Positions 1-64,000 of a stretch of 64,000 nt of DNA are shown piece by piece. Each line of letters opens with the position of its first letter. The first letter of the stretch is position 1. Origin of the DNA: a bacterium (GTDB lineage Bacteria > Myxococcota > UBA727 > JAUIJE01); assembly GCA_030431455.1 (NCBI GenBank), contig JAUIJE010000005.1, positions 451,460-515,459 of the forward strand, given 5' to 3'. Below the pieces are notes generated by a model. The model was not told the DNA's origin. It did not search any database and saw only the letters and a list, made by a program, of their open reading frames with translations. The translations under genes were made by a program, and so were the position numbers.

Positions 1-1
1 C

Positions 2-862
2 TTCATCGACACCGCCGACGTGTACGGCCAAGACGGCCTGAGCGAACGGGTGCTCGGCAAGTGGTTCGACCAGCACAAACGGCGCGACGAGGTGGTGCTG
101 GCCACGAAGTTTCGCTTCCGCATGGGGGGTGGGCCCAACGGCACCGGCGCGTCCCGCCGGCGCATCGTGCAGTGCGTGGAAGATTCGTTGCGCCGGCTGC
201 GCACCGACCGCATCGACCTTTACCAAATCCACATGCAGGACATCGACACCCCCGAGGAAGAGACCCTGCGCGCCCTCGACGACCTGATCCGCCAGGGCAA
301 GGTCTTGTACCTCGGGGCGTCCAACTACGCCGCCTACCGATTGATGGAGAGCCTGGCCCTGGCCGACGCCCGGCACCTCACCCGGTTCGTGTCCCTGCAG
401 GCCCAATACAGCTTGGTGGTGCGGGACCTCGAGCGCGAACACGTCCCGCTGTGCCGGCGGCAAGGGCTCGGCGTGCTGCCCTGGTCCCCCCTCGCCCGCG
501 GCTTTTTGAGCGGCAAATACAAGCAGGGTCAGGAGCCACCGAGCGGGACCCGGTTCGCCACCTGGCGTGAACGCTACGAGGCCCTGGACACACCAAGGAA
601 CTGGCGCATCCTCGGCGCGCTGCAGGAGGTCGCGGGCCAGTGCGGGGCGAGCTGTTCGCAGGTCGCGCTGCGGTGGCTGATGCAACGGGAGACGGTGTCG
701 TCGGTGATCATGGGGGTGCGCACCATGGCCCAGCTCGAGGACAACCTCAAAGCGGCGGAGCTGTCGCTGTCCGCGTCACAAATGCAGCAGCTCACGGAAG
801 CTTCCGCGTTCGAGCTGGGTTACCCGTATGATTTTTTGGAGCGGGTACAACGCCGCTGGTGA
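2..862 (+). CDS. Aldo/keto reductase (5' end outside window)
   Basis: Partial gene: the frame is open to the first base and begins FIDTADVYG, the family's motif carrying the catalytic Asp and Tyr. The Lys (LATKFRF) and His (LYQIHMQD) of the Asp-Tyr-Lys-His tetrad follow. The C-terminal half has the usual AKR features: SPLARGFLSGKY, then VALRWLMQRETVSSVIMGVRTMAQLEDNL, the cofactor-binding end of the barrel. The family reduces aldehydes and ketones with NADPH in the cytoplasm; this one resembles the general AKR / MocA-like group and its substrate cannot be read. glmS starts 9 bases downstream on the same strand, so the two are probably co-transcribed. Only some 50 N-terminal residues appear to be missing. 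Confidence 0.9.
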   Translation, partial: FIDTADVYGQDGLSERVLGKWFDQHKRRDEVVLATKFRFRMGGGPNGTGASRRRIVQCVEDSLRRLRTDRIDLYQIHMQDIDTPEEETLRALDDLIRQGKVLYLGASNYAAYRLMESLALADARHLTRFVSLQAQYSLVVRDLEREHVPLCRRQGLGVLPWSPLARGFLSGKYKQGQEPPSGTRFATWRERYEALDTPRNWRILGALQEVAGQCGASCSQVALRWLMQRETVSSVIMGVRTMAQLEDNLKAAELSLSASQMQQLTEASAFELGYPYDFLERVQRRW

Positions 863-871
863 GGATTCGAT

Positions 872-2704
<1,833 letters not shown>

Positions 2705-2713
2705 CGCCCGCGC

Positions 2714-2866
2714 TCACGGGGCCAACAACGCGCGCCGGACGTGGCCCCGGTGGCGCGAGTGGTGCTGCAGGTCGTCGCTCTGGCTGTAGGCCAAGATGAG
2801 CTCGACCTCGCCCGCGTCGAGGTCGAAGGGCGCGCCGTGGGCGTGCCGCAACGGAACACTCTCCAC
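2714..2866 (-). CDS. Possible small protein downstream of the aldehyde dehydrogenase
   Basis: About 50 residues in an open minus-strand frame after the aldehyde dehydrogenase stop. It reads with amphipathic, protein-like composition (APFDLDAGEVELILAY, then a His/Arg-rich end) and stops 9 bases from the glmS stop. Start candidates are the GTG at 2866 or a TTG at 2875; neither has a good ribosome binding site. It could be the tail of a gene broken by rearrangement or a chance frame. No family recognised. Confidence 0.25.
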   Translation of the reverse strand: MESVPLRHAHGAPFDLDAGEVELILAYSQSDDLQHHSRHRGHVRRALLAP

Positions 2867-2904
2867 CAAAACCAAGCGGGCGCGGGGCGCGCCCGCGGCG
2901 AGGC

Positions 2905-4350
2905 TCAGGACGCGACGCCGCCGGGGCGCAGGGCCAGCAGGCGGCGCTCGGTGTAGTCCTCGATGGCGTAGCGGAGACCCTCGCGGCCAAAGCCGGAGTC
3001 CTTCACCCCGCCGTACGGCATGTGATCGACCCGGAACGTGGGGTAGTCGTTGTGGATCACGCCCCCCACCTCGAGCTGCTCGAAACATCGCCAGATGCTG
3101 TCCACCGAGTCGGTGAACACCCCACACTGCAGCCCAAACACAGTGTCATTGGCGGCGGCGATGGCCGCGTCGAGGTCCGCCACCCGTTCGAGCCCCACCA
3201 CCGGGCCGAACGCCTCCTCGTCGCGGAGTTTGGTCCCGCGGGGCACCTGCTCGAACACCGCGGGCTGGACCACGCGGCCCTGTCGCTCGCCCCCGCACAC
3301 GCGTCGTGCGCCTTGCGCCTCCGCCTCTTCCATCCAGGTCACGATGCGCGCGGCGTTTTTCTCGTCGATGAGCGGGCCCGACACCACCTGGTCGTCGGCG
3401 GGGTCGCCCACCGGCAGGGCCTGCACCGCGGCCACAAAATGTGACTTGAACGCGTCATAGACCTCGTCGAGCACGATCACCCGCTGCACCGAAATGCACA
3501 CCTGGCCCGCGTAGGCGAACGCCCCCACCGCGGTCCGGGCCGCCGCGGCGCGCAGGTCGGTGGACTTGTCCACGATGACCGCGGCGTTGCCCCCGAGCTC
3601 GAGCACCACTTTCTTTTTCCCCGCGCGGTTTTTCATGCCCCACCCCACCTCGGGGCTGCCGGTGAACGACAAGAGCTTGAACCGCTCGTCGACGGTGAAC
3701 GCGTCGGCCGCCGACCGCGCGCAGGGCACGACGTTGAGCCCGCCGGGGGGCACCCCCGCGGCGTGGCAGATCTCGGCCAACCGCAACGCGGTCAAGGGCG
3801 TGCTCGACGCGGGCTTGAGCACCACCGGGCAGCCGGTGGCGAAGCTGGGGGCGAGCTTGTGGGCCACGAGGTTGAGCGGAAAGTTGAACGGGCTGACCGC
3901 GGCCACCAGTCCCACGGGAAAACGCCGCACGATCCCGGTGCGGCCGGCCCCGGTGGGGACCGCGTCGAGCGCGAGGGTCTCCTCGTCGAGGCGCCAGGCC
4001 TCCTCAGCCGCGAAGGTGAACGTCTGCTGGGCCCGGGCCACCTCCCCCCGCGCGAACTTGAGCGGCTTGCCCGCCTCTGCGCTCAGCAGCTGGGCGACCT
4101 CCTCGGCCCGGTCGGCGATGCCCTTCGCAATGCGGCTGCAGATGTCGCGGCGCTCGTGAGCGGCGAGGGCCCGCATCGCCGGCGCGGCCGCGGTCCCGGC
4201 CGCGATGGCGCGTTCGACGTCGTGCTCGTCGCCTTGGGCCACGGTGCCGACGAGGCGACCGTCGTAGGGGGACTTGACCTCGAGGCGATGGGCGCCGGGG
4301 GTCCAGGCCCCCCCGATGAACAAATCGTAGTCGCGCGGGGTCTCGGTCAT
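2905..4350 (-). CDS. NAD(P)-dependent aldehyde dehydrogenase
   Basis: 481 residues, full length for the ALDH superfamily. Catalytic Cys285 lies in FAYAGQVCISVQR, general base Glu251 in VVLELGGNAAV, and the oxyanion Asn157 in SPFNFPLN. The coenzyme segment GCPVVLKPASSTPLTALRL and FTGSPEVG are also present, so the enzyme looks active. It oxidises an aldehyde to the acid in the cytoplasm. The sequence is most like the branch with lactaldehyde, phosphonoacetaldehyde and non-phosphorylating glyceraldehyde-3-phosphate dehydrogenases, but substrate is not determinable. Start ATG at 4350. The epimerase gene lies 76 bases upstream on the same strand; the gap between them carries a short GTGTCGTCG-type repeat. 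Confidence 0.92.
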   Translation of the reverse strand: MTETPRDYDLFIGGAWTPGAHRLEVKSPYDGRLVGTVAQGDEHDVERAIAAGTAAAPAMRALAAHERRDICSRIAKGIADRAEEVAQLLSAEAGKPLKFARGEVARAQQTFTFAAEEAWRLDEETLALDAVPTGAGRTGIVRRFPVGLVAAVSPFNFPLNLVAHKLAPSFATGCPVVLKPASSTPLTALRLAEICHAAGVPPGGLNVVPCARSAADAFTVDERFKLLSFTGSPEVGWGMKNRAGKKKVVLELGGNAAVIVDKSTDLRAAAARTAVGAFAYAGQVCISVQRVIVLDEVYDAFKSHFVAAVQALPVGDPADDQVVSGPLIDEKNAARIVTWMEEAEAQGARRVCGGERQGRVVQPAVFEQVPRGTKLRDEEAFGPVVGLERVADLDAAIAAANDTVFGLQCGVFTDSVDSIWRCFEQLEVGGVIHNDYPTFRVDHMPYGGVKDSGFGREGLRYAIEDYTERRLLALRPGGVAS

Positions 4351-4426
4351 GGCGTCTCCTGTTCGTCGCGGGTCGATGGTGTCGTCGGTGTCGTCGGTGT
4401 CGTTGTAGCAACCGCGCCCCGGACGA

Positions 4427-5353
4427 TCAGCCCGGGTGGTCCTTCATCCAGTCCAATGTCATGGCAAGCCCCTCGTCGAGCGCGACCCGGGGCGCCCACC
4501 CCGTGGCCGCCTGGAGCCGGCCCGGGTGAATCGCCGAGCGGCGCTGTTCGCCCCGCCGCGCGCCCTCGTGCACCAGGGGCACGGTCTGGCCCGACTTGTT
4601 GATCAAGGTCCGGGCCAGGGTGTTGATGTTGGTCTCGACCCCGGTGCCCACGTTGAACGCGCCGTCGAGTTGGCGCTCGAGGGCCAGGGCGTTGGCCTCG
4701 GCCACGTCGCCCACGTACACAAAGTCGCGGGTCTGCTCCCCATCGCCGTAGATCACCAGCGGCACCCCGTCGCGCAGTCGTTGGCTGAAGATCGCCACCA
4801 CCCCCGCCTCGGTGTCCGGCCGTTGGCGCGGTCCATACACATTGGCATAGCGCAACCGGGTGACGGTAAAGCCGCCCTCGCGGGCGTAGAACTGCAGGGC
4901 CTGTTCGCCGAGCCACTTGTTGAAGCCGTAGACCGAGCCCGGCGCACAGGTCGCCTCCTCGGTCACGGGGATCTTGGCCCCGTCGCCGTAGATTGCGCCC
5001 CCGGTGCTCGCGAACAACACGTGGGCCAGCTTTGCGCCCCGCCGGGCGGCGTCGAGCACGTTGACCAGCCCCACGACATTGATGTCGGTGTCGCGCACCG
5101 GATCTTTCATGCTGCGGCGCACGTCGATCTGGGCCGCGTGGTGGCACAACACCTCGGGGGCGAACGCGAGCAGCTCCACCGCCGCCACTTCGCTGCGAAT
5201 GTCCGCTTCGACGAGCTGGGCCGCGCCGGGCACATGCTCAACCCGGCCGGTCGACAAGTCGTCGAGCACCAGGACCTCGTGACCATCCTCGAGCAGCCGG
5301 GCCGTCACGTGGGACCCGATAAAACCGGCGCCGCCGGTGACACAAACGCGCAC
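4427..5353 (-). CDS. NAD-dependent sugar-nucleotide epimerase/dehydratase
   Basis: 308 residues of the extended SDR family. The NAD-binding TGGAGFIGSHV is at residues 6-16; the catalytic triad is Ser/Thr in FASTGGAIYG, Tyr142 and Lys146 in VYGFNKWLGE. RLRYANVYGPRQRPD and RDFVYVGDVAEA are typical of the UDP-glucose 4-epimerase / dTDP-glucose dehydratase branch. It likely interconverts a nucleotide sugar for envelope polysaccharide. It starts with ATG at 5353 and precedes the aldehyde dehydrogenase on the same strand. The exact sugar is not determinable; UDP-glucose 4-epimerase-like is the best description. Confidence 0.9.
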   Translation of the reverse strand: MRVCVTGGAGFIGSHVTARLLEDGHEVLVLDDLSTGRVEHVPGAAQLVEADIRSEVAAVELLAFAPEVLCHHAAQIDVRRSMKDPVRDTDINVVGLVNVLDAARRGAKLAHVLFASTGGAIYGDGAKIPVTEEATCAPGSVYGFNKWLGEQALQFYAREGGFTVTRLRYANVYGPRQRPDTEAGVVAIFSQRLRDGVPLVIYGDGEQTRDFVYVGDVAEANALALERQLDGAFNVGTGVETNINTLARTLINKSGQTVPLVHEGARRGEQRRSAIHPGRLQAATGWAPRVALDEGLAMTLDWMKDHPG

Positions 5354-5410
5354 GTCACCCCCTTGCCCGGACTCTACCCGAGAACCGGGCCGGGGGCGCC
5401 GGGCGCGGCC

Positions 5411-5965
5411 TCAGCGCGAAAACGCGGCGTAGCGCATCAGCGCGCGCATCGACGCCTTGTCGAGCACGCGCACCGCGAGCATCGCCGAGCCCGCCTCGAC
5501 CTTCTCGATCACCACCCGGACCGCGACCCGGGCCGACTGCACCTTTGACAGGCACAGGCGCAACAGCACGTGGGTCCCGGCGGCAAGATCTTCGGGGGTG
5601 TCCTCGACCGCGACCCAGGCGCTGTGGCCCCCGAGCATCATGCCCACGTTCTCGTTCATGGCGTCGGGGCTTTCGTAGCGCGCGGTCACCGCGCAGGTTC
5701 GTTCGTCGGCAGCGTGGGTCATGGGGACCTCCTCGGGGTTGTCGGGGGCGTCTTTGGGGGGCGCGGCCTGCTCCTCACAGCGGCGGACGTAGGTGCCTTT
5801 CTGGGTCTTGCGGGTGACCTCGACCAGCGTCGGGTCCCGGCCCCCCTCGCCCAGCGCGTGGAGCAGCAACCGCTCCCCCACCGCGAACGGCAGCAGATGG
5901 GAGAGCTTCAGCTCGCCCTGGTCCAGGTCCTCGGTGCTTTGCCACACATGAAACACACGTCTCAC
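5411..5965 (-). CDS. Uncharacterised protein, possibly PilZ-like
   Basis: 184 residues from a GTG at 5965, chosen because AAGGAG sits 7 bases upstream (5973-5978); longer upstream frames lack this. The first third (VRRVFHVWQSTEDLDQGELK) and the last third (HVLLRLCLSKVQSARVAVRV) are separated by an acidic, Pro-rich linker near residues 75-90. The C-terminal beta-rich segment (GTHVLLRL...VAVRVVIEKVEAGSAMLAVRV) recalls PilZ-type c-di-GMP domains, but the RxxxR and D/NxSxxG motifs are not visible, so that assignment is weak. It is divergent from the ketoacyl synthase across 156 bases that hold both promoters. Confidence 0.6.
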   Translation of the reverse strand: MRRVFHVWQSTEDLDQGELKLSHLLPFAVGERLLLHALGEGGRDPTLVEVTRKTQKGTYVRRCEEQAAPPKDAPDNPEEVPMTHAADERTCAVTARYESPDAMNENVGMMLGGHSAWVAVEDTPEDLAAGTHVLLRLCLSKVQSARVAVRVVIEKVEAGSAMLAVRVLDKASMRALMRYAAFSR

Positions 5966-6121
5966 GGCCGGTCTCCTTGTCGGGCACCACGCCCCCTCCT
6001 GAAGGTGTAAACGACCGGTCCCAAAGAACGATTTCCGCCTCGTGCGAAGCGTCACGCCCGGTTGATTTCAGCCAGCCCTCTGGCATGTTCGTCGCGTCTT
6101 TTTGACTTCCAGGAGTGCCAC

Positions 6122-7384
6122 ATGGATCGGCGCGTTGTTGTCACCGGAGTCGGGCTGGTTACGCCCATCGCCAACACCACCAAGCCGTCGTGGGAAGGCC
6201 TGCTCGCCGGCAAGTCCGGCGTGACGCGGCAACCCACGTGGGAAGACGAGTGCCCGGGGTTGTCGGTGCTGATCGCGGGGGCGGTGGAGCCCTTCGATCA
6301 CCGACCCTACTGGCGCTCCGACGGGGAGGAGAAGTCCTACGACCGCTACATCCCCTACGCGATGCGGGCGACCACCGAGGCCTTCGAGATGGCCGGCCTC
6401 GGCGAAGGCGTGCCCGAGAACATGGCCGACCGATCCATTTGCATTTTTGGCGTGGGCCTCGCCGGCTACCTCAAGGTCCTCGACACCTACGCGGGCTTGC
6501 ACAAGGTGGGTCCCGAATCCGTGGACCCCGGGGTGTTGTTCAACATCTCGTCCAACATGGTGCCCGCGGCCATCGCCCGGCGCCACGGGTGCCGCCAGGG
6601 GTCGTTCACGACGGTGAGCGCGTGTACCTCCGGCGCCCACGCGGTGGGTGAAGCGTTTTTGCGCATCAAGCACGGGTTCGCCGACATGGCGATCACCGGC
6701 GGCTGCGAAGCTGGGGTCAACCCGCTGACCACCTCGGGCTTCGCGGCCATGCGGGCGCTGTCGAGCAAACACAACGACTCCGCCGCCGCCGCGTCGCGCC
6801 CGTTCGAAAAGAACCGCAGCGGCTTTGTGTTGTCCGAGGGGTCGGGGGCGCTGGTGCTCGAGGAGTACGAAGCGGCCAAGAAACGCAACGCGCCCATCCT
6901 CTGCGAAATCCGCGGCTATTCCGCGACCTGCGATGCGGCCTACCTCACCGCCCCGGCGGAGGAAGGCGAAGGGTTCCAGCGGTCGATGCGCGGCGCCATC
7001 GAGATGGCCGGCGTCCGCCCCGACGAGATCAAGTACATCAACGCCCACGCGACCTCGACCCCGGTGGGCGACATCATCGAGTGCCAAGCGATCCGCCACG
7101 TGTTCGGCGATTGGACGGACAAAGGCCTGTGGGTCTCGTCGACCAAGTCGATGACCGGCCACTTGCTCGGCGGCGCGGGCGGTCTCGAGGCGGCGATCTC
7201 CGTGCTCTCGCTCAAGGAAGGCAAGGTCCCGCCCACCATCAACTATGACGAGCCGGACCCCGAGATCGCGCTCGACGTGGTGCCGGGCGAGATGCGCGAA
7301 GCCAAGATGGACCACGCCCTGTCCAACTCCTTTGGCTTTGGCGGCACCAACGCCAGCATCGTGATGAGCCGGGTCGAGGCGTAG
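6122..7384 (+). CDS. Beta-ketoacyl-ACP synthase II-type (FabF-like)
   Basis: 420 residues. The start ATG at 6122 follows CCAGGAG by a normal distance. Catalytic Cys168 lies in TTVSACTSGAHAVGEA. The two His residues lie in NAHATSTPVGD and STKSMTGHLLGGAGGLEA, the latter also giving the conserved Lys. FGFGGTNASIV near the end is the family signature. It condenses malonyl-ACP with an acyl-ACP in fatty-acid or polyketide-like chain elongation. It is a lone gene without neighbouring ACP or reductase, so it could serve a specialised lipid as easily as housekeeping synthesis. It converges on the RND permease gene with only 3 bases between stop codons. Confidence 0.93.
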   Translation: MDRRVVVTGVGLVTPIANTTKPSWEGLLAGKSGVTRQPTWEDECPGLSVLIAGAVEPFDHRPYWRSDGEEKSYDRYIPYAMRATTEAFEMAGLGEGVPENMADRSICIFGVGLAGYLKVLDTYAGLHKVGPESVDPGVLFNISSNMVPAAIARRHGCRQGSFTTVSACTSGAHAVGEAFLRIKHGFADMAITGGCEAGVNPLTTSGFAAMRALSSKHNDSAAAASRPFEKNRSGFVLSEGSGALVLEEYEAAKKRNAPILCEIRGYSATCDAAYLTAPAEEGEGFQRSMRGAIEMAGVRPDEIKYINAHATSTPVGDIIECQAIRHVFGDWTDKGLWVSSTKSMTGHLLGGAGGLEAAISVLSLKEGKVPPTINYDEPDPEIALDVVPGEMREAKMDHALSNSFGFGGTNASIVMSRVEA

Positions 7385-7387
7385 CGC

Positions 7388-10300
7388 CTAGGCGGGTTTT
7401 TTCGCGTCAGAGCCCGCGTCCACGTCGTCGGACGCGGCCGGTTCGGCCCCCGCCTCGGGGGCCGTTTCTGTGTCGGGGGCCGTCTCGGTGGTTCCCGGGG
7501 ACGGGCCGGCCGGCGACGGCGCGGTGGCCGTGGGTCCCTCTTCGCCGGCGGGCGTCGACCCGCCGGGGCGCACGCGGCGCAAAAGACCGACCACCACCCG
7601 CACCACCGCGCCGGCCACCCGCGCGCTGATGGTCCGGCCGTCCTCGAGCACGCCGACAAACGCGGGGATGAACATCAACGTGAGCGCGGTGGCGAACACC
7701 AAACCCCATCCCACCGCGAGCACCATGGGCGCCATCCAGCCGGCATCGCCGAACAGCCCGTACGCCAGGGGAAACACCCCCGCCAAGGTGGTGGCGGTGG
7801 TGAGCAACACCGCGCGCAGGCGCGAGGACGCCCCCGCCACCACCGCGGCGCGGCGTTCAGCCACATTGCGGGCCGCGCGCAGCCGCTCGTCGAGCGCCAC
7901 GGTCATGACCAACGAGTCGTTCACCACGATCCCGGTGAGGCCGAGGGCGCCCACCACCGCGAGCACGGTGAGGGTGTCGCCGTGCACCAGAAATGCGTAG
8001 ATCGCCCCCGCGAGGCCAAAGGGGATCGCGGCCACGACGACCACGGGCTTGGACAGGGAGTTGAGCGCGAGCACGAGGGTCACGTAGATGAGCAGCAACG
8101 CGATCATGGCCAGGCCCTGGTACCAGGCCTTGGTCTTCTCCAGCCGCTCGGACGGGCGCACCGAGAGGTGATAGCCGGGGTACTTCTCGCGCACCGGCGC
8201 GAGGCTCTCTTCGATGCTCTCTTTGACCTCCTCGAGCTTGGTCTGCTCCTTGTCGAAGGACACGTCGATGCGGAACACGCGCAACCCGTCGCGGTGCTCG
8301 ATGTCGCGCAGCACCGTCATCTCCTCCCACCGCCCGAGGAACGAGAGCGGCACCCCCAGCCCGCGCTGGTTGGTGATCTGCAGATTCGACAGGGCCTTGA
8401 CGTCGGTGGGCGCATCGTCGCCGGCCTTGAACACCACCGGGATGTCTTTGCCCTGAAAGCGGAACCGGTCGCCGAGGTCGGTCGAAAAGTGCACCCGAAT
8501 CTGCCGCAGCACGTCGGTGGGGCCGATGCCGTGTTGGCGCAGCCGGTGGAGGTCGGGCACGAACACGTAGCTGCGCTGCATCCGGCCCGGGTCCATGTAC
8601 ACATCGACAATGCCTTTGCGTCCGGTGAGCGCCCCTCGGATCTCATTCTGCACGTCGGTGAAGCTGAGCCGGTCGCCCCCGGAGACAAAGACCTCGACCA
8701 CTTCCTGTTCGCGGTCCTCCTGCCGCACCCCGATGCGCAGGCTGGCGAGCCCGAGCTCTGCCTGGGCCGCTTCGAGCTGGGGCTTGAGCCGGTCCATCAG
8801 CACGTGGCGCAGCTTCTCCTGCTCGACGAACCCGCCCGGGGGATACAGCGTGACCCGGCCCGACGACCAATCGAGATTGGAAAAGCCCACCCGCCACTTC
8901 CGGCCCACCTTGGTGTGCACCGACGCCACCAAATCGCCTCCCATGGCCCGCACCTTCTCGGTCACCGGGCGGCTCCAGGCCTCGAGCTCGTCGAGGGTCG
9001 AAGCCTTCTGGGCAAAGCTGAACTCCACGTCGACCTGCGGGTTGAGGCTCAGGCTGGTGGAAAAGGGCACGGTGCCGTTGGACACCAGGGAGATGGCGAG
9101 CACGATGGCGCCGATGCCACCCACCACGACGAGGTACCGCAGGCGCATGCCGATGCGCAGGGCCCACTCGTAGACCGCGCGCAGCTTGAGCCAGAACGGG
9201 CCTTCGCGTTTGACCGTGGCATCGCCCCAGTGGGCGAGGTGATTGGGCAACAAGAAGAAACACTCGAACACCGAGAACGCGAGCCCGGCGATGGCCACCA
9301 CCGGCAACGGCTTGATGATCGCGCTCTCGTGCGACGGGCTCACGAGCAAGGTGGCGAAGGCGAGCACGGTGGTCGCGCCCATGCCCACCACCGGGCGCCA
9401 CATCTTGTGCACCGCGGCGAGGGCGGCGTCCTCGGCGGACAGACCGTTTTCGCGTTCTTGGGCAAAGGCCTCGCACATGATGATGGCGTCGTCGACGAGC
9501 AGGCCGGCGATGAGGATCATCGCGGCCAGGGTCACGAAGTTGAGCGCGATGCCCGCGAGCCAGAGCACGATGACGATGCCGGAGAAACAAAAGGGCAAAC
9601 CCAGGGCCGCAATGAGACTGGTACGGAACGACAGCGCCAACGTGAGCAGCAGCAGAACGATGAGCACCCCGAAGATGCCGTTGTCGATGAGGGTCGAGAA
9701 CTGGTGTTCGATGAGGTCGGCGGTGTTGAACACCAAGCGCGGCTCCCAATCGGCGGGGATGCGGCCCTCGGCCTGGATCTTCTTGAGTTCGTCTTCGACC
9801 GCCTGGGCCGCGTCCACCGCGTCGGTGTTCTGCAGGTCCCAGCTCGCCTCGAAGGTGATGTGCTCTTCGCCCTCGATGAGAGTCCGGTAGCCCTCGTACT
9901 CGCGTTCGTAATCGACGTCGGCGACGTCCCGGATGCGCACCCCCCGGCCGGCGCGGTTCTGGGAGAGCACCGCGTTTTTGATCGCTTCGATGTCGTCGGC
10001 TTTGCCCCGTTGGGTGAGGGTGAGGTGCTCGTCTTTGATGTCGAGCACCCCGATGCCGTAGTCCCGCAGCATCTGCAGCACGGTGGTGCGGATCTGTCCG
10101 GCGTCGAGACCGGCCCGGGCCACGGCGTCGTCGTGGGGTTTGATCACGAGACGGAAGGTGGGGAGGTTGGTCTCGGCCTTGAGCACCTCGGGGATGCGCT
10201 CCAGTCGCTGCACCACGAGCTCCGCGATCTCGCGGTGGGCGGGGTTGTTGGGGTCTGAGCCCATGAACACATAGTTGGTGCCGGCCCCGCCGAACCCGGG

Positions 10301-10699
10301 GCGGGTCTCGCGGCGCTCGATGGGCAACATGTCGGGGGGGAGGAGATTTTGCACCGACGAGACCCGGGCGTCGATCTGCTCCCGCAGGATTTGGTGGTCT
10401 TTGTATGAAAGACCGGGCTCGTAGAGAACGGTGATGGTGGTGCTGCCGTCCTGGGTGTTGGACTCGACCTTCTCGACGTCGGGCAAACCGGTGAGCGCGG
10501 CCTCGACCCGAAAGGTGACGAGCTGTTCGATCTCCACCGCCGACGCGGACGGGACGCGAAAGGTGTAGGCCACGCCGTTGATGTCCGCCCCCGGGAGCAG
10601 CGCGCGGGGAATGCCGGGCAGGATGAACAGCCCCGCGCCGATCACCGCGAAGGTGATGACGTTGACCAGCATGCTGTTTCGAATGAAGAACCGAATCAT
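7388..10699 (-). CDS. RND-family efflux permease (HAE1/AcrB-like)
   Basis: 1103 residues from ATG 10699, which overlaps the stop of the upstream TolC-like gene as ATGA. The N-terminal helix starts MIRFFIRNSMLVNVITF. Two homologous halves are visible: the TM4 segment GLLVDDAIIMCEAF with the proton-relay Asp pair (about residue 400) and its TM10 counterpart GIVVNDSLVM (about 925). The large periplasmic loops are intact. Known role: proton-driven inner-membrane pump exporting drugs, lipids or metabolites. The last 90 or so residues form a Pro/Ala/Thr/Glu/Asp-rich cytoplasmic tail, unusual for the family. No membrane-fusion (adaptor) gene is next to it. Confidence 0.93.
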   Translation of the reverse strand: MIRFFIRNSMLVNVITFAVIGAGLFILPGIPRALLPGADINGVAYTFRVPSASAVEIEQLVTFRVEAALTGLPDVEKVESNTQDGSTTITVLYEPGLSYKDHQILREQIDARVSSVQNLLPPDMLPIERRETRPGFGGAGTNYVFMGSDPNNPAHREIAELVVQRLERIPEVLKAETNLPTFRLVIKPHDDAVARAGLDAGQIRTTVLQMLRDYGIGVLDIKDEHLTLTQRGKADDIEAIKNAVLSQNRAGRGVRIRDVADVDYEREYEGYRTLIEGEEHITFEASWDLQNTDAVDAAQAVEDELKKIQAEGRIPADWEPRLVFNTADLIEHQFSTLIDNGIFGVLIVLLLLTLALSFRTSLIAALGLPFCFSGIVIVLWLAGIALNFVTLAAMILIAGLLVDDAIIMCEAFAQERENGLSAEDAALAAVHKMWRPVVGMGATTVLAFATLLVSPSHESAIIKPLPVVAIAGLAFSVFECFFLLPNHLAHWGDATVKREGPFWLKLRAVYEWALRIGMRLRYLVVVGGIGAIVLAISLVSNGTVPFSTSLSLNPQVDVEFSFAQKASTLDELEAWSRPVTEKVRAMGGDLVASVHTKVGRKWRVGFSNLDWSSGRVTLYPPGGFVEQEKLRHVLMDRLKPQLEAAQAELGLASLRIGVRQEDREQEVVEVFVSGGDRLSFTDVQNEIRGALTGRKGIVDVYMDPGRMQRSYVFVPDLHRLRQHGIGPTDVLRQIRVHFSTDLGDRFRFQGKDIPVVFKAGDDAPTDVKALSNLQITNQRGLGVPLSFLGRWEEMTVLRDIEHRDGLRVFRIDVSFDKEQTKLEEVKESIEESLAPVREKYPGYHLSVRPSERLEKTKAWYQGLAMIALLLIYVTLVLALNSLSKPVVVVAAIPFGLAGAIYAFLVHGDTLTVLAVVGALGLTGIVVNDSLVMTVALDERLRAARNVAERRAAVVAGASSRLRAVLLTTATTLAGVFPLAYGLFGDAGWMAPMVLAVGWGLVFATALTLMFIPAFVGVLEDGRTISARVAGAVVRVVVGLLRRVRPGGSTPAGEEGPTATAPSPAGPSPGTTETAPDTETAPEAGAEPAASDDVDAGSDAKKPA

Positions 10700-12297
10700 G
10701 GGGTGTCCTCGTCGAAGCGGGTGGTCTTTGGCGCACAAACCGGCACCAAGCGTCCCTGGGCGCTGTACCGCCGCAACACCGCCAAGTCCCGCTGCAGCCG
10801 GAAGCTCACCTGGGACAGCCGCGCGGTCTCGTACACGTCCCAATGCTGCAGGAAGTCCTGAAATTCCAAGCGCCCCTGGCCGAACATCCCGCGGGCCTCG
10901 CGGATTTGTTGTTGGGCGAGCGTGACCCGCGTGTCCGACTGCACCCGCTGGGCCTCGTAGCGCGCGGCCTCGGCCTCCCACCGCGCCGCGTCGGCGAGCA
11001 AGGCGAGGCGCAGGCTCTGTTTTTCGCGGTCCACCCGGGTCCGGTCGGCGTAGAGCGCGGCGAGGTCATGGCGTTGCCGCTGCACAAACACCGGGAACTG
11101 CCAACGCACGCTCATTTGCGCATAGGCATCGACGTAGACCGCGCCCCCGCCCCCGGCGAGTTTGTTGTGGGACTGCACCCCTGAGCCCACCTCGGGCACG
11201 AGGAACACCTCGGGGGCGATGCTGCGCTTTTGGCGTTCGACCTCGACGTCGATCTGGGACGAGAGCGCGTCCAAGGCCGCCATCGCGGGGTGGGCGGCCA
11301 GCCAATCGTCGACAGGGGCCGGGGCGTCGGGGGACGAGGCCCCGGGGGCCGCGCGCACCTGCACGGTGTCGAGGGTGGCCTTTCGCGCGGCGGGATCGTC
11401 GAGCACCGCGAGCAGACCCTGGACCCGCTGGCGGCGCTGGATTTGGAAGTCACGGTACCGCTGCTGGGATTGTTCCCAATCGCTCTGGGCCGAGAGCCAA
11501 TCGAGGCGGGTGACCAACCGCCGGCCGTAGTCGCGCTGGGTCTGTTTGAGCACCTGCTCTTTGCGGGCGAGCAGGTCTTGCCAAATCTGGTCCATCTCCT
11601 CGAAGGCCTCGACCTCGAGAAACGTGCCCACCCCCGCCGCGCACCGGGTCACGGTGACGGCTTTTTTGCGCTGGTCGGCGGCGACAAACCCTTGCTCCGC
11701 CGACCGTTGCTCGAGGAGGTACAGCGCGCCAATGAGATTGCGCCAAAGCGGCAGCGCGTACTCGGCGCGCACCGCCCCCGCTTGCCCCTGGTTGAACGGG
11801 ATGGTGGGCGATGTGGTCAGCACCCCGTCCGCGTAGAGGCTGGTCCGGCCCCCGAGGGGGTCGTCGACGGTGAGGCCGGTGCCGGCGGGGGCGATGGCAC
11901 CTTCGTGAAAGGGCGTGACCGCGTTGCCGCCGAGGAGACGAAAACGATAGCCGGCGGGCACATCGCCGTTCCAGTCGACGCGGAACCGCGCGCCGGCCAC
12001 GCCTTGCTGGGCGCCGGCCCGCGCCACCTGTTGCTCGGCGGCGATGAGGTCGAGCTGCTGGGCCATGAAGCGTTGCACGAAGGTCTCGAGGTCGATGCGC
12101 AACGCGGGCGGCGCCGCCGGGGGGGCGGCGGGGGCCGCGTCGTCGGCGCCCCCTTCCGCGGGGGCGGGCGAGGCCGGGGCCGCGCCGTCGGCGGCCGGCG
12201 GGGGGCTTTCGGGGGGAGGAGCGTTGTCGGCGGGGGACGGCGGACTCGCCTCCTGCCCCACCAACAGGAACATCAAGGCCCAGGATGCGCGCAACAT
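10696..12297 (-). CDS. TolC-like outer-membrane efflux protein
   Basis: 533 residues. A signal peptide (MLRASWALMFLLVG) is followed by a disordered Pro/Ala/Glu-rich stretch to about residue 65. Then come two repeats of the outer-membrane efflux fold with long amphipathic helices (QQLDLIAAEQQVARAGAQ; DRTRVDREKQSLRLALLADAARWEAEAARYEAQR; REARGMFGQGRLEFQDFLQHWDVYETARLSQ). It would form the trimeric exit duct spanning the outer membrane and periplasm. Its TGA overlaps the RND start by four bases, so the two are translationally coupled and probably one machine. The upstream neighbour (Nudix gene) ends 42 bases before this start. Confidence 0.88.
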   Translation of the reverse strand: MLRASWALMFLLVGQEASPPSPADNAPPPESPPPAADGAAPASPAPAEGGADDAAPAAPPAAPPALRIDLETFVQRFMAQQLDLIAAEQQVARAGAQQGVAGARFRVDWNGDVPAGYRFRLLGGNAVTPFHEGAIAPAGTGLTVDDPLGGRTSLYADGVLTTSPTIPFNQGQAGAVRAEYALPLWRNLIGALYLLEQRSAEQGFVAADQRKKAVTVTRCAAGVGTFLEVEAFEEMDQIWQDLLARKEQVLKQTQRDYGRRLVTRLDWLSAQSDWEQSQQRYRDFQIQRRQRVQGLLAVLDDPAARKATLDTVQVRAAPGASSPDAPAPVDDWLAAHPAMAALDALSSQIDVEVERQKRSIAPEVFLVPEVGSGVQSHNKLAGGGGAVYVDAYAQMSVRWQFPVFVQRQRHDLAALYADRTRVDREKQSLRLALLADAARWEAEAARYEAQRVQSDTRVTLAQQQIREARGMFGQGRLEFQDFLQHWDVYETARLSQVSFRLQRDLAVLRRYSAQGRLVPVCAPKTTRFDEDTP

Positions 12298-12339
12298 GGG
12301 CGGTGGGTACCACGAGACCCGGCGCGCCCGGCTGAAAAA

Positions 12340-12909
12340 TCAGGACAAGCGCTGAATCTTCCTGACCGCCCGCCGCACGCTGTCATCGTCGGTCACGCGG
12401 GGGACGTCGCCGAACGGGACCCACGCCACGGGAAGGTGCTCGGGCGGCGACTCGACAACCGCGTCGTCGGCCGCGAACAAAAACCGCACGTCGAAATGTT
12501 GGTGCGCGGGCTCGCCCTTTTCCGGCCGCGCGGGAATCGCGTGCACGTCGACGTCGAAGGGCATGGGATCGAGCACCGACAGCTCGGTGTAGCCGGTCTC
12601 TTCGTACACCTCCCGCAAGGCGGCTTTGCACAGATCGGTCTCGCCGGGCTCGATGTGCCCCCCCGGCTGCAGCCACATCGAGAGCACGGGGTGTTCGATC
12701 AGGAGCAACCGCGACCGGTCCGCGTCGACGACAAACGCGCTCGCGGTGATGTGGCCGGGGGCGAAGGTCGTGCGCCGCAACGCCTCGTGCCCCCAGCGCT
12801 CGAGCAACTGGGCAAAGGCGGCCACGTAACCGCGCTCGACCTCGTCGGCGGGGGGCGCGTCGGTGAGCGCGGGCATCAGGTCGTCGAGCGCGAACGTGTA
12901 GCGGGGCAT
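12340..12909 (-). CDS. Nudix hydrolase
   Basis: 189 residues from ATG 12909 (MPRYTFALDDLMPAL). The Nudix box reads GGHIEPGETDLCKAALREVYEETG, retaining REVYEETG for metal binding, with one extra residue between the first Glu and RE compared with the textbook spacing. TSAFVVDADRSRLLLIEHPVLSMWLQPGGH is the standard strand before the box. The family cleaves nucleoside diphosphates linked to another moiety; substrate unknown. It starts 7 bases after the stop of the 218-residue gene upstream, suggesting an operon. Confidence 0.88.
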   Translation of the reverse strand: MPRYTFALDDLMPALTDAPPADEVERGYVAAFAQLLERWGHEALRRTTFAPGHITASAFVVDADRSRLLLIEHPVLSMWLQPGGHIEPGETDLCKAALREVYEETGYTELSVLDPMPFDVDVHAIPARPEKGEPAHQHFDVRFLFAADDAVVESPPEHLPVAWVPFGDVPRVTDDDSVRRAVRKIQRLS

Positions 12910-12916
12910 GTCCCGC

Positions 12917-13573
12917 TCATAGCGCGGATTCGGTCCCCGCCAACACCCGGGCGAACACCGCCTGGCCCCGGGGCCGGGCATCGAGCAGGTCGAGCCCCTG
13001 CTCGAGCACCGTGTCCATCCACCACTCGGGGTCGTGGGCCCGGCGGAACCGCGCCGCGGGCTCGGGCCCGGCGTCGCGCACCGCCTGGCGCACCTGGGTC
13101 AGCGTCGGCAACCGGTTGTAGGCGGCCACCTGCGCCACCAGGGCGTCGGCGCTGAACCGCAGCCGCCGCCACCACGCCCCCGCCGGGGCCTGTTGCCGCA
13201 TCAACCGCTGGGCCCCGCCCAGGCGCGCGTCCCAGAACAGCTCGGCGTCGGGCCGGCACCGGGCGATGGCGTCGAGGGAGAGCGCGCCTTCTTCGGCCCC
13301 GACCACGAGGTCGGCGCCCGCGCGGTGGGCGACCGGCACCGGCCGCGCCGGGTCCAGCGAGAGCGCGATGGCCAACCGGTCACCCCCCTCGCGCAGGATC
13401 ATCCACACCACGTCGGCGGTGGAGCGCAGGCCGGCCAATGGGCTGAGCTGTCCGTCGACGCGGCACTCGCCCCGCGCCACCAGCGCGCTCAAGCCCGCGA
13501 ACACCCCGGACGAGGCGACAAGGTCACAGGACAGCTGCACGGTCAGGTGCGGGCACGGCTCGTTGGGGTCCAT
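12917..13573 (-). CDS. Uncharacterised cytoplasmic protein
   Basis: 218 residues from ATG 13573, preceded by GGAGGTGTTC. No signal peptide or membrane segment. The N-terminal part reads as beta-rich (HLTVQLSCDLVASSG, GECRVDGQLSPLAGL), the middle as alternating strands and helices, and the end as helices with conserved-looking Trp residues (GAWWRRLRF, DPEWWMDTVLEQGLDLLDARP). No family is recognised. It lies 7 bases upstream of the Nudix hydrolase and is likely co-transcribed with it. Confidence 0.7.
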   Translation of the reverse strand: MDPNEPCPHLTVQLSCDLVASSGVFAGLSALVARGECRVDGQLSPLAGLRSTADVVWMILREGGDRLAIALSLDPARPVPVAHRAGADLVVGAEEGALSLDAIARCRPDAELFWDARLGGAQRLMRQQAPAGAWWRRLRFSADALVAQVAAYNRLPTLTQVRQAVRDAGPEPAARFRRAHDPEWWMDTVLEQGLDLLDARPRGQAVFARVLAGTESAL

Positions 13574-13717
13574 GAACACCTCCCGGGCCCATCCTGCGCG
13601 AGCGCGGATCCGCCGGCAAGAGGTGCAGGCACATTGTCATGACCTTGTTGCATGCGGCGCGCGACCGACATCGGCTTGTCACCGTGGTGTGACCTGCGCG
13701 GGTTTTGACCCCCTGCG

Positions 13718-14248
13718 TCAGGCGCGCAGCGCGCGCAGCGACAGCGCCGGCAAGAGCCCCAGGGCGGCCCCGAACAAAAGCCCCAGCGAACCGCCCAGCG
13801 TCATGGTCAGGCAGCCCAAGGGGGCGAGCAGCGCGGCCAAGCCGAGCGTCACGGCCAGGCCCGCCGGGGTGCGGCTGGTCCAGCCCGCGAGCGCGCCGAA
13901 CAGCAGGCCCCCGCTGAGGGTGACGGAAAAACACAGGGCGCTGCACGACGCGAGGCCCCACACCGCACGGGCCGCGGGCGCGAGCCCACTGGCCAAGACC
14001 GGCACCGCCCCGAGCAGAAGCCCGGGCCACAGCCCGGCGTCGAGGGGGCGGCCGCGCCACCGCGCGTACACCGCCAAGGCGGCGGCTGCGGTGCCGCACG
14101 CCACAGAAAGCGCCCAGGGCGCGGCCCGCCACAGGGCCATCGCCGCGATCGCCGCGGGCACCGCCGCCACCGGCCACGCGCGGTGCAGGCGCCCGCGCTC
14201 GTAGGCCCGCGAAACCGCCCCAAACAACTCTTCGCTCGACGAGGGCAC
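13718..14248 (-). CDS. Small polytopic membrane protein, possible partner of the sigma factor
   Basis: 176 residues from GTG 14248, with AAAGGAG inside the 3' end of the sigma-factor gene 7 bases upstream; the coding regions abut with an overlap around the sigma stop. After a short polar N-terminus (SSSEELFGAVSRAYERGRLHRAW) come about five Gly/Ala/Leu-rich transmembrane segments. The arrangement, directly after and translationally tied to an ECF-like sigma gene, is that of an anti-sigma factor or a sigma-regulated membrane protein. No zinc-binding anti-sigma motif is present, so the role is inferred from position only. Confidence 0.65.
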   Translation of the reverse strand: MPSSSEELFGAVSRAYERGRLHRAWPVAAVPAAIAAMALWRAAPWALSVACGTAAAALAVYARWRGRPLDAGLWPGLLLGAVPVLASGLAPAARAVWGLASCSALCFSVTLSGGLLFGALAGWTSRTPAGLAVTLGLAALLAPLGCLTMTLGGSLGLLFGAALGLLPALSLRALRA

Positions 14249-14250
14249 GG

Positions 14251-14778
14251 TCACACTCCTTTCCACAGCAGAAGCCCGAGGGCGCCCCGCAACCGGCGGA
14301 GCGCGCGTTGCTTGCGCTTGCGCTCGGCCCCGGTCAGCGCGCCGTCCTCGAGGGTGCGCCGCAGCGCGTCCCGGTCGGCGGCGGACAAGCCGTCGATCGC
14401 GGCCAAGGCCTTGTCGCGCCGCTCCCGGTCAAGGAGCGCGACGAGGGGGCCCGGTTGCTCGCAGGCCACCGCCTCGTCGTCGGGGGCCCCGGCCGCCCGG
14501 GCCTGTTCGCGTTGGGCCCGGCGGGCCACGGTCCGGCACTGCCACGCGGTCACGGTCAGCGCCCAGGCGAGCACCCGGCCGCGGTCGCGATCGTACTCGT
14601 GGGTCCGTTCAAAAATGCGCACCAGGGCCATCTGGGCCGCGTCCTCGGCCGCGGGGCCGGGCAACAGCGACCGGGCGAACCGGTGCACCGGCCCGGCCAG
14701 CGCGTCGAACACCGGGCGCAGGCTCGCGCGGTCGCCCTCTTGGAGGGCGACCATCAGGTCCTCGAGGGTCCTGTTCAC
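14251..14778 (-). CDS. ECF-like RNA polymerase sigma factor with a short region 4
   Basis: 175 residues from GTG 14778, whose first bases overlap the stop of the small upstream gene (GTGA); an in-frame ATG at 14754 is the alternative. Region 2 is clear: LRPVFDALAGPVHRFARSLL, AAEDAAQMALVRIFERTHEYDRDRGRVLAWALTVTAW, ending in basic TVARRAQREQARA. The C-terminal part (GLSAADRDALRRTLEDGALTGAERKRKQRALRRLRGAL) sits where region 4 should be but lacks the usual helix-turn-helix stretch with GTVKSR, so -35 recognition may be altered. It would direct transcription of a small regulon in response to a signal, probably sensed by its membrane neighbour. Confidence 0.8.
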   Translation of the reverse strand: MNRTLEDLMVALQEGDRASLRPVFDALAGPVHRFARSLLPGPAAEDAAQMALVRIFERTHEYDRDRGRVLAWALTVTAWQCRTVARRAQREQARAAGAPDDEAVACEQPGPLVALLDRERRDKALAAIDGLSAADRDALRRTLEDGALTGAERKRKQRALRRLRGALGLLLWKGV

Positions 14779-14912
14779 CCAAGCAGGTTGGCGAGGGGGC
14801 AATCGTCGTCGCAGGCGCAGTCGCTGGCCACGGCGTTGTAGCCAGCGTGGGCCAAGGCCGCGGTGGGCAGCGCCAACGCGCCGACGATCAAGAACAGACG
14901 AAACTTTTTCAC
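14775..14912 (-). CDS. Small exported Cys/Asp-rich protein, first gene of the sigma operon
   Basis: 45 residues, from GTG 14912 with GGAGGA just upstream (14916-14921). The N-terminus KKFRLFLIVGALALPTAALA is a textbook Sec signal peptide, probably cut after ALA. The mature part is only about 24 residues and contains SDCACDDDCPLANLLG, three Cys and four Asp. Its stop overlaps the GTG start of the sigma gene by four bases. The mature peptide could bind a metal or form disulfides. No family recognised. The precise signal peptide and coupling make it unlikely to be a chance frame. Confidence 0.7.
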   Translation of the reverse strand: MKKFRLFLIVGALALPTAALAHAGYNAVASDCACDDDCPLANLLG

Positions 14913-15034
14913 GGGTCCTCCATGTTGGGGGTTCTGCTTGGTCTAGGCGCGGGCCGGCCAAACGTGACCGCGATCCACGGCCGCCCCGGGCTCGGCCCGC
15001 CCCCGGGGCCACCAACCACTGGTAGGGTGCGTTT

Positions 15035-15487
15035 ATGCCCGTGCTGTTGCTCGCCTTGCTCGCCGGTCCCGCGCACGCGCCGGCCGCCGCCGACGCCGCG
15101 CCGGTGCATACACATTCTGACCACGACGGCCAGCTCCACCCCCGCGTGCCCGCGCTCGGGCCCGGCGCGCTCTTTGACCTGGCCGTGCTCGGGGCGGGGG
15201 TGTTCGTCGAGGTCATCGAGGACGACCCGGTGACGTTCGGCCTGTTCACCGCGGGCGGGACCGTGCTCGGCCTGCTCGCCCTCGGCGTGGGGTGCGCGGC
15301 GCTCGGCGGCGGCGTCGCCTATGCCCTGTTGGCCACGGGCACGCTCACCGGCTGGCCGCTGCTTTTGGTCGTGGCCGGGCCCGCCCTCGTCGGGGCCGGC
15401 CTCGGGTTGGGGCTCGGCCTGGTGGTGGGCGGTGGCCTCGGGTTCTGGGCCAGCGTCGACGAAGGCGAGCTCAGCCTCTCGTTCTAG
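15035..15487 (+). CDS. Small exported glycine-rich membrane protein
   Basis: 150 residues. A signal-like N-terminus (MPVLLLALLAGPAHAPAAADA) is followed by a short His-rich segment (VHTHSDHDGQLH) and then two or three Gly/Leu/Ala-rich transmembrane helices (TVLGLLALGVGCAALGGGVAYALL; PLLLVVAGPALVGAGLGLGLGL). It ends in a short acidic tail. No family recognised. It is divergent from the small Cys/Asp peptide gene across 122 bases, so both may be controlled from the same intergenic region. The His-rich stretch near the membrane might bind metal (inference). Confidence 0.55.
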   Translation: MPVLLLALLAGPAHAPAAADAAPVHTHSDHDGQLHPRVPALGPGALFDLAVLGAGVFVEVIEDDPVTFGLFTAGGTVLGLLALGVGCAALGGGVAYALLATGTLTGWPLLLVVAGPALVGAGLGLGLGLVVGGGLGFWASVDEGELSLSF

Positions 15488-15497
15488 CGGGGGCGGC

Positions 15498-16409
15498 TCA
15501 GCCGCCGGACGGCGCCTCGACGTCGAGGTGGGCGTGGGCCGCGACCGCGATCTCCAGACACCCCGTGGGCAACTGGGCCGCGCCGATGTTCTGCCGCAGG
15601 GCGTACCCCCCTTCGAACCCGGTGGCGACGCGGAGCGGATCGATGATGCTCTCCGGCGCGTAGATGGACGTCACGTCGTCGCCGACGATGCACTGTGACC
15701 AACCGATGCCCGCGTGGTGGTTCGGCTGCAGGTACAGGTAGACCGAGGCCCCGTCCCCCGCGGCGGGAATCTCGAACGTGCACGGCCCGCTGGGGTCGTT
15801 CCAGTACGGGTCCTCGACGGGGAGCGCGCCGCCCCAGAGGGTGGGCATCGCCCCCGTGAACGTCACCTGCCCCACCCCCGGGACGTGGGCCACGATGTCG
15901 TAGGTCTCGGCCTGCTCGACATCGCCGTAGAGCTGCCCGTTGGTGCCGTCGGCGGCGTACGATTGCGGCCCGGACCCGCTGTCGATGTCGACCACAATGT
16001 CAGTGCGGGCGAGCACGTGGGCCTGGCAGGTACCATCAAAGGCGCAGCCTTCGCCATCGGGGCATCCCCCCGGGCACAGGCCGTCGGGGTAGTGGTGTGT
16101 GCAGGGCTCAACCTCGACGGAGGCCGGCCCCCAGAACAAAGGCGTGTCCTCGAACAGCCGGCCGTTGAGGACCCGAGCGCCGGTGGCCTGCTGCTCCACC
16201 CGGATCCAACCGATGCGGTCCTCGGGCGGGCAATACGTGCCCGGCGTCGCCGCGATCACGTCGCCGTCACCATCACCATCACCATCACCGTCGCCATCAC
16301 CATCACCGTCGCCGTCACCGTCACCCGTGGCGCCCGGACAGCCGCCGACCGCCACCGACGACACGCCCAGCCACAGCCACAGCCACCCGCCGCACATCTT
16401 GCGCATCAT
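15498..16409 (-). CDS. Lipoprotein with Gly-Asp stalk (paralogue A)
   Basis: 303 residues from ATG 16409 (GGAGGA upstream). The signal ends in a lipobox-like VAVGGC, followed by PGAT and eleven Gly-Asp dipeptides, then VIAATPG. The globular part has many Cys (PGTYCPP; EPCTHHYPDGLCPGGCPDGEGCAFDGTCQAH) and a beta-rich C-terminal domain with YLYLQPNHHAGIGWSQCIVGDDVTSIYAPESIIDPLRV. It is about 60% identical by eye to the next gene upstream, so the two are tandem duplicates. Probably a surface or periplasmic lipoprotein; the repeat would act as a flexible, negatively charged and possibly Ca-binding stalk. Family not recognised. Confidence 0.8.
   Translation of the reverse strand: MMRKMCGGWLWLWLGVSSVAVGGCPGATGDGDGDGDGDGDGDGDGDGDGDVIAATPGTYCPPEDRIGWIRVEQQATGARVLNGRLFEDTPLFWGPASVEVEPCTHHYPDGLCPGGCPDGEGCAFDGTCQAHVLARTDIVVDIDSGSGPQSYAADGTNGQLYGDVEQAETYDIVAHVPGVGQVTFTGAMPTLWGGALPVEDPYWNDPSGPCTFEIPAAGDGASVYLYLQPNHHAGIGWSQCIVGDDVTSIYAPESIIDPLRVATGFEGGYALRQNIGAAQLPTGCLEIAVAAHAHLDVEAPSGG
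16260..16325 (-). repeat. Hexanucleotide repeat encoding (Gly-Asp)11
   Basis: Eleven consecutive 6-base units, each a Gly codon then an Asp codon, with third-base variation (GGC/GGT, GAC/GAT). In-frame gain or loss of units would change stalk length without a frameshift. Confidence 0.9.
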
Positions 16410-16531
16410 CCCGTCCTCCCTCGACGACAGCTTGCCCGGCCTCGAGACACCGCGCACGGATTTGTCGCGCCCATCGATCCCTCCGGCCGCCCGCGATTCG
16501 GCCACGAACGGGGCACCCGGGGACACCGGCG

Positions 16532-17503
16532 TCAGTTCGCGGGCTGCACGTCGATCAGGGTGTGCACGCCCACCGCCAACTCCAAACAGCCCTGGGGCAG
16601 CTGGGCCGCGCCCACCACCTGGCGCAGGGCATAGCCGCCCTCGTACCCGGTGACCAAACGCAGCGGGTCCATGATGCTCGCGGGCGCGAACACGCTGGTG
16701 GTCTCGTCGTCGACGATGCACTGGGACCAGCCGATGCCCGCGTGGTGGTTGGGCTGGAGGTACAAGTACGTCGAGGACCCATCGCCCGCGGCGTCGAACG
16801 CGAAGGTGCAATCACCGGTGAACGCGTTGTACCCCTCGTCGAGCGCGACCACGGGATTGGCCCAGGGGGTCGGCATCGCCCCGGTGAAGGTGACCTCGCC
16901 CACCCCCGGCACGTGCACCACGATGTCGAAGCTGTCCGCGTCGTCGACGGTGCCGTACAGCTGGCCGTTCAGGGCATCGGCCTCGAACGTCTGCGGCCCC
17001 GCCCCCCCGTCGACCTCCACGGTGATGTCGGTCCGGCCGGTCACGTACGGTTGGCAGGTCCCGTCGTAGGCACACCCCTCCCCGTCGTCACAGCCACCCG
17101 GGCACAACCCGGTCGGATGGTGGTGCGTGCAAGGGTCGACCTCGATCGCGGCCGGCCCCCACGGCAAAGGCACGCCCCCGTAGACCCGCCCGTCGAGCGA
17201 AAGCCCCCCGAAGCGCTGCTCCACCGCCACCCGCCCGATGCGTTCGCCCACGGGGCAATACATCCCCGGGGTCGCGGCGATCACGTCGCCGTCGCCGTCT
17301 CCGTCGCCGTCTCCATCTCCATCCCCGTCGCCGTCTCCATCCCCGTCACCGTCGCCGTCTCCATCTCCGTCGCCGTCTCCATCTCCGTCGCCGTCTCCAT
17401 CTCCATCACCGTCCCCATCCCCGGCCTGGCCCGGGCACCCGGCGATCAACCCCGGCCCGGCCAACCACAATGCCGCCACCAGCGGCCACGTCCCTCTCTG
17501 CAT
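16532..17503 (-). CDS. Lipoprotein with Gly-Asp stalk (paralogue B)
   Basis: 323 residues from ATG 17503 (GGAGGA upstream). Signal with lipobox-like LIAGC, then PGQA and twenty-three Gly-Asp dipeptides, then VIAATPG. The globular domain matches paralogue A in order and motifs: EVDPCTHHHPTGLCPGGCDDGEGCAYDGTCQPY, DIVVHVPGVGEVTFTGAMPTPW, YLYLQPNHHAGIGWSQCIVDDETTSVFAPASIMDPLRL. It lies upstream of paralogue A on the same strand with 122 bases between, where each copy has its own ribosome binding site. The stalk is twice as long as in A. Function unknown; an outer-surface lipoprotein is likely. Confidence 0.8.
   Translation of the reverse strand: MQRGTWPLVAALWLAGPGLIAGCPGQAGDGDGDGDGDGDGDGDGDGDGDGDGDGDGDGDGDGDGDGDGDGDGDVIAATPGMYCPVGERIGRVAVEQRFGGLSLDGRVYGGVPLPWGPAAIEVDPCTHHHPTGLCPGGCDDGEGCAYDGTCQPYVTGRTDITVEVDGGAGPQTFEADALNGQLYGTVDDADSFDIVVHVPGVGEVTFTGAMPTPWANPVVALDEGYNAFTGDCTFAFDAAGDGSSTYLYLQPNHHAGIGWSQCIVDDETTSVFAPASIMDPLRLVTGYEGGYALRQVVGAAQLPQGCLELAVGVHTLIDVQPAN
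17285..17422 (-). repeat. Hexanucleotide repeat encoding (Gly-Asp)23
   Basis: Twenty-three uninterrupted Gly-Asp codon pairs (138 bases). Higher-order units are visible at DNA level, for example repeated blocks of CCGTCGCCGTCTCCATCT on the plus strand, indicating growth by block duplication. Confidence 0.92.
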
Positions 17504-17565
17504 GCGTCCTCCCACGTCCCGAGTGTGCCAAACGCCCGAACCGCTGCACGGCTTTTGCCAGCCGA

Positions 17566-20085
17566 TCACGACCCGAGGGTGCGCAGCCGCAGCAAGGGTT
17601 GGTCTGGGGTCCACGTGGTCAGGTCGATGTCGCCGGCCAAGAACCAATCGTTGTCCTCGGCGTCGTCCACCAGCACCTGCCGCAGACGGTAGCGGCCATC
17701 GCCCTCGTCCTCGAGCACGGTCTTGTCCACCAGGCGCGCGCGGTGGTCGAACACCAGCCGCTGGTGCTGTTCGTAAAAGGGCGCCATCGCGTCTTCGAGC
17801 GATTTTTCGTCCCACGCCTCATCGGCCTGCACCGCGCGCAATGCCATTTCATAGTCTTTTTCGGCCAAAGCTTTCACCAGGTGGTGCACCTCGGCGCGCA
17901 GCGCGGCCTTGAACGCGCGGGGGTCGCGGCGGTAGTCGATGGTGGGCGCGTCGTGGTTGTGCTCAGGACCCGCCTCGGCGTCGTTGCTCGGGTGCAACAG
18001 ACTCTCCCACTCCTCGATGAGGGAGGTGTCGGTCTGGGCGAGCATGGTGCGCAAGAACCCGAGCACGTCGTAGACGCCCTCGGTGCGCTGGGTCTCGGGC
18101 ACGGTCTGGGCCAAGGTCCGGTAGGTCTGCGAGATGTGTCGCAACAGGATGCCCTCGCTGCGCTGCAGACCGTACTCGCGGATGTAATCGTGAAAGGTCA
18201 TGAACCGCTCGACCATTTCGCGGCAAATCGATTTGGGCCGGATGTTCTCTTCGCCCACCCAAGGGTGCTTTTTCGCGAACGCGTTGAACGACTCGTACAC
18301 AAACTCGCGCAGGGGCTTGGGGTGTTCGATCTTCTCGAGCTCCTCCATGCGCTGGTCGTACTCGACCCCGGCGGCCTTGAGCTCGGCGACCTTCTCTCGC
18401 TTGAGCCGGTCCACCTGCTTCATCAAGATCACCCGCGGGTTCTCGAGGATGGCCTCCACCAACGTGAGCACATCCAGCGCGAACGTCTCGCTTTGCTCGT
18501 CGAGCAAGCCCAGGGTCTCGACCAAATACAGGCTCAACGTCTGGTTGAGCGAGAAGTCGATCTGCAGGTCATCGCGCACCCGAAGCTGGGGGCCGTCATC
18601 GCCCGGCACCAACGAGATGAGCTCGGCTTCCTCGAGGGACGCGATGAGCGTCTCGGCCCGGGCCCGGTGGGCCTCTTTTTGTTTGTCGGTGTCGTGGCAG
18701 GACTCGATCAACCGCATCAACCGGGCATAGCCATCGTCGTGCCCCTGGGCGAGGTTGAGCACCATCCCGTGGGTGACGAAAAAGCGGCTCTCCAGGGGCT
18801 CGGGCTCGGCCTTCTGCAACCGCTCGAACGTGGCTTGATCGAAGTGCACGTAGCCCCGGTCGGGGGGCTTTTTCTTGACGATCTTTTTCTTCTTTTTGCC
18901 CTCGAGCCCGCGGGCCTTGGCCTCGAGGCGGAGGTTCTCGATCACGTGCTCGGGGGCCTGGGCCACCACGCTGCCCGCGTCGTCAAAGCCCTTGCGCCCC
19001 GCCCGCCCCGCGATCTGTTTGAAGTCCCGGACCGAGAGGATCGCGGTCTTCTCCCCGTCGTATTTGCAGAGCTTGGCGAACAACACGGTGCGAATGGGGA
19101 TGTTCACCCCCACCCCCAATGTGTCTGTGCCGCAGATGACCCGCAGCAGCCCTTGCTGGCTGAGCTGCTCGGTGACAAGCCGGTACTTCGGCAACAGACC
19201 CGCGTGGTGCAGGCCCAGGCCGTGGTGCAAGTAGCGCTTGATGTCCTTGCCGTACGCGGTGTCGAACTTGAAGCCGGCGAGCGCTTCTTTGATGCGGCCT
19301 TTGTGCTCTTTGGTCACAAAGTCGATGCTCATCAGGCTCTGGGCCTGCTCGGCGCAGGCCCGCTGGGTGAAGTTGACGACGTAGATCGGCGCCTTGTTGG
19401 ACCCGAGGAGCTTCTCGATCGCCTCGTGGATGGGGTCTTCGGAGTAGGTAAAATCGAGGGGGACCGGGCGCTCGGCGGTGGTGACCTTTTTCACCGGTCG
19501 GCCGGTGAACTGCTCGAGCCCGTCGGCGATGGCCAGGGTGTCACCCAGCGTCGCGCTCATGAGCAGAAACATTGTGCGGGGCATGGTCAGAAGCGGGACC
19601 TGCCAGGCGATGCCGCGGTCTTTGTCCGCGTAATAATGAAACTCGTCCATCACCACGTAGTCGAACGGGGCGCGCTCCCCGTCGCGCAGCGCGATGTTGG
19701 ACAAAATCTCGGCGGTGCAACACACGATGGGCGCGTCTTTGTTCATCGACGCGTCCCCGGTCATCATGCCCACGTTCTCGGCGCCGAGGTCGTCGCACAG
19801 AGCGAAGAACTTCTCGCTCACCAGCGCCTTGATCGGGCTGGTGTAGGCCACGCGCTTGCCCTCGCACAGCGCCTTGAAATGAAGCGCGAGGGCGACCATC
19901 GACTTGCCCGAGCCGGTGGGGGTGTTGAGGATGACGTGGCTGTTGCCGAGCAGCTCGAGGATGGCCTCTTCCTGGGCGGGGTACAGCTCGAGGCCGCGGT
20001 CGGCCATGGCCTCGAGAAATCCCATCATGATGGCGTCGGCGGACGTGTCCCCCCCAGGGGGCCGGAAGTCGATCAAAGGTGTCAC
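17566..20085 (-). CDS. Ski2-like DExH-box helicase (DUF3516-type C-terminus)
   Basis: 839 residues from GTG 20085. Walker A TPTGSGKS at residues 55-62, motif Ia TSPIKALVS, motif II DEFH at 147-150, motif III MSATLG, and motif VI QIAGRAGRKG. These place it in the Ski2/Mtr4-like superfamily 2. A Lys-rich insertion (GKKKKKIVKKK) precedes a long helical C-terminal region typical of the DUF3516 helicases of actinobacteria and myxobacteria. ATP-driven unwinding of RNA or DNA in the cytoplasm is expected; its exact role in bacteria is not settled. It is divergent from the M48 protease gene across 144 bases. Confidence 0.92.
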   Translation of the reverse strand: MTPLIDFRPPGGDTSADAIMMGFLEAMADRGLELYPAQEEAILELLGNSHVILNTPTGSGKSMVALALHFKALCEGKRVAYTSPIKALVSEKFFALCDDLGAENVGMMTGDASMNKDAPIVCCTAEILSNIALRDGERAPFDYVVMDEFHYYADKDRGIAWQVPLLTMPRTMFLLMSATLGDTLAIADGLEQFTGRPVKKVTTAERPVPLDFTYSEDPIHEAIEKLLGSNKAPIYVVNFTQRACAEQAQSLMSIDFVTKEHKGRIKEALAGFKFDTAYGKDIKRYLHHGLGLHHAGLLPKYRLVTEQLSQQGLLRVICGTDTLGVGVNIPIRTVLFAKLCKYDGEKTAILSVRDFKQIAGRAGRKGFDDAGSVVAQAPEHVIENLRLEAKARGLEGKKKKKIVKKKPPDRGYVHFDQATFERLQKAEPEPLESRFFVTHGMVLNLAQGHDDGYARLMRLIESCHDTDKQKEAHRARAETLIASLEEAELISLVPGDDGPQLRVRDDLQIDFSLNQTLSLYLVETLGLLDEQSETFALDVLTLVEAILENPRVILMKQVDRLKREKVAELKAAGVEYDQRMEELEKIEHPKPLREFVYESFNAFAKKHPWVGEENIRPKSICREMVERFMTFHDYIREYGLQRSEGILLRHISQTYRTLAQTVPETQRTEGVYDVLGFLRTMLAQTDTSLIEEWESLLHPSNDAEAGPEHNHDAPTIDYRRDPRAFKAALRAEVHHLVKALAEKDYEMALRAVQADEAWDEKSLEDAMAPFYEQHQRLVFDHRARLVDKTVLEDEGDGRYRLRQVLVDDAEDNDWFLAGDIDLTTWTPDQPLLRLRTLGS

Positions 20086-20229
20086 CCCGGCACCCTACCC
20101 CACCGGGGCCGCCGGCGAACGCACCCTTTTGGTCGTCGAGCAAGAACGGTCTTGAAAGGCGCGCGCGCATGAACGATGACGCGCCCTGAACGCCTTCGGC
20201 GCGAGCGTCGAAGAGGCCAAGGAGGCAGC

Positions 20230-21054
20230 ATGAAGCGCGTGTGGATGGCATCGGCGATGGCCGCGGTGGTGATGGGAACGACGGGCGGATGCGCGACCGC
20301 GAAGGAGACCGCCAGCGATGTCAACCGCGCGGCCGCCGATGTGCTGCTCCCCATCGAGGAGGAGACCAAGCTCGGCACGGAGATGAAAAAGGAGATCGAG
20401 AAGGACCTCACCCTCATCGACGACAGCGACGCGGGAAAATACGTGAAGACCTTGGGCGTGAAGATCGTGCGCGCGGCCAAAGACAAGGGCGAGGTGCCAG
20501 AGGGCATCAAGTTTCGCTTCCACACCGTCAAGGACGACAAGACGGTGAACGCCTTCGCCATCCCCGGCGGCGACATCTACGTCTACACCGGGTTGCTCAA
20601 GCGCGCGGACAACGCCGCCGAGGTCATCTCCGTGCTCGGCCACGAGGTCGCCCATGTCACCCGACGCCACATCGCCAAACGCCTGGTCGCGCAGTACGGC
20701 CTGCAGGCCATCGTCGGGCTCGCCCTCGGCGAGGACCCTGGCCTGCTCGGCGAGCTCGCGTCCCAGATCGCCATCGGCGGGGCCCTGCTCAAGCACAGCC
20801 GCGACGACGAACAGGACGCGGACTACGTCGGCATTCCCTACACCATCGCCGCCGGCTACGACCCGCACGCCTTCCTCAGCTTCTTCGAAAAACTGAAGAG
20901 CGACGGGGACACCCAGCTGCTCTCCTTTCTCAGCTCACACCCCATGCCGGCCGAGCGCATCGCCAACGCCCTGAGCAAGATCAACAGCCTGAACCAGGGC
21001 GTGCCCACCAAGCTCGGCGAAGACGAGCACCAAGCGATCAAAGCCGGCCTCTGA
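20230..21054 (+). CDS. M48-family zinc metalloprotease lipoprotein
   Basis: 274 residues from ATG 20230 (AGGAGG upstream). Signal peptide with lipobox TGGC; Cys21 would be lipidated. The zinc site HEVAH is at residues 138-142 (VLGHEVAHVTRRH), with the distal Glu in DEQDADYVG. The segment AFAIPGGDIYVYTGLL and SSHPMPAERIANAL are typical of the Oma1/BepA/LoiP group. Such proteins reside in the periplasm, attached to the outer membrane, and degrade or help assemble outer-membrane proteins. No TPR domain is present, so it is closer to LoiP than to BepA. Confidence 0.93.
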   Translation: MKRVWMASAMAAVVMGTTGGCATAKETASDVNRAAADVLLPIEEETKLGTEMKKEIEKDLTLIDDSDAGKYVKTLGVKIVRAAKDKGEVPEGIKFRFHTVKDDKTVNAFAIPGGDIYVYTGLLKRADNAAEVISVLGHEVAHVTRRHIAKRLVAQYGLQAIVGLALGEDPGLLGELASQIAIGGALLKHSRDDEQDADYVGIPYTIAAGYDPHAFLSFFEKLKSDGDTQLLSFLSSHPMPAERIANALSKINSLNQGVPTKLGEDEHQAIKAGL

Positions 21055-21069
21055 GCCCGCCCGCCCAGC

Positions 21070-21088
21070 TGTGGGCACATTCCCCACA
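21070..21088 (+). terminator. Hairpin downstream of the M48 protease gene
   Basis: TGTGGG and CCCACA form a 6-bp stem around a 7-base loop, 16 bases after the stop. There is no T-tract, so it is at best a weak or factor-dependent terminator. Confidence 0.35.
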
Positions 21089-21189
21089 AACCCGACCGGG
21101 CCCGCCCCGCGTGGGGCTGCGGCTCGTCGGGGTGTGCCCAATTGTCAGGGCCAGGGCCCGTTGCGCGGGGGCCCGGCATCCGGCACGAA

Positions 21190-24045
21190 ATGATCATGCA
21201 ACGCCTTTGTTTTTCCGCCGCCCTCGCCGCCCTCGCCGCCTCGATCCCGACCGGATGCCCCGGGCCCACCGACATCGACACCATCGCGGTGTACGCCGGG
21301 AGCGACCCTGCGCCGGCCCTGGCCCTCGCCGCCGACGACCTGGAGGCGGTGCTGCGCGACACCCTGTCGCTCACCGTCGAGCGCCACGACACCGCCGCCC
21401 CCGCGTGCGCCGCGGGGGTCATCGCCGTCGACGTGGGCGGCGTCACCGGCCAACACCCGCGCTCGGGCGAGAGCCTCGCCGACCAGGACTACTTCCTGTC
21501 CGAGGAAACGTGCGACGGGGGCCGCAAGCTCACCCTCGGGGGCGGCTCCCTGCTCAGCGCCCAGTGGGCGGTCTACCACCTCACCGAGCTGCTCGGCGTT
21601 CGCTATTTCCACCCCGAACAGACCTATGTGCCCGACACCGCGGAGTGGCCGGCGGACCCCATCGATATCGTGGAGAGCCCCACGTTCTACGATCGCTGGT
21701 TCAACGCCCACCGCACCCACCCCATCGAGCTGTCCGCCCCCCTCGACGTCGGCGACCTGGACATGGGCCAATACCAACGCAACTGGATCGACTGGCTGCT
21801 CAAGAACCGCTCGACCCGGTCGGGGGGCTGGGACGGCGAGTTCGTCGGGGACTATGCATTCATGCGCGGCTTCCCCCGCGGGGCCGGGCTCAACCTCTAC
21901 AGCAGCCAGCAGGGGGGCACGCCCCTCATCGACCCCGACGACCCCCGCTCGGTCGAGGAGCAGATCGCCGCCGCCATCGAGCAACGCATGGCCGCGGTGG
22001 CGGGGATGCCCGACGTGACCCAGTTCGGGTTTACCTTCAACCCCAGCGAGTTCACCGAGGGCGATCCCGAGGAGACGGTCGAGACCCTCACCTTCATCGC
22101 CAACACCATCGCCGCCGACTACCCGGGCGTGCGCGTGGAGTGCATCAACCACGGCACCGCGATGGAAGAACGCGAGCCCTACGGCGTGCGCTTCATGGAC
22201 CTGTCCATGTTTGCCCCCGACAACCTCGAGGTGAAGCTTCACACCTTGATGTTCTATGACATTGTGCGGCCCGCTCCCGTCTACGGCAACGACGACTTTT
22301 CGTTCTTCCGCGACTTCATCGAAGACCAGTACGACAACCGGCGGCTCCACTATTACCCCGAGTCCAGCTGGTGGCTGACCTTCGACCTGCCCGTGCCGCT
22401 CTACCTCGCCCCCGCCTCCCTCGATGCCCGTGACATCGACATGGCCTACCTCCGCCCGTTCTTGTCCGACGGGCCTGACGCCCAAACCGGCGTGTACGGC
22501 CACGAGACGTTCTCCTCCGGGCAGGAGTGGGGCTACTGGCTCATCGACTACTGCACCACCAAGATGTCCTGGGACATCGACTTCACCGCCCGGGACTGCA
22601 TCGCCGACGTCGCGTCGATCTTCCGAAAGTCCGAACCCGTGATCCAAGCCTTCGACGAAGCCATGTCGTTCCAGGCCGACATCATGCGGGAGCCCGACAT
22701 CGTCCGGTTCCTCGTCGGCAGCGACGACGAGACCGAGGTGGCGTTCGACACCGGCATCGTGTTTCACCCCCTGCCCCCCCGGCCGGGCGAAATTCTCACC
22801 TACACCGACGAGCAGGCCCAAGCCCTCACCGACATCCTCGCCCAGCTCGACACCGTGGCCCTCAACCACCACGCCTGGGCCCAACAAATCGACGAGTCGG
22901 TGCTCGCCAACGAGGGGATGAAAAAGGTCCTGCTCGAGGAGATGCGCGACGGGTTCGAGGTCTTTTCCCTCCGGGCCAGTCACGCCATCGAGGTCTACCA
23001 AGCCGCCCTCGACCTGCGGGCCGCCATCGCCGCCACCGACCTCGACGCCATCGACGCCGCCTTCACCGGGGTCGAGCTCGCCCGCGCCTTCACCACCGAG
23101 GCCACCTCGCTGGTGCGGGCCCAAGAGGCGCGCTACCGCTACCCCGCCGCCCTCACCATCGTCGGCGACGAGCCCGGCACCGAAGGCGCGATCGAAAACA
23201 AGACCATCTACCCCTACCGCTATCTCGGCCGCACCCACCGCATGTTCTATTGGCATCGTCCCGATGAACAGCTCGCGATGCTGTTCGGCGATGGGCTCGA
23301 GCTGGTCCGCCCCAACCGCCGGCTGCTCCCCGCCGGCCAGGCGCTGACCATTGACCTGCTCGCCGACGGGGTCTCGGACCTGCAGGTCGACCGGGGCGAC
23401 GGCACCGTCGACAACGCCCTCGCGCCCTATACCTATGCCGACCAGGGCGTGTACCACTGGACCCTGGACGCCACGTCGGAAAGCGGCGTCATCCACCACG
23501 AGGACGACGTGGCCATCGTCGACCGGCGCTTCGTGTTCGCCCGGGGGCGCCTCGACGTGATCGAGCCCGAGGGCGCGTCATTGCTCGCCGGCCTGATGCC
23601 CGGCTTCGTCGTCGGACTGATGGACGGACCCGCCGGCGAACAGATCGCGCTCGGGCGGGTGGACGAACACTTCGACGAGCAGGACCTGGTGGTGGCGGCC
23701 CACGCCCCCCTCACCGTGCGCCCGCGCAATGGCATGGTGTCCGAACCCGGGGACCTCAGCCTCGAGCTGCGCGACGTCGGCAATGTCAATGTGTACGACG
23801 CGGTGATCGACCTCGAGCCCCACCCCGATTACGACTACATCTTCTACCTCAACTTCGAAGGCGTGCTCCGCATCCAAGAGGTCATCGACCTGTTGGTGGG
23901 GGTCGGCGGGTTCGAAGAGGTGGGGGCCCGGCAGCTGGTGGCGGACATCTTGGAATACACCCCCGAAACCCTCCCGGACGAGGTATCGTTTCGCCTGCGG
24001 GCGGATGGGACCGAGGAGAACCTCGACCCCGCCCCGGAGGAGTGA
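21190..24045 (+). CDS. Large lipoprotein with glycosidase-like fold (alpha-glucuronidase / DUF4838-like)
   Basis: 951 residues from ATG 21190 (a second Met is two codons on; no strong ribosome binding site for either). Signal peptide with lipobox PTGC, Cys23. Residues 30-150 resemble the N-terminal beta-hexosaminidase/alpha-glucuronidase domain: ALAADDLEAVLRDTLSLTVE, then AQWAVYHLTELLGVRYFHPEQTYVP. A central region looks like a TIM-barrel (VTQFGFTFNPSEFTEGDPEE, RLHYYPESSWWLTF). The C-terminal part is beta-rich. A role in cleaving uronic-acid glycans at the cell surface is plausible but inferred; catalytic residues could not be assigned. It is followed after 4 bases by an acetyltransferase gene. 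Confidence 0.7.
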   Translation: MIMQRLCFSAALAALAASIPTGCPGPTDIDTIAVYAGSDPAPALALAADDLEAVLRDTLSLTVERHDTAAPACAAGVIAVDVGGVTGQHPRSGESLADQDYFLSEETCDGGRKLTLGGGSLLSAQWAVYHLTELLGVRYFHPEQTYVPDTAEWPADPIDIVESPTFYDRWFNAHRTHPIELSAPLDVGDLDMGQYQRNWIDWLLKNRSTRSGGWDGEFVGDYAFMRGFPRGAGLNLYSSQQGGTPLIDPDDPRSVEEQIAAAIEQRMAAVAGMPDVTQFGFTFNPSEFTEGDPEETVETLTFIANTIAADYPGVRVECINHGTAMEEREPYGVRFMDLSMFAPDNLEVKLHTLMFYDIVRPAPVYGNDDFSFFRDFIEDQYDNRRLHYYPESSWWLTFDLPVPLYLAPASLDARDIDMAYLRPFLSDGPDAQTGVYGHETFSSGQEWGYWLIDYCTTKMSWDIDFTARDCIADVASIFRKSEPVIQAFDEAMSFQADIMREPDIVRFLVGSDDETEVAFDTGIVFHPLPPRPGEILTYTDEQAQALTDILAQLDTVALNHHAWAQQIDESVLANEGMKKVLLEEMRDGFEVFSLRASHAIEVYQAALDLRAAIAATDLDAIDAAFTGVELARAFTTEATSLVRAQEARYRYPAALTIVGDEPGTEGAIENKTIYPYRYLGRTHRMFYWHRPDEQLAMLFGDGLELVRPNRRLLPAGQALTIDLLADGVSDLQVDRGDGTVDNALAPYTYADQGVYHWTLDATSESGVIHHEDDVAIVDRRFVFARGRLDVIEPEGASLLAGLMPGFVVGLMDGPAGEQIALGRVDEHFDEQDLVVAAHAPLTVRPRNGMVSEPGDLSLELRDVGNVNVYDAVIDLEPHPDYDYIFYLNFEGVLRIQEVIDLLVGVGGFEEVGARQLVADILEYTPETLPDEVSFRLRADGTEENLDPAPEE

Positions 24046-24049
24046 GCCG

Positions 24050-24505
24050 ATGGCCAAACCGCCCGCGGTGAAGGTGAGGGACGCGGACATGTCGGATCGG
24101 GCGGAGCTGCTGATGATGCGGCGCCGCTTGTGGCCCAGCAGCCACGACGACCACAGCGGGGAAGTCGACCGGTTCTTTCAGCACCGGCACAAGGAGCGCG
24201 AGGTCTTCATCGCCGAGATGGGCGAGGAGATCGTCGGCTTCATCGAGCTCGCGGTGCGCAACTACGCCGAGGGCTGCACCACCGATCGGGTCCTGTACAT
24301 GGAGGGCCTGTTCGTCAAAGCCATCGCCCGCCGCCGCGGGGTGGGCCGGGCGCTGCTCGACGCGGCCGAAGCGTGGGGCCAGGCCCTGGGGTGCCGAGAG
24401 TTCGCCTCCGACACCATGCTCGACGACCAAGACGGCGTGACCGCCCACGAACAACTTGGATTTGAAGAGGTGGGCGCGCTTCGCTGTTTCAAAAAAATGC
24501 TGTAA
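24050..24505 (+). CDS. GNAT acetyltransferase resembling AAC(6') aminoglycoside acetyltransferases
   Basis: 151 residues from ATG 24050, 4 bases after the upstream stop, with CGGAGGAG inside that gene's end. The order of motifs follows the AAC(6') family: MMRRRLWPSSHDDHSGE, VFIAEMGEEIVGFIELAVRNYAEGC, the acetyl-CoA loop YMEGLFVKAIARRRGVGRALLDAAEAWGQALGC, ASDTMLDDQDGVTAHEQLGFEEV, and a terminal CFKKML. Known members acetylate aminoglycosides in the cytoplasm. A chromosomal copy tied to a lipoprotein gene may have another natural amine substrate, so resistance is not implied. Confidence 0.85.
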   Translation: MAKPPAVKVRDADMSDRAELLMMRRRLWPSSHDDHSGEVDRFFQHRHKEREVFIAEMGEEIVGFIELAVRNYAEGCTTDRVLYMEGLFVKAIARRRGVGRALLDAAEAWGQALGCREFASDTMLDDQDGVTAHEQLGFEEVGALRCFKKML

Positions 24506-24514
24506 GCGGCCTGC

Positions 24515-25093
24515 ATGTCTTACGATCTCGTGTTTTGGAAGGGCTTTCCCACCGAGGAGCCCGCGACGGTTTGGAATCTTTTGGCCCAGGGCGAAGACGT
24601 ACGTTTCGTGCAGCCCATCGGCCCCGGCGAGGCGGTGGACGCGTTCCGGGCCGAGTTCGGGGCCAAGGTGGCGTACAACGTCGACGACGGCGAAGTGCTC
24701 GGGCCTGGTTTCGAGTTTCAGGTCGAGAAGAACGCGCCGTACCTGCACATCAACTGTGCGTTCGGGCTCGTCGAGGACGAGGACGATCAAGGCACATTGT
24801 CGAAGATCCAGCGCGCGGGCCAGTTCCGCCTCGGGTGCCAGATGTTCGACCCCCAGACGGGCGAATACGCGGAGACCACCAAGCCCCTGACCGAAGGGGA
24901 AAAGAAGGCCCTGTCCGGCATCCCCACGAAGGTGGCGCCGGCCTTCGCAGTGGGGGGCGCGGTGGCCCACAAGAAGTTTGGCCCGGGCACGATCACCGCC
25001 CTCATCGGCGGCGGGGACAAGTGCCAGGCCCAGGTGAAGTTTGACGACGGAAGCGAGCGCAAGCTGCTCACCCGGTTCTTGACCGCGGCCTGA
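24515..25093 (+). CDS. Protein with C-terminal UvrD/PcrA-tail-like domain
   Basis: 192 residues, 9 bases after the acetyltransferase stop. The N-terminal half (MSYDLVFWKGFPTEEPATVW; FRAEFGAKVAYNVDDGE; APYLHINCAFGLVEDEDD) is not recognised. The C-terminal 45 residues (VGGAVAHKKFGPGTITALIG, then VKFDDGSERKLLTRFL) resemble the small Tudor-like SH3 domain at the end of UvrD/PcrA helicases, which binds RNA polymerase or other proteins. Cytoplasmic, with no signal peptide. No clear ribosome binding site, so it may depend on coupling to the upstream gene. Confidence 0.65.
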   Translation: MSYDLVFWKGFPTEEPATVWNLLAQGEDVRFVQPIGPGEAVDAFRAEFGAKVAYNVDDGEVLGPGFEFQVEKNAPYLHINCAFGLVEDEDDQGTLSKIQRAGQFRLGCQMFDPQTGEYAETTKPLTEGEKKALSGIPTKVAPAFAVGGAVAHKKFGPGTITALIGGGDKCQAQVKFDDGSERKLLTRFLTAA

Positions 25094-25144
25094 GACACTC
25101 AGGTCGTTTATTTTCAGCCTCTTACGGCGATAGTTTAGGTCTAA

Positions 25145-25172
25145 TTGAGCAATGTGATGGGCTAATTATAGG
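25145..25172 (+). promoter_or_regulatory. Candidate sigma-70 promoter before the secretin-domain gene
   Basis: The 98-base gap is locally A+T-rich. TTGAGC (25145-25150) and TATAGG (25167-25172) are 16 bases apart, followed within 20 bases by AGGAGG and the ATG. The match is partial and untested. Confidence 0.35.
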
Positions 25173-25191
25173 GTGGCCGCAGGAGGTCATC

Positions 25192-25743
25192 ATGCGCCCA
25201 TTGTTGCCGGTTGTTGCCGCCCTCGCCTTTGCCGCCTCCGGCGCCCTGGCCGTCCCCACCGCCCCGCCCCGGCCCACCAAGGCGCGCCCGCACGCGGCCA
25301 AGACCACCAAAAAACGCATCAACCTCGACGTGCAGAACGCCGACATCCGCAACGTGGTGCGCCTCATCGGCGACACCTCTGGGCAGAACTTCGTCATCGG
25401 CGACGACGTCAAAGGCCGCGTGACGATCAAGCTGCGCAACGTGCCCTGGGACGAAGCCCTCGACGTCATTCTCGCCACCAAAGACCTGGGCAAGACCCAG
25501 CACGGCGACAACATCATCCGCATCGCCCCCCGCACCGTGCTCGAAGAGGAGCGCGCGCGCCGCCTCGACCGCGCCGACGAGTGCCAGGAAAAGGGCCCGC
25601 TCACCACCCGCCTCATCCCCGTCAACTACGGCCGGGCCGCGGACATGGCCCCGTTGGTCAAGGCCACTCTCACCAAGCGCGGTACAGTGACATTTGATGA
25701 GCGCACCAACACCCTCATCGTGCGCGACGTCGACTGTCCCTGA
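25192..25743 (+). CDS. Short exported protein made of secretin N-terminal domains only
   Basis: 183 residues from ATG 25192 (AGGAGGTCATC upstream). Signal peptide ending GALA, then a basic Pro-rich linker. Residues 42-105 match the STN domain of PilQ-type secretins (INLDVQNADIRNVVRLIGDT, KGRVTIKLRNVPWDEALDVIL), and residues 120-180 match the first secretin N domain (LIPVNYGRAADMAPLVKATL, TVTFDERTNTLIVRDV). The protein then stops, so the second N domain and the membrane-spanning secretin barrel are absent. The stop codon adjoins the convergent kinase stop. Either a specialised periplasmic secretin-like fragment or a truncated pilQ-like gene; no barrel remnant follows. Confidence 0.8.
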   Translation: MRPLLPVVAALAFAASGALAVPTAPPRPTKARPHAAKTTKKRINLDVQNADIRNVVRLIGDTSGQNFVIGDDVKGRVTIKLRNVPWDEALDVILATKDLGKTQHGDNIIRIAPRTVLEEERARRLDRADECQEKGPLTTRLIPVNYGRAADMAPLVKATLTKRGTVTFDERTNTLIVRDVDCP

Positions 25744-27648
25744 TCAGGCCCCGAGCATCGCCGGCCGCCGCTGAAACGCGTACTGCACCGCCCGGCTGAG
25801 CGCGTCGGGGGTGAAGGGTTTGGCCAAGAACTCTCCCGTCGACGGCAACGCCTCAAACCCCTCGGCCCGCAATCGATCCCCCGCGTACCCGCTCATGAAC
25901 AGCACGATGATGTCGGGATTGCGGTTCAAGACCGCGTCGGCCAACGCCCGGCCGTTGCCGCCAGGCATGACCACGTCGGTGAGCAACATCTCGATGGGGT
26001 CGGGGTGGGTGCGCATGACGTCGATGGCCTCTTCGGCGCAGGACGCCTCCAACACCTCGAAGCCGTCGCGGCGCAGCACCCGCGCGGCCAGGCGCCGAAT
26101 CTGGGGCTCGTCCTCGACCACCAGCACGCATGGCCCAGCCCGGCCCCGGCGCGCGAAGTTGGACCGGGTGGGGGCGGTGTCGTCGTCGTGGGCCGACATG
26201 TGCACCGGCAATGTCACCACAAAGGTGGTGCCCTTCTGGGGCGCGCTCTGCACCTCGATGAGCCCCCCCGCTTGTTTGACCACCCCGTACACCGTGGCCA
26301 AGCCCAGCCCCGTGCCCCGCCCCACTTCCTTGGTGGTGAAAAACGGCTCAAAGATCTTTTCCTGAATCGCGCTGGGCATGCCCGGCCCGTCGTCCGCGAC
26401 CCGGAGCTCGACCCAAGGGGTGAGCGTTCCCAAGGCGTTGCGCCGGTGCACGGACGCGACCGAGACCGTGATGTGGCCGGTCTCGCCGATGGCGTCGGCG
26501 GCGTTGGCCACGAGGTTGAGCAGTACCTGCTCGAAGTGGCCGAGGTCGAACGCCGCGGGGGGCGCCTGGGGGGCGACGTCGACGCTCAGCCGGATGCCTT
26601 CGGGGAGCAGCCGGGTGAGCATGGGCAGGATGTTGCGGACCTGCGCCTCGACGTCGATGCGGGTGATGCGCCCTTTGCTCTGGCGGGAAAACTCGAGGAG
26701 CTGGCTGGTCAAGCGCGCCCCGCGCTCAGAAGCATTGGAGATTTCCACCAGGTCATCCGAGACCGGATGGTCCCCGCCGACCTCGTCGAAGGCGAGCGCC
26801 GCGGAGGTCCCGATGATGGTGAGGATGTTGTTGAAGTCGTGGGCCACCCCCGCGGCGAGGCGGCCAATGGCCTCCATCTTCGAGGTCTGGACCAGGCGTT
26901 GTTTGCTGCGCTCGAGTTCCTCGAGGCTCAACTCGAGTTCGCGGTTTTTGGTCTCCAGCGCCCGGGAGCGTGCGTTCAACTCGGTGGTGAGGCCAATGGT
27001 GTGCAGCGCGCGCTCCAGCATCGAGCGCACCAGGTCCAAAAACGGGAGCTGTTCCTCGAGCCGCAAGGTGGCTTTGTCCACGAGGGTGGGGCCATCGTCG
27101 GGGCACCACAGCACGAAGAACCCCCGCCGGGCGGGCACGTGGTTGCGCACCGGGACGAGCACCCCGGGACAGCCCGGGAAAGGGCCCCCCGACGGCAGAA
27201 GCTCATCGAGCACCACCCCGAGGGGGCGGCTGAGCCCGGGCTGTTCGATGGGGGTGGGGCGCGAGCGCAACGCCACCGCGCGCAGGGCATCGCCCCCCGC
27301 GTCGGACACCACCCACTGCCGAATCTCCTCCCCGCGGACAAAACGGGTGATCAACGACGACGGCTCGGTGGGCAGCGGCAGCATCACCCCCAGCACGCGA
27401 GCCTCGAAGGACCGGGCAAATGTCTCCACCGCGCCCTGAAACGCGTCGTCCGGGTCGGTGAAACCCAGGCATTCCAATGCAAATGCATTGATCTCGTCCA
27501 CCACCGCGCCTTGCCGGGCGGCTTGTTTGGCGCTCTGCTCGACCCCCTGCACCACTTCGCCAAACAGCTGGATTTGCTCCAACAAGCGCTGGTTCTCGGC
27601 CCGCAGGGCCTGGAGTTCTCGCTCGGGATCGTCGGGTGGGTCGACCAT
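25744..27648 (-). CDS. Hybrid sensor histidine kinase with C-terminal receiver domain
   Basis: 634 residues. An N-terminal coiled coil (about 8-45) is followed by a GAF-like sensory region (50-215), a second coiled coil, and the HisKA box with His270 in LAAGVAHDFNNIL. The HATPase domain has VLLNLVANAADAI (N box), VADDGPGMP (G1) and GTGLGLATVYGVV (G2). The receiver domain (from about 515) has VLVVEDEPQIRR and the phospho-acceptor Asp in LLTDVVMPGG. No transmembrane helix, so it is a cytoplasmic sensor of the NtrB-like class. A separate partner response regulator is not seen nearby. Confidence 0.93.
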   Translation of the reverse strand: MVDPPDDPERELQALRAENQRLLEQIQLFGEVVQGVEQSAKQAARQGAVVDEINAFALECLGFTDPDDAFQGAVETFARSFEARVLGVMLPLPTEPSSLITRFVRGEEIRQWVVSDAGGDALRAVALRSRPTPIEQPGLSRPLGVVLDELLPSGGPFPGCPGVLVPVRNHVPARRGFFVLWCPDDGPTLVDKATLRLEEQLPFLDLVRSMLERALHTIGLTTELNARSRALETKNRELELSLEELERSKQRLVQTSKMEAIGRLAAGVAHDFNNILTIIGTSAALAFDEVGGDHPVSDDLVEISNASERGARLTSQLLEFSRQSKGRITRIDVEAQVRNILPMLTRLLPEGIRLSVDVAPQAPPAAFDLGHFEQVLLNLVANAADAIGETGHITVSVASVHRRNALGTLTPWVELRVADDGPGMPSAIQEKIFEPFFTTKEVGRGTGLGLATVYGVVKQAGGLIEVQSAPQKGTTFVVTLPVHMSAHDDDTAPTRSNFARRGRAGPCVLVVEDEPQIRRLAARVLRRDGFEVLEASCAEEAIDVMRTHPDPIEMLLTDVVMPGGNGRALADAVLNRNPDIIVLFMSGYAGDRLRAEGFEALPSTGEFLAKPFTPDALSRAVQYAFQRRPAMLGA

Positions 27649-27720
27649 CGGTGGCTTCAGGATCGGCTGCCGGACCGGGAGGACACAACTCCGCGCCGCC
27701 CCTGTTGGGTTTTGAAACGC

Positions 27721-27742
27721 CCCCGCGCGGGTCTACGCGGGG
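27721..27742 (-). terminator. Hairpin after the 3-hydroxyacyl-CoA dehydrogenase gene
   Basis: CCCCGCG and CGCGGGG pair around an 8-base loop, 38 bases downstream of the dehydrogenase stop. It is followed on the minus strand by GGCGTTTC, so there is only a short T-run. It may end the thiolase operon. Confidence 0.4.
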
Positions 27743-27779
27743 CCCAGGCCCATCGGATCGACCCTGGAGATCCCGAAGG

Positions 27780-28679
27780 TCAGCGGCGCACCAAGGGGTT
27801 TTCGCCCACCACTTGGCCGTTTTCGTACAGGTAAAAGCCCGCGCCGGTCTTCTTCCCCAGGGCCCCGGCCCGCACCAGCTTCCGGAGGATCAGCGGGGGA
27901 CGGAACGTATCTGTGCCCAGCTCTTCATAGAGCGCCTGGGAGATGTGGTACCGCACGTCCAGCCCCACCAAGTCGGTGAGCATCAGCGGCCCCATCGGGT
28001 GCTTGTAGCCGAGGGTCATGGCGGTGTCGATGTCGCGCGGTCCCGCCACCCCCTGCTCGACCATGCGCATGGCCTCGTTGCCGAGGGTGATGCCGAGCCG
28101 CGAGGTGGCAAACCCGGGGGCGTCGTCGACGAAGATCGCGGTCTTGCCCAGGGTCTCGGCCAACCCGCGGGCGGTGGCCAGCGTCGCCTCGGAGGTGTGC
28201 ACGCCCCGCACCACCTCGAGCAGCTTCATGATGTGCACGGGGTTGAAAAAGTGCAGGCCCACCACCCGGTCGGGGCGCTTGGTCGCGGCCGCGATGGCGG
28301 TGATGGACAGACTCGAGGTGTTGGTGCCCAACACACAGTCCGCCGGGGCCTGCTCGTCGAGGGTGCGGAAAATGGACTGCTTGAGCTCCATGCGCTCGGG
28401 CACGGCTTCGATGATGAGGCCGGCGTGGGCATAGGCGCCCGCGTCGGTGCGCACCGACAACCGAGACAGGGCGCCGGCCATGTCCTCCGCGCTGATTTTG
28501 CCGCGGTCGACGCCCTTTTGCAGGTTGGTCTCGATCGCGGCCCGGCCCTTGTCGAGCACCGCCTGGTCGACGTCGACCAACGTGGTGGGCAGACCCGCCA
28601 ACGCACAGACGTGGGCGATGCCGTGGCCCATGGTGCCGGCCCCGATGACCACCGTGTTCGTGTTGTTCAGTCCAGTCAT
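27780..28679 (-). CDS. 3-hydroxybutyryl/3-hydroxyacyl-CoA dehydrogenase
   Basis: 299 residues. The NAD-binding loop VIGAGTMGHGIAHVCALAG is at residues 10-28; catalytic His lies in VVGLHFFNPVHIMKLLEVV, and the C-terminal domain has GFATSRLGITLGNEAMRMVEQGVA and TLGYKHPMGPLMLTDLVGLDVR. It oxidises 3-hydroxyacyl-CoA to 3-ketoacyl-CoA (or the reverse, in butyrate/PHB-type synthesis) in the cytoplasm. The thiolase gene ends 13 bases upstream on the same strand, so the two would act in consecutive steps. Confidence 0.95.
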   Translation of the reverse strand: MTGLNNTNTVVIGAGTMGHGIAHVCALAGLPTTLVDVDQAVLDKGRAAIETNLQKGVDRGKISAEDMAGALSRLSVRTDAGAYAHAGLIIEAVPERMELKQSIFRTLDEQAPADCVLGTNTSSLSITAIAAATKRPDRVVGLHFFNPVHIMKLLEVVRGVHTSEATLATARGLAETLGKTAIFVDDAPGFATSRLGITLGNEAMRMVEQGVAGPRDIDTAMTLGYKHPMGPLMLTDLVGLDVRYHISQALYEELGTDTFRPPLILRKLVRAGALGKKTGAGFYLYENGQVVGENPLVRR

Positions 28680-28692
28680 CGCGTCCTCCTCG

Positions 28693-29904
28693 TCACACCC
28701 GCCGCACCATCAGGGCCAACCCCTGGCCCACCCCCACGCACAACGTGGCCAAGCCGACCTCGGCCCCGGTGCGTTTTTGCACCCCGAGCAACGTGGTCAA
28801 AATCCGCGCCCCTGAGCACCCCAGCGGGTGGCCGAGGGCGATGGCCCCCCCGTGCTGGTTCACCTTGGCCTCGTCGAGCCCGAGGGCGCGCACCACCGCC
28901 AAGGACTGGGACGCGAACGCTTCGTTGAGCTCCACCGCGCCGATGTCCGCGACCGTCATCGAGAGCTTGGCCAACAACTTCTCGGTGGCCGGCACCGGCC
29001 CAATGCCCATGATCCGCGGGTTGACCCCCGCGGGGGCCGAGCCCAGGATTTCCGCCATCACCGACAGCCCGTGGGCCTCGGCGTAAGCCCGGGACGTGAC
29101 CACCAGCGCGGCCGCGCCGTCGTTGAGCGTCGAGCTGTTGCCGGCGGTGACGCTGCCCCCCTCCCGGAACACCGCGCGCAGCTTGCCCAGCTGGGCCAAG
29201 CTGCTGTCCCGCCGCGGGCCTTCGTCGGTGTCGATGATGAGGTCGTCTTGTTTTCGCCGCGGCACCGGCACGGGCAAAATCTCGTCCGCGAAGTGACCCG
29301 CGTCGATGGCGGCGATGGCTTTTTGATGGCTTGCCAATGCAAATGCATCTTGATCCGCGCGGGAGATGTCGTACTTCTCGACGAGGTTCTCCGCGGTCTC
29401 GCCCATCTGCTCGAGGGGAAAGACCTTTTTCATCGCCGGATTGGGAAACCGCCAACCCAAGGCGGTGTCGAACACCGCGGGTGCCCCGGGGGCATAGCCC
29501 TGCGCCGGCTTGCCCATCACGTAGGGCGCGCGCGACATCGACTCCACCCCCCCGACGAGGCAACAGTCCGCGTCCCCCACCCGGATGGCGCGGGCGGCCT
29601 GGACCACCGCCTCGAGCCCGGAGGCACACAGGCGGTTGACGGTGACCGCCGGGATCGTCTCGGGCAGCCCCGCGAGCAACAGGGCCATGCGGGCGACGTT
29701 GCGGTTGTCCTCCCCGGCCTGGTTGGCACACCCGGCAAAACACTCGTCGAAGGTCTCGACGGTGGCGCGGCGGGCGGCCTCTCGGAACACCAGGGCGAGC
29801 AGGTCGTCGGGCCGCACCGGGGCCAGCCCGCCCTTGATGCGCCCGATGGGGGTGCGCACGGCGGAGACGATGACGGGGTCGCGGGGGGACTTGGCGTCGC
29901 TCAT
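28693..29904 (-). CDS. Thiolase (acetyl-CoA acyltransferase)
   Basis: 403 residues. Nucleophile Cys93 lies in [13 protein letters not shown]; the His of [18 protein letters not shown] and the second Cys in [17 protein letters not shown] complete the site. The sequence is closest in style to 3-oxoadipyl-CoA / 3-ketoacyl-CoA thiolases (degradative type). It cleaves 3-ketoacyl-CoA with CoA, or condenses two acetyl-CoA. It is the first gene of a two-gene operon with the dehydrogenase. Near residue 190 an A+T-rich codon island (AFAL encoded GCATTTGCATTG) stands out from the GC-rich surroundings. Confidence 0.93.
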
Positions 29905-30271
29905 GGGGATCCTCCTGCCGGGGGGTTAGCGAATGTCGGTCGCCGGAGAAACCGCCGCGCCGCATTTGATCTTCGCTTGGTTTTCAACGGGTTGGCCCCG
30001 GTCCGCGCAACCCGGGGGCGCGCCGCGCGGAATCGGTACAGACGACGCGTCCACAATCTACACGCTGCTGACGAAGCGGCACGACGGGGGTTTGCCCGGC
30101 GTGGTGGCGGGGGTGGCCGGATCCGGCCCACCCACAGTGGGTGGGCCTGCGCGAATCACCCCGAGGCCGGGCCGATTCAACAACAATATCAGGCACATAC
30201 CGCACCCAACGCCCGCCCGCGGGGGGGTGGTTCTCTTTCCCGGGCCCCGACCAGGGCCTATGGTAGCGGAG
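29905..30271. other. Intergenic region, 367 bases, with a strong palindrome
   Basis: Divergent space between the thiolase operon and the charged repeat protein. It must hold promoters for both directions but no clear -35/-10 pair stands out. The notable feature is the perfect 11-bp inverted repeat at 30125-30147. No small gene with a convincing ribosome binding site was seen. Confidence 0.6.
30125..30147. promoter_or_regulatory. Perfect 23-base palindrome, possible operator
   Basis: Arms GGCCCACCCAC and GTGGGTGGGCC flank a single central A. No T-run follows on either side, so an operator for a dimeric regulator is more likely than a terminator. It lies about 220 bases upstream of the thiolase start and 125 bases upstream of the gene at 30272. 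Confidence 0.5.
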
Positions 30272-31258
30272 ATGAACGAATGGGTGTCCCGGGCGCTGAT
30301 CAGCGCCGCCGCGAGTGCGGTGACCACCACCGCCTGGGTGGTGTCGGCCGACCGTGCGGGCGAAGAGGGCCAAGGCCCGTTCCGGCGCAAACAAAAGCAG
30401 CGCAAAAAGAAAAAGCGGGGCCGCACCCGCGAGCGCGACAGCCGCGAGCAGGAGCGCGAGATGTCCAAGCAACGGTCCAAACGACGCGACGACCCGGGCG
30501 GCACCACCGCCGCCGAGGACATGCGCAACTACGAAGAGGGCATGAGCGGCGACGAGTTCGTGGGCAAGCTCAAGGCCCTCGGCACCGGGGCCCGCAGCGC
30601 CCTCACCGGGTTGTTCAACCGGGGCGACAAGGAAGAGGTCCTCGTCGAGGAGGGGCCTCCCCCCGACGACAAGCGCAAGAAGCGGCGGGGCGACGACCGG
30701 CGCGAGCAACAGCGCCGCGACGACCGCCGTGAGCAACAACGCCGCGACGAGGGGGGAAGGCGCCGCCAGGGCAAAAAACGCAAGCGCGCCCCCGAGCGCA
30801 AGGACGGGCTCAGCCAACTCAAAGAGGAGGCGGTGTACCTCGCGACCTCGGCGGTGAAGAAGAAGGTCGTCGAGAGCACCGGGCTCGACAAGGCCGTGGA
30901 TGCCATCAAGGACGGGGCGGAGTCGATCAAAGAGCGCGGCGGCGAGCTCAGCCAGAAGGTGCGCGACGCCATCCCCGAGGACATCAGCGGAAAAGTCAGC
31001 GGGGCCGCGGGCGACGTGGTCGAAACGTCCAAACGCATTGGGTCGCGCATCAAAGAAGAGCTCGACGACACCGAGGAGCTGCGGGACAAGGTCGGCCACG
31101 GCCTGTCCGACCTCGGCCGGTGGGTGCAGGGGCCGGGCGCGCAGGATTACCGCGACAAGAAGGACGGCCCCGCCCCCGACCAGCTGCCCCCCGCGCGGTC
31201 GGACGTGGTCGAGGCGAAAATGAGCGACGACGACCTGCCGAAGGACCTGCCCCGGTAG
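30272..31258 (+). CDS. Highly charged repeat-containing protein with N-terminal hydrophobic segment
   Basis: 328 residues from ATG 30272 (an ATG at 30260 in frame is possible; neither has an ideal ribosome binding site). MNEWVSRALISAAASAVTTTAWVV is a hydrophobic N-terminus, then a very basic stretch (FRRKQKQRKKKKRGRTRERD). A nine-residue unit DDRREQQRR occurs twice in tandem, followed by RRQGKKRKRAPERKDG. The second half has amphipathic, coiled-coil-like helices (SAVKKKVVESTGLDKAVDAIKDGAESIKERGG). No family recognised. The mix suggests a membrane-anchored scaffold or nucleic-acid-binding protein (inference). Confidence 0.6.
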   Translation: MNEWVSRALISAAASAVTTTAWVVSADRAGEEGQGPFRRKQKQRKKKKRGRTRERDSREQEREMSKQRSKRRDDPGGTTAAEDMRNYEEGMSGDEFVGKLKALGTGARSALTGLFNRGDKEEVLVEEGPPPDDKRKKRRGDDRREQQRRDDRREQQRRDEGGRRRQGKKRKRAPERKDGLSQLKEEAVYLATSAVKKKVVESTGLDKAVDAIKDGAESIKERGGELSQKVRDAIPEDISGKVSGAAGDVVETSKRIGSRIKEELDDTEELRDKVGHGLSDLGRWVQGPGAQDYRDKKDGPAPDQLPPARSDVVEAKMSDDDLPKDLPR

Positions 31259-31374
31259 ACCCGCGCCCGGTTCTCGCCGCGTGGTTTTACGTGGTTATCA
31301 GACAAGTTCAGCACCTTTCCGTTCATGTCGGGTCATGAATGCTAATGTATACGCTCCCAACAAAAGGAGCGGGT

Positions 31375-31647
31375 ATGCGTAAGCATTTGTTTTTGACTGG
31401 CATTCTCTGCGTGGCGGGACTCTCGGCCTGCTCGGCCCACCGCGTCGACATGGTCACGTCCCACGACGACCAGCTGTACCTGACCACCACCAAAACCACG
31501 AGCTACGGGCCCTTGGGGTTCATGATGGCCGACGAGGTCGAGCAGTCGGTGACCAAGTGCGTCGAGACCAAGTCCAAGGCGGGCAAGCCCGAACTCAAAT
31601 GCCTGTCGGTGGACGTAACCATCGACGGCAGCGACTGGGAACAGTAG
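31375..31647 (+). CDS. Small lipoprotein
   Basis: 90 residues from ATG 31375 with AAAAGGAG upstream. Signal peptide MRKHLFLTGILCVAGLSAC gives a good lipobox (LSAC, Cys19). The mature part is a short beta-rich domain (DMVTSHDDQLYLTTTKTTSYG) with two more Cys (VTKCVETKSKAGKPELKCLSVDV). No family recognised. It converges on the TPR membrane protein gene with 3 bases between stops. The upstream gap (31259-31374) is A+T-rich near CTAATGTATACG, a possible -10 region, without a clear -35. Confidence 0.75.
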   Translation: MRKHLFLTGILCVAGLSACSAHRVDMVTSHDDQLYLTTTKTTSYGPLGFMMADEVEQSVTKCVETKSKAGKPELKCLSVDVTIDGSDWEQ

Positions 31648-31650
31648 CCC

Positions 31651-33120
31651 CTACTCGAGCCACGAAAACGGGTTGACGAACACCCCGACGAGCCCGAGCA
31701 CCACCCCGGAGGCCACCGCCCCGGGGAGGATAAAGTCGGCCGCATCCAGCTTGTAGTTGGCGCTGGTCGGCATCAACACATCCGCGGCCAGGCCGGCGCC
31801 GGCCACGGTCACACCACACGCCACGAACCCCCAGCGCCACACGTGCTTGGCGATGGTGGTGCCGCTCATGCCCTCGTCGGGCTCGACCACCGCGGGCTTG
31901 GTCTCGGCGCGCAGACCGCTCGGCTTGTTGTCGCCGTCGGTGATCATGCGGCGCCGCGGCGCGGGGTCGTCGGCGGGCGCGCCGGCGTCGGCGGCGTCCG
32001 CGGCGGGGCGGTTGTCGGCGGCCAAGCGGCGGCCCTCGGCGGGGGGGTCAGGCTCCTGGGTGGACGGCTCGGCCGCGGGGACGTCCTCGTTCTGGGCCGC
32101 GAGGGCGTGCTGGGCGAGCAGGTCGCTGAGCGCCTCGCGCACAAACCGCGTGACCGCCTTTTCGCCCTGTACGGTGCCGCTCACCTCGCCGATCTTCGCC
32201 TCGCCCTTGGTGCGCACGAGCGTGAGGGTGATGCGCACCCGGTCCCGCTCGGACTTGAGGTCCGAGCGCAGCATGACCCCGGCGCCCATCACCGGGGCGA
32301 GACACACCGGCTGCGGGTTGCACACGGGCTGGCCGGTCTTGACCAAGTGGCCGATGGCCTCGTCGGGGTGGTGCACCGACAGGCCGCCGGCCTTGACCAG
32401 CTCTTCTTTGAGAATGCGATTGTATTGCCGCACAAACGTCGCGCTCACCCCGCGGGCGGCGGGGTCGAGCACCAGCAACGTCTGGTGGTCGAGCGCGGTC
32501 CGGGCGGGGGGGGCGGACGCGCCGGGGCGGCCCTGCACCGGGATGGGGTTCGGCTTGGGCGTGGGCGCGGGCGCCGGCGCCGGCGCGGCCGGGGCCGGGG
32601 TCTTGGCCGGGGCGGGGGCCGGGGCCGCCGGCTTGGTGTCGGGCTTGTCCTTGAGCGCGGCCACCTGCCGGGACGCGTAGTCGATGAGTTTCTCTTGGCC
32701 CTTGCGGTTTTCCACCACCAGGTACCGCAAGAACAGGTCGCGGGCGGCGTCGTTGTTGCCGCTCAACCGTTCGGTCTCGGCGAGGCCGAACAGCGCGCTG
32801 GGCTCATCCTTGAACGCCTTGAGCACCCGCCGGTAGGTGTCCTTGGCCGCGTCGAAGTTGCCGCCCCGCCGTCGACAAAGCGCGGCGTTGACCAGCGGCT
32901 TGGACCAGCTGCCGTCGAGCTTGTAGGACTCTTCGAACAGCAACGCGGCGGCGTCGTATTGCTCCGCCGCGGCCAGGGCTTTGGCCCGGTCAAACACCAG
33001 CTGGGCCTGCTCACGTTTTTCCGCCGCGGTCTGGGCCGAGGCCGCGCTGGCCACGAACAGGATGACAACGAGCAGCCCGCGCAGACCGCGGACGCGACGA
33101 AGAAGAATATTCTGGGTCAT
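31651..33120 (-). CDS. TPR-containing membrane protein, last gene of the lipoprotein operon
   Basis: 489 residues from ATG 33120, overlapping the previous stop as ATGA (an ATG two codons earlier is also possible). Signal peptide to ASAQ; TPR-like helices at about 35-150 (LVFDRAKALAAAEQYDAAALLFEESYKL). A long Pro/Ala linker (PAPAPAKTPAPAAPAPAPAP) leads to a domain at 205-335 reminiscent of TolB/CsgG-type N domains (HQTLLVLDPAARGVSATFVRQYN, RVRITLTLVRTKGEAKIGEVSGTV). Two C-terminal hydrophobic segments end VFVNPFSWLE. Myxobacterial proteins of this build are common but uncharacterised. Confidence 0.75.
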   Translation of the reverse strand: MTQNILLRRVRGLRGLLVVILFVASAASAQTAAEKREQAQLVFDRAKALAAAEQYDAAALLFEESYKLDGSWSKPLVNAALCRRRGGNFDAAKDTYRRVLKAFKDEPSALFGLAETERLSGNNDAARDLFLRYLVVENRKGQEKLIDYASRQVAALKDKPDTKPAAPAPAPAKTPAPAAPAPAPAPTPKPNPIPVQGRPGASAPPARTALDHQTLLVLDPAARGVSATFVRQYNRILKEELVKAGGLSVHHPDEAIGHLVKTGQPVCNPQPVCLAPVMGAGVMLRSDLKSERDRVRITLTLVRTKGEAKIGEVSGTVQGEKAVTRFVREALSDLLAQHALAAQNEDVPAAEPSTQEPDPPAEGRRLAADNRPAADAADAGAPADDPAPRRRMITDGDNKPSGLRAETKPAVVEPDEGMSGTTIAKHVWRWGFVACGVTVAGAGLAADVLMPTSANYKLDAADFILPGAVASGVVLGLVGVFVNPFSWLE

Positions 33121-34394
33121 AGACATTGGCTGTTGTCGATGGGGTTCACGTCGGAGCAGTCACCACACTCGAGACAAAAGACACAGTCGGCCGAAGACGA
33201 CGACGGACAGTCGCTGTCCACCGCGCCACAGCCACAGTCGCAGCCGTCGCCGGCCCCGTAGTAGTTGGCCGAGCATGTCCAGGCCGCGGGCACGCCGCCC
33301 CCGCCGCCCCCGTCATCACACTGGCTGTTGTCGAAGGGGTCGACGTTGGCGCAGTCCCCGTCGGCGCAGCTGGTGCAGTAGTCGCACCAGGTCGCGGTGG
33401 TGCCGGTGCAGTCCGGGTCGACAACCCCGCACCCGCAGTCGCAGCCGTCCCCGGCATCGTAGAACGAAGCCAAGCAGGTCCACCCCGCGGGCGGCTGGTT
33501 GCCCCCGCCGCCCCCGCCGCCCTCGACGAAGGTGGCCGAACACGCGAGCCCAAACTCCGCGACCACCTCCAGCGACGTCACCGTGTACCCGTTGCCAAAC
33601 TCATCGATGCACTGGTGGCCCCATTCCTGAAAGCTCCACCCCGGAGCTGCATAAGCATTGAGCAGCACGAACGTGGTCTGCTTGAACTCCCACTCACAGT
33701 CGGCCTTGCCGTTGCCACACTCGATGCCCGACGGCGTCGACATCACCGTGCCCTCCCCGCGCACGTCGAACCGGAACGGGAAGTAGGTCGCATCGTCGAA
33801 GCGCGCCCGGCATGACGTATCCTCGTAGGCGGTGGCCACGGTGTCCGGGGCTTGTCCCGCGCAGTCGCCGCTCCACTCGAGGAAGGCCGGGGCCCGGCTG
33901 TCCACCGCGAGGAACACCTGGGACCCCGCCTGCACCTCGAGGGTACAGACCTCGTCGGTGCGGCAGACCTCGTCGCCCGGGGTGATGTGCACCGAGCCGG
34001 GGCCTTCGACCTCGAGCCGAAACGTCGCCGGCTCGGTGATGGGGTCGCCCACCATCCACCGGCGGAACTGGGCGGTGCAGCTTTCGCTTCCCCCCTCGAC
34101 CTCGTAGCGGGCTTGGGTGGGCATCTCTTCGTCGGCCACGCAGTCGCCGACCCACTCCTCGAACACCCAGCCATCCACCGGCACCGCCGCGAGCTGAATC
34201 AAGTCCCCGACGTAGAAATCTCCCCGGCAGCGACCGGCCTGGCAGGCGATGCCCGCCGGGCGCGACAAGATCTCCCCCGCCCCGTCGAGCCCGACCTCCA
34301 CCGCGATGGTGTCCTCGGCGTCGTCACCATTGGTGCACGCGCTGACGGCCAACACCATCACCGCCCCCCACATCGTCCACCGTGAACGGATCAT
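33117..34394 (-). CDS. Lipoprotein with InlB-type repeats and duplicated Cys-rich modules
   Basis: 425 residues from ATG 34394 with AAGGAGG upstream (34401-34407). Lipobox VSAC. Residues 25-290 hold four divergent InlB B-repeat-like units, each with a Trp-rich core and a Cys near the end (GWVFEEWVGDC, PAFLEWSGDC, GWSFQEWGHQC). A Gly run separates two copies of a Cys-rich module: WTCLASFYDAGDGCDCGCG and WTCSANYYGAGDGCDCGCG, each ending DNSQC. The Cys pattern suggests disulfide-rich surface domains. The start shares one base with the stop of the previous gene (TGATG). Confidence 0.8.
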   Translation of the reverse strand: MIRSRWTMWGAVMVLAVSACTNGDDAEDTIAVEVGLDGAGEILSRPAGIACQAGRCRGDFYVGDLIQLAAVPVDGWVFEEWVGDCVADEEMPTQARYEVEGGSESCTAQFRRWMVGDPITEPATFRLEVEGPGSVHITPGDEVCRTDEVCTLEVQAGSQVFLAVDSRAPAFLEWSGDCAGQAPDTVATAYEDTSCRARFDDATYFPFRFDVRGEGTVMSTPSGIECGNGKADCEWEFKQTTFVLLNAYAAPGWSFQEWGHQCIDEFGNGYTVTSLEVVAEFGLACSATFVEGGGGGGGNQPPAGWTCLASFYDAGDGCDCGCGVVDPDCTGTTATWCDYCTSCADGDCANVDPFDNSQCDDGGGGGGVPAAWTCSANYYGAGDGCDCGCGAVDSDCPSSSSADCVFCLECGDCSDVNPIDNSQCL

Positions 34395-35026
34395 CACGTG
34401 CCTCCTTGGTCGGCGGCGCTCTCGGGGGTCAAGCACAGGGCGTTGCTGCTGTGGCCACGCTCGTCTTTGACCTGGAGCACCGCCTCCTCGACGTCAATGT
34501 TGGACGCGCAGAACGAAAATCGCACCCGGTACACCGGCTCGTCGTCCGGCGACAACAACACGTCGGTGGTCCACGACAACACCTCGGCTTGCTCGCCCCC
34601 GGCCAGGAACAGGGTCACGTCCTGCCCGAGGTCGAATGGGTTGGGCACGCCGTCGTAGTCATCGCGAAAGCTCACGTCGTCCTCGACGTCGACCAACGCG
34701 GCCTCGATCACCACCTCGTCGGTGCCGCTCTTGCAGGTATCGAGCTGGGCGGGGGCGAACACCGGCTCGTCGTAGGGAAACAGCAGCGGCCCCTTGGTGT
34801 CTCGCCCCGGCATCTCCGCCGCCAACGAACAGTCCGCCACCGTGTCCGGCCCCACGCACTGGCCTTTGCCCGCGTAGCTGCTGCAGATGTTCTCGCCCCG
34901 GGCACACAGCCAGCAAAACGCGGCTTCCTCTTCGTACAGGGCGTGGTGCACCCCGAAGCTGTTGGCCAGCCCACACGCCGAAAGCGCGCCCAGCGCCGCC
35001 ACCGAAAGGACCCAACGCAGCATCAT
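34394..35026 (-). CDS. Lipoprotein of unknown function
   Basis: 210 residues from ATG 35026, overlapping the upstream stop as ATGA. Signal with lipobox LSAC (MLRWVLSVAALGALSAC). The next segment is Cys-rich (FCWLCARGENICSSYAGKGQCVGPDTVADC). The rest is beta-rich with an Asp-rich core (VEDDVSFRDDYDGVPNPFDLGQDVTLFL), ending SNALCLTPESAADQGGT. No family recognised. Its position suggests a subunit of the same envelope assembly as its neighbours. Confidence 0.75.
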   Translation of the reverse strand: MMLRWVLSVAALGALSACGLANSFGVHHALYEEEAAFCWLCARGENICSSYAGKGQCVGPDTVADCSLAAEMPGRDTKGPLLFPYDEPVFAPAQLDTCKSGTDEVVIEAALVDVEDDVSFRDDYDGVPNPFDLGQDVTLFLAGGEQAEVLSWTTDVLLSPDDEPVYRVRFSFCASNIDVEEAVLQVKDERGHSSNALCLTPESAADQGGT

Positions 35027-35745
35027 TGGCACTCGCTCACGGGCCCGTCGCCGTTTTCGTAGAAGCGGTTGTTGCCTTGGGCAAAATCGGGAACCGCGAC
35101 GTCGCCCACGCAACCGCGAACGAGGATGCCCCAGTGTTCGTTGTCGCGGAAGGTGGAGTTGGTGATGGCGGGGGCTTGGTTGGAGCCGTCGAGACCGAGC
35201 ACGCCCAACCCGTGCACCGCGCGTTCGATGATGACGTAGTCCAGCACCGACGCGGCGTCGGGACCGGCGAAGAGGTTGAGCCCCCCTTGGTTGAGCCCGC
35301 CAAAGCCGCCTTGGGTGTTGTCGTCGGAGGTGAACAGGACCTCCGCGCCCTCGACCCCCGCGGCCACCAGCTGCGACGACGGCGTGGTGTCGATGCGCGA
35401 TCCCCGCACGATGCGGACCTCGGCCCCGGTCTCGACGGTGAGGGTGGCCCCATCCGGCACGGTGAGCACCGCCTCCACGACGTGGGGCGAGTCCGCGCAC
35501 GCCCATGTCTCGTCGCCGGACAGCGCGTCGTGCATGGTGCCCGGCCCGTCGACGCAACTGTGGTCGCAGTCGGCGACCTTGTACCACTCCTCGCCGTTGC
35601 ACCGGATGAGCACCTGCTCTTCGCATTGCTCTTCGCCGATGGTGTCGCAGGGCAAGCCGAGCTGGGAGTCCCCACAGGCCCCCGCGGTCAACAGCAGCCC
35701 CACCACCGCCACCGGCCCGGTGGCTCTCCATGATTGCCCGGTCAT
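35023..35745 (-). CDS. Lipoprotein with right-handed beta-helix
   Basis: 240 residues from ATG 35745, one base after the upstream stop. Lipobox TAGAC. A short Cys-rich N-terminal part (LPCDTIGEEQCEEQVLIRCNGEEWYKVADCDHSC) is followed by a parallel beta-helix (LTVPDGATLTVETGAEVRIVRG, SQLVAAGVEGAEVLFTSDDN, NSTFRDNEHWGILVRGC). Such helices bind or cleave glycans or serve as rigid spacers; no catalytic residues are evident in so short a helix. Confidence 0.78.
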   Translation of the reverse strand: MTGQSWRATGPVAVVGLLLTAGACGDSQLGLPCDTIGEEQCEEQVLIRCNGEEWYKVADCDHSCVDGPGTMHDALSGDETWACADSPHVVEAVLTVPDGATLTVETGAEVRIVRGSRIDTTPSSQLVAAGVEGAEVLFTSDDNTQGGFGGLNQGGLNLFAGPDAASVLDYVIIERAVHGLGVLGLDGSNQAPAITNSTFRDNEHWGILVRGCVGDVAVPDFAQGNNRFYENGDGPVSECQ

Positions 35746-35746
35746 G

Positions 35747-37396
35747 TCACAGCTCGAAAATCAGGTAGCGCAACACCGCGTCCTCGGGACCGTCGAGGAC
35801 CTCGACCTCGCCCGTGGTGGCATCGCTCTCTTGGTGAAAGGAGGTGAACACCACCCGGCCCCCCACCCCCACCGGCCCGTCGGTGAACCCGACGGTGACG
35901 GGGGTGTTCTCGAGGGTGGCGATGGTGTCGTTGACGTAATAGGGCACGTCGCCCTGCAGGTACACGGTGGTGCCGGGGGCGACCTCTTGGATCAGGGCGT
36001 AGAAGCCGAAATTGAAGTCAATGTCGATGCGGTCTTGACCGGCGAATTGGGCCAAGCCGAGGTCGGCCACGTCGGTCTGGATCACCCCATCGACGCCGAA
36101 CTCGGCGGCGCTGTTGTCGCTGTCCGCGAACAGAAAATCGATGCGATCCGGCCAGGTCAGCTCGATGATGTCGTAGGCCTGATCGCTCACGTACAGGCTG
36201 CCCCCCGACTGCACGAACTGGCGGAGGTTGGCCGCCACCACCGGGTCGGGGGTCCCAACGAACTCGAGCTCGGACACGCCACAGTTGATGAACACCGCGT
36301 CGTACTCGGCCAGCGCCGCGTAGTCGCCGAAGATGTCCGCGGCCCACAACGCGCCGGGCTCGGTGGGGTTGCCGGAGGCCACGGTGATGTCCGCGAGGTC
36401 CATGCGCTCGAGCACGTTTTGGATCTTGTCGTAGAAGCCATCGATGACGAGGTAGCGCGCACCCCCGTCGGGGATGAGGGTGGTGCAGTCGCCGAGTTCG
36501 CCCGCCAGCGCGGTGCCGTCCGGGTTGTCGACCACGGTGAACACTTCGACGTCGGCCCAACTGTAGAAAAAGTCGCCGCGCTCCGCCCGGACCTGCACGG
36601 TGCGGGGGGCAGGAATGCCCGCGAGCAAAAACGCCCCCGTCTCGTCGGTCTCGGTCTCGAACACCGCGCCGTCGATGTCCTCGGTCAAGAACACCCGCAC
36701 CCCGGCCAGCCCCGCATCGGCGTCCGGGTCGGTGCACACCCGCCCGGTGATCTTGCCGGTGGTGTTGGGGTCGGGGGGTTGGCAGAACATCTGCTGCGGT
36801 TCGAGCAAGGTCTGTTCGCCGTCCTTGACCTCGACCTGGTGGGTGCGGCTGTAGCCCGGGGCCTGGACGTAGACCACGTGCACCCCCACCGGCACGTCGG
36901 GGAGCGAGAAGTTGCCCTCGGCGTCGGACACCGTCTCCCGGCGGCTCCCGTCGGGGAGCTGCACGCTGACGGTGGCGTCGGCGACAAAGCTGCCCACGTG
37001 CCGGTTGCAGATTTGGCCCACGATCTCGCCCGTGCCCGGCGGGTAGGCGAGCTCGCGGCAGGCGCTGTCCTCGAACACCGCCACCTCGTGCGGCTGCACC
37101 GTGAGGTCGAACTCCACCGAGAACGTGTCCCCCCGGGCGTGGAACGTGTGGGTGCCGTCGGCAATGTTCCTGATCTCAAACGCGCCGGTCTCGTCGGTGG
37201 TGTCCGTCCGGTCGGTCTCAAAGCCGGCCCCGTCGGTGTACGTGACCGAGACCTCGACCCCCTCCGCGACCTGGCCGGTCACCGGGTTGCAGATCGTGCC
37301 CGCCACCCCGCCGGTGACCTCCTCGAGGGGTTCGTCGGTGCACGCCGAGCACACCAGGGCCACCGCCCCCCACACCCACACGTGACGCCGCATCAT
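35747..37396 (-). CDS. Lipoprotein with three CarboxypepD_reg-like domains and a GATase/ThuA-like domain
   Basis: 549 residues from ATG 37396, overlapping the upstream stop as ATGA. Lipobox CSAC. Three regulatory-like beta-sandwich repeats fill residues 20-290, each with a C-N-x-x-T/H-G-type opening (VAGTICNPVTGQ, VGQICNRHVGSFV, ITGRVCTDPDAD) and ending DETGAFEI/DAEGNFSL/DETGAFLL. The C-terminal half has the Rossmann-like pattern of ThuA/class I amidotransferase-like proteins: ARYLVIDGFYDKIQNVLE, YDAVFINCGVSELEF, NLRQFVQSGGSLYVSDQAYD, GRVVFTSFHQE. The Cys in FINCGVSE is where a nucleophile would lie. Function unknown. Confidence 0.8.
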   Translation of the reverse strand: MMRRHVWVWGAVALVCSACTDEPLEEVTGGVAGTICNPVTGQVAEGVEVSVTYTDGAGFETDRTDTTDETGAFEIRNIADGTHTFHARGDTFSVEFDLTVQPHEVAVFEDSACRELAYPPGTGEIVGQICNRHVGSFVADATVSVQLPDGSRRETVSDAEGNFSLPDVPVGVHVVYVQAPGYSRTHQVEVKDGEQTLLEPQQMFCQPPDPNTTGKITGRVCTDPDADAGLAGVRVFLTEDIDGAVFETETDETGAFLLAGIPAPRTVQVRAERGDFFYSWADVEVFTVVDNPDGTALAGELGDCTTLIPDGGARYLVIDGFYDKIQNVLERMDLADITVASGNPTEPGALWAADIFGDYAALAEYDAVFINCGVSELEFVGTPDPVVAANLRQFVQSGGSLYVSDQAYDIIELTWPDRIDFLFADSDNSAAEFGVDGVIQTDVADLGLAQFAGQDRIDIDFNFGFYALIQEVAPGTTVYLQGDVPYYVNDTIATLENTPVTVGFTDGPVGVGGRVVFTSFHQESDATTGEVEVLDGPEDAVLRYLIFEL

Positions 37397-39213
37397 GGCC
37401 CCTCCCCCCCGTCGAGGGTGCACAGGTCGACCGAGAGCTCGACCTGGGACCCCTGCCAGGCATCGCAGGCCCGCCCGAAGAGCTGAATGGTGTTGTCCTC
37501 ACCGAGGTCGAAGCCGTCCTCGTGGCTGGGGTCTTGTTCGATGACTTCGCCCCCGAGCAACACGTTGACCCGGTTGGTCAAGTCGAGGTCCTCGGTGAGC
37601 TGCACGCTGCAGGCCGAGACCTGGCGACCGATGGCGCGGAACGCCTCCTGGAGCGTGTCGATGTCCGACGCCTCGATGTATTTGGTCGCGCCCGCGGCCG
37701 CGGTCCCGCCCGCCTCGGCCATGTCGTTGAGCACGTAGGCGAAGTTCTCCACGCCGGGGATGCCGATGACGTACGTGGCGATGCCGTCGGCGGCCAAGGC
37801 GCTGACCTCGGACACCGCCGCGGCGTTGTCGAGACAGAGCGAGCCATCGATGACCAGCGAGCAGTCCGCGTCGGGGTTGCTGCAGGTGCAGGTCAAGGGG
37901 TCGAGCAACGCGTTGCAGTTGGGGCCGCCGTCGGTGGCGAGCACCACCGCGATGTTCTTGCCCGAGCTGGCGAAGCCGTTCATGTAGCTGCGCACCGCGG
38001 CCAGGGTGCCGCTGGTGGGCGTGGCCCCGAGGGGGCTCGACTCGAACTCGTCAAGCTGGTCGGCGATGTCCCCCGCGCGCCCATACGCGGGCTCGACGTC
38101 GATGCCCCCCGCGCCGCAGCTGTCATCGTCGCGGTGGGGGAACAGCATCAGGCCGAACTCGATCGCGTCCTCGAGCTCCCCGGTCACGGCCTTGACCGCC
38201 TGCACCACGCCCGCCCACCGGGTGGTCCCGTAGCTCGGGGCCGCGTTGGACATCGAGCCCGACCGGTCGACGACCAACATCAACACGCCCTCTTGGCTCT
38301 CGGTGGGCAGCACCGCCTCCGAGATGCAGGTCTCTTCCACGCAGCCGCCCCCGTTGGTCACCGTGACCTCCTCGCCCCCGCGCACGATCGCCCCCAATGT
38401 AACTGTGCTCGTTCCGTCGCTGACGGTGATCGCCACCGAGCCGGGCGCCATCGGCCCCAATGTAAATGTCCCCTCGGTGTCGGTCAGGTCCTCATACACC
38501 TCACCGCGGCTGTCCTCGGCGGTGACCACCGCGCCCGCCCACGGGCCGCTGCTGCCGGGATCACAGAGCACCCCGCTGACCAGCCCGGAGTTGGCGTCCG
38601 GGGCCTGGCAGCTCTCGCCCCCGTCGAGGAAGAACACCTCGCCCGCCTCCACCGAAACCGGCCAAGCCCGGGAAAAGCCCGGCGCGGTGACCTGCACGAT
38701 GTGCTCGCCCTCGGGGATGTCCCGCAACAAGAACGCGCCGTTTTCGTCGGTGGTGGTCTCCACCGTGGTGCCATCGGCCAGGGTCAGGGTCACCGCCCCG
38801 TCCTGAATGAGGTCCCCGACGTGGCGGTTGCAGATCACGCCCTCGACGTCACCGACCCCCACGCCCACGTATTCGTCGCGGCAGGCGCTGTCCACGACGT
38901 GGGTGATCTGCTCGAACTCGATGGTCACGTCCATCGACCGGTCCTCGCGACCGACGTCGATGGTCAGCGGGTAGGTGCCGACGGTGACTTCCTCGAAGCG
39001 AAACGCGCCCCGCTCGTCGGTGACGGTCTCGAGCAACGTGCCCTGCACGTCGAGGTTGATGAGGGCCCCCCGCATGGGGAAGCCCGTGGTCTCAGAACAG
39101 GCCACCCCGGTGAGGTCGCCGAACTCGACGCGGTCGATGCGGCCGAGGTCCTCGCAGTTGCAGTGCGGCAACAGGAACAGGGCGAGCAGCCCGATCGTCT
39201 TTGTCGTTCGCAT
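37393..39213 (-). CDS. VWA-domain surface lipoprotein with CarboxypepD_reg-like repeats, first gene of the operon
   Basis: 606 residues. Signal peptide with likely lipobox LLPHC. Three regulatory-like beta-sandwich repeats occupy residues 30-270 (DERGAFRFEEVTVG, DENGAFLLRDIPEG, DTEGTFTLGPMAPG). The VWA domain follows with an intact MIDAS: VLMLVVDRSGSMSNAAPSYG (DxSxS), the Thr in LGATPTSGTL and the Asp in VLATDGGPNCN. A Cys-rich insertion (LDPLTCTCSNPDADC) lies inside it. VWA domains bind proteins through a divalent metal, so an adhesion or assembly role at the cell surface is likely. Related in repeat type to the next gene. Confidence 0.85.
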   Translation of the reverse strand: MRTTKTIGLLALFLLPHCNCEDLGRIDRVEFGDLTGVACSETTGFPMRGALINLDVQGTLLETVTDERGAFRFEEVTVGTYPLTIDVGREDRSMDVTIEFEQITHVVDSACRDEYVGVGVGDVEGVICNRHVGDLIQDGAVTLTLADGTTVETTTDENGAFLLRDIPEGEHIVQVTAPGFSRAWPVSVEAGEVFFLDGGESCQAPDANSGLVSGVLCDPGSSGPWAGAVVTAEDSRGEVYEDLTDTEGTFTLGPMAPGSVAITVSDGTSTVTLGAIVRGGEEVTVTNGGGCVEETCISEAVLPTESQEGVLMLVVDRSGSMSNAAPSYGTTRWAGVVQAVKAVTGELEDAIEFGLMLFPHRDDDSCGAGGIDVEPAYGRAGDIADQLDEFESSPLGATPTSGTLAAVRSYMNGFASSGKNIAVVLATDGGPNCNALLDPLTCTCSNPDADCSLVIDGSLCLDNAAAVSEVSALAADGIATYVIGIPGVENFAYVLNDMAEAGGTAAAGATKYIEASDIDTLQEAFRAIGRQVSACSVQLTEDLDLTNRVNVLLGGEVIEQDPSHEDGFDLGEDNTIQLFGRACDAWQGSQVELSVDLCTLDGGEGP

Positions 39214-39349
39214 GTCCCCCCCAGGTCATCGTGGGCTTCGACGTCTCTTGGGAAGGAGTGTTCATGTCGGGAATTGTGCGTGATGGCAAATGGGCCAGGT
39301 GGCGCAAAAGCGCCGAAGCTGCTGCGCAAAGCGCGCAGCGGGGCGTGGA

Positions 39350-39490
39350 TCACACCCGGTGCAGCTGGCCTTGGCGCGCCCGGCGCTCGTGGTGGGCCAG
39401 GTACAACTCGACCATGCTTTTGACCCATTCGGGCGCGGTCTTCTTGGCTTGCTCGGCCTGGTCGCGCTTTTTGGTGTCTTGCTCGGTCAT
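39350..39490 (-). CDS. Possible small charged protein upstream of the lipoprotein operon
   Basis: 46 residues from ATG 39490, after a G-rich stretch that is only a poor ribosome binding site. Reads MTEQDTKKRDQAEQAKKTAP then an amphipathic helix EWVKSMVELYLAHHERRARQ. The composition is protein-like and the stop is followed by the 136-base gap leading to the VWA gene. No family recognised; could be a chance frame. Confidence 0.4.
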   Translation of the reverse strand: MTEQDTKKRDQAEQAKKTAPEWVKSMVELYLAHHERRARQGQLHRV

Positions 39491-39745
39491 GTTGACCCCC
39501 CCATCTTGCTGTGCGGCGTGGTGTTGTGCGCCGGCGGCTTGTCATTCTTGAACGCACGGGTCGTGCCAACGATCCATCGGCCCGGTGTCAGGCGATCCGA
39601 GTGGGTGTACAGCGGCTTTTTGTGGTGAGGGCGACAGAAAAGTCACAGTTCTGTCAGCGGCGTGGCGGATTCGACCCACCCCGCGTGTGGGCCCGCCGAC
39701 ACAGCGGGGCGACACACACCAATCGCACACCGGCAAAGGCGCGGG
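39491..39745. other. Intergenic region between the Nudix-MBL gene and the small frame
   Basis: 255 bases without a convincing gene. It contains an inverted repeat at 39633-39655 (arms GACAGAA and TTCTGTC, 9-base loop), about 90 bases downstream of the Nudix-MBL stop. The promoter of the lipoprotein operon is probably further on, between here and 39213. Confidence 0.5.
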
Positions 39746-41281
39746 TCAGTCGGCCACGAACCGGTCGCCGTCTCGATGACACGCGCCCGTCTCGCCGAGG
39801 TGGATCAACGAGGCGAGCACGCTCCGCGCGGCCAACGGCCACATCACCTGGGGCACGTCTTGGTAGGCGTGGGCCACGATGTCCTCGGGGGTGGCCGCGC
39901 CCAGCTCGCGCAGGGCCTCGCGCACCGCGTCCTGGCGGGCCTGGCGGTGGGCGATCTGCTCTTCGATCTTTTTGCGGCCGTCGGCGAGCAACGGGCCGTG
40001 GGACGGCACCAGCTGCTCGAACGGCAACGCCAGCGTGCGGCGCAGGCTCTCGAGGTACGTCCCGAGGTGTCCCTCGGGGGGATCGATCAGGATCGAGCCG
40101 GTCGAGGCCACCAGGTCGCCCGCGATCAGCGTGCGGCTGTGGGCGTCGTAGAACGCCAGGTGCCCGTCGGCGTGGCCGGGGGTGTACAGCGCGGTCAAGG
40201 TGCCGTCGTCGTCCGGCAATGTCACGTCATCGCCGTCGCCCAACGCGCGCTCGAGCGGCAGCCCGCAGAGCTTCCCGGTGTCGGCGTGGGCCCAGATGGG
40301 CAGGCCGTACTTTTTGGCCACCCGGGCCGCGTCCCCGGTGTGGTCGTGGTGGTGGTGGGTGAGCAGCACCGCCACCGGCCGGCGCCCTTGGGCCCGGAGC
40401 AGGGCCACCAGCGCGTCAAACCGTGCCCGCTCGTCGTCGTAGGGCGTGGCGGGGTCGATGATGAAGTACGTCTTCTTGCCGAACAGCACGGTGTTGGTGT
40501 GGGTGGCCGGCGGCAGCGTCGGGGTGCGAAACGGCTGAACGTACAGGCCTTGGATGATGTCTTGGGTCTCCGGCACATGCTCGGGGCGCACGCGCTTGAG
40601 CTGGTCGATGAGCGACGGGAGCGCGTGGTCGACACACCGGGCCAACGTCGTGACCACGTGGCGGATGGGGGGCAACAGGAGCGCCTCACCGGTATGCCAC
40701 TGCGCGCACAGGTCCGCCGGTGATGTCCAGTGAATGCCGTCGAGCTCGTCGAGCGGGGCGGTCCGGACCACGCGGGGGTCGTCGGGATCGAGCGGCAACA
40801 AAAACTGCCGCACCGCGAACGTCTTGGGCCGGGAGTCGGCGGTGATCCACAAGCCGAGCGGCAACAGGTCGGAATCGTCGAGGAACAGCTCGAGTTCGCG
40901 CAGGATGTCGAGGATGTCGTCGCCCCGCTCGACCCGGTCCACGAACCGGGCGCGCTTGTCCCCCCGGGCCGGCGCGCCGCGTTTGTCGGTGACGAACCAG
41001 TGGCCCACCTCTTCGCCCAGCTCGCGCATCGCGCAGGCGCGCTCGGCGATGGAGGCGGAGCCGTCCGAGAGCTCATTGACCAAGGGCAACGCCTCGTCGG
41101 TGTCGTCGACCCCGCCCCCGGGGAACGCCAGATATCGCGGATAGCTGCGCGCAGAATCCGTGCGCCGGCCCACCAGGACCTGGCCTCGTTTGTCCCGCGG
41201 AATCACCGCCGCGGCCCGGCGCCGGATGGTCTTGCCCGCACCCACGGCGGAAGTATGCCACGCCCGGCCCGGTTGACCCAT
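39746..41281 (-). CDS. Nudix-metallo-beta-lactamase fusion protein
   Basis: 511 residues from ATG 41281; starts at 41389 or GTG 41245 are also possible, none with a clear ribosome binding site. The N-terminal 230 residues form a Nudix domain: AFPGGGVDDTDE, an insertion, then CAMRELGEEVGHW, keeping REXXEEXG. The C-terminal half is a metallo-beta-lactamase fold of the LACTB2/glyoxalase II type with THHHHDHTGD at 308-317, and further ligands in YTPGHADGHLAF, IAGDLVAS and VPSHGP, so the zinc site is complete. It may hydrolyse a nucleotide-linked substrate and then an ester or nucleic acid (inference). Divergent from the cytochrome gene. Confidence 0.85.
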   Translation of the reverse strand: MGQPGRAWHTSAVGAGKTIRRRAAAVIPRDKRGQVLVGRRTDSARSYPRYLAFPGGGVDDTDEALPLVNELSDGSASIAERACAMRELGEEVGHWFVTDKRGAPARGDKRARFVDRVERGDDILDILRELELFLDDSDLLPLGLWITADSRPKTFAVRQFLLPLDPDDPRVVRTAPLDELDGIHWTSPADLCAQWHTGEALLLPPIRHVVTTLARCVDHALPSLIDQLKRVRPEHVPETQDIIQGLYVQPFRTPTLPPATHTNTVLFGKKTYFIIDPATPYDDERARFDALVALLRAQGRRPVAVLLTHHHHDHTGDAARVAKKYGLPIWAHADTGKLCGLPLERALGDGDDVTLPDDDGTLTALYTPGHADGHLAFYDAHSRTLIAGDLVASTGSILIDPPEGHLGTYLESLRRTLALPFEQLVPSHGPLLADGRKKIEEQIAHRQARQDAVREALRELGAATPEDIVAHAYQDVPQVMWPLAARSVLASLIHLGETGACHRDGDRFVAD

Positions 41282-41309
41282 CCAAGAGGGCGGACTCATC
41301 ATCCCCGCG

Positions 41310-43760
41310 ATGTCGTTCACGCCGAACATCGGGTCACGGGCGCGCCCTCGCCGGGCGTGGGCGGTGGCGTTGCTCATCGAGGTGCTCACCGCGCTCTTGA
41401 TGCTTCGTCACGATTTGGCCCCCAAGACGCGCGACCTCATCGTGGGCATCCACATTGTGCTCGGCTTCGTCACCTTGTTGTCCGTGCTGCTCGTGGGCCT
41501 GCGGGCGGCGCTGCAACGGCGCGGCCCGCTCGAGGTCGGGCTGTGGCTGGTGTTTGTCTCCGGGGTGGTGGCCACGGGTTTTGGCGCGAGCCGGGCGTTC
41601 GCCTTGATCGGGGCCGCCCACGCGGTGATCGCCACCGTGTTCATCGTGGCCCGGCTGGTGCCGCGGCGGTTGGCGTTTGCGATCATCCCGTTCGCGGCCG
41701 CGATCGTCGGGTCGCTCAGCTACGGGCTGACCGCGGAGCGCGCCCCCACCGTCGAGCCGGTGTACCCCACCGGGCCCATCGACCCGACCCCGCCCGTCGG
41801 GTACGTCGACACCAGCGCCCTGCTGCCCGGCGACGCCGCGCGGTTCACGGACGTGACCCGCTGCGACGTCTGCCACGCCGCGCTCACCGACGACTTCCAC
41901 CGCTCGGTGCACCGGCACGCGTCGCTGACCAATCCCTACTATGTCTCGTCCGTGCGCCGGCTCATCGACGAGCGCGGGCCGGACGCGGCCGCGGCCTGCG
42001 CGGGTTGCCACGACCTCGGACTTGTCGCCCACGGTCGGTTCCCCGATGCGCTCACCGTCGAGCAGCCCGATGTTCCGCCCCGGGCGGACATCGGCATCCC
42101 CTGCCTCGCCTGCCACGGCGCCACCCAGGTCCGCTCCCAACGCGGCAATGGCGCGCTCGCCCTCGCCTTGCCCCGCGACCCCATCGTGACCTCCGACGGG
42201 CTCGAACACTTCTTACATTTTCTGCTCACCTACGCCGACCCCCGCGCCCACCGCGAACAGATGATGCGCCCCGACACCAAGAGCTCGACCCGGTGCGGCA
42301 CGTGCCACCAAGCGTTCCTACACGAGGGGATCAATGGCATTGCCCACACCCGGGGCCAGACCGAGCGAGACGACCACCGGAACTCCGCGTACTTTCCCGC
42401 CGCCGGTCCCACCGGGCGCCTGCCCCTCGACGTCGGCCCGCAAAGTTGCGTCGACTGCCACATGAGCGAAGGCGCCCAGGGGCACGCCACGTTCGCGGCC
42501 CACACCGCCCTCGCCACCTTCCGCGGAGATGCCGCCGCGGTGGACGCGATCACCGCCCAGCTGCAGCCCGAAGACCCCTTTGTCCGGCTCTCCTGGGTGA
42601 GCGTGGACCGGGGCGTGGTCCGGCCCTCGGACGGGCGGTTGCCGGCCCGCAACTCGTCGGCCCAGCTGCATTTGTTGATCACCAACGAAAGGGTTGGCCA
42701 CGCGTTCCCCGCGGGGACCAAGGACACCCACGACCTGCGGCTCGAGGTCTCGTTCGTGGACGAAGACGGCCGCAGCCTGCCCTTGGCCGACGACGCCCCC
42801 CACGCGCTGGGCACGGCCATGCTCGACGCCGCGGGGGCGCCCAACATCCGCCACGACACCCAATCTCTCTGGACCGCGCTGTTCGAGCACAGCCTGCTGC
42901 CCGGCCACGGTCACATCGTGCGCTACCAACTCGAGCGCGCCCCCAGCGAGGAGCGCCCGGTGCGCGCGGTGGCCCGGCTGGTCCACCGCAAGTTCCGTCC
43001 CGCGTTCTCCGCCGCGGTGGACGCGCCCCCCGCGCCCGAGGTGGTCATCGCCGACACCGCCGCGGCCCCGCCCCTGCCCGCCGCGGTGCGGCTCGCGCGG
43101 TACGCCGACGCGGCCGCGGCCAACTGGGAAGACGAGCTCGCCAAGGCCGCCATCGACGAGGCCAACTCCCACGTGCGGGGGCCGGAGGACGCGGTCGAGG
43201 TGCAACTCGCCCGCGCCCGGTTCCTGCTCGAGCGCAAACGCCAGTACGCGGTGGTGACCGACCTGCTCGCCGACGTGCCCGACCCCCGCGCCCGGGCCTT
43301 GCTCGGCCGGGCCCTGCTCGACGGGGGCAACGCCACCCGCGCCCGCGAGGTGCTCGAGGACCTGACCGAACGCTTCGGCAACGACCTGGAGCTGTTGCTG
43401 CGCACCGCCGAGGCCCGGCGCCGCACGGGCTCGCTCCCCGGCGCGCTGGAGCTCGTTGACGAGGTCATCGCCGCGGCCCCCGACCACTTCCGCGCGCTCC
43501 AGCTCGAGGTCGCCCTCGCCGGCGAGCTCGGGGACAAAGACCGCGCGCGACGCGCCCGCGAGCAGGCCGAGCGGGTGCGCCCCGACCGCGACGCCCAGCT
43601 CGCCGCGGTGGAGCGGCAAAAGCGCGATCAGGTCGCGGACCGGGAAGCGGACCGGGCCCACGTCCACCAGCTGCGCACCCAGGCCGCGGCGGCGGCGGCC
43701 CCCGCGCCCGCCCCGCTCCCGGGGTTGCCGGTGCCGTTTTCCCCGCGGCCCTCCCCGTGA
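41310..43760 (+). CDS. Membrane-anchored pentahaem cytochrome c with TPR tail
   Basis: 816 residues. Four or five transmembrane helices cover residues 15-140 (AWAVALLIEVLTALLML, LIVGIHIVLGFVTLLSVLLVGL, FAIIPFAAAIVGSLSYG). Five CXXCH haem sites follow: CDVCH (185), CAGCH (230), CLACH (265), CGTCH (329) and CVDCH (380), with further His residues available as distal ligands. Residues 400-560 are beta-rich and the last 200 are TPR-like helices (AREVLEDLTERFGNDLELLLRTAEARRRTGSLPGALELVDEVI). A periplasmic electron-transfer protein resembling the cytochrome c554/NapC-NrfH multihaem group is likely. Start ATG 41310 is chosen by its position before the first helix. Confidence 0.85.
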   Translation: MSFTPNIGSRARPRRAWAVALLIEVLTALLMLRHDLAPKTRDLIVGIHIVLGFVTLLSVLLVGLRAALQRRGPLEVGLWLVFVSGVVATGFGASRAFALIGAAHAVIATVFIVARLVPRRLAFAIIPFAAAIVGSLSYGLTAERAPTVEPVYPTGPIDPTPPVGYVDTSALLPGDAARFTDVTRCDVCHAALTDDFHRSVHRHASLTNPYYVSSVRRLIDERGPDAAAACAGCHDLGLVAHGRFPDALTVEQPDVPPRADIGIPCLACHGATQVRSQRGNGALALALPRDPIVTSDGLEHFLHFLLTYADPRAHREQMMRPDTKSSTRCGTCHQAFLHEGINGIAHTRGQTERDDHRNSAYFPAAGPTGRLPLDVGPQSCVDCHMSEGAQGHATFAAHTALATFRGDAAAVDAITAQLQPEDPFVRLSWVSVDRGVVRPSDGRLPARNSSAQLHLLITNERVGHAFPAGTKDTHDLRLEVSFVDEDGRSLPLADDAPHALGTAMLDAAGAPNIRHDTQSLWTALFEHSLLPGHGHIVRYQLERAPSEERPVRAVARLVHRKFRPAFSAAVDAPPAPEVVIADTAAAPPLPAAVRLARYADAAAANWEDELAKAAIDEANSHVRGPEDAVEVQLARARFLLERKRQYAVVTDLLADVPDPRARALLGRALLDGGNATRAREVLEDLTERFGNDLELLLRTAEARRRTGSLPGALELVDEVIAAAPDHFRALQLEVALAGELGDKDRARRAREQAERVRPDRDAQLAAVERQKRDQVADREADRAHVHQLRTQAAAAAAPAPAPLPGLPVPFSPRPSP

Positions 43761-43842
43761 GCGGCGCGGGCCTCTTGTCGCGATTGTTCAAGCCCGCGCG
43801 CGGCTCGAGGACGTAGGCTCGCGGCGTGTGCCAGGAGGCCCC

Positions 43843-44472
43843 ATGTCGATCAAGCTGTACCACCACCCGTTTTCCCGTGCCGCCAATGTTGTTGTCATGC
43901 TGGAGGAGCTCGGCGAACCCTACGCCCTCGAGCACGTCAACCTGATGGGGGGCGCCCACAAGACGCCAGAGTTCTTGGCCCTCAACCCCATGGGCAAGCT
44001 GCCCACCATCGTCATCGACGACGAGGTGGTCATGACCGAACAAGCCGCGATCGGCATGTACCTCGCGGACCGCTATGCCCTCGGACGGCTCGCCCCCACC
44101 CTCGACGACCCGCGCCGCGCGACCTACCTGCGCTGGTTTTTTTATGCCCCGTCGGTGATCGAACCGGGGTGCGCGGCCCACTCTTCAAAATACGAATACC
44201 GCGCCAGCGCGGTGGGCTGGGGAACCTACGACGAGATGCTGAACACCATCGAGGCCGCGATCGGGGACGGCCCGTGGCTGTTGGGGGACATGTTCACCAT
44301 GTGTGACGTGATGTTCGCCGGCACGTTGAACTACATGCTGCAGTTCAAGATGCTCGACGCCCGCCCCGCGTACCTGGCGTACGTCGACCGCTTCAACGCG
44401 CGCCCCGCGGTCCAGAAGGCCGCGGCCATCAACGGCCAGGCGATCAAAGACCACGGCCTCGACAAGAAGTAG
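43843..44472 (+). CDS. Glutathione S-transferase family protein
   Basis: 209 residues from ATG 43843 with AGGAGG upstream. The thioredoxin-like N-domain has IKLYHHPFSRAANVVVMLEELG, LNPMGKLPTIVIDDEVVMTEQAAIGMYLAD (cis-Pro and glutathione-binding E-Q/S), and the all-helical C-domain has WLLGDMFTMCDVMFAGTLNYM with the N-capping Asp. It would conjugate or otherwise use glutathione in the cytoplasm. The Ser/Tyr near residue 11 (HPFSRA) is the probable thiolate-stabilising residue. Substrate unknown. It converges on the calcium-repeat surface protein. Confidence 0.92.
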   Translation: MSIKLYHHPFSRAANVVVMLEELGEPYALEHVNLMGGAHKTPEFLALNPMGKLPTIVIDDEVVMTEQAAIGMYLADRYALGRLAPTLDDPRRATYLRWFFYAPSVIEPGCAAHSSKYEYRASAVGWGTYDEMLNTIEAAIGDGPWLLGDMFTMCDVMFAGTLNYMLQFKMLDARPAYLAYVDRFNARPAVQKAAAINGQAIKDHGLDKK

Positions 44473-44485
44473 CCGGGGGTGTTGC

Positions 44486-44505
44486 CGGCGGCGTCAGCGC
44501 CGCCG
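44486..44505. terminator. Hairpin between convergent genes
   Basis: CGGCGGCG and CGCCGCCG pair around TCAG, overlapping the stop codon of the surface-protein gene and lying 14 bases after the GST stop. No T-tract; possibly a shared weak terminator. Confidence 0.35.
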
Positions 44506-47445
44506 ACGACGCAGGCCGAGCACGATGCCCGCGAGCAACAGGGCATAGCCGCCGGCCACGTTGCGGGATGAGGCCCCTTGGTCGCACGCGGCCCACACCG
44601 CCGAGCCGCCGAGCTCACCGGCCGGCACCTCGTCCCCGTCCCCGTCGCCGTCGCCCCCGATGATGTCGCCGTCGCCATCGCCCCCGATGACGTCGCCGTC
44701 CCCATCGCCATCGCCGTCGCCATCCCCGTCCCCGTCGCCGTCCCCCGCGGGCACGTCATCGCTCGGATCGAGCGGGTCGGTGCCGTTGTCGAGCACCTCG
44801 GTGCCGTCATCGACCGAGCCGTTGTCGGTGTCTTCGTCGACCGGGTCCGTCTCGGTGGGCTGGGTGATGCCGTCGTTGTTGAGGTCTTCGCCAGCCACGC
44901 ACTCGCCCTCCACCGTGCCTGAGCCGTCACACAGGCCGTCGCCATCGCTGTCCGGGTCGAGGGGGTCGGTGTTGTTGTCGCCGAGCACCTCGACGCCGTC
45001 GGTGATGCCGTCGTCATCGCTGTCGGGGTCGTTGGGATCGGTGCCGATCACCACCTCGGTCTCGTCCGGGAGCCCGTCTTCATCGGTGTCGGGGGCCCCC
45101 ATGCCGCCGAAGTCGTCGTCGGGGTTGTTCACCGGGTCGCGCCCGTTGTTGATCTCGCTGCCGTCGGACTCCCCGCCCCCGTCGGTGTCGATGTTGGTGG
45201 GATCGGTCTCGCCCGGATCTTTGGTGCCGCTCTTGTTCGAGTCCTCGGCGCCGTCGCTGAGCCCGTCGTTGTCGCTGTCGGGATCCAACGGATCGGTGCT
45301 CCCGCCGCCCGGGTAGTTGGAGTTCACTTCGATGCCGTCGGAGAGGCCATCGCCATCGCTGTCGGGGTTGAGGGGATCGGTCTCGGTCGCCCCTTGGACG
45401 CCGTCGGCGTTCTCGTCTTCTCCGCCGGTGCACACCCCGGTGACCACCACGTTGCCGTCACACAAACCGTCGTTGTCGCTGTCCGCGTCGGCCCCGTCGG
45501 TCTCGCCGCTGTCCTGGGTGCCGTTGTGGTTGGCGTCCTCGAGACCATCGCCCAGGCCGTCGCCGTCGGTGTCGCCGTTGTTGGGGTTGAGCTCGCCCAC
45601 GTCGACGCCGCCGTTGTGGTTGGCGTCCTCGTCCCCGTCGAGGATGCCGTCGTCATCGCTGTCGGGGTCGTTGGGGTCGGTGGGGTTGGTGCCGTTGACC
45701 TCGACGCCATCGAGCAGTCCGTCGTTGTCGCTGTCGGGGTCGTTGGGGTCGGTGCCGATGGTGATCTCGGTGGCGGTGATGAGACCGTCCATGTCGGGGT
45801 CGTCGCCGGCGCCAAAATCGTCCTCGGGCACGTCGACCGGGTTGCGGCCGTTGGCGCGCTCAGAGCCGTCGTCTTCACCCCCGCCGTCGGTGTCGGCGCG
45901 GGTGGGATCGGTCTCGCCCAGCCCCGGGTCCCAGTCGCCGTCGAGGTTGATGTCCTCGGCCCCGTCGAGCAGGCCGTCCCCGTCGGTGTCGGGGTTGAGG
46001 GGGTCGGTGGTGCGCACGGTGCCGTCGTCGGGGTCGACGTAGTTGCCGTCCAGGACCTCAGTCCCGTCCGGCAAGCCGTCGTTGTCGGTGTCGAGCAGGG
46101 TGGCGTCGGTCTCCCCCGGGTCGAGCAACCCGTTGGCGTTGGTGTCCTCGCCCCCCACGCACGAGATCCCGCCCAGGCCGTTGGTCACCGACGTCGGACC
46201 GTCGCACAGCCCGTCGAGGTCGGTGTCGGGATTGAGCGGGTTGCTCGGGTTGGACGCGGGGTCGGCGGGGTTGCCGCCAAAGACCTCGACGCCATCGGAC
46301 ACGCCGTCGCCATCGGTGTCGGCGACGAGGGGGTTGGTCCCGGTCACGTCCTCTTCTTCGAAGTTGGACAAGCCGTCGCCGTCCTGGTCGAAGTCGGTGA
46401 CCTCGACCACGAGCATGGTGTGCGCGACCACGTCGATGCCGGTCTGGACCGCGACCCGAATGAACGGGTATTCCACCGCGGGCAGCACCCCCGCGAGGTC
46501 GAACGTGTCGATGTCGAGGCCGTTGTCCTCGTCCACGTTGCTGACCAAACCGGGGAACGCGCTCGAGACCGTCTCGTTGAACACATTGCCCTCGGGGTTG
46601 GCGGCGTTGAACAACGTCGCGTCCAGGGCTTGGGTGCAGTCGACGCACAGGTCGAGATAGTCGTTGAGGTTGACGTCGGTGTTGCCCGGCTCGGGGAACT
46701 CCTCGTCCCCCTCGATGGCCACGAACGAGACCTTGCCCCCGTTGTTGGTCATGCGGAACGACGCGAGGGGCTGGGACACGTAGGTGTACGTGAGCTGGGT
46801 GACGTTGAGGCCGAACGCCACTTGAATCTGGCGCGGGTAGAGGTCGGCCTCGTCGACGTAAATGACCAACAGGCTGAACGCCCCCGCCCACAAGGCGGTC
46901 TCTTGGTTGACCCCGTCCCCGACGTAGGCCTCGTCGGTGTCCGGGGTCAGGGCCGACACTTGGTACCGGCCCGACGGGGACGCGAGCGCGTCCACGTCGT
47001 CGAGCACGTTGACCCAACACTGCCAGTACGCGATCTCTTCATCGACCCCGGCGGTGCCGGGGTCGTCGGGTTGGACCTCGGCCACTTCGCACGGGTCCAC
47101 CAGGTTGCCGTTGCCGTCGTCGAAGGGCGCACCGCTCACCGCCACGGAGCCGCCCCCGGGCAGGCCCAGGGTCACCGCCCGGTCGGGGACCGAGCCCGAG
47201 CCCATCCACATGAACACCGCCGAGACCGGCTCGGCCCCGGTGGGCAAGTTCAGGTCGGCCCCGGCCGCGGCGAGCACGGTGCCGTTTTGTTGGATGACGC
47301 TCGCGCCCACCACGGCGTGCTGGTACGGGCCGCGGATGTTCAACACCGGGGACAGGGGGGTGCCCACCGTGATCTGGGCCGACGCGGGCACGCCCCACAA
47401 AAGCAAGCTCAGCCCCACACAGGCCGTCATCCGCTGCACGATCAT
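44494..47445 (-). CDS. Large surface protein with thrombospondin type-3-like calcium repeats and C-terminal anchor
   Basis: 983 residues from ATG 47445 (GGAAGGTGG upstream). Signal peptide to ASAQ. Residues 25-330 form a beta-rich N-domain ([42 protein letters not shown]). Then about 20 Asp-rich repeats of the type [15 protein letters not shown] / [15 protein letters not shown], which bind Ca2+ in related proteins. Near the end are Gly-Asp runs (nine, three and four units) split by VIGG and IIGG. The last 31 residues are [10 protein letters not shown], a hydrophobic helix [14 protein letters not shown] and RRRRR, a tripartite sorting signal of the MYXO-CTERM kind. Expected on the cell surface. 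Confidence 0.88.
44692..44745 (-). repeat. Hexanucleotide repeat encoding (Gly-Asp)9
   Basis: Nine Gly-Asp codon pairs before VIGG in the surface protein, followed towards the C-terminus by runs of three and four further pairs. Same unit as in the two lipoprotein stalks. Confidence 0.88.
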
Positions 47446-47535
47446 GTCGCCACCTTCCGATCCCGGGCGCACCCTGGGGATCACAATCAAAGGCTAATCC
47501 GTCTGCGCGGTCCCGCAATGGGGGCCCCGCCGCGG

Positions 47536-49482
47536 TCAGTCCACGAACAGGTCGTCGTCATCCGTGGGGGGCACCGCCCCGCTCCGGCCCTCGCCGTCTT
47601 CGTCGCCCCCGTCGTCGTCGGCCGCCGCGTCCCCGTCATCGGCGTCGCCGTCCTCGTCCTCGTCCTCGGGCGGGTCATCCGCCTCCTCATCCTCCACTGG
47701 CGCGGCCTCGCCGCCATCGCCGGCGGGCATTTCCGCTTCGATCACCTCGGGCTCGGGCTCTTTGGGGGGAATGATGCGGAACTCGACCCGGCGGTTTTTG
47801 GCTTTGTTGTCCTTGGTGGTGTTGTCCACCAACGGCCGGGTCTCGCCGTAGCCCTGCGCCTCCAGCCGCTCGCCGTCCACCCCCGCGGCCACGAGGTAGG
47901 CACGCACCGAACGCGCGCGCCGGTCCGAGAGGTCGAGGTTGTAGTCATCGCGCCCGTCGCTGTCGGTGTGGCCCTCGACCATGATCTTCTCGATCTCGGT
48001 GTGTTCGTTCATTACCCGGGCCACGTCGTCGAGCAGGTCGTAGGACTTGGGCAAAATCCGATCGGAGTCGTACGCGAAGTACACCTTCTCGAGGATCTCG
48101 ATCTTCTCTCGCTTGACCACCACCAGGACCTTCTTTTTGTCCTCGGGCTTGCTGTCGGGGCACCCGTCCTCGTCCTGGAACCCGTTGACCGTCTCCGGAT
48201 CGTTGGGGCACTCATCGGGCTCGTCGAGGATGCCGTCCTCATCGTTGTCGGGGTCCGGGCACCCGTCGGCGTCTTGCCACCGGTCGCGGTCCTCGGGCTC
48301 GTCCCGGCACCCGTCGTCGCGATCGATGATGCCGTCCTTGTCGTTGTCGACGTCGGGGCAGCCGTCTTCATCCTCGAACCCGTCGGGATCCTCCGGCGCG
48401 TCGGGGCACTGGTCGTCGGGATCGAGGATGCCGTCCTTGTCCCGGTCGCCGGGCTTTTTCTTCACCGGCTTCTTCTTTGGCGGGGGCGGGGGCGGCGGGG
48501 GCGGAGGCGGAGGCTCTTCCTCTTTTTTCGCCGGCGGTTGGTAGTAGCCGATGCCCGCGAACACCCGCACGTCGGGCGCGCCGTAGTGCGGCACCAAGCC
48601 CGTGCCTGCGCCCGCGATGATCGCCACCGGACCCAGCTGGCCCTTCACCCCGAGGGCGAGCTCGAGGGGAAACTGGTTCTTGCTCGAAAACAAGAACTCC
48701 GCCTGCGGCCCGAGGCTGGGCGCGGCACGGCCGTACAGGTCGCCGGTGACGTAGGCCCATCCCGGGTAGAGCGCGATTTGTGCGCCTACGCCGTATTGGA
48801 TTTCATTGCCGATCGAGACGTCGCCGACATTGCTCGGCTTGCGCAGGAGGTAGCTCAGGTCGACGCCGAGGGTGATCCACTCGGACACAAAACCCACCGA
48901 CACGCCCGGCGTGATGCTGCCCCACTCATCCCCGAAGAACTGCCCCGATTCGCTCTGGAACAAATACGTGGTCAGCGGCCGCGCGAACGGGACCCCGACG
49001 GTGACCCGGCCGGACGCGACCACGCCCTCGTCCCAGGGGGTGAACTTCACTTTGCCCACCAAGCGCGGATCATTGAGATTGAACGCGGTGGTGCCGTCGC
49101 CGGAAAACCCCGCGCACCGGCCCGGCACGTCCGCGAACGCCGGCCCGTTGATGAACATCCCGGGCATGATCGCGCCGATCTCCACCCAATCGAACAAACC
49201 GATCGCGGCCGCGACCTCGCCGTTGACCTGGTGTTCGATGACTTTGTGGATCTCGTTGCCGTTGGCGTCCCGGCACACCAACGGGTCGTGCGCGTAGCTG
49301 GTGATCAGCCACGCCGACGGCGAGAGGTGGGGCAACACCGTCGGGCGGTTGGTGACAATGAAATTGTGTGGCCCGTCGGCGGACTCAAAGTGGTTGAGGT
49401 CGGCGGCGGCCGCGGGCTCCGCGGTCCACACCGCCAGGGCCAGCAGGGGCAAAGCCCCGAACCAAATCCTCGACCCGCTCAT
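47536..49482 (-). CDS. OmpA-like outer-membrane protein with calcium-type repeats
   Basis: 648 residues. Signal peptide to PAAA; residues 28-315 form a beta-barrel-like domain (VASGRVTVGVPFARP, WAYVTGDLYGRAAPSLGPQAEFLF). A run of twelve Pro bounded by EEE and KKK leads to five Asp-rich repeats (DKDGILDPDDQCPDAPEDPD). The OmpA peptidoglycan-binding domain follows: VYFAYDSDRILPKSYDLLDD, IMVEGHTDSDGRDDYNLDLS, RRARSVRAYLVAAGV, ending RRVEFRII. Known role: anchors the outer membrane to the cell wall. It carries an extra acidic tail of about 85 residues (DDPPEDEDEDGDADDGDAA) not found in usual OmpA proteins. Confidence 0.92.
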   Translation of the reverse strand: MSGSRIWFGALPLLALAVWTAEPAAAADLNHFESADGPHNFIVTNRPTVLPHLSPSAWLITSYAHDPLVCRDANGNEIHKVIEHQVNGEVAAAIGLFDWVEIGAIMPGMFINGPAFADVPGRCAGFSGDGTTAFNLNDPRLVGKVKFTPWDEGVVASGRVTVGVPFARPLTTYLFQSESGQFFGDEWGSITPGVSVGFVSEWITLGVDLSYLLRKPSNVGDVSIGNEIQYGVGAQIALYPGWAYVTGDLYGRAAPSLGPQAEFLFSSKNQFPLELALGVKGQLGPVAIIAGAGTGLVPHYGAPDVRVFAGIGYYQPPAKKEEEPPPPPPPPPPPPKKKPVKKKPGDRDKDGILDPDDQCPDAPEDPDGFEDEDGCPDVDNDKDGIIDRDDGCRDEPEDRDRWQDADGCPDPDNDEDGILDEPDECPNDPETVNGFQDEDGCPDSKPEDKKKVLVVVKREKIEILEKVYFAYDSDRILPKSYDLLDDVARVMNEHTEIEKIMVEGHTDSDGRDDYNLDLSDRRARSVRAYLVAAGVDGERLEAQGYGETRPLVDNTTKDNKAKNRRVEFRIIPPKEPEPEVIEAEMPAGDGGEAAPVEDEEADDPPEDEDEDGDADDGDAAADDDGGDEDGEGRSGAVPPTDDDDLFVD

Positions 49483-49712
49483 CTCGCCTGCCCTTTCGCT
49501 CCGCGCCGTGCCCCAACAATGTAGGCGTTGGTCGCACCCTCAACCATCCGCCCGACTGCGGATCTTCTCTGCGGAACAGAATGTTCGACATATCAGACTG
49601 TTGGCGCTTTCAAAGGCAGCAGGGCTTGTCCTCGGCCGGCTCCTTGGTCCAGACTGCACAAGAGGCGTGCCAATCCGGGGGGACACACGCCGTAGGATGG
49701 AGGGGTTTTTGC

Positions 49713-51386
49713 ATGGAGATGGGGCTCAAGCTCTCGCCAAAACTTTCCCAGCAGCTGGTGATGACCCCCCAGCTGAAGATGGCGATCAAGCTGCTGACGC
49801 TCAACCACCTCGAGTTGCGCGACGCGGTGGCCCAAGAGCTCGTCGACAACCCGGTGCTCGAAGAGACGTACGACGAGGGTGACAAGCCGGCGGGCGACAG
49901 CTCGAGCAACGCCGACAACGACGGCGCCCCCGAGCCGGTCGCCTCCAGCTCCGAGGTCAAGCTCGAGAAGAAAGACCAAGAGCAGAACACCCCCGAGATC
50001 GATTGGGAGGCCTACGCCGAGAGCTATTCCTATTTGCCCCCCGGCGCCGGCGGCGGCGGCGTGATGCAGGACGACCTCCCCGGCTACGACCAGACCCTCA
50101 CCCGGGCCGAGACCCTCGAAGAGCACTTGGTCTGGCAGATCCGGATGAGCGACCTCAACGCCATCGAGGTCGACATCGCGATTCGGCTCATCGGCGAGAT
50201 GAACGACGACGGGTACCTCGACAAGGGGCCCCGGCTCATCCCCCCCGAGCGCACCGAGGGCGCCGACGGGGAGGCCGACGCCGCGCCGGGCGGCGACGAC
50301 GACGAAGACCTGCTCATGGACGGACCGGACGCCAACGGGCACACCCCCCAGGTGTCGGCCGAGGGCGCGCCCGCGGGCGAAGAAGCGCTGCTCCAAGACG
50401 GACCCGCCCCCCAGGTGGTGGACGCGCTGGAGCTCGTGGCCGAGGACCTCGACGTGCCCGTGAGCTGGGTGGAGAACGTGCGCCGCCGGGTGATGCTGTT
50501 CGACCCCATCGGGTGTCTGGCCCGCGACCTCCGCGAGTGCCTCTTGGTGCAGCTCGAGGCCTGGGGCTACGACGACGAGTGCCTGGTCTACAACCTCGTC
50601 GACCAGCACTTCGATGACATCGAAAAGCGCAACTTCACCCAGGTGGCCAAGGCCTGCAAAGTCCCGATGGCCGACATCGGCGACGCGATGAAGATCATCG
50701 AACAGCTCGAGCCCCGCCCGACGAGGAACTTCCTCCCCGCGGGCACCACCGCGGGCCAGGAGTACATCACCCCCGACGTGTACATCCACAAGCTCGACGA
50801 GGAGTACATCATCAGCCTCAACGAGGACGGCCTGCCCAAGCTCAAGGTCAGCCCCTTTTACCTCGAGAAACTCCAGAGCGCCCAGCGCGGCGATCCCAGC
50901 AAGTCGTACATCAAAGAAAAGATGCGCAGCGCGACCTGGCTCATCCGGTCGATCCACCAACGGCAACGCACCATCTACAAGGTGGTGGAGAGCATCCTCA
51001 AATACCAGCGGGACTGGTTCGACGAGGCGGGCCCGTTGCGGCCGCTGATCCTCAAAGAGGTCGCCGACGACATCGAGATGCACGAGTCGACGGTCAGCCG
51101 GGTCACCACCCGAAAGTACCTGCATTGCCACCGCGGCATCTTCGAGCTGAAGTATTTCTTCAACTCGTCCATCGCCACCCAGGACGGGGCGTCCATCGCG
51201 TCCGAGTCGGTCAAGCAGGTGATCAAAAAGATCGTGGCCGACGAGAACCCCAAAAAGCCCCTCTCCGACTCCGCCATCGTGAAGCTCCTCAAGGAGCACA
51301 ACATCGACATCGCCCGCCGGACCGTGGCCAAGTACCGAGAAATGCTTGGGATTTTGCCCAGCAACAAGCGCAAACAAGTTTTTTGA
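49713..51386 (+). CDS. rpoN: RNA polymerase sigma-54 factor
   Basis: 557 residues from ATG 49713 (GGAGGGG 8 bases upstream); an earlier start would add unconserved residues. The activator-binding N-terminus reads LSPKLSQQLVMTPQLKMAIK then LLTLNHLELRDAVAQELVDNP. An acidic linker follows, then the core-binding domain (HLVWQIRMSDLNAIEVDIAIRLIGEMNDDGYL, FDPIGCLARDLRECLLVQLEAWG), the helix-turn-helix (KEVADDIEMHESTVSRVTTRKYLHC) and the RpoN box ARRTVAKYRE at 534-543. A second acidic insertion of about 65 residues splits the core-binding region. First gene of a conserved rpoN-hpf-ptsN-rapZ type cluster. Confidence 0.97.
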   Translation: MEMGLKLSPKLSQQLVMTPQLKMAIKLLTLNHLELRDAVAQELVDNPVLEETYDEGDKPAGDSSSNADNDGAPEPVASSSEVKLEKKDQEQNTPEIDWEAYAESYSYLPPGAGGGGVMQDDLPGYDQTLTRAETLEEHLVWQIRMSDLNAIEVDIAIRLIGEMNDDGYLDKGPRLIPPERTEGADGEADAAPGGDDDEDLLMDGPDANGHTPQVSAEGAPAGEEALLQDGPAPQVVDALELVAEDLDVPVSWVENVRRRVMLFDPIGCLARDLRECLLVQLEAWGYDDECLVYNLVDQHFDDIEKRNFTQVAKACKVPMADIGDAMKIIEQLEPRPTRNFLPAGTTAGQEYITPDVYIHKLDEEYIISLNEDGLPKLKVSPFYLEKLQSAQRGDPSKSYIKEKMRSATWLIRSIHQRQRTIYKVVESILKYQRDWFDEAGPLRPLILKEVADDIEMHESTVSRVTTRKYLHCHRGIFELKYFFNSSIATQDGASIASESVKQVIKKIVADENPKKPLSDSAIVKLLKEHNIDIARRTVAKYREMLGILPSNKRKQVF

Positions 51387-51586
51387 GCCCCGCCGTCCCG
51401 CCCGCGCCCCGGCATTTTCGGTTGGGGTATCCTGATCCCGGGGGTTGTTATCCCCCAGGTCCACACCGCGTGATCGAAGGCGTCAACACCATTCCTCGAC
51501 GACGTGCTCTCCGCCATGGGGGGCGGACACGCCCATTGCCGCCCCGATCACGCCCACCACAGGCGCATTGCCGCCTGGGAGGTTGA

Positions 51587-52162
51587 ATGCAGGTCTCCGT
51601 CACCTTCCGCCACATGGATCCCACCCAAGCGCTCAAGGAGTTCGCGGCCGAAAAAGTCGCGCGCATCCAAAAGTATGTGCACGCGCCGGCGGATGCTCAC
51701 GTGGTTCTTTCCGTCGAGAAATACATGCACAAGGCCGACATCACCATCAAGGCCCACGGCATGATGATGCGGGGCAAGGAGAAGTCGGAGGACATGTACG
51801 CGTCCATCGATCGCGCGATGAGCAAGATCGAACGGCAAGTGAAGCGCTACAAAGACCGACTGGCCAAACACCAGGCCAAACAGGGCCAAGACGCCAAGAT
51901 CAAACTCAACATCCTCGAAGCGGCGCGGGGGGGCTCGTTCCAGGGCCCCTCGTCCACCGACGACGGGGGCAGCACGTTGCCGCCCGAGATCATCGAGACC
52001 AAAGAGGTCGAGGCCAGACGCATGAGCGTCGACGAAGCCATCATGCAGATGGATTTGTTGCACAATGATTTTTTGGTGTTCGTCAATGACCGCACCGACA
52101 CCATCAACGTGCTCTACCGACGCCAGGAGGGCAACTTCGGCCTCATAGAAACGCCTCATTGA
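51587..52162 (+). CDS. hpf: Ribosome hibernation-promoting factor, long form
   Basis: 191 residues. The N-domain (MQVSVTFRHMDPTQALKEFAAEKVARIQKY, ADITIKAHGMMMRGKEKSEDMYASIDRAMSKIERQVKRYKDR) is the beta-alpha fold that sits in the 30S decoding site. The C-terminal domain (EARRMSVDEAIMQMDLLHNDFLVFVN, INVLYRRQEGNFGLIE) is that of long HPF, which joins two 70S ribosomes into 100S dimers during starvation. The 200-base gap after rpoN holds only a short GGGGG/CCCCC hairpin (51440-51456). A strong terminator follows the gene. Confidence 0.95.
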   Translation: MQVSVTFRHMDPTQALKEFAAEKVARIQKYVHAPADAHVVLSVEKYMHKADITIKAHGMMMRGKEKSEDMYASIDRAMSKIERQVKRYKDRLAKHQAKQGQDAKIKLNILEAARGGSFQGPSSTDDGGSTLPPEIIETKEVEARRMSVDEAIMQMDLLHNDFLVFVNDRTDTINVLYRRQEGNFGLIETPH

Positions 52163-52183
52163 CGCGAGGTCATTCGCAAACCA

Positions 52184-52212
52184 CGCCGGTCGAGAGACCG
52201 GCGTTTTTGTTT
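52184..52212 (+). terminator. Rho-independent terminator after hpf
   Basis: CGCCGGTC and GACCGGCG form a perfect 8-bp stem with a GAGA tetraloop, followed directly by TTTTTGTTT. It separates hpf from the IIA-Ntr-like gene, so the latter probably has its own promoter or relies on read-through. Confidence 0.92.
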
Positions 52213-52257
52213 GGCCCATGTGTTGAAAACGCCCGGTTATCTCTCTACCAAGGGGGC

Positions 52258-52743
52258 ATGAAGCTCGCTGACTTCCTCACCGAAGAGCGCGTGGTCATGG
52301 GCCTCGCCGCGGAGACCAAAGAGGAGCTGTTGCGCGAGCTGGTGCGCCGCGGGTTTTTGCAGGGGCAGACCCCGGGGCTCGACGACGACGACCTCGACCG
52401 CATCATCCAGGTGCTGCAACACCGCGAGCGACTGGGGCCCACCGGCATCAAAGACGGCCTCGCCATCCCCCACGGCAAGCTCTCGGGCCTCTCGTCGCTG
52501 GTGGGGTGCCTGGGGGTGGCCAAGGCGGGCATCGACTGGGGGGCGATGGACGACGAGAAAAGCCGGGTGTTCGTGGTGCTGCTGTCGCCGGAGTCGTCGA
52601 GCAGCGATCATCTCAAAGCATTGGCCCGGGTGTCGCGGCTGTTCTCCGGCGGCAAGCTGGTGCGCCGGCTGCTCGACGCCGACGGCGCGGCCAGCGCCTA
52701 CGAGGTGCTGGCGCTCGAGGACGCGCACCTCAGCCGGGGGTAG
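52258..52743 (+). CDS. ptsN: PTS IIA-like nitrogen-regulatory protein
   Basis: 161 residues from ATG 52258 (AAGGGGG upstream). The phospho-acceptor His72 lies in TGIKDGLAIPHGKLSGLSS, the signature of IIA-Ntr/fructose-type IIA proteins; FVVLLSPESSSSDHLKALARVSRLFS is the typical C-terminal part. In the nitrogen PTS it receives phosphate from HPr and modulates kinases and transporters instead of a sugar permease. It sits directly after hpf as in E. coli, and 3 bases before hprK. Confidence 0.93.
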   Translation: MKLADFLTEERVVMGLAAETKEELLRELVRRGFLQGQTPGLDDDDLDRIIQVLQHRERLGPTGIKDGLAIPHGKLSGLSSLVGCLGVAKAGIDWGAMDDEKSRVFVVLLSPESSSSDHLKALARVSRLFSGGKLVRRLLDADGAASAYEVLALEDAHLSRG

Positions 52744-52746
52744 ACC

Positions 52747-53709
52747 GTGCGCCGCCGCATCAAGACCGAAGCATTGTGCGGCGAGGACGCCGGGGACCTG
52801 CAGCTGCGTTTGCTCGCGGGCCAAGCCGGGCTCGACCGCCCCATCGATCACCCGCGCATCCAAAAGCCCGGCCTCGCCCTCGCCGGGTTCGTCGACTTTC
52901 TGCACCAGGAGCGGGTGCAGATTTTTGGCGCCACCGAGCTGCAGTTTCTCGAGACCCTCGACGAGGACGCGCAGCGCACCGCCCTCGACAACCTCTGCGC
53001 CGAGGAGGTCGCGTGCATCATCGTGACCAAGGGCATGCGCATCCCCGCCCCCCTGCAAGCGGCGTGTGACGCGTCGGGCACCCCCCTGCTGGTGACCCCG
53101 CAGGTCACCAGCGTGTTCGTGCACCGCATCGAAGCGTGGCTCGACGACCGCCTGGCCCCGACGACCACCATTCACGCGGTGTTGCTCGAGGTCCACGGCG
53201 TGGGCGTGCTCATCCTCGGCAAGAGCGGGATCGGCAAGAGCGAGTGCGCCCTCGACTTGATCGAAAAAGGCCATCGCCTGGTCGCCGACGACGTGGTCCG
53301 GGTGAAGCGTCGCGGCCCGGAGACGGTGTACGGCACGGGCGAGAAGATCCTGATGCACCACATCGAGATCCGCGGGCTTGGCATCTTGAACGTGCGCGAC
53401 TTGTTCGGGGTGGCGGCGGTGCGCGAGAAGAAGCGCGTCGACCTCGTGGTCGAGCTCGTGGCCTGGGACGACGACGAAGAGTACGATCGACTGGGCCTCG
53501 ACGAGCGCCGCTTTCCGCTCTTGGGCGTGGAGCTGCCGCTGCTCACGGTTCCGGTGCGGCCGGGCCGCAACATGGCCGCGATCATCGAGGTCGCGGCCCG
53601 CAATCAGTTGCTAAAATCGATGGGAACGCACACCTCCGCCAACCTCCAGGCGCGGCTCGCCAAAGAGATCGCCCCCGGCCGGCGGGTCCAGACCGACGAC
53701 GTTGATTGA
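52747..53709 (+). CDS. hprK: HPr kinase/phosphorylase
   Basis: 320 residues from GTG 52747, three bases after ptsN. The P-loop GKSGIGKS is at 158-165, preceded by His150 in LLEVHGVGVLILGKSG; the family signature EIRGLGILNVRDLFG follows. The N-terminal domain (residues 1-130) includes FGATELQFLETLDEDAQRTAL. The enzyme phosphorylates HPr on its regulatory Ser with ATP and removes that phosphate with Pi, linking energy status to the phosphorelay. Its target would be HPr encoded at 57751, whose Ser48 is present. Confidence 0.96.
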   Translation: MRRRIKTEALCGEDAGDLQLRLLAGQAGLDRPIDHPRIQKPGLALAGFVDFLHQERVQIFGATELQFLETLDEDAQRTALDNLCAEEVACIIVTKGMRIPAPLQAACDASGTPLLVTPQVTSVFVHRIEAWLDDRLAPTTTIHAVLLEVHGVGVLILGKSGIGKSECALDLIEKGHRLVADDVVRVKRRGPETVYGTGEKILMHHIEIRGLGILNVRDLFGVAAVREKKRVDLVVELVAWDDDEEYDRLGLDERRFPLLGVELPLLTVPVRPGRNMAAIIEVAARNQLLKSMGTHTSANLQARLAKEIAPGRRVQTDDVD

Positions 53710-53718
53710 GGAGGCCCC

Positions 53719-54792
53719 ATGCCCCTGCTGTACGCCTACGAAAAACTGCTCGCCCGCCGCTACCACATGGAGAGCGGAGCCGACGAAATCCACCGGGTGA
53801 AGTGCGCCGACGGGGCCACGGTGTGCATCAAGCGGTTCTTGCCCGGGCCCAAGACCCCGCGGCGAAAGATGCCGGTGTTGTGCGTGCCCGGCCTCGGGGC
53901 CGACAGCTACAACTTCGACGCCCCCGGTCAGCACGGTTTGGCCGCGTACCTCGCGGGCCAAGGCTTCGATGTGTGGGCCATCGACCTGCGGGCCACGGGC
54001 CTGTCCGACTTCCCCCACGAGAACTGGTCCGCGATCACCTTCGACGACTTCTTCCAGCTCGACCTCAAAGCCGCGGTGGCGCACATTCAGCGCCGGACCG
54101 AGAGCGACCGGCTCCTGGCCATGGGCCACTCCATGGGCGGAATGTTGCTGTATGCCATGATGGCCACCGGACAGGGCGACGCCCTCGCCGCGGTGTGCAC
54201 CATCGCGTCCCCCCTCGGCTTCCCCCAAGGCTGGGACGCGGCGCCCATCTTCAAACGGCTGTGGCGGTTGGGCGAGTACATCCCCGGCCTGCACGCGCGG
54301 CAGTTCCTCCGGTTGGTCACGCCGCTGGCGATGCGGTCGTTTGACCGCGCGGCCCGGCGCTTCGCCGAGGTGGACAACATGGACACCGGCTACGCCCGGC
54401 GGCTGCTGTTCCACGCGGTGCAAGACATCCCCCGGGGCGTGCTGCTGCAGTTCCGCGACTGGATCATGACCGACACCTTCCGCAACGCGGATGGGTCGGT
54501 CGACTACAAAGCCGGTCTCGCCGGGGTCGAGACCCCGACCATGGTGGTGGGCGCCCCCGCGGACAAGATGGCGCGGCTCGACTCGGTGGAGCGCGCCCTG
54601 CCCCTGCTCAAGAACGCCGAATACCTGCGCTGCGGGACCGCAGATGGGTTCTCGGTCGACTATGGCCACATCGATGTGGTGTTCGGCTTGCGGGCCCGGC
54701 TCGAGGTGTTTCCCCACTTGCTCAAGTTCTTCACCACCCACGACCGGGGCCAACAGCCGAGCCTCACCCCCACCGCGCCCGGTATCCACTGA
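53719..54792 (+). CDS. Alpha/beta hydrolase
   Basis: 357 residues. The nucleophile elbow is LAMGHSMGGMLLYAM (GxSxG), preceded by an oxyanion-type loop VLCVPGLGADSYNFD and a strand GFDVWAIDLRATGLSD. The probable acid and His are near the C-terminus (VDYGHIDVVFGL contains the His). The substrate is unknown; it resembles lipase/esterase-like alpha/beta hydrolases. The TGA shares its last base with the ATG of rapZ (TGATG), so the two proteins are translationally coupled, and hprK lies 9 bases upstream. Confidence 0.88.
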   Translation: MPLLYAYEKLLARRYHMESGADEIHRVKCADGATVCIKRFLPGPKTPRRKMPVLCVPGLGADSYNFDAPGQHGLAAYLAGQGFDVWAIDLRATGLSDFPHENWSAITFDDFFQLDLKAAVAHIQRRTESDRLLAMGHSMGGMLLYAMMATGQGDALAAVCTIASPLGFPQGWDAAPIFKRLWRLGEYIPGLHARQFLRLVTPLAMRSFDRAARRFAEVDNMDTGYARRLLFHAVQDIPRGVLLQFRDWIMTDTFRNADGSVDYKAGLAGVETPTMVVGAPADKMARLDSVERALPLLKNAEYLRCGTADGFSVDYGHIDVVFGLRARLEVFPHLLKFFTTHDRGQQPSLTPTAPGIH

Positions 54793-55655
54793 TGCACAAA
54801 CGCATCGTGGTCGTGAGCGGGCCGTCGGGCGCGGGCAAGTCCACCGCGGCCCGGGCGCTGGAGGACCTCGGGTATTTCGTGGTCGACAACCTCCCGCCCC
54901 AGCTCATGGAGACCTTGATCAACCTGTCCGACAGCTCCGGCAACGAGCTGCGGCAGCTGGCCTTCGTGATCGACGCCCGGGACGCGAACTTCCTGTCCGA
55001 CTTCGGCGACATCTACGATCGGGTGGCCCGGTCGGGCCACGACGTGCAGCTGTTGTTCCTCGACTGTGACGACGAGACCTTGGTGCGCCGGTTCAAAGAG
55101 ACCCGGCGCCGCCACCCCCTCGAGGACGGGTCCGGGGTGGTCAGCGCGCTCGAACGCGAGCGCGCGCTGCTCGAAGACATTCACAACCGCGCCGACCACA
55201 CCATCGTGACCAAGGAGCTGTCGGTCCACGACCTCAAGCGCACGGTGACCGAGCGCTTTTCCCAAATGGGGTCCAAGACCCAGCAGCTCACGATCTTGTC
55301 TTTCGGGTTCAAGCACGGACTGCCCCCCGAGCTTGACCTCTGCTTCGACGTGCGTTTCTTGCCCAACCCCTACTTCGTCGAGACCCTGCGGCCCCAGACG
55401 GGGCTGGACGCCCCGGTGCGGGACTTTGTGCTCGCCCAGGAAGATGCCCAGACGTTCCTTGACCACGTCGAGAGACTGGCCACGTTCCTCGTGCCCCGCT
55501 ACGCCGCGGAGGGCAAAAGCTACGTGACCTTCGCCATCGGCTGCACCGGGGGCAAACACCGGAGCGTGGCCTTGTCCGAGGCCTTCGCCGAGCGCCTGCT
55601 CCACAATGGCATTGCAGCCCGGGTGGTGCACCGGGACGTCAAGAAGGGGCGCTGA
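54792..55655 (+). CDS. rapZ: RNase adapter / nucleotide-binding protein RapZ
   Basis: 287 residues. Walker A GPSGAGKS at 10-17 with STAARALEDLGYFVVDNLPPQLMETL. The family's conserved core is present: AFVIDARDANFLSDF, LFLDCDDETLVRRFKETRRRHPL, LSFGFKHGLPPELDLCFDVRFLPNPYF, and the C-terminal FAIGCTGGKHRSVALSEAF. In E. coli RapZ presents the sRNA GlmZ to RNase E and so controls glmS. It is also found in PTS clusters with ptsN. glmS is in this same window at 872, though far away. Confidence 0.97.
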   Translation: MHKRIVVVSGPSGAGKSTAARALEDLGYFVVDNLPPQLMETLINLSDSSGNELRQLAFVIDARDANFLSDFGDIYDRVARSGHDVQLLFLDCDDETLVRRFKETRRRHPLEDGSGVVSALERERALLEDIHNRADHTIVTKELSVHDLKRTVTERFSQMGSKTQQLTILSFGFKHGLPPELDLCFDVRFLPNPYFVETLRPQTGLDAPVRDFVLAQEDAQTFLDHVERLATFLVPRYAAEGKSYVTFAIGCTGGKHRSVALSEAFAERLLHNGIAARVVHRDVKKGR

Positions 55656-55664
55656 CCGCGCCGG

Positions 55665-57263
55665 TCAGCGGCACGCGGCGAGGTCCGCGTCCGCGAAGTG
55701 CACGAACACGATCGACGTCGCGGCCACGGCCACCACCGGCTCCCCCGCCTCGGTCTCGCTCGCCTCGGCCACCGGCGGCAACGGCGGCAACGGCCCGCGC
55801 TCGATGCGCGGCAGCGTCTCGCCGTTGAGCATCCACACCGGGCCAAACAGGTCGTCGGTCTCGAGCCGGTACACGTCCCGGGCGACACCAAACGCCGCGG
55901 GCCACACCACGTCGTGCGCGTCCTCGGTGAGGTTGAGCACCACCCCGCTCACCCCCGCGCCAGGGTGGCAGTGGCTGTAGACGAGCACCTCCTCGTCGTC
56001 GGTTTGCACGTCGAGCACGACGGGACCCATCAAGCGCTGCCACAGCACCGATGCGTAAAAGTCGGGGTTGGGCTTGAGCGTTTCTTCCTCGAGCAGTTCG
56101 TAATCGCTGCCCACCAAGGTCTGCCGCACCACCTTCTGCTGCCCCCGCCGGGCCATGCGCCCGAGCTCGTCGACCCACCAGAAGGTGGCCGCGGCCCGAT
56201 CCGAGATGCCACGCTGTCCGCCGCATTGGGCGTGACCGGTCTCGCCGAGCCAGACCTCGGCGGCGGGCGCGAACGCCCCCGCCGCGTCCTCGACCTCCTG
56301 GGCCCAGACCTCGACCTCGGCGAGGAAGTTCTTGTTGAGCTGAATCTCGGGCTCGGCCTCGCGCACCTGGATCGGGCACCGGTCGGACTGTTGGGGGTAA
56401 TAGTGCCAAGTGACCACGTCGAGGTGCTCGCCCCCCGCCTCCAGGGCGTCGGGCAGCCACGCGCCGAACTCGCCCGACACCGGCCAGTAGGCGGACGCGG
56501 GACCGGCGAGCTTGACCCCGGGGAGCACCTCGTCGACGAGGGCGCGCGCCACCGCGAGGTCTGCCGCGTACTGGGCCTCCGAGATCGTGGTGTCCGGTCC
56601 GTGCACCACCGAAAACGCGGACACCTCATTGCCCAGCTCGATGGTCGAGACCGGGCAGTCCAGCGCGGCAAATGCTTCCAGCAACACCCGGGCGTTGTCC
56701 GGCTGCCACACCCGGTCTTGGTCCCGCGGCCCGGGCCCTGCGTTCAGGGTGAACGCAATGTCACTGCGGAGGTCGCGGGCGAACGCGCACATGTCCGCCA
56801 CCTGGGCCCGGGTGAGGATGTGGCGGTAGGCGCCCGGGGGCTCGGCCAATCCATCGGTGTCGTCGAAAAACATGCGGTCGGCGTCGGTCCCCCCCACCCG
56901 CAGCGTGCCCGGCATCAGGGCCGCGGCTTTGTCGCGCAGCCCGGTCTGGAAGAAGTCGAACGGGTCCACCGGGCCATTGACCCCCTCGGGGGTCCAAAAC
57001 TCGCTGCCCGCGACCTGCGAGGTGTCGATGGCGAACGACAAGAACGTCGGGTCGACGGTGGCGGCCGGGGCGTCGGCGGCCGCGGACAAAGACACCGGGT
57101 CCGCGGGATCGACAATGTCACGGCATGCCGCGGTGGTGGCCACGACGACGCACAGCGCCACGCGCGCCCCCGCGACGTAACGCGGCGCGGCAACGAACCC
57201 GGTCGACAGCCGGTCCCCTGCTTTGTATCGAGGGTGAGTTTTTTGGGGGGGAGTCGTGTCCAT
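55665..57263 (-). CDS. Secreted glycoside hydrolase, GH79 (heparanase-like) type
   Basis: 532 residues from ATG 57263; that start overlaps the divergent IIA-Man gene, so an internal start is possible. The N-terminus carries a hydrophobic signal with lipobox-like TTAAC (Cys47). The barrel has FLSFAIDTSQVAG, LRVGGTDADRMFF, the acid/base Glu213 in IELGNEVSAF and the likely nucleophile Glu341 in WLGETGHAQCGG, as in GH79 beta-glucuronidases/heparanases. It would cleave uronic-acid-containing glycans at the surface. It lies antisense within the PTS cluster between rapZ and the IIA-Man gene and looks inserted there. Confidence 0.8.
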   Translation of the reverse strand: MDTTPPQKTHPRYKAGDRLSTGFVAAPRYVAGARVALCVVVATTAACRDIVDPADPVSLSAAADAPAATVDPTFLSFAIDTSQVAGSEFWTPEGVNGPVDPFDFFQTGLRDKAAALMPGTLRVGGTDADRMFFDDTDGLAEPPGAYRHILTRAQVADMCAFARDLRSDIAFTLNAGPGPRDQDRVWQPDNARVLLEAFAALDCPVSTIELGNEVSAFSVVHGPDTTISEAQYAADLAVARALVDEVLPGVKLAGPASAYWPVSGEFGAWLPDALEAGGEHLDVVTWHYYPQQSDRCPIQVREAEPEIQLNKNFLAEVEVWAQEVEDAAGAFAPAAEVWLGETGHAQCGGQRGISDRAAATFWWVDELGRMARRGQQKVVRQTLVGSDYELLEEETLKPNPDFYASVLWQRLMGPVVLDVQTDDEEVLVYSHCHPGAGVSGVVLNLTEDAHDVVWPAAFGVARDVYRLETDDLFGPVWMLNGETLPRIERGPLPPLPPVAEASETEAGEPVVAVAATSIVFVHFADADLAACR

Positions 57264-57702
57264 GCAAGGTCCTGACAACAACATCGGTTTGGTCATTGCA
57301 GCCCATGCCCCGTTGGCAACCGGGCTCAAAGAAGCCGCGCTGCGCATCCACGGCCGGCCGCACCCGGTGCTGGTGGTCGACATCGAAGGCCAAAAGGTCC
57401 CCTACGAGGCGGTGGCCGAGGCCGCCCGCCAAGCCGACCAGGGCCACGGGGTGTTGATTTTGGCCGATTTGTTCGGCGGCACCGCGGCCAACCTCGCCAT
57501 CGCCCAGCTCGGCGACAACCGGGTGGAAGTGGTCACCGGGGCCAATTTGGCCATGGCCATCGAGGCGCTGAGCTACGCGGGGCGGTCGTCAACGGTCAAG
57601 GAGTTGGCCGACAAAGTCGCCGGCGCGGCCAAGAGCAGCGTGGTGATCGCCGGAGAACTGCTGGGTACCCACGCCTTGGCCGGCGACGGCGTGGCCGCCT
57701 GA
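57262..57702 (+). CDS. PTS IIA component, mannose-family type
   Basis: 146 residues from ATG 57262 (GTG 57256 also possible; GGGGGGAG upstream). The phospho-acceptor His15 lies in GLVIAAHAPLATGLKEA; the family segment ILADLFGGTAANLA and ANLAMAIEAL follow. No IIB, IIC or IID genes are present, so it probably acts as a regulatory phosphate acceptor from HPr, as in other deltaproteobacterial and alphaproteobacterial PTS clusters. It is the first gene of a short run with HPr and Enzyme I. Confidence 0.92.
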   Translation: MQGPDNNIGLVIAAHAPLATGLKEAALRIHGRPHPVLVVDIEGQKVPYEAVAEAARQADQGHGVLILADLFGGTAANLAIAQLGDNRVEVVTGANLAMAIEALSYAGRSSTVKELADKVAGAAKSSVVIAGELLGTHALAGDGVAA

Positions 57703-57707
57703 CGTCT

Positions 57708-57744
57708 TTCCGGGGCAGAATCGCCTCGTGTTCTGGGGCAGAAT
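57708..57744 (+). repeat. Two direct repeats before the HPr gene
   Basis: TTCCGGGGCAGAAT (57708-57721) and TTCTGGGGCAGAAT (57731-57744) are 14-base direct repeats with one mismatch, 23 bases apart, about two turns of the helix. They fill most of the 48-base gap between the IIA-Man and HPr genes, ending 6 bases before the ATG. A protein-binding site is plausible. Confidence 0.55.
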
Positions 57745-57750
57745 GGACCC

Positions 57751-58032
57751 ATGGCCGAACGCTCGCGACAAGTCACGATCAGCAACAAGCTCGGGCTCCA
57801 TGCCCGGGCCGCCTCCAAGCTGGTGCAGCTCGCGTCGACGTTCCCGGTCGAGCTCCAGATCGGGCGCGAAGACATGATGGTCAACACCAAGAGCATCATG
57901 GGGGTGCTGATGCTCGCCGCCTCCCAGGGCACGGATCTGACCCTGGTGGCCAACGGCGAGGACAATGCTTGTGATCGCGCGTTGGACGCGCTGAGCGAGC
58001 TCATCGACGACAAGTTTGGGGAAGGCCAATGA
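57751..58032 (+). CDS. ptsH: Phosphocarrier protein HPr
   Basis: 93 residues. The active His17 lies in KLGLHARAASKLVQLA and the regulatory Ser48 in VNTKSIMGVLMLAASQG, so both Enzyme I and HPr kinase sites are intact. HPr shuttles phosphate from Enzyme I to IIA proteins. With hprK present, Ser phosphorylation can switch this relay. The Enzyme I gene starts 32 bases downstream. Confidence 0.96.
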   Translation: MAERSRQVTISNKLGLHARAASKLVQLASTFPVELQIGREDMMVNTKSIMGVLMLAASQGTDLTLVANGEDNACDRALDALSELIDDKFGEGQ

Positions 58033-58063
58033 CCGACCCCGACCCTCCGCCGGCGCGGTGGCC

Positions 58064-59818
58064 ATGGACCTGATCCGGCGACAGGTGGCCCACGGCCTCG
58101 GGGTGTCAGACGGCATCGCCATCGGTCAGGTGTTTTTGATCGACCGGCGCCACGTCCCCATCAACAAGGTTCATGTCCCGCCCGAGCTGGTGGACGCGGA
58201 GGTGGGCCGGCTCGAAAATGCCATTGGACGGACCACCGTCTCCCTCGAGCGCCTGCTCGAGCACACCCAGAACCAGAACACCGAAGAGCCGTTGCTGGTG
58301 CTCAACGCCCACCTGTTGATGGTGCGCGACCCGCTGCTGCTGGAGATGGCCACGCGCCAGATCCAAGACGAGCGCAAATGTGCCGAGTGGGCGCTGAAGA
58401 GCGCGGTGCGGGCCATCCGCGACAAGTTCGACCTGCTCGACGACGCGTACTTTCGCGAGCGCCGCACCGACGTGGACTTCGTGGGAGAACGCATCCTCGC
58501 CGCCCTCACCGCGCGCGATGACGGGGTCCAGGAAGTGCCCACCGACGCGGTGGTCGTCGCGCACAACCTCTCGCCCGAGGACGTGATCACGCTGCTGCGC
58601 CAAAACGTGCGCGGCCTCGTCACCGAGGCGGGCAGCAAGACCAGCCACGCCGCGATCCTGGCCCGGGCCCTGGAGATACCGGCGGTGGTGGGGTGCCGGG
58701 GGGCGCTGGAGCTGTGCGGCCACGGTGACCCGGTGGTGGTCGACGGACGGCAGGGCACGGTGCTCATCGACCCCCCCGACCCGGTGATCGAACAGTACAG
58801 GAGCATTGCCAAGAGCCACGCCGCGTTCGAGGAGCAATGCCTGGCCGAGGCCGACCTCCCGGCGGTGACCCCCGACGGCCACCGGGTGGCGGTGCTGGCC
58901 AACATCGACATCGAAGACGAGGTGGGCAGCGCCCTCGCCTACGGGGCCGAGGGTGTGGGCTTGTACCGCACGGAGTTTTTGTACATCGACGGGCGGCGCC
59001 TGCCCTCCCTCGACGAACACCGGCGCGCCTACCGCTACGTGCTCGAGGCGATGGGCCCCGACCGGGGGGTGACGTTCCGATCCTTCGACCTCGGGAGCGA
59101 CAAAGAGGCGGCCGGGGTCCGGACCCCCCACGAGGCCAACCCCGCGCTGGGCTTGCGCGCCTGCCGCCTCGCCCTGCAGCACCCGACGCTGTTCCGGGCC
59201 CAGCTGCGGGCGGTGTTGTCGTGTCACGAAGGCGGCAAGGTGTCGCTGATGTTCCCGATGGTCTCCGGGATCGATGAGCTGCTCGAGGTCAAGGCATTGG
59301 TGAAGAGCGAACGCGCGGCGATGCAGGACGAGGGCCTGACCCCGGCGGATGTGCGCATGGGGGTGATGATCGAGGTGCCGTCCGCGGTGTGGGTGGCCGA
59401 TGACCTCGCCCAGGAAGTGGACTTTTTCAGCGTCGGCACCAACGACCTGATCCAGTACTCGCTCGCCATCGACCGGCAAAACGAACACGTCGCGTATCTC
59501 TACCAGCCCCTGCACCCGGCCAACCTGCGCGCGCTCAAGCACGTCGTCGACGCCGCGCACCGCGCCCGCATCCCGGTGGGCATGTGCGGGGAGATGGCCG
59601 CCGACCCGCTGCACAGCGCGGTGCTCCTCGGCTTGGGGTTCGATTCGCTGTCCATGCCCAACGTCGCGATCCCCAAAGTGAAGTGGGCGTTGCGCCGGCT
59701 GAGCCAGCGCGATGCCACCGCCCTCGTCGACGAGTGCCTGCGCGAACGCAGCGCCGCGGCCATCGTCAAGCGGGTCCGCCGGGCCATGGAAGACCAGCTC
59801 CCCGACCTCTTCGGATAG
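58064..59818 (+). CDS. ptsI: PTS Enzyme I (phosphoenolpyruvate--protein phosphotransferase)
   Basis: 584 residues from ATG 58064; a GTG at 58058 or a TTG inside the HPr gene would add a little. The active His195 is in TEAGSKTSHAAILARAL. The PEP-binding domain has GLYRTEFLYIDG, TFRSFDLGSDKE, VPSAVWVADDLAQEVDFFSVGTNDLIQYSLAIDR and Cys508 in VGMCGEMAADP. It transfers phosphate from PEP to HPr, driving both IIA proteins encoded here. The length equals that of sugar-PTS Enzyme I; there is no N-terminal GAF domain as in PtsP of the nitrogen system. Confidence 0.96.
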   Translation: MDLIRRQVAHGLGVSDGIAIGQVFLIDRRHVPINKVHVPPELVDAEVGRLENAIGRTTVSLERLLEHTQNQNTEEPLLVLNAHLLMVRDPLLLEMATRQIQDERKCAEWALKSAVRAIRDKFDLLDDAYFRERRTDVDFVGERILAALTARDDGVQEVPTDAVVVAHNLSPEDVITLLRQNVRGLVTEAGSKTSHAAILARALEIPAVVGCRGALELCGHGDPVVVDGRQGTVLIDPPDPVIEQYRSIAKSHAAFEEQCLAEADLPAVTPDGHRVAVLANIDIEDEVGSALAYGAEGVGLYRTEFLYIDGRRLPSLDEHRRAYRYVLEAMGPDRGVTFRSFDLGSDKEAAGVRTPHEANPALGLRACRLALQHPTLFRAQLRAVLSCHEGGKVSLMFPMVSGIDELLEVKALVKSERAAMQDEGLTPADVRMGVMIEVPSAVWVADDLAQEVDFFSVGTNDLIQYSLAIDRQNEHVAYLYQPLHPANLRALKHVVDAAHRARIPVGMCGEMAADPLHSAVLLGLGFDSLSMPNVAIPKVKWALRRLSQRDATALVDECLRERSAAAIVKRVRRAMEDQLPDLFG

Positions 59819-59871
59819 AACCGCTCAAGCCGTTGGTTCGGGATCGCCACGACGCGCGGCCGCCGCCGGGG

Positions 59872-62571
59872 TCAGAACACGTAGCGGATGGCCACGCTCG
59901 CCCGCAAAGGGGCCTCGCGCTGGATCGCTTGGCCGAAGCGGGTGTCCCCCACGGTGATGGCCCGCTCTTCGATGCGGGTGGCGGGCCGCCGGTCGAGGAT
60001 GTTGCGCACTTCGGTGATCAGCCAGATGTCTTGGGTGGTGAGCTCTTTGAGGCGCCAGGCGAGGCGCAGGTTGACCAGGAAGTTGTCGGGCACGCGCAGC
60101 TCGACGTCGTCGTTGGGGTTGTTGATGTCGCCGGGGTCGTAGCCCCGGGGCGCGCGGCGGTCGACGTAGTCGTTGTACACCTGGTTGAAGAACAGCTTCG
60201 AATACGGGCGCCCGGTTTGGTACTGGGCGAACAGGCCGGCGGTGAGGCCGTAGGGCAACTCGTAGGTGAGGAACAAACGCGCGCTGTGGCGGACATCGTT
60301 GCGCAAAAAGCCGTATTCGTAAGCGGCCTGCCGCGGGTTGTTGAATGAGTAGTCGAACAGCTCTTCGACCGTCCCCTGCAACTGTGCATAGGTATAGGAG
60401 GCAAGCAGCGACCACCGATCGCTCAGCCGCTTGTCGAAGGTGACGTCGAAGCCGATGTACTGGTTGAACGCGTTGGGCACGGTGTCGACGGCGAGAATGA
60501 ACTCTTGGGTGCCGTTGGCGTAGCCGGTGGCGGCGCTGCCGGCTTGGTTCCACTGCACGTTGGTTTCGCGATCCTCGATGAGGCCATTCCAGCGGCGGAA
60601 GATGAGGTCCAAGGACAAGGACGCGTGGTCGAAAATTTCCCGCGAGGCCCCGAGCACGACCTCGTGCATCACCGGGGGGGTGAACAGCTGGTTGAACGTG
60701 ACGTTGTTGCCCCCGCCCTCCCGGCCGATGGCCACGTCGTACTGGCTGGTGGCGGGGTTGTATTCGTAGACGTCCACCGCGAGCTCGCGCCCCACGAAGC
60801 GGGGGATCGCGAGCTGGCCCATGTCGGCATATTGGTAATAGCCACCGCGAATCGCGGTCTTGCCGTCGCCGAAGGGATCCCACACCGCGCCCAGGCGCGG
60901 CGAAGGCCAGTTGAGGTTGTAAATCTGCCGGCCCCCGTCGAGCGGGTCGTTGTAGGTGCGGGCCGAGTCAAAGCGCAGACCGGGGCGAATGGTGAAGTTG
61001 GGGAAGGGGTTGTAGATGTCCTGCACAAACAAGCTGACGGTGTTGCCCCACACGAAGGTGTTGAGTGGCTCGACCACGCGCAGCTCGCGGTAGGGCGAGC
61101 CAGGGATGGTGCCGGGGACCTGCAGCGCGGTCTCGTCGATGCCGTTGTCCAAAAAGACCTGGCCCCCGGTGCGGTCCTCCTGCAGCGTGGCCCACACCAG
61201 GTGGCCCTCCACCCCCAGCTTGAACTCGTGGGAGCCGAAGAAGTCATCGAGATGAACGGACACCGCCGAGCGCAGCTGCAGCCGGAACCGGTTGTCATCC
61301 CGGATGAGCGACTCGTTGTCCGACAAGGTGCCCAGCGCGAGGTTGAGGCGCCCGGGGGTGGTGAAGTCATTGCTCACCGGGGAGATTTCGATGCGGTTGG
61401 TGGAGTAGCCGAAGGTGGTGGTCCAGACCACGTTGTCGCCCATGCGGGTCTCGGAGCTGAGCCCGGTGTTGATGCCGCCGTCGTACAGTTGGCGCCCGGC
61501 GCGCGGGTGCCGGAGGGGGTCCTGCAGGGCGTGGTCCGACCAGGTGGGGTCGCCCTGGATGAAGACGGTGAGCGTCTCCCAGGGCACAGGCTGGAAGCGG
61601 AGCTTGCCCGACAGCCACAGGCCGCGGGTGGTGCGGGAGGGGACCACGGGCACGAGGGGGAACACCGGCTCGGCCAGGGGGGGCTGGGCTTCGGCCGCCG
61701 ACAAGAACACTGCAGAGACATTGTACCAGAGCTTGTTGCGGATGATCGGGCCCGAGGACAGGATGTTGGCGGTCATGGTCTCGACGTAGTCGGACTCACC
61801 GCTCTCGGTGGCGCGCAGGATGTTGGGCGATGAGTACACCGACGCGTCCACCACAAACTCGTTGGTGCCCGACGTGGTCAACGTGTTGACCAAGCCCCCG
61901 GTCAAGTAGCCGTACTCCGCGTCGAGGGCCCCGGTGAGGATCTGGGTCTCCTGGATGGTGTCAAAATCGATGCGAACGCCCCCGAGCCGGCTCAAGGGGT
62001 CGGTCACCACCAGGCCGTCCAAATGGTACTGGTTGGCAGCGGCGTTGCCGCCGTGAATCGACGGGATCGTGTCCTGGTCGTGCGCGAGCAAGCCGCCGGG
62101 CAACAGGGTGGCCAACGACTCGGCCCGGCGATCGGTGGGCACCAGGTCGGTGAAGGCGGGGCGAAAACTGCGCCCCAGGGCCACCCGGGTGGGGTTGACC
62201 CCGAGCTCGTAGAACTCGTGCTCCTCGATCAGGCCATAGCCTCGCTCCAGCTCGTACTCGCGCACCAGGTGCGAGTCGATCTCGATCAGCACTTTGGTTT
62301 CGCGGATGGCGCGGTAGCCGGGCCGCTGAATCACCAGGTCGTACCGGCCCGGGCGCAACAGGGTATAGCGGAACCGCCCCTGCTCATCGGTGGTGAGCGT
62401 CTTTTTGCCCCCGACCAGCAGCGGGCTCTCGAGGGTCACCTGGGCCCGCGGCACGGGTTCGCCCTCGTCGTCGAGCACATGCCCCATCAAGTTGCCCGAG
62501 GTGCCCGCGAGCGCGGCCCCCGCCCACAGCCACAGGCACAGCCAGGCCACGAACCGTGCCCCCGTCTTCAC
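59872..62571 (-). CDS. TonB-dependent receptor with N-terminal CarboxypepD_reg-like domain
   Basis: 899 residues from GTG 62571, overlapping the upstream stop as GTGA. Signal peptide to AALA (ARFVAWLCLWLWAGAALA). A regulatory-like beta-sandwich (GHVLDDEGEPVPRAQVTLES, DEQGRFRYTLLRPGRYDLVI) precedes a plug domain (IPSIHGGNAAANQYHLDGLVVTDPLS, TGALDAEYGYLTGGLVNTLTTSGTNEF). The long barrel ends with Phe (ASVAIRYVF), as outer-membrane proteins do. It probably takes up or secretes a large ligand; no TonB box was identified. Myxobacterial receptors of this Oar-like build are implicated in surface and vesicle functions. Confidence 0.92.
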   Translation of the reverse strand: MKTGARFVAWLCLWLWAGAALAGTSGNLMGHVLDDEGEPVPRAQVTLESPLLVGGKKTLTTDEQGRFRYTLLRPGRYDLVIQRPGYRAIRETKVLIEIDSHLVREYELERGYGLIEEHEFYELGVNPTRVALGRSFRPAFTDLVPTDRRAESLATLLPGGLLAHDQDTIPSIHGGNAAANQYHLDGLVVTDPLSRLGGVRIDFDTIQETQILTGALDAEYGYLTGGLVNTLTTSGTNEFVVDASVYSSPNILRATESGESDYVETMTANILSSGPIIRNKLWYNVSAVFLSAAEAQPPLAEPVFPLVPVVPSRTTRGLWLSGKLRFQPVPWETLTVFIQGDPTWSDHALQDPLRHPRAGRQLYDGGINTGLSSETRMGDNVVWTTTFGYSTNRIEISPVSNDFTTPGRLNLALGTLSDNESLIRDDNRFRLQLRSAVSVHLDDFFGSHEFKLGVEGHLVWATLQEDRTGGQVFLDNGIDETALQVPGTIPGSPYRELRVVEPLNTFVWGNTVSLFVQDIYNPFPNFTIRPGLRFDSARTYNDPLDGGRQIYNLNWPSPRLGAVWDPFGDGKTAIRGGYYQYADMGQLAIPRFVGRELAVDVYEYNPATSQYDVAIGREGGGNNVTFNQLFTPPVMHEVVLGASREIFDHASLSLDLIFRRWNGLIEDRETNVQWNQAGSAATGYANGTQEFILAVDTVPNAFNQYIGFDVTFDKRLSDRWSLLASYTYAQLQGTVEELFDYSFNNPRQAAYEYGFLRNDVRHSARLFLTYELPYGLTAGLFAQYQTGRPYSKLFFNQVYNDYVDRRAPRGYDPGDINNPNDDVELRVPDNFLVNLRLAWRLKELTTQDIWLITEVRNILDRRPATRIEERAITVGDTRFGQAIQREAPLRASVAIRYVF

Positions 62572-63998
62572 GGCACCATCCCGATGTCGATGGTGTAGCT
62601 GCCTTCGTCGCCCTGTCCCAGCACGCTCAGCGTATAGCGCACATCGCGCAGCACCGAGAAGGTCACGTCGACCACCGCCCCCTGCGCGTCGGTGTACAGG
62701 CCCTGGAGCGCGAGGTTGGGGCTCGTTCCCGCCCACACCACCGCCCGCACCGGGGCGCCCCCGTCGGTGGCGACCACCAGGCGCACCTGCCCGTTGGCGG
62801 TCGGCGTGAATGTCCATTCGTCCGACTCGTCGTCGGCCGCGGTCCCGCTCGCGTCGGCGTCGAACACGTAGCCGCGCGCGGGCGCGTCCAAACGCCCCGC
62901 GAACAGCAGGCGGGGCCCCCCCACCGGCACCAACAGTCCCATGGGGGTGGGCGCGAACCGGTCGAGCTGCTCCAGCTCTTGCACCACCCGCACGTCGAGG
63001 GCGTAGGGCGCGGCCACCGCCGCGGGCCCGACCACGCGCAGCGTCACGACTTGGCCCGCGGTCACCGCCACCCCGGCCCGCTCCGGGTTGTTGCCGAGGG
63101 CCCCGTCGCTGCTCAGGCCCTCGATGGTGACATCGAGGTTGGCCACGCTGGCCACAAACCGCAGGGTCACCACCAAGGTGCCCTCGACCGCGGCCTGGAC
63201 GGCGTAGCGGTCCACGTCGCCGGCCGCGTGGTGGCCGACGAGGGTGACCCCGTCGGGCGCGGGCACAAACCCCACCTGCTGGGCCACGTCATCGTTGGGC
63301 TCGATCTCGTTGAGGAACAGGCCCGGGGCGGTGGGCACACAGGCTGCGCCGATGCCCGCGGTCCCGCTCGGCTCCTGCCCGGGGTTGGGCACGTCGGGGC
63401 AGTTGTCGACGCCGCCGCAGCCCTGGCCCACCACCGCCGCGCTGTTGCACCAGCCGTCGCCGTCCCGGTCGGTGTCGCAGACATCGCCGGCGCCGTCCTC
63501 GTCGAGATCGGTCTGGTCGGGGTTGGCGATGCCGGGGCAGTTGTCGCGCTCGTCATCGGTCTCGTCCCCGTCGGCGTCAAACGCGTCGTTGCAGGCATCG
63601 CCCGGCCCGGCCCCGTCGGTGTTGGCTTGGTCGGGGTTGGCGATGGCGGGGCAGTTGTCGGCCACCGGGGGACAAGCCTCGGCGAGCCCGGGGGCGTCGC
63701 AGACCCCGTCGTTGTCGAGGTCAATGTTGGTGCAGTCACCGGCAAACACGATGCACGGGTCGCAGGCGTCGCCCAGCTCGTCCCCGTCGGTGTCGAGCTG
63801 CGCGGGGTCGAACACGCCGTTGCACACGTCGCAGGCATCGCCGGCTTGGTCCCCGTCCCCGTCGGCCTGCGCCAGGTTGGGCGTGCGGGGACAGTTGTCG
63901 ACCAGGTCGAACACCCCATCGTCGTCGCTGTCGTCGCAGGCATCGCCCAGCCCGTCGAAGTCGCGATCGGACTGGGCGGGGTTTTGGGTGTTGGGGCA
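62568..63998 (-). CDS. Secreted protein with thrombospondin type-3-like repeats (5' end outside window)
   Basis: Partial: the frame is open to the window edge. At least eight Asp/Cys-rich repeats are visible (DNCPxxxNPDQxDxDxDGxGDACD, as in thrombospondin type-3), which bind Ca2+ in related proteins. A PPC-like beta domain follows (LNEIEPNDDVAQQVGFVPAP, VTLRFVASVANLDVTIEGLS), then a second beta domain ending DEGSYTIDIGMVP. The stop overlaps the start of the TonB-dependent receptor gene. It is probably displayed on or released from the cell surface together with that receptor. Confidence 0.88.
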   Translation of the reverse strand, partial: CPNTQNPAQSDRDFDGLGDACDDSDDDGVFDLVDNCPRTPNLAQADGDGDQAGDACDVCNGVFDPAQLDTDGDELGDACDPCIVFAGDCTNIDLDNDGVCDAPGLAEACPPVADNCPAIANPDQANTDGAGPGDACNDAFDADGDETDDERDNCPGIANPDQTDLDEDGAGDVCDTDRDGDGWCNSAAVVGQGCGGVDNCPDVPNPGQEPSGTAGIGAACVPTAPGLFLNEIEPNDDVAQQVGFVPAPDGVTLVGHHAAGDVDRYAVQAAVEGTLVVTLRFVASVANLDVTIEGLSSDGALGNNPERAGVAVTAGQVVTLRVVGPAAVAAPYALDVRVVQELEQLDRFAPTPMGLLVPVGGPRLLFAGRLDAPARGYVFDADASGTAADDESDEWTFTPTANGQVRLVVATDGGAPVRAVVWAGTSPNLALQGLYTDAQGAVVDVTFSVLRDVRYTLSVLGQGDEGSYTIDIGMVP

Positions 63999-64000
63999 GT

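Follow-up and report, generated by a model that had tools for sequence, protein, structure and literature searches.

Six consecutive minus-strand genes in a member of the Myxococcota (g1 to g6; genome of 7.7 Mb in 28 contigs) raise the question of whether a run of tightly joined genes for envelope proteins encodes one molecular machine, and of what kind. The window, the stretch of 64,000 nucleotides analysed here, carries these genes at positions 31651-39213. An initial annotation had described them as a single envelope operon matching no described system, the strict coupling of which would imply a fixed stoichiometry. The reading favoured by the present analysis, held at roughly even confidence, is that of a single mosaic operon for outer-membrane-anchored adhesion or recognition proteins, built from three recurrent sub-modules. 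As the annotation had supposed, no system of this composition was found in the open-licence literature and the profile libraries searched.

Layout and coupling of the operon

The genes and their junctions, with the basis of each assignment in brackets, are as follows.

31651-39213, minus strand: six-gene operon, g1 first at 39213 and g6 ending at 31651 (sequence)
37393-39213, minus strand: g1, probable lipoprotein with a VWA domain, 606 aa (Pfam, NCBIfam, alignment, tree)
37393-37396, minus strand: g1-g2 ATGA stop/start overlap (sequence)
35747-37396, minus strand: g2, lipoprotein, 549 aa (Pfam, alignments, family profiles)
35746, minus strand: g2-g3 1-base gap, TGA-C-ATG (sequence)
35023-35745, minus strand: g3, small Cys-rich lipoprotein of putative beta-helix type, 240 aa (family searches)
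35023-35026, minus strand: g3-g4 ATGA stop/start overlap (sequence)
34394-35026, minus strand: g4, small lipoprotein with the mature N-terminus CGLANS, 210 aa (sequence, searches)
34394-34398, minus strand: g4-g5 TGATG stop/start overlap (sequence)
33117-34397, minus strand: g5, lipoprotein of 426 aa with divergent InlB B-repeats and, at the C-terminus, two CDCGCG Cys modules (Pfam, module searches)
33117-33120, minus strand: g5-g6 ATGA stop/start overlap if g6 starts at 33120, a 10-nt overlap if it starts at the ATG at 33126 (sequence)
31651-33126 (or start at 33120), minus strand: g6, membrane-hairpin protein, 489 or 491 aa (Pfam, hydrophobicity segments, hairpin profile)

Read directly from the sequence, the junctions measure -4, +1, -4, -1 and -4 nt in the order of transcription, and all five agree with the overlaps and the 1-base gap initially annotated; a second in-frame ATG, at 33126, is a candidate start of g6. 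The listed ORF starts at 37423 (g2), 35731 (g4) and 34436 (g5) were rejected as placed too far upstream. A single junction of this tightness is ordinary in this genome, 94 of 344 co-directional junctions (about 27%) in 800 kb lying between -4 and +1 nt, a rate which, like the other base rates for this genome, derives from samples and which mechanical gene calling and start choice tend to inflate. Five in succession are exceptional, the longest run in the 800 kb being three, and this supports the single operon that had been proposed, the products of which are envelope-directed. Scans of the locus found no sigma-70-type or promoter-like site, and terminator signals were at chance level.

Junction coupling does not establish stoichiometry, and the fixed six-subunit arrangement drawn from it is unsupported. 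The order g1-g6 was absent from all others of the 77 genomes compared, among which relatives within the window's taxonomic order are few and several assemblies are fragmented; g4 is an orphan, g6 is without a full-length relative, and the ThuA-like and VWA stalk genes described below are often solitary in relatives. The initial annotation had named separate occurrence in most relatives as evidence against a unit, and this is largely what is seen for the whole six, but three sub-blocks nonetheless recur across family boundaries: VWA with g3-type genes (joined by a g2-type gene in one genome), the g1-g5 pair, and pairs of the g4/g6 type.

The window holds other genes of note outside the operon. 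Upstream, on the same strand, lies a predicted fusion of NUDIX, metallo-beta-lactamase and winged-helix domains (39746-41389), and positions 41310-43760 encode a protein of 816 aa in which a TPR region accompanies weak matches of multihaem cytochrome type (cytochrome c7, c554, MtrC/F-like). A 183-aa protein at 25192-25743 consists only of STN, GspD-N0-like and Secretin_N domains and has no secretin channel domain.

Two heads on a common stalk

The first gene product comprises three CarboxypepD_reg/transthyretin-like stalk repeats (PF13620, 88.3 bits against a gathering cut-off of 32.3), followed by the VWA domain and a Cys-rich C-terminal module. Its metal-binding MIDAS, annotated as intact, is so: D316-x-S318-x-S320, T398/T400 and D428 are invariant in 14 aligned rows, as are many Cys. 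The lipobox of g1, LLPHC, is degenerate, with His at -1; its relatives carry the canonical WPGC, SAC and GAC, and g1 is for this reason taken as a probable lipoprotein. The earlier description of the first five products as lipoproteins is thus clear for four and only probable for g1. In the window's genome, 32 of 934 sampled ORFs, a count that includes a few duplicates, carry poly(Asp-Gly) linkers 12 to 130 residues long (for example L100 8264-10804, L103 4820-6118, L109 7930-10482 and L163 13610-15577), in many cases directly behind a lipobox; 315 ORFs sampled from another genome, G006, contained none.

In the NCBIfam search g1 came closest to CglB, the adventurous gliding lipoprotein of Myxococcus (NF033757), with 86.5 bits and an E-value of 1.8e-24 over model positions 82-392 of 402, leaving the model's N-terminus outside the match; in the genome search the same model gave 76.1 bits, and the curated cut-off is 200. 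In both proteins the VWA domain carries a MIDAS and a Cys-rich module follows it at the C-terminus, but g1 differs in its three-repeat stalk, its seat in a lipoprotein operon and a score far under the cut-off. It is CglB-like and perhaps works like CglB, though by the tests made it is no member of that family. Against solved structures, the g1 profile matched best SpaC (6m3y/6m48; 1.4e-7) and the cell-wall-anchored surface protein 3txa (1.8e-5), which we take to be sortase-anchored VWA adhesins of Gram-positives, SpaC being a pilus protein. These share with g1 a VWA/MIDAS head and beta-sandwich stalk modules, whereas g1 would be anchored as a lipoprotein, in a diderm. A scan of the contig collection with g1 returned only one stalk-repeat match, in Plebeiobacterium.

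The second gene product carries the same three-repeat stalk (PF13620, 97.6 bits against 32.3), 41% identical to that of g1 over g1 residues 94-266, which span the second and third repeats, and places on it a C-terminal head of ThuA/DUF4159-like, class-I GATase-like type. The regulatory-like repeats annotated for g2 are matched directly; the likeness of the head to ThuA comes through relatives. The g2 head itself matched no Pfam family, ThuA (PF06283) included, which sets it apart from members of the ThuA superfamily; in an 18-sequence family built around it, ThuA was matched by two sequences (best 1.3e-5) and DUF4159 by four, with weak ThiJ-like matches besides. The presumed nucleophile elbow, placed by eye, reads GGSLYxSD, with the S-D invariant and Cys absent in all 18 sequences, and the head is probably a non-catalytic, sugar-binding-type fold. 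A search of the PDB with the head profile gave no significant match, and an AlphaFold2 model of the head from its single sequence was discarded at a mean pLDDT of 35.7. In the N-terminal module of Agd3, a ThuA/GATase1-like domain without a catalytic triad serves to bind polysaccharide (PMC7229062), a precedent from which the g2 head might plausibly bind sugar as well. Elsewhere, at L039 8439-12376 (G025:C131), two ThuA-headed stalk proteins stand in tandem, their ORFs overlapping.

Putative accessory surface proteins and their association with VWA genes

The close family of g3 is narrow, its strong matches being confined to the window's taxonomic order and adjoining a VWA gene. The beta-helix assignment of g3 finds weak backing through relatives, in that two of five family members match the right-handed beta helix (PF13229), at best at 8e-4, and g3 itself does not. 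A PDB search with g3 gave no match, and its single-sequence AlphaFold2 model (mean pLDDT 38.6) was discarded. In g5, by comparison with the family cut-off, the divergent InlB B-repeat (PF18998, an InlB-type Flg_new_2 repeat) is secure, at 43.1 bits against 23.6. The C-terminal Cys modules of g5 have the form WxC..(Y/F)..GDGCDCGCG..DPDC (window 33117-33480; also at L078-L088 and L090) and are scattered, with up to five copies per protein, over a further 12 or more secreted ORFs of this genome, which rules the module out as an operon-specific signal. One such secreted protein, at L086 2194-3957 (G000:C24, the window's own genome), has two CDCGCG modules and ends in a tail of MYXO-CTERM-like type, made up of Cys, a hydrophobic segment and RRRR.

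A VWA gene adjoins a g3-type gene in four genomes (G003, G006, G008 and G010), followed in G006 by a g2-type gene. In G008:C49 a VWA gene is coupled through ATGA to a gene whose 1335-aa product has six InlB-type repeats and two CDCGCG modules and carries a propeller-like tail. In a tree of the VWA and C-terminal regions, g1 is sister to this G008:C49 protein (support 99/98), and the g3-linked VWA proteins form a separate clade (100/100). On this placement, the likeliest reading is that two families have retained g1-g5 as a pair by descent, and that g3 elsewhere sits with a paralogous VWA gene.

A membrane-hairpin protein and a tagged lipoprotein

The last gene product has a signal peptide, TPR, a low-complexity Pro/Ala linker and a C-terminal hairpin of two transmembrane segments (residues 433-453 and 462-490) with the loop PTSxNxxLDxxDF. 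The TPR and the two hydrophobic segments stand as annotated; the TolB/CsgG-like domain is indirect, g6 itself having no TolB_N/CsgG-like profile match and its hairpin relatives matching DUF3280 (1.3e-5), TolB_N (0.015) and LpoB (0.04), all under cut-off. Across the operon, the VWA domain with its MIDAS, the CarboxypepD_reg and InlB repeats, the Cys modules, the TPR and the hydrophobic segments are confirmed directly, and the ThuA-like, beta-helix and TolB/CsgG-like assignments are backed through relatives only.

Neither full-length relatives of g6 nor, with the single 210-aa query, any relatives of g4 were found in the 77 genomes. Besides g6, a profile built on the hairpin, with its loop SPTSxNxxLDxxDFVGP, matches three proteins, at L068 in the same genome, L069 in G006 and L091 in G008, each encoded directly before a lipoprotein gene with overlapping stop and start. 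The mature N-termini of these partners read CGLVN, CGLLD or CGLAN, and that of g4 is CGLAN; unlike the adjoining pairs, g4 and g6 share an operon with g5 between them. A CGLx[ND] lipoprotein is thus present in the same operon at four of four known hairpin loci, and the motif is absent from the other predicted lipoproteins, about 185 in number (81 + 80 + 24 from sampled loci, some counted twice). Because attention was drawn to the motif by the first examples themselves, the association is provisional; 1.6 Mb sampled afterwards held no counter-example with the exact CGLx[ND]. One near miss is a CGLFVN lipoprotein (L100 8264-10804) with no hairpin neighbour, which falls outside the motif and had been missed by the lipobox filter.

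That membrane-hairpin proteins pair with CGLx[ND] lipoproteins is previously unremarked. Beyond the motif, the partner lipoproteins have unrelated bodies, namely a Kelch propeller, a Cys-rich domain, a weakly hydrolase-like domain and g4. A speculative and, as we judge it, unlikely extension is that the hairpin protein would be a dedicated sorting or anchoring factor reading the CGLx[ND] tag after the lipidated Cys, so that the tag rather than the fold would be the recognised element, with g4 and g6 as the part of a surface-adhesion complex that sits at the membrane. In Bacteroidota, the lipoprotein export signal (LES; PMC5080379), a short motif immediately following the lipidated Cys, decides the fate of a lipoprotein. 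The putative CGLx[ND] tag has the same position but, unlike the LES, it is rare among the lipoproteins sampled and goes with a hairpin protein encoded next to it.

What the operon may do

In the favoured reading of a mosaic adhesion operon, g1 and g2 would present two heads, one a metal-dependent VWA domain and the other ThuA-like, on a common three-repeat transthyretin-like stalk, with g3 and g5 as accessory surface proteins of the kinds that recur beside VWA genes. As a second, separate kind of pair, g4 and g6 would contribute a tagged lipoprotein and a protein that combines a membrane hairpin with periplasmic domains, g6 probably anchoring, delivering or coupling its lipoprotein partner, and the assembly would give the outer membrane an adhesive patch. 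The presence of the six-gene set in one genome of 77, the solitary ThuA and VWA stalk genes and the degenerate g1 lipobox speak against this reading. The sequence comparisons show the domain anatomy, the MIDAS, the common stalk, the recurring sub-blocks and the pairing of g4/g6 type; surface exposure, lipidation, adhesion, a physical complex, sugar binding and the role of g6 are inferred.

The same loss of the full order and the same solitary genes would be expected if the products were physically independent surface lipoproteins, co-transcribed as a grouping of convenience with no common complex, and about 27% of the genome's co-directional junctions are equally tight; we nevertheless regard this as rather unlikely, since the pairs of VWA with g3, of VWA with InlB/Cys proteins and of hairpin with CGLx[ND] proteins recur across families. 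It is clearly less probable that g1 fills the role of CglB in this organism and that the operon supplies a gliding machine with its adhesion components at the outer membrane. CglB is the VWA surface adhesin of gliding focal adhesions, recruited by Glt (PMC13104615), its model matches g1 over most of its length, and the window's genome encodes a GltJ-like protein (155 bits, under the cut-off of 450); g1, however, falls short of the CglB cut-off, the stalk is not part of CglB, and several such VWA proteins occur in many Myxococcota. Among the 77 genomes, equivalogs of CglB and GltJ that pass the cut-off are confined to other families of the phylum, those of CglB to a single one (f13; 19 of the 77) and never in the window's taxonomic order, a distribution that fits a Myxococcota-type lineage outside the Myxococcaceae. 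We give marginally less credence still to a ligand-processing or sensing system, in which the ThuA-like head would be enzymatic or ligand-sensing and g6 would relay binding across the periplasm. In the ThuA-like heads, a site could be formed by S-D and SFH(Q/N)E, which are conserved in the 18-sequence family, and the TPR and hairpin of g6 would span periplasm and membrane; against this stand the lack of Cys at the presumed elbow in the 18 relatives, the absence of any kinase, transporter or enzyme gene within the operon, and flanking genes that are unrelated (Nudix/metallo-beta-lactamase, thiolase).

On the mosaic adhesion reading, the operon gives a concrete and testable anatomy of surface lipoprotein adhesin sets in non-Myxococcaceae bacteria of the Myxococcota type, in which no CglB equivalog above cut-off was found. 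Surface-lipoprotein sorting in this phylum is, to our knowledge, little understood, and the pairing of hairpin proteins with CGLx[ND] lipoproteins would, if functional, represent a lipoprotein-handling route in the phylum.
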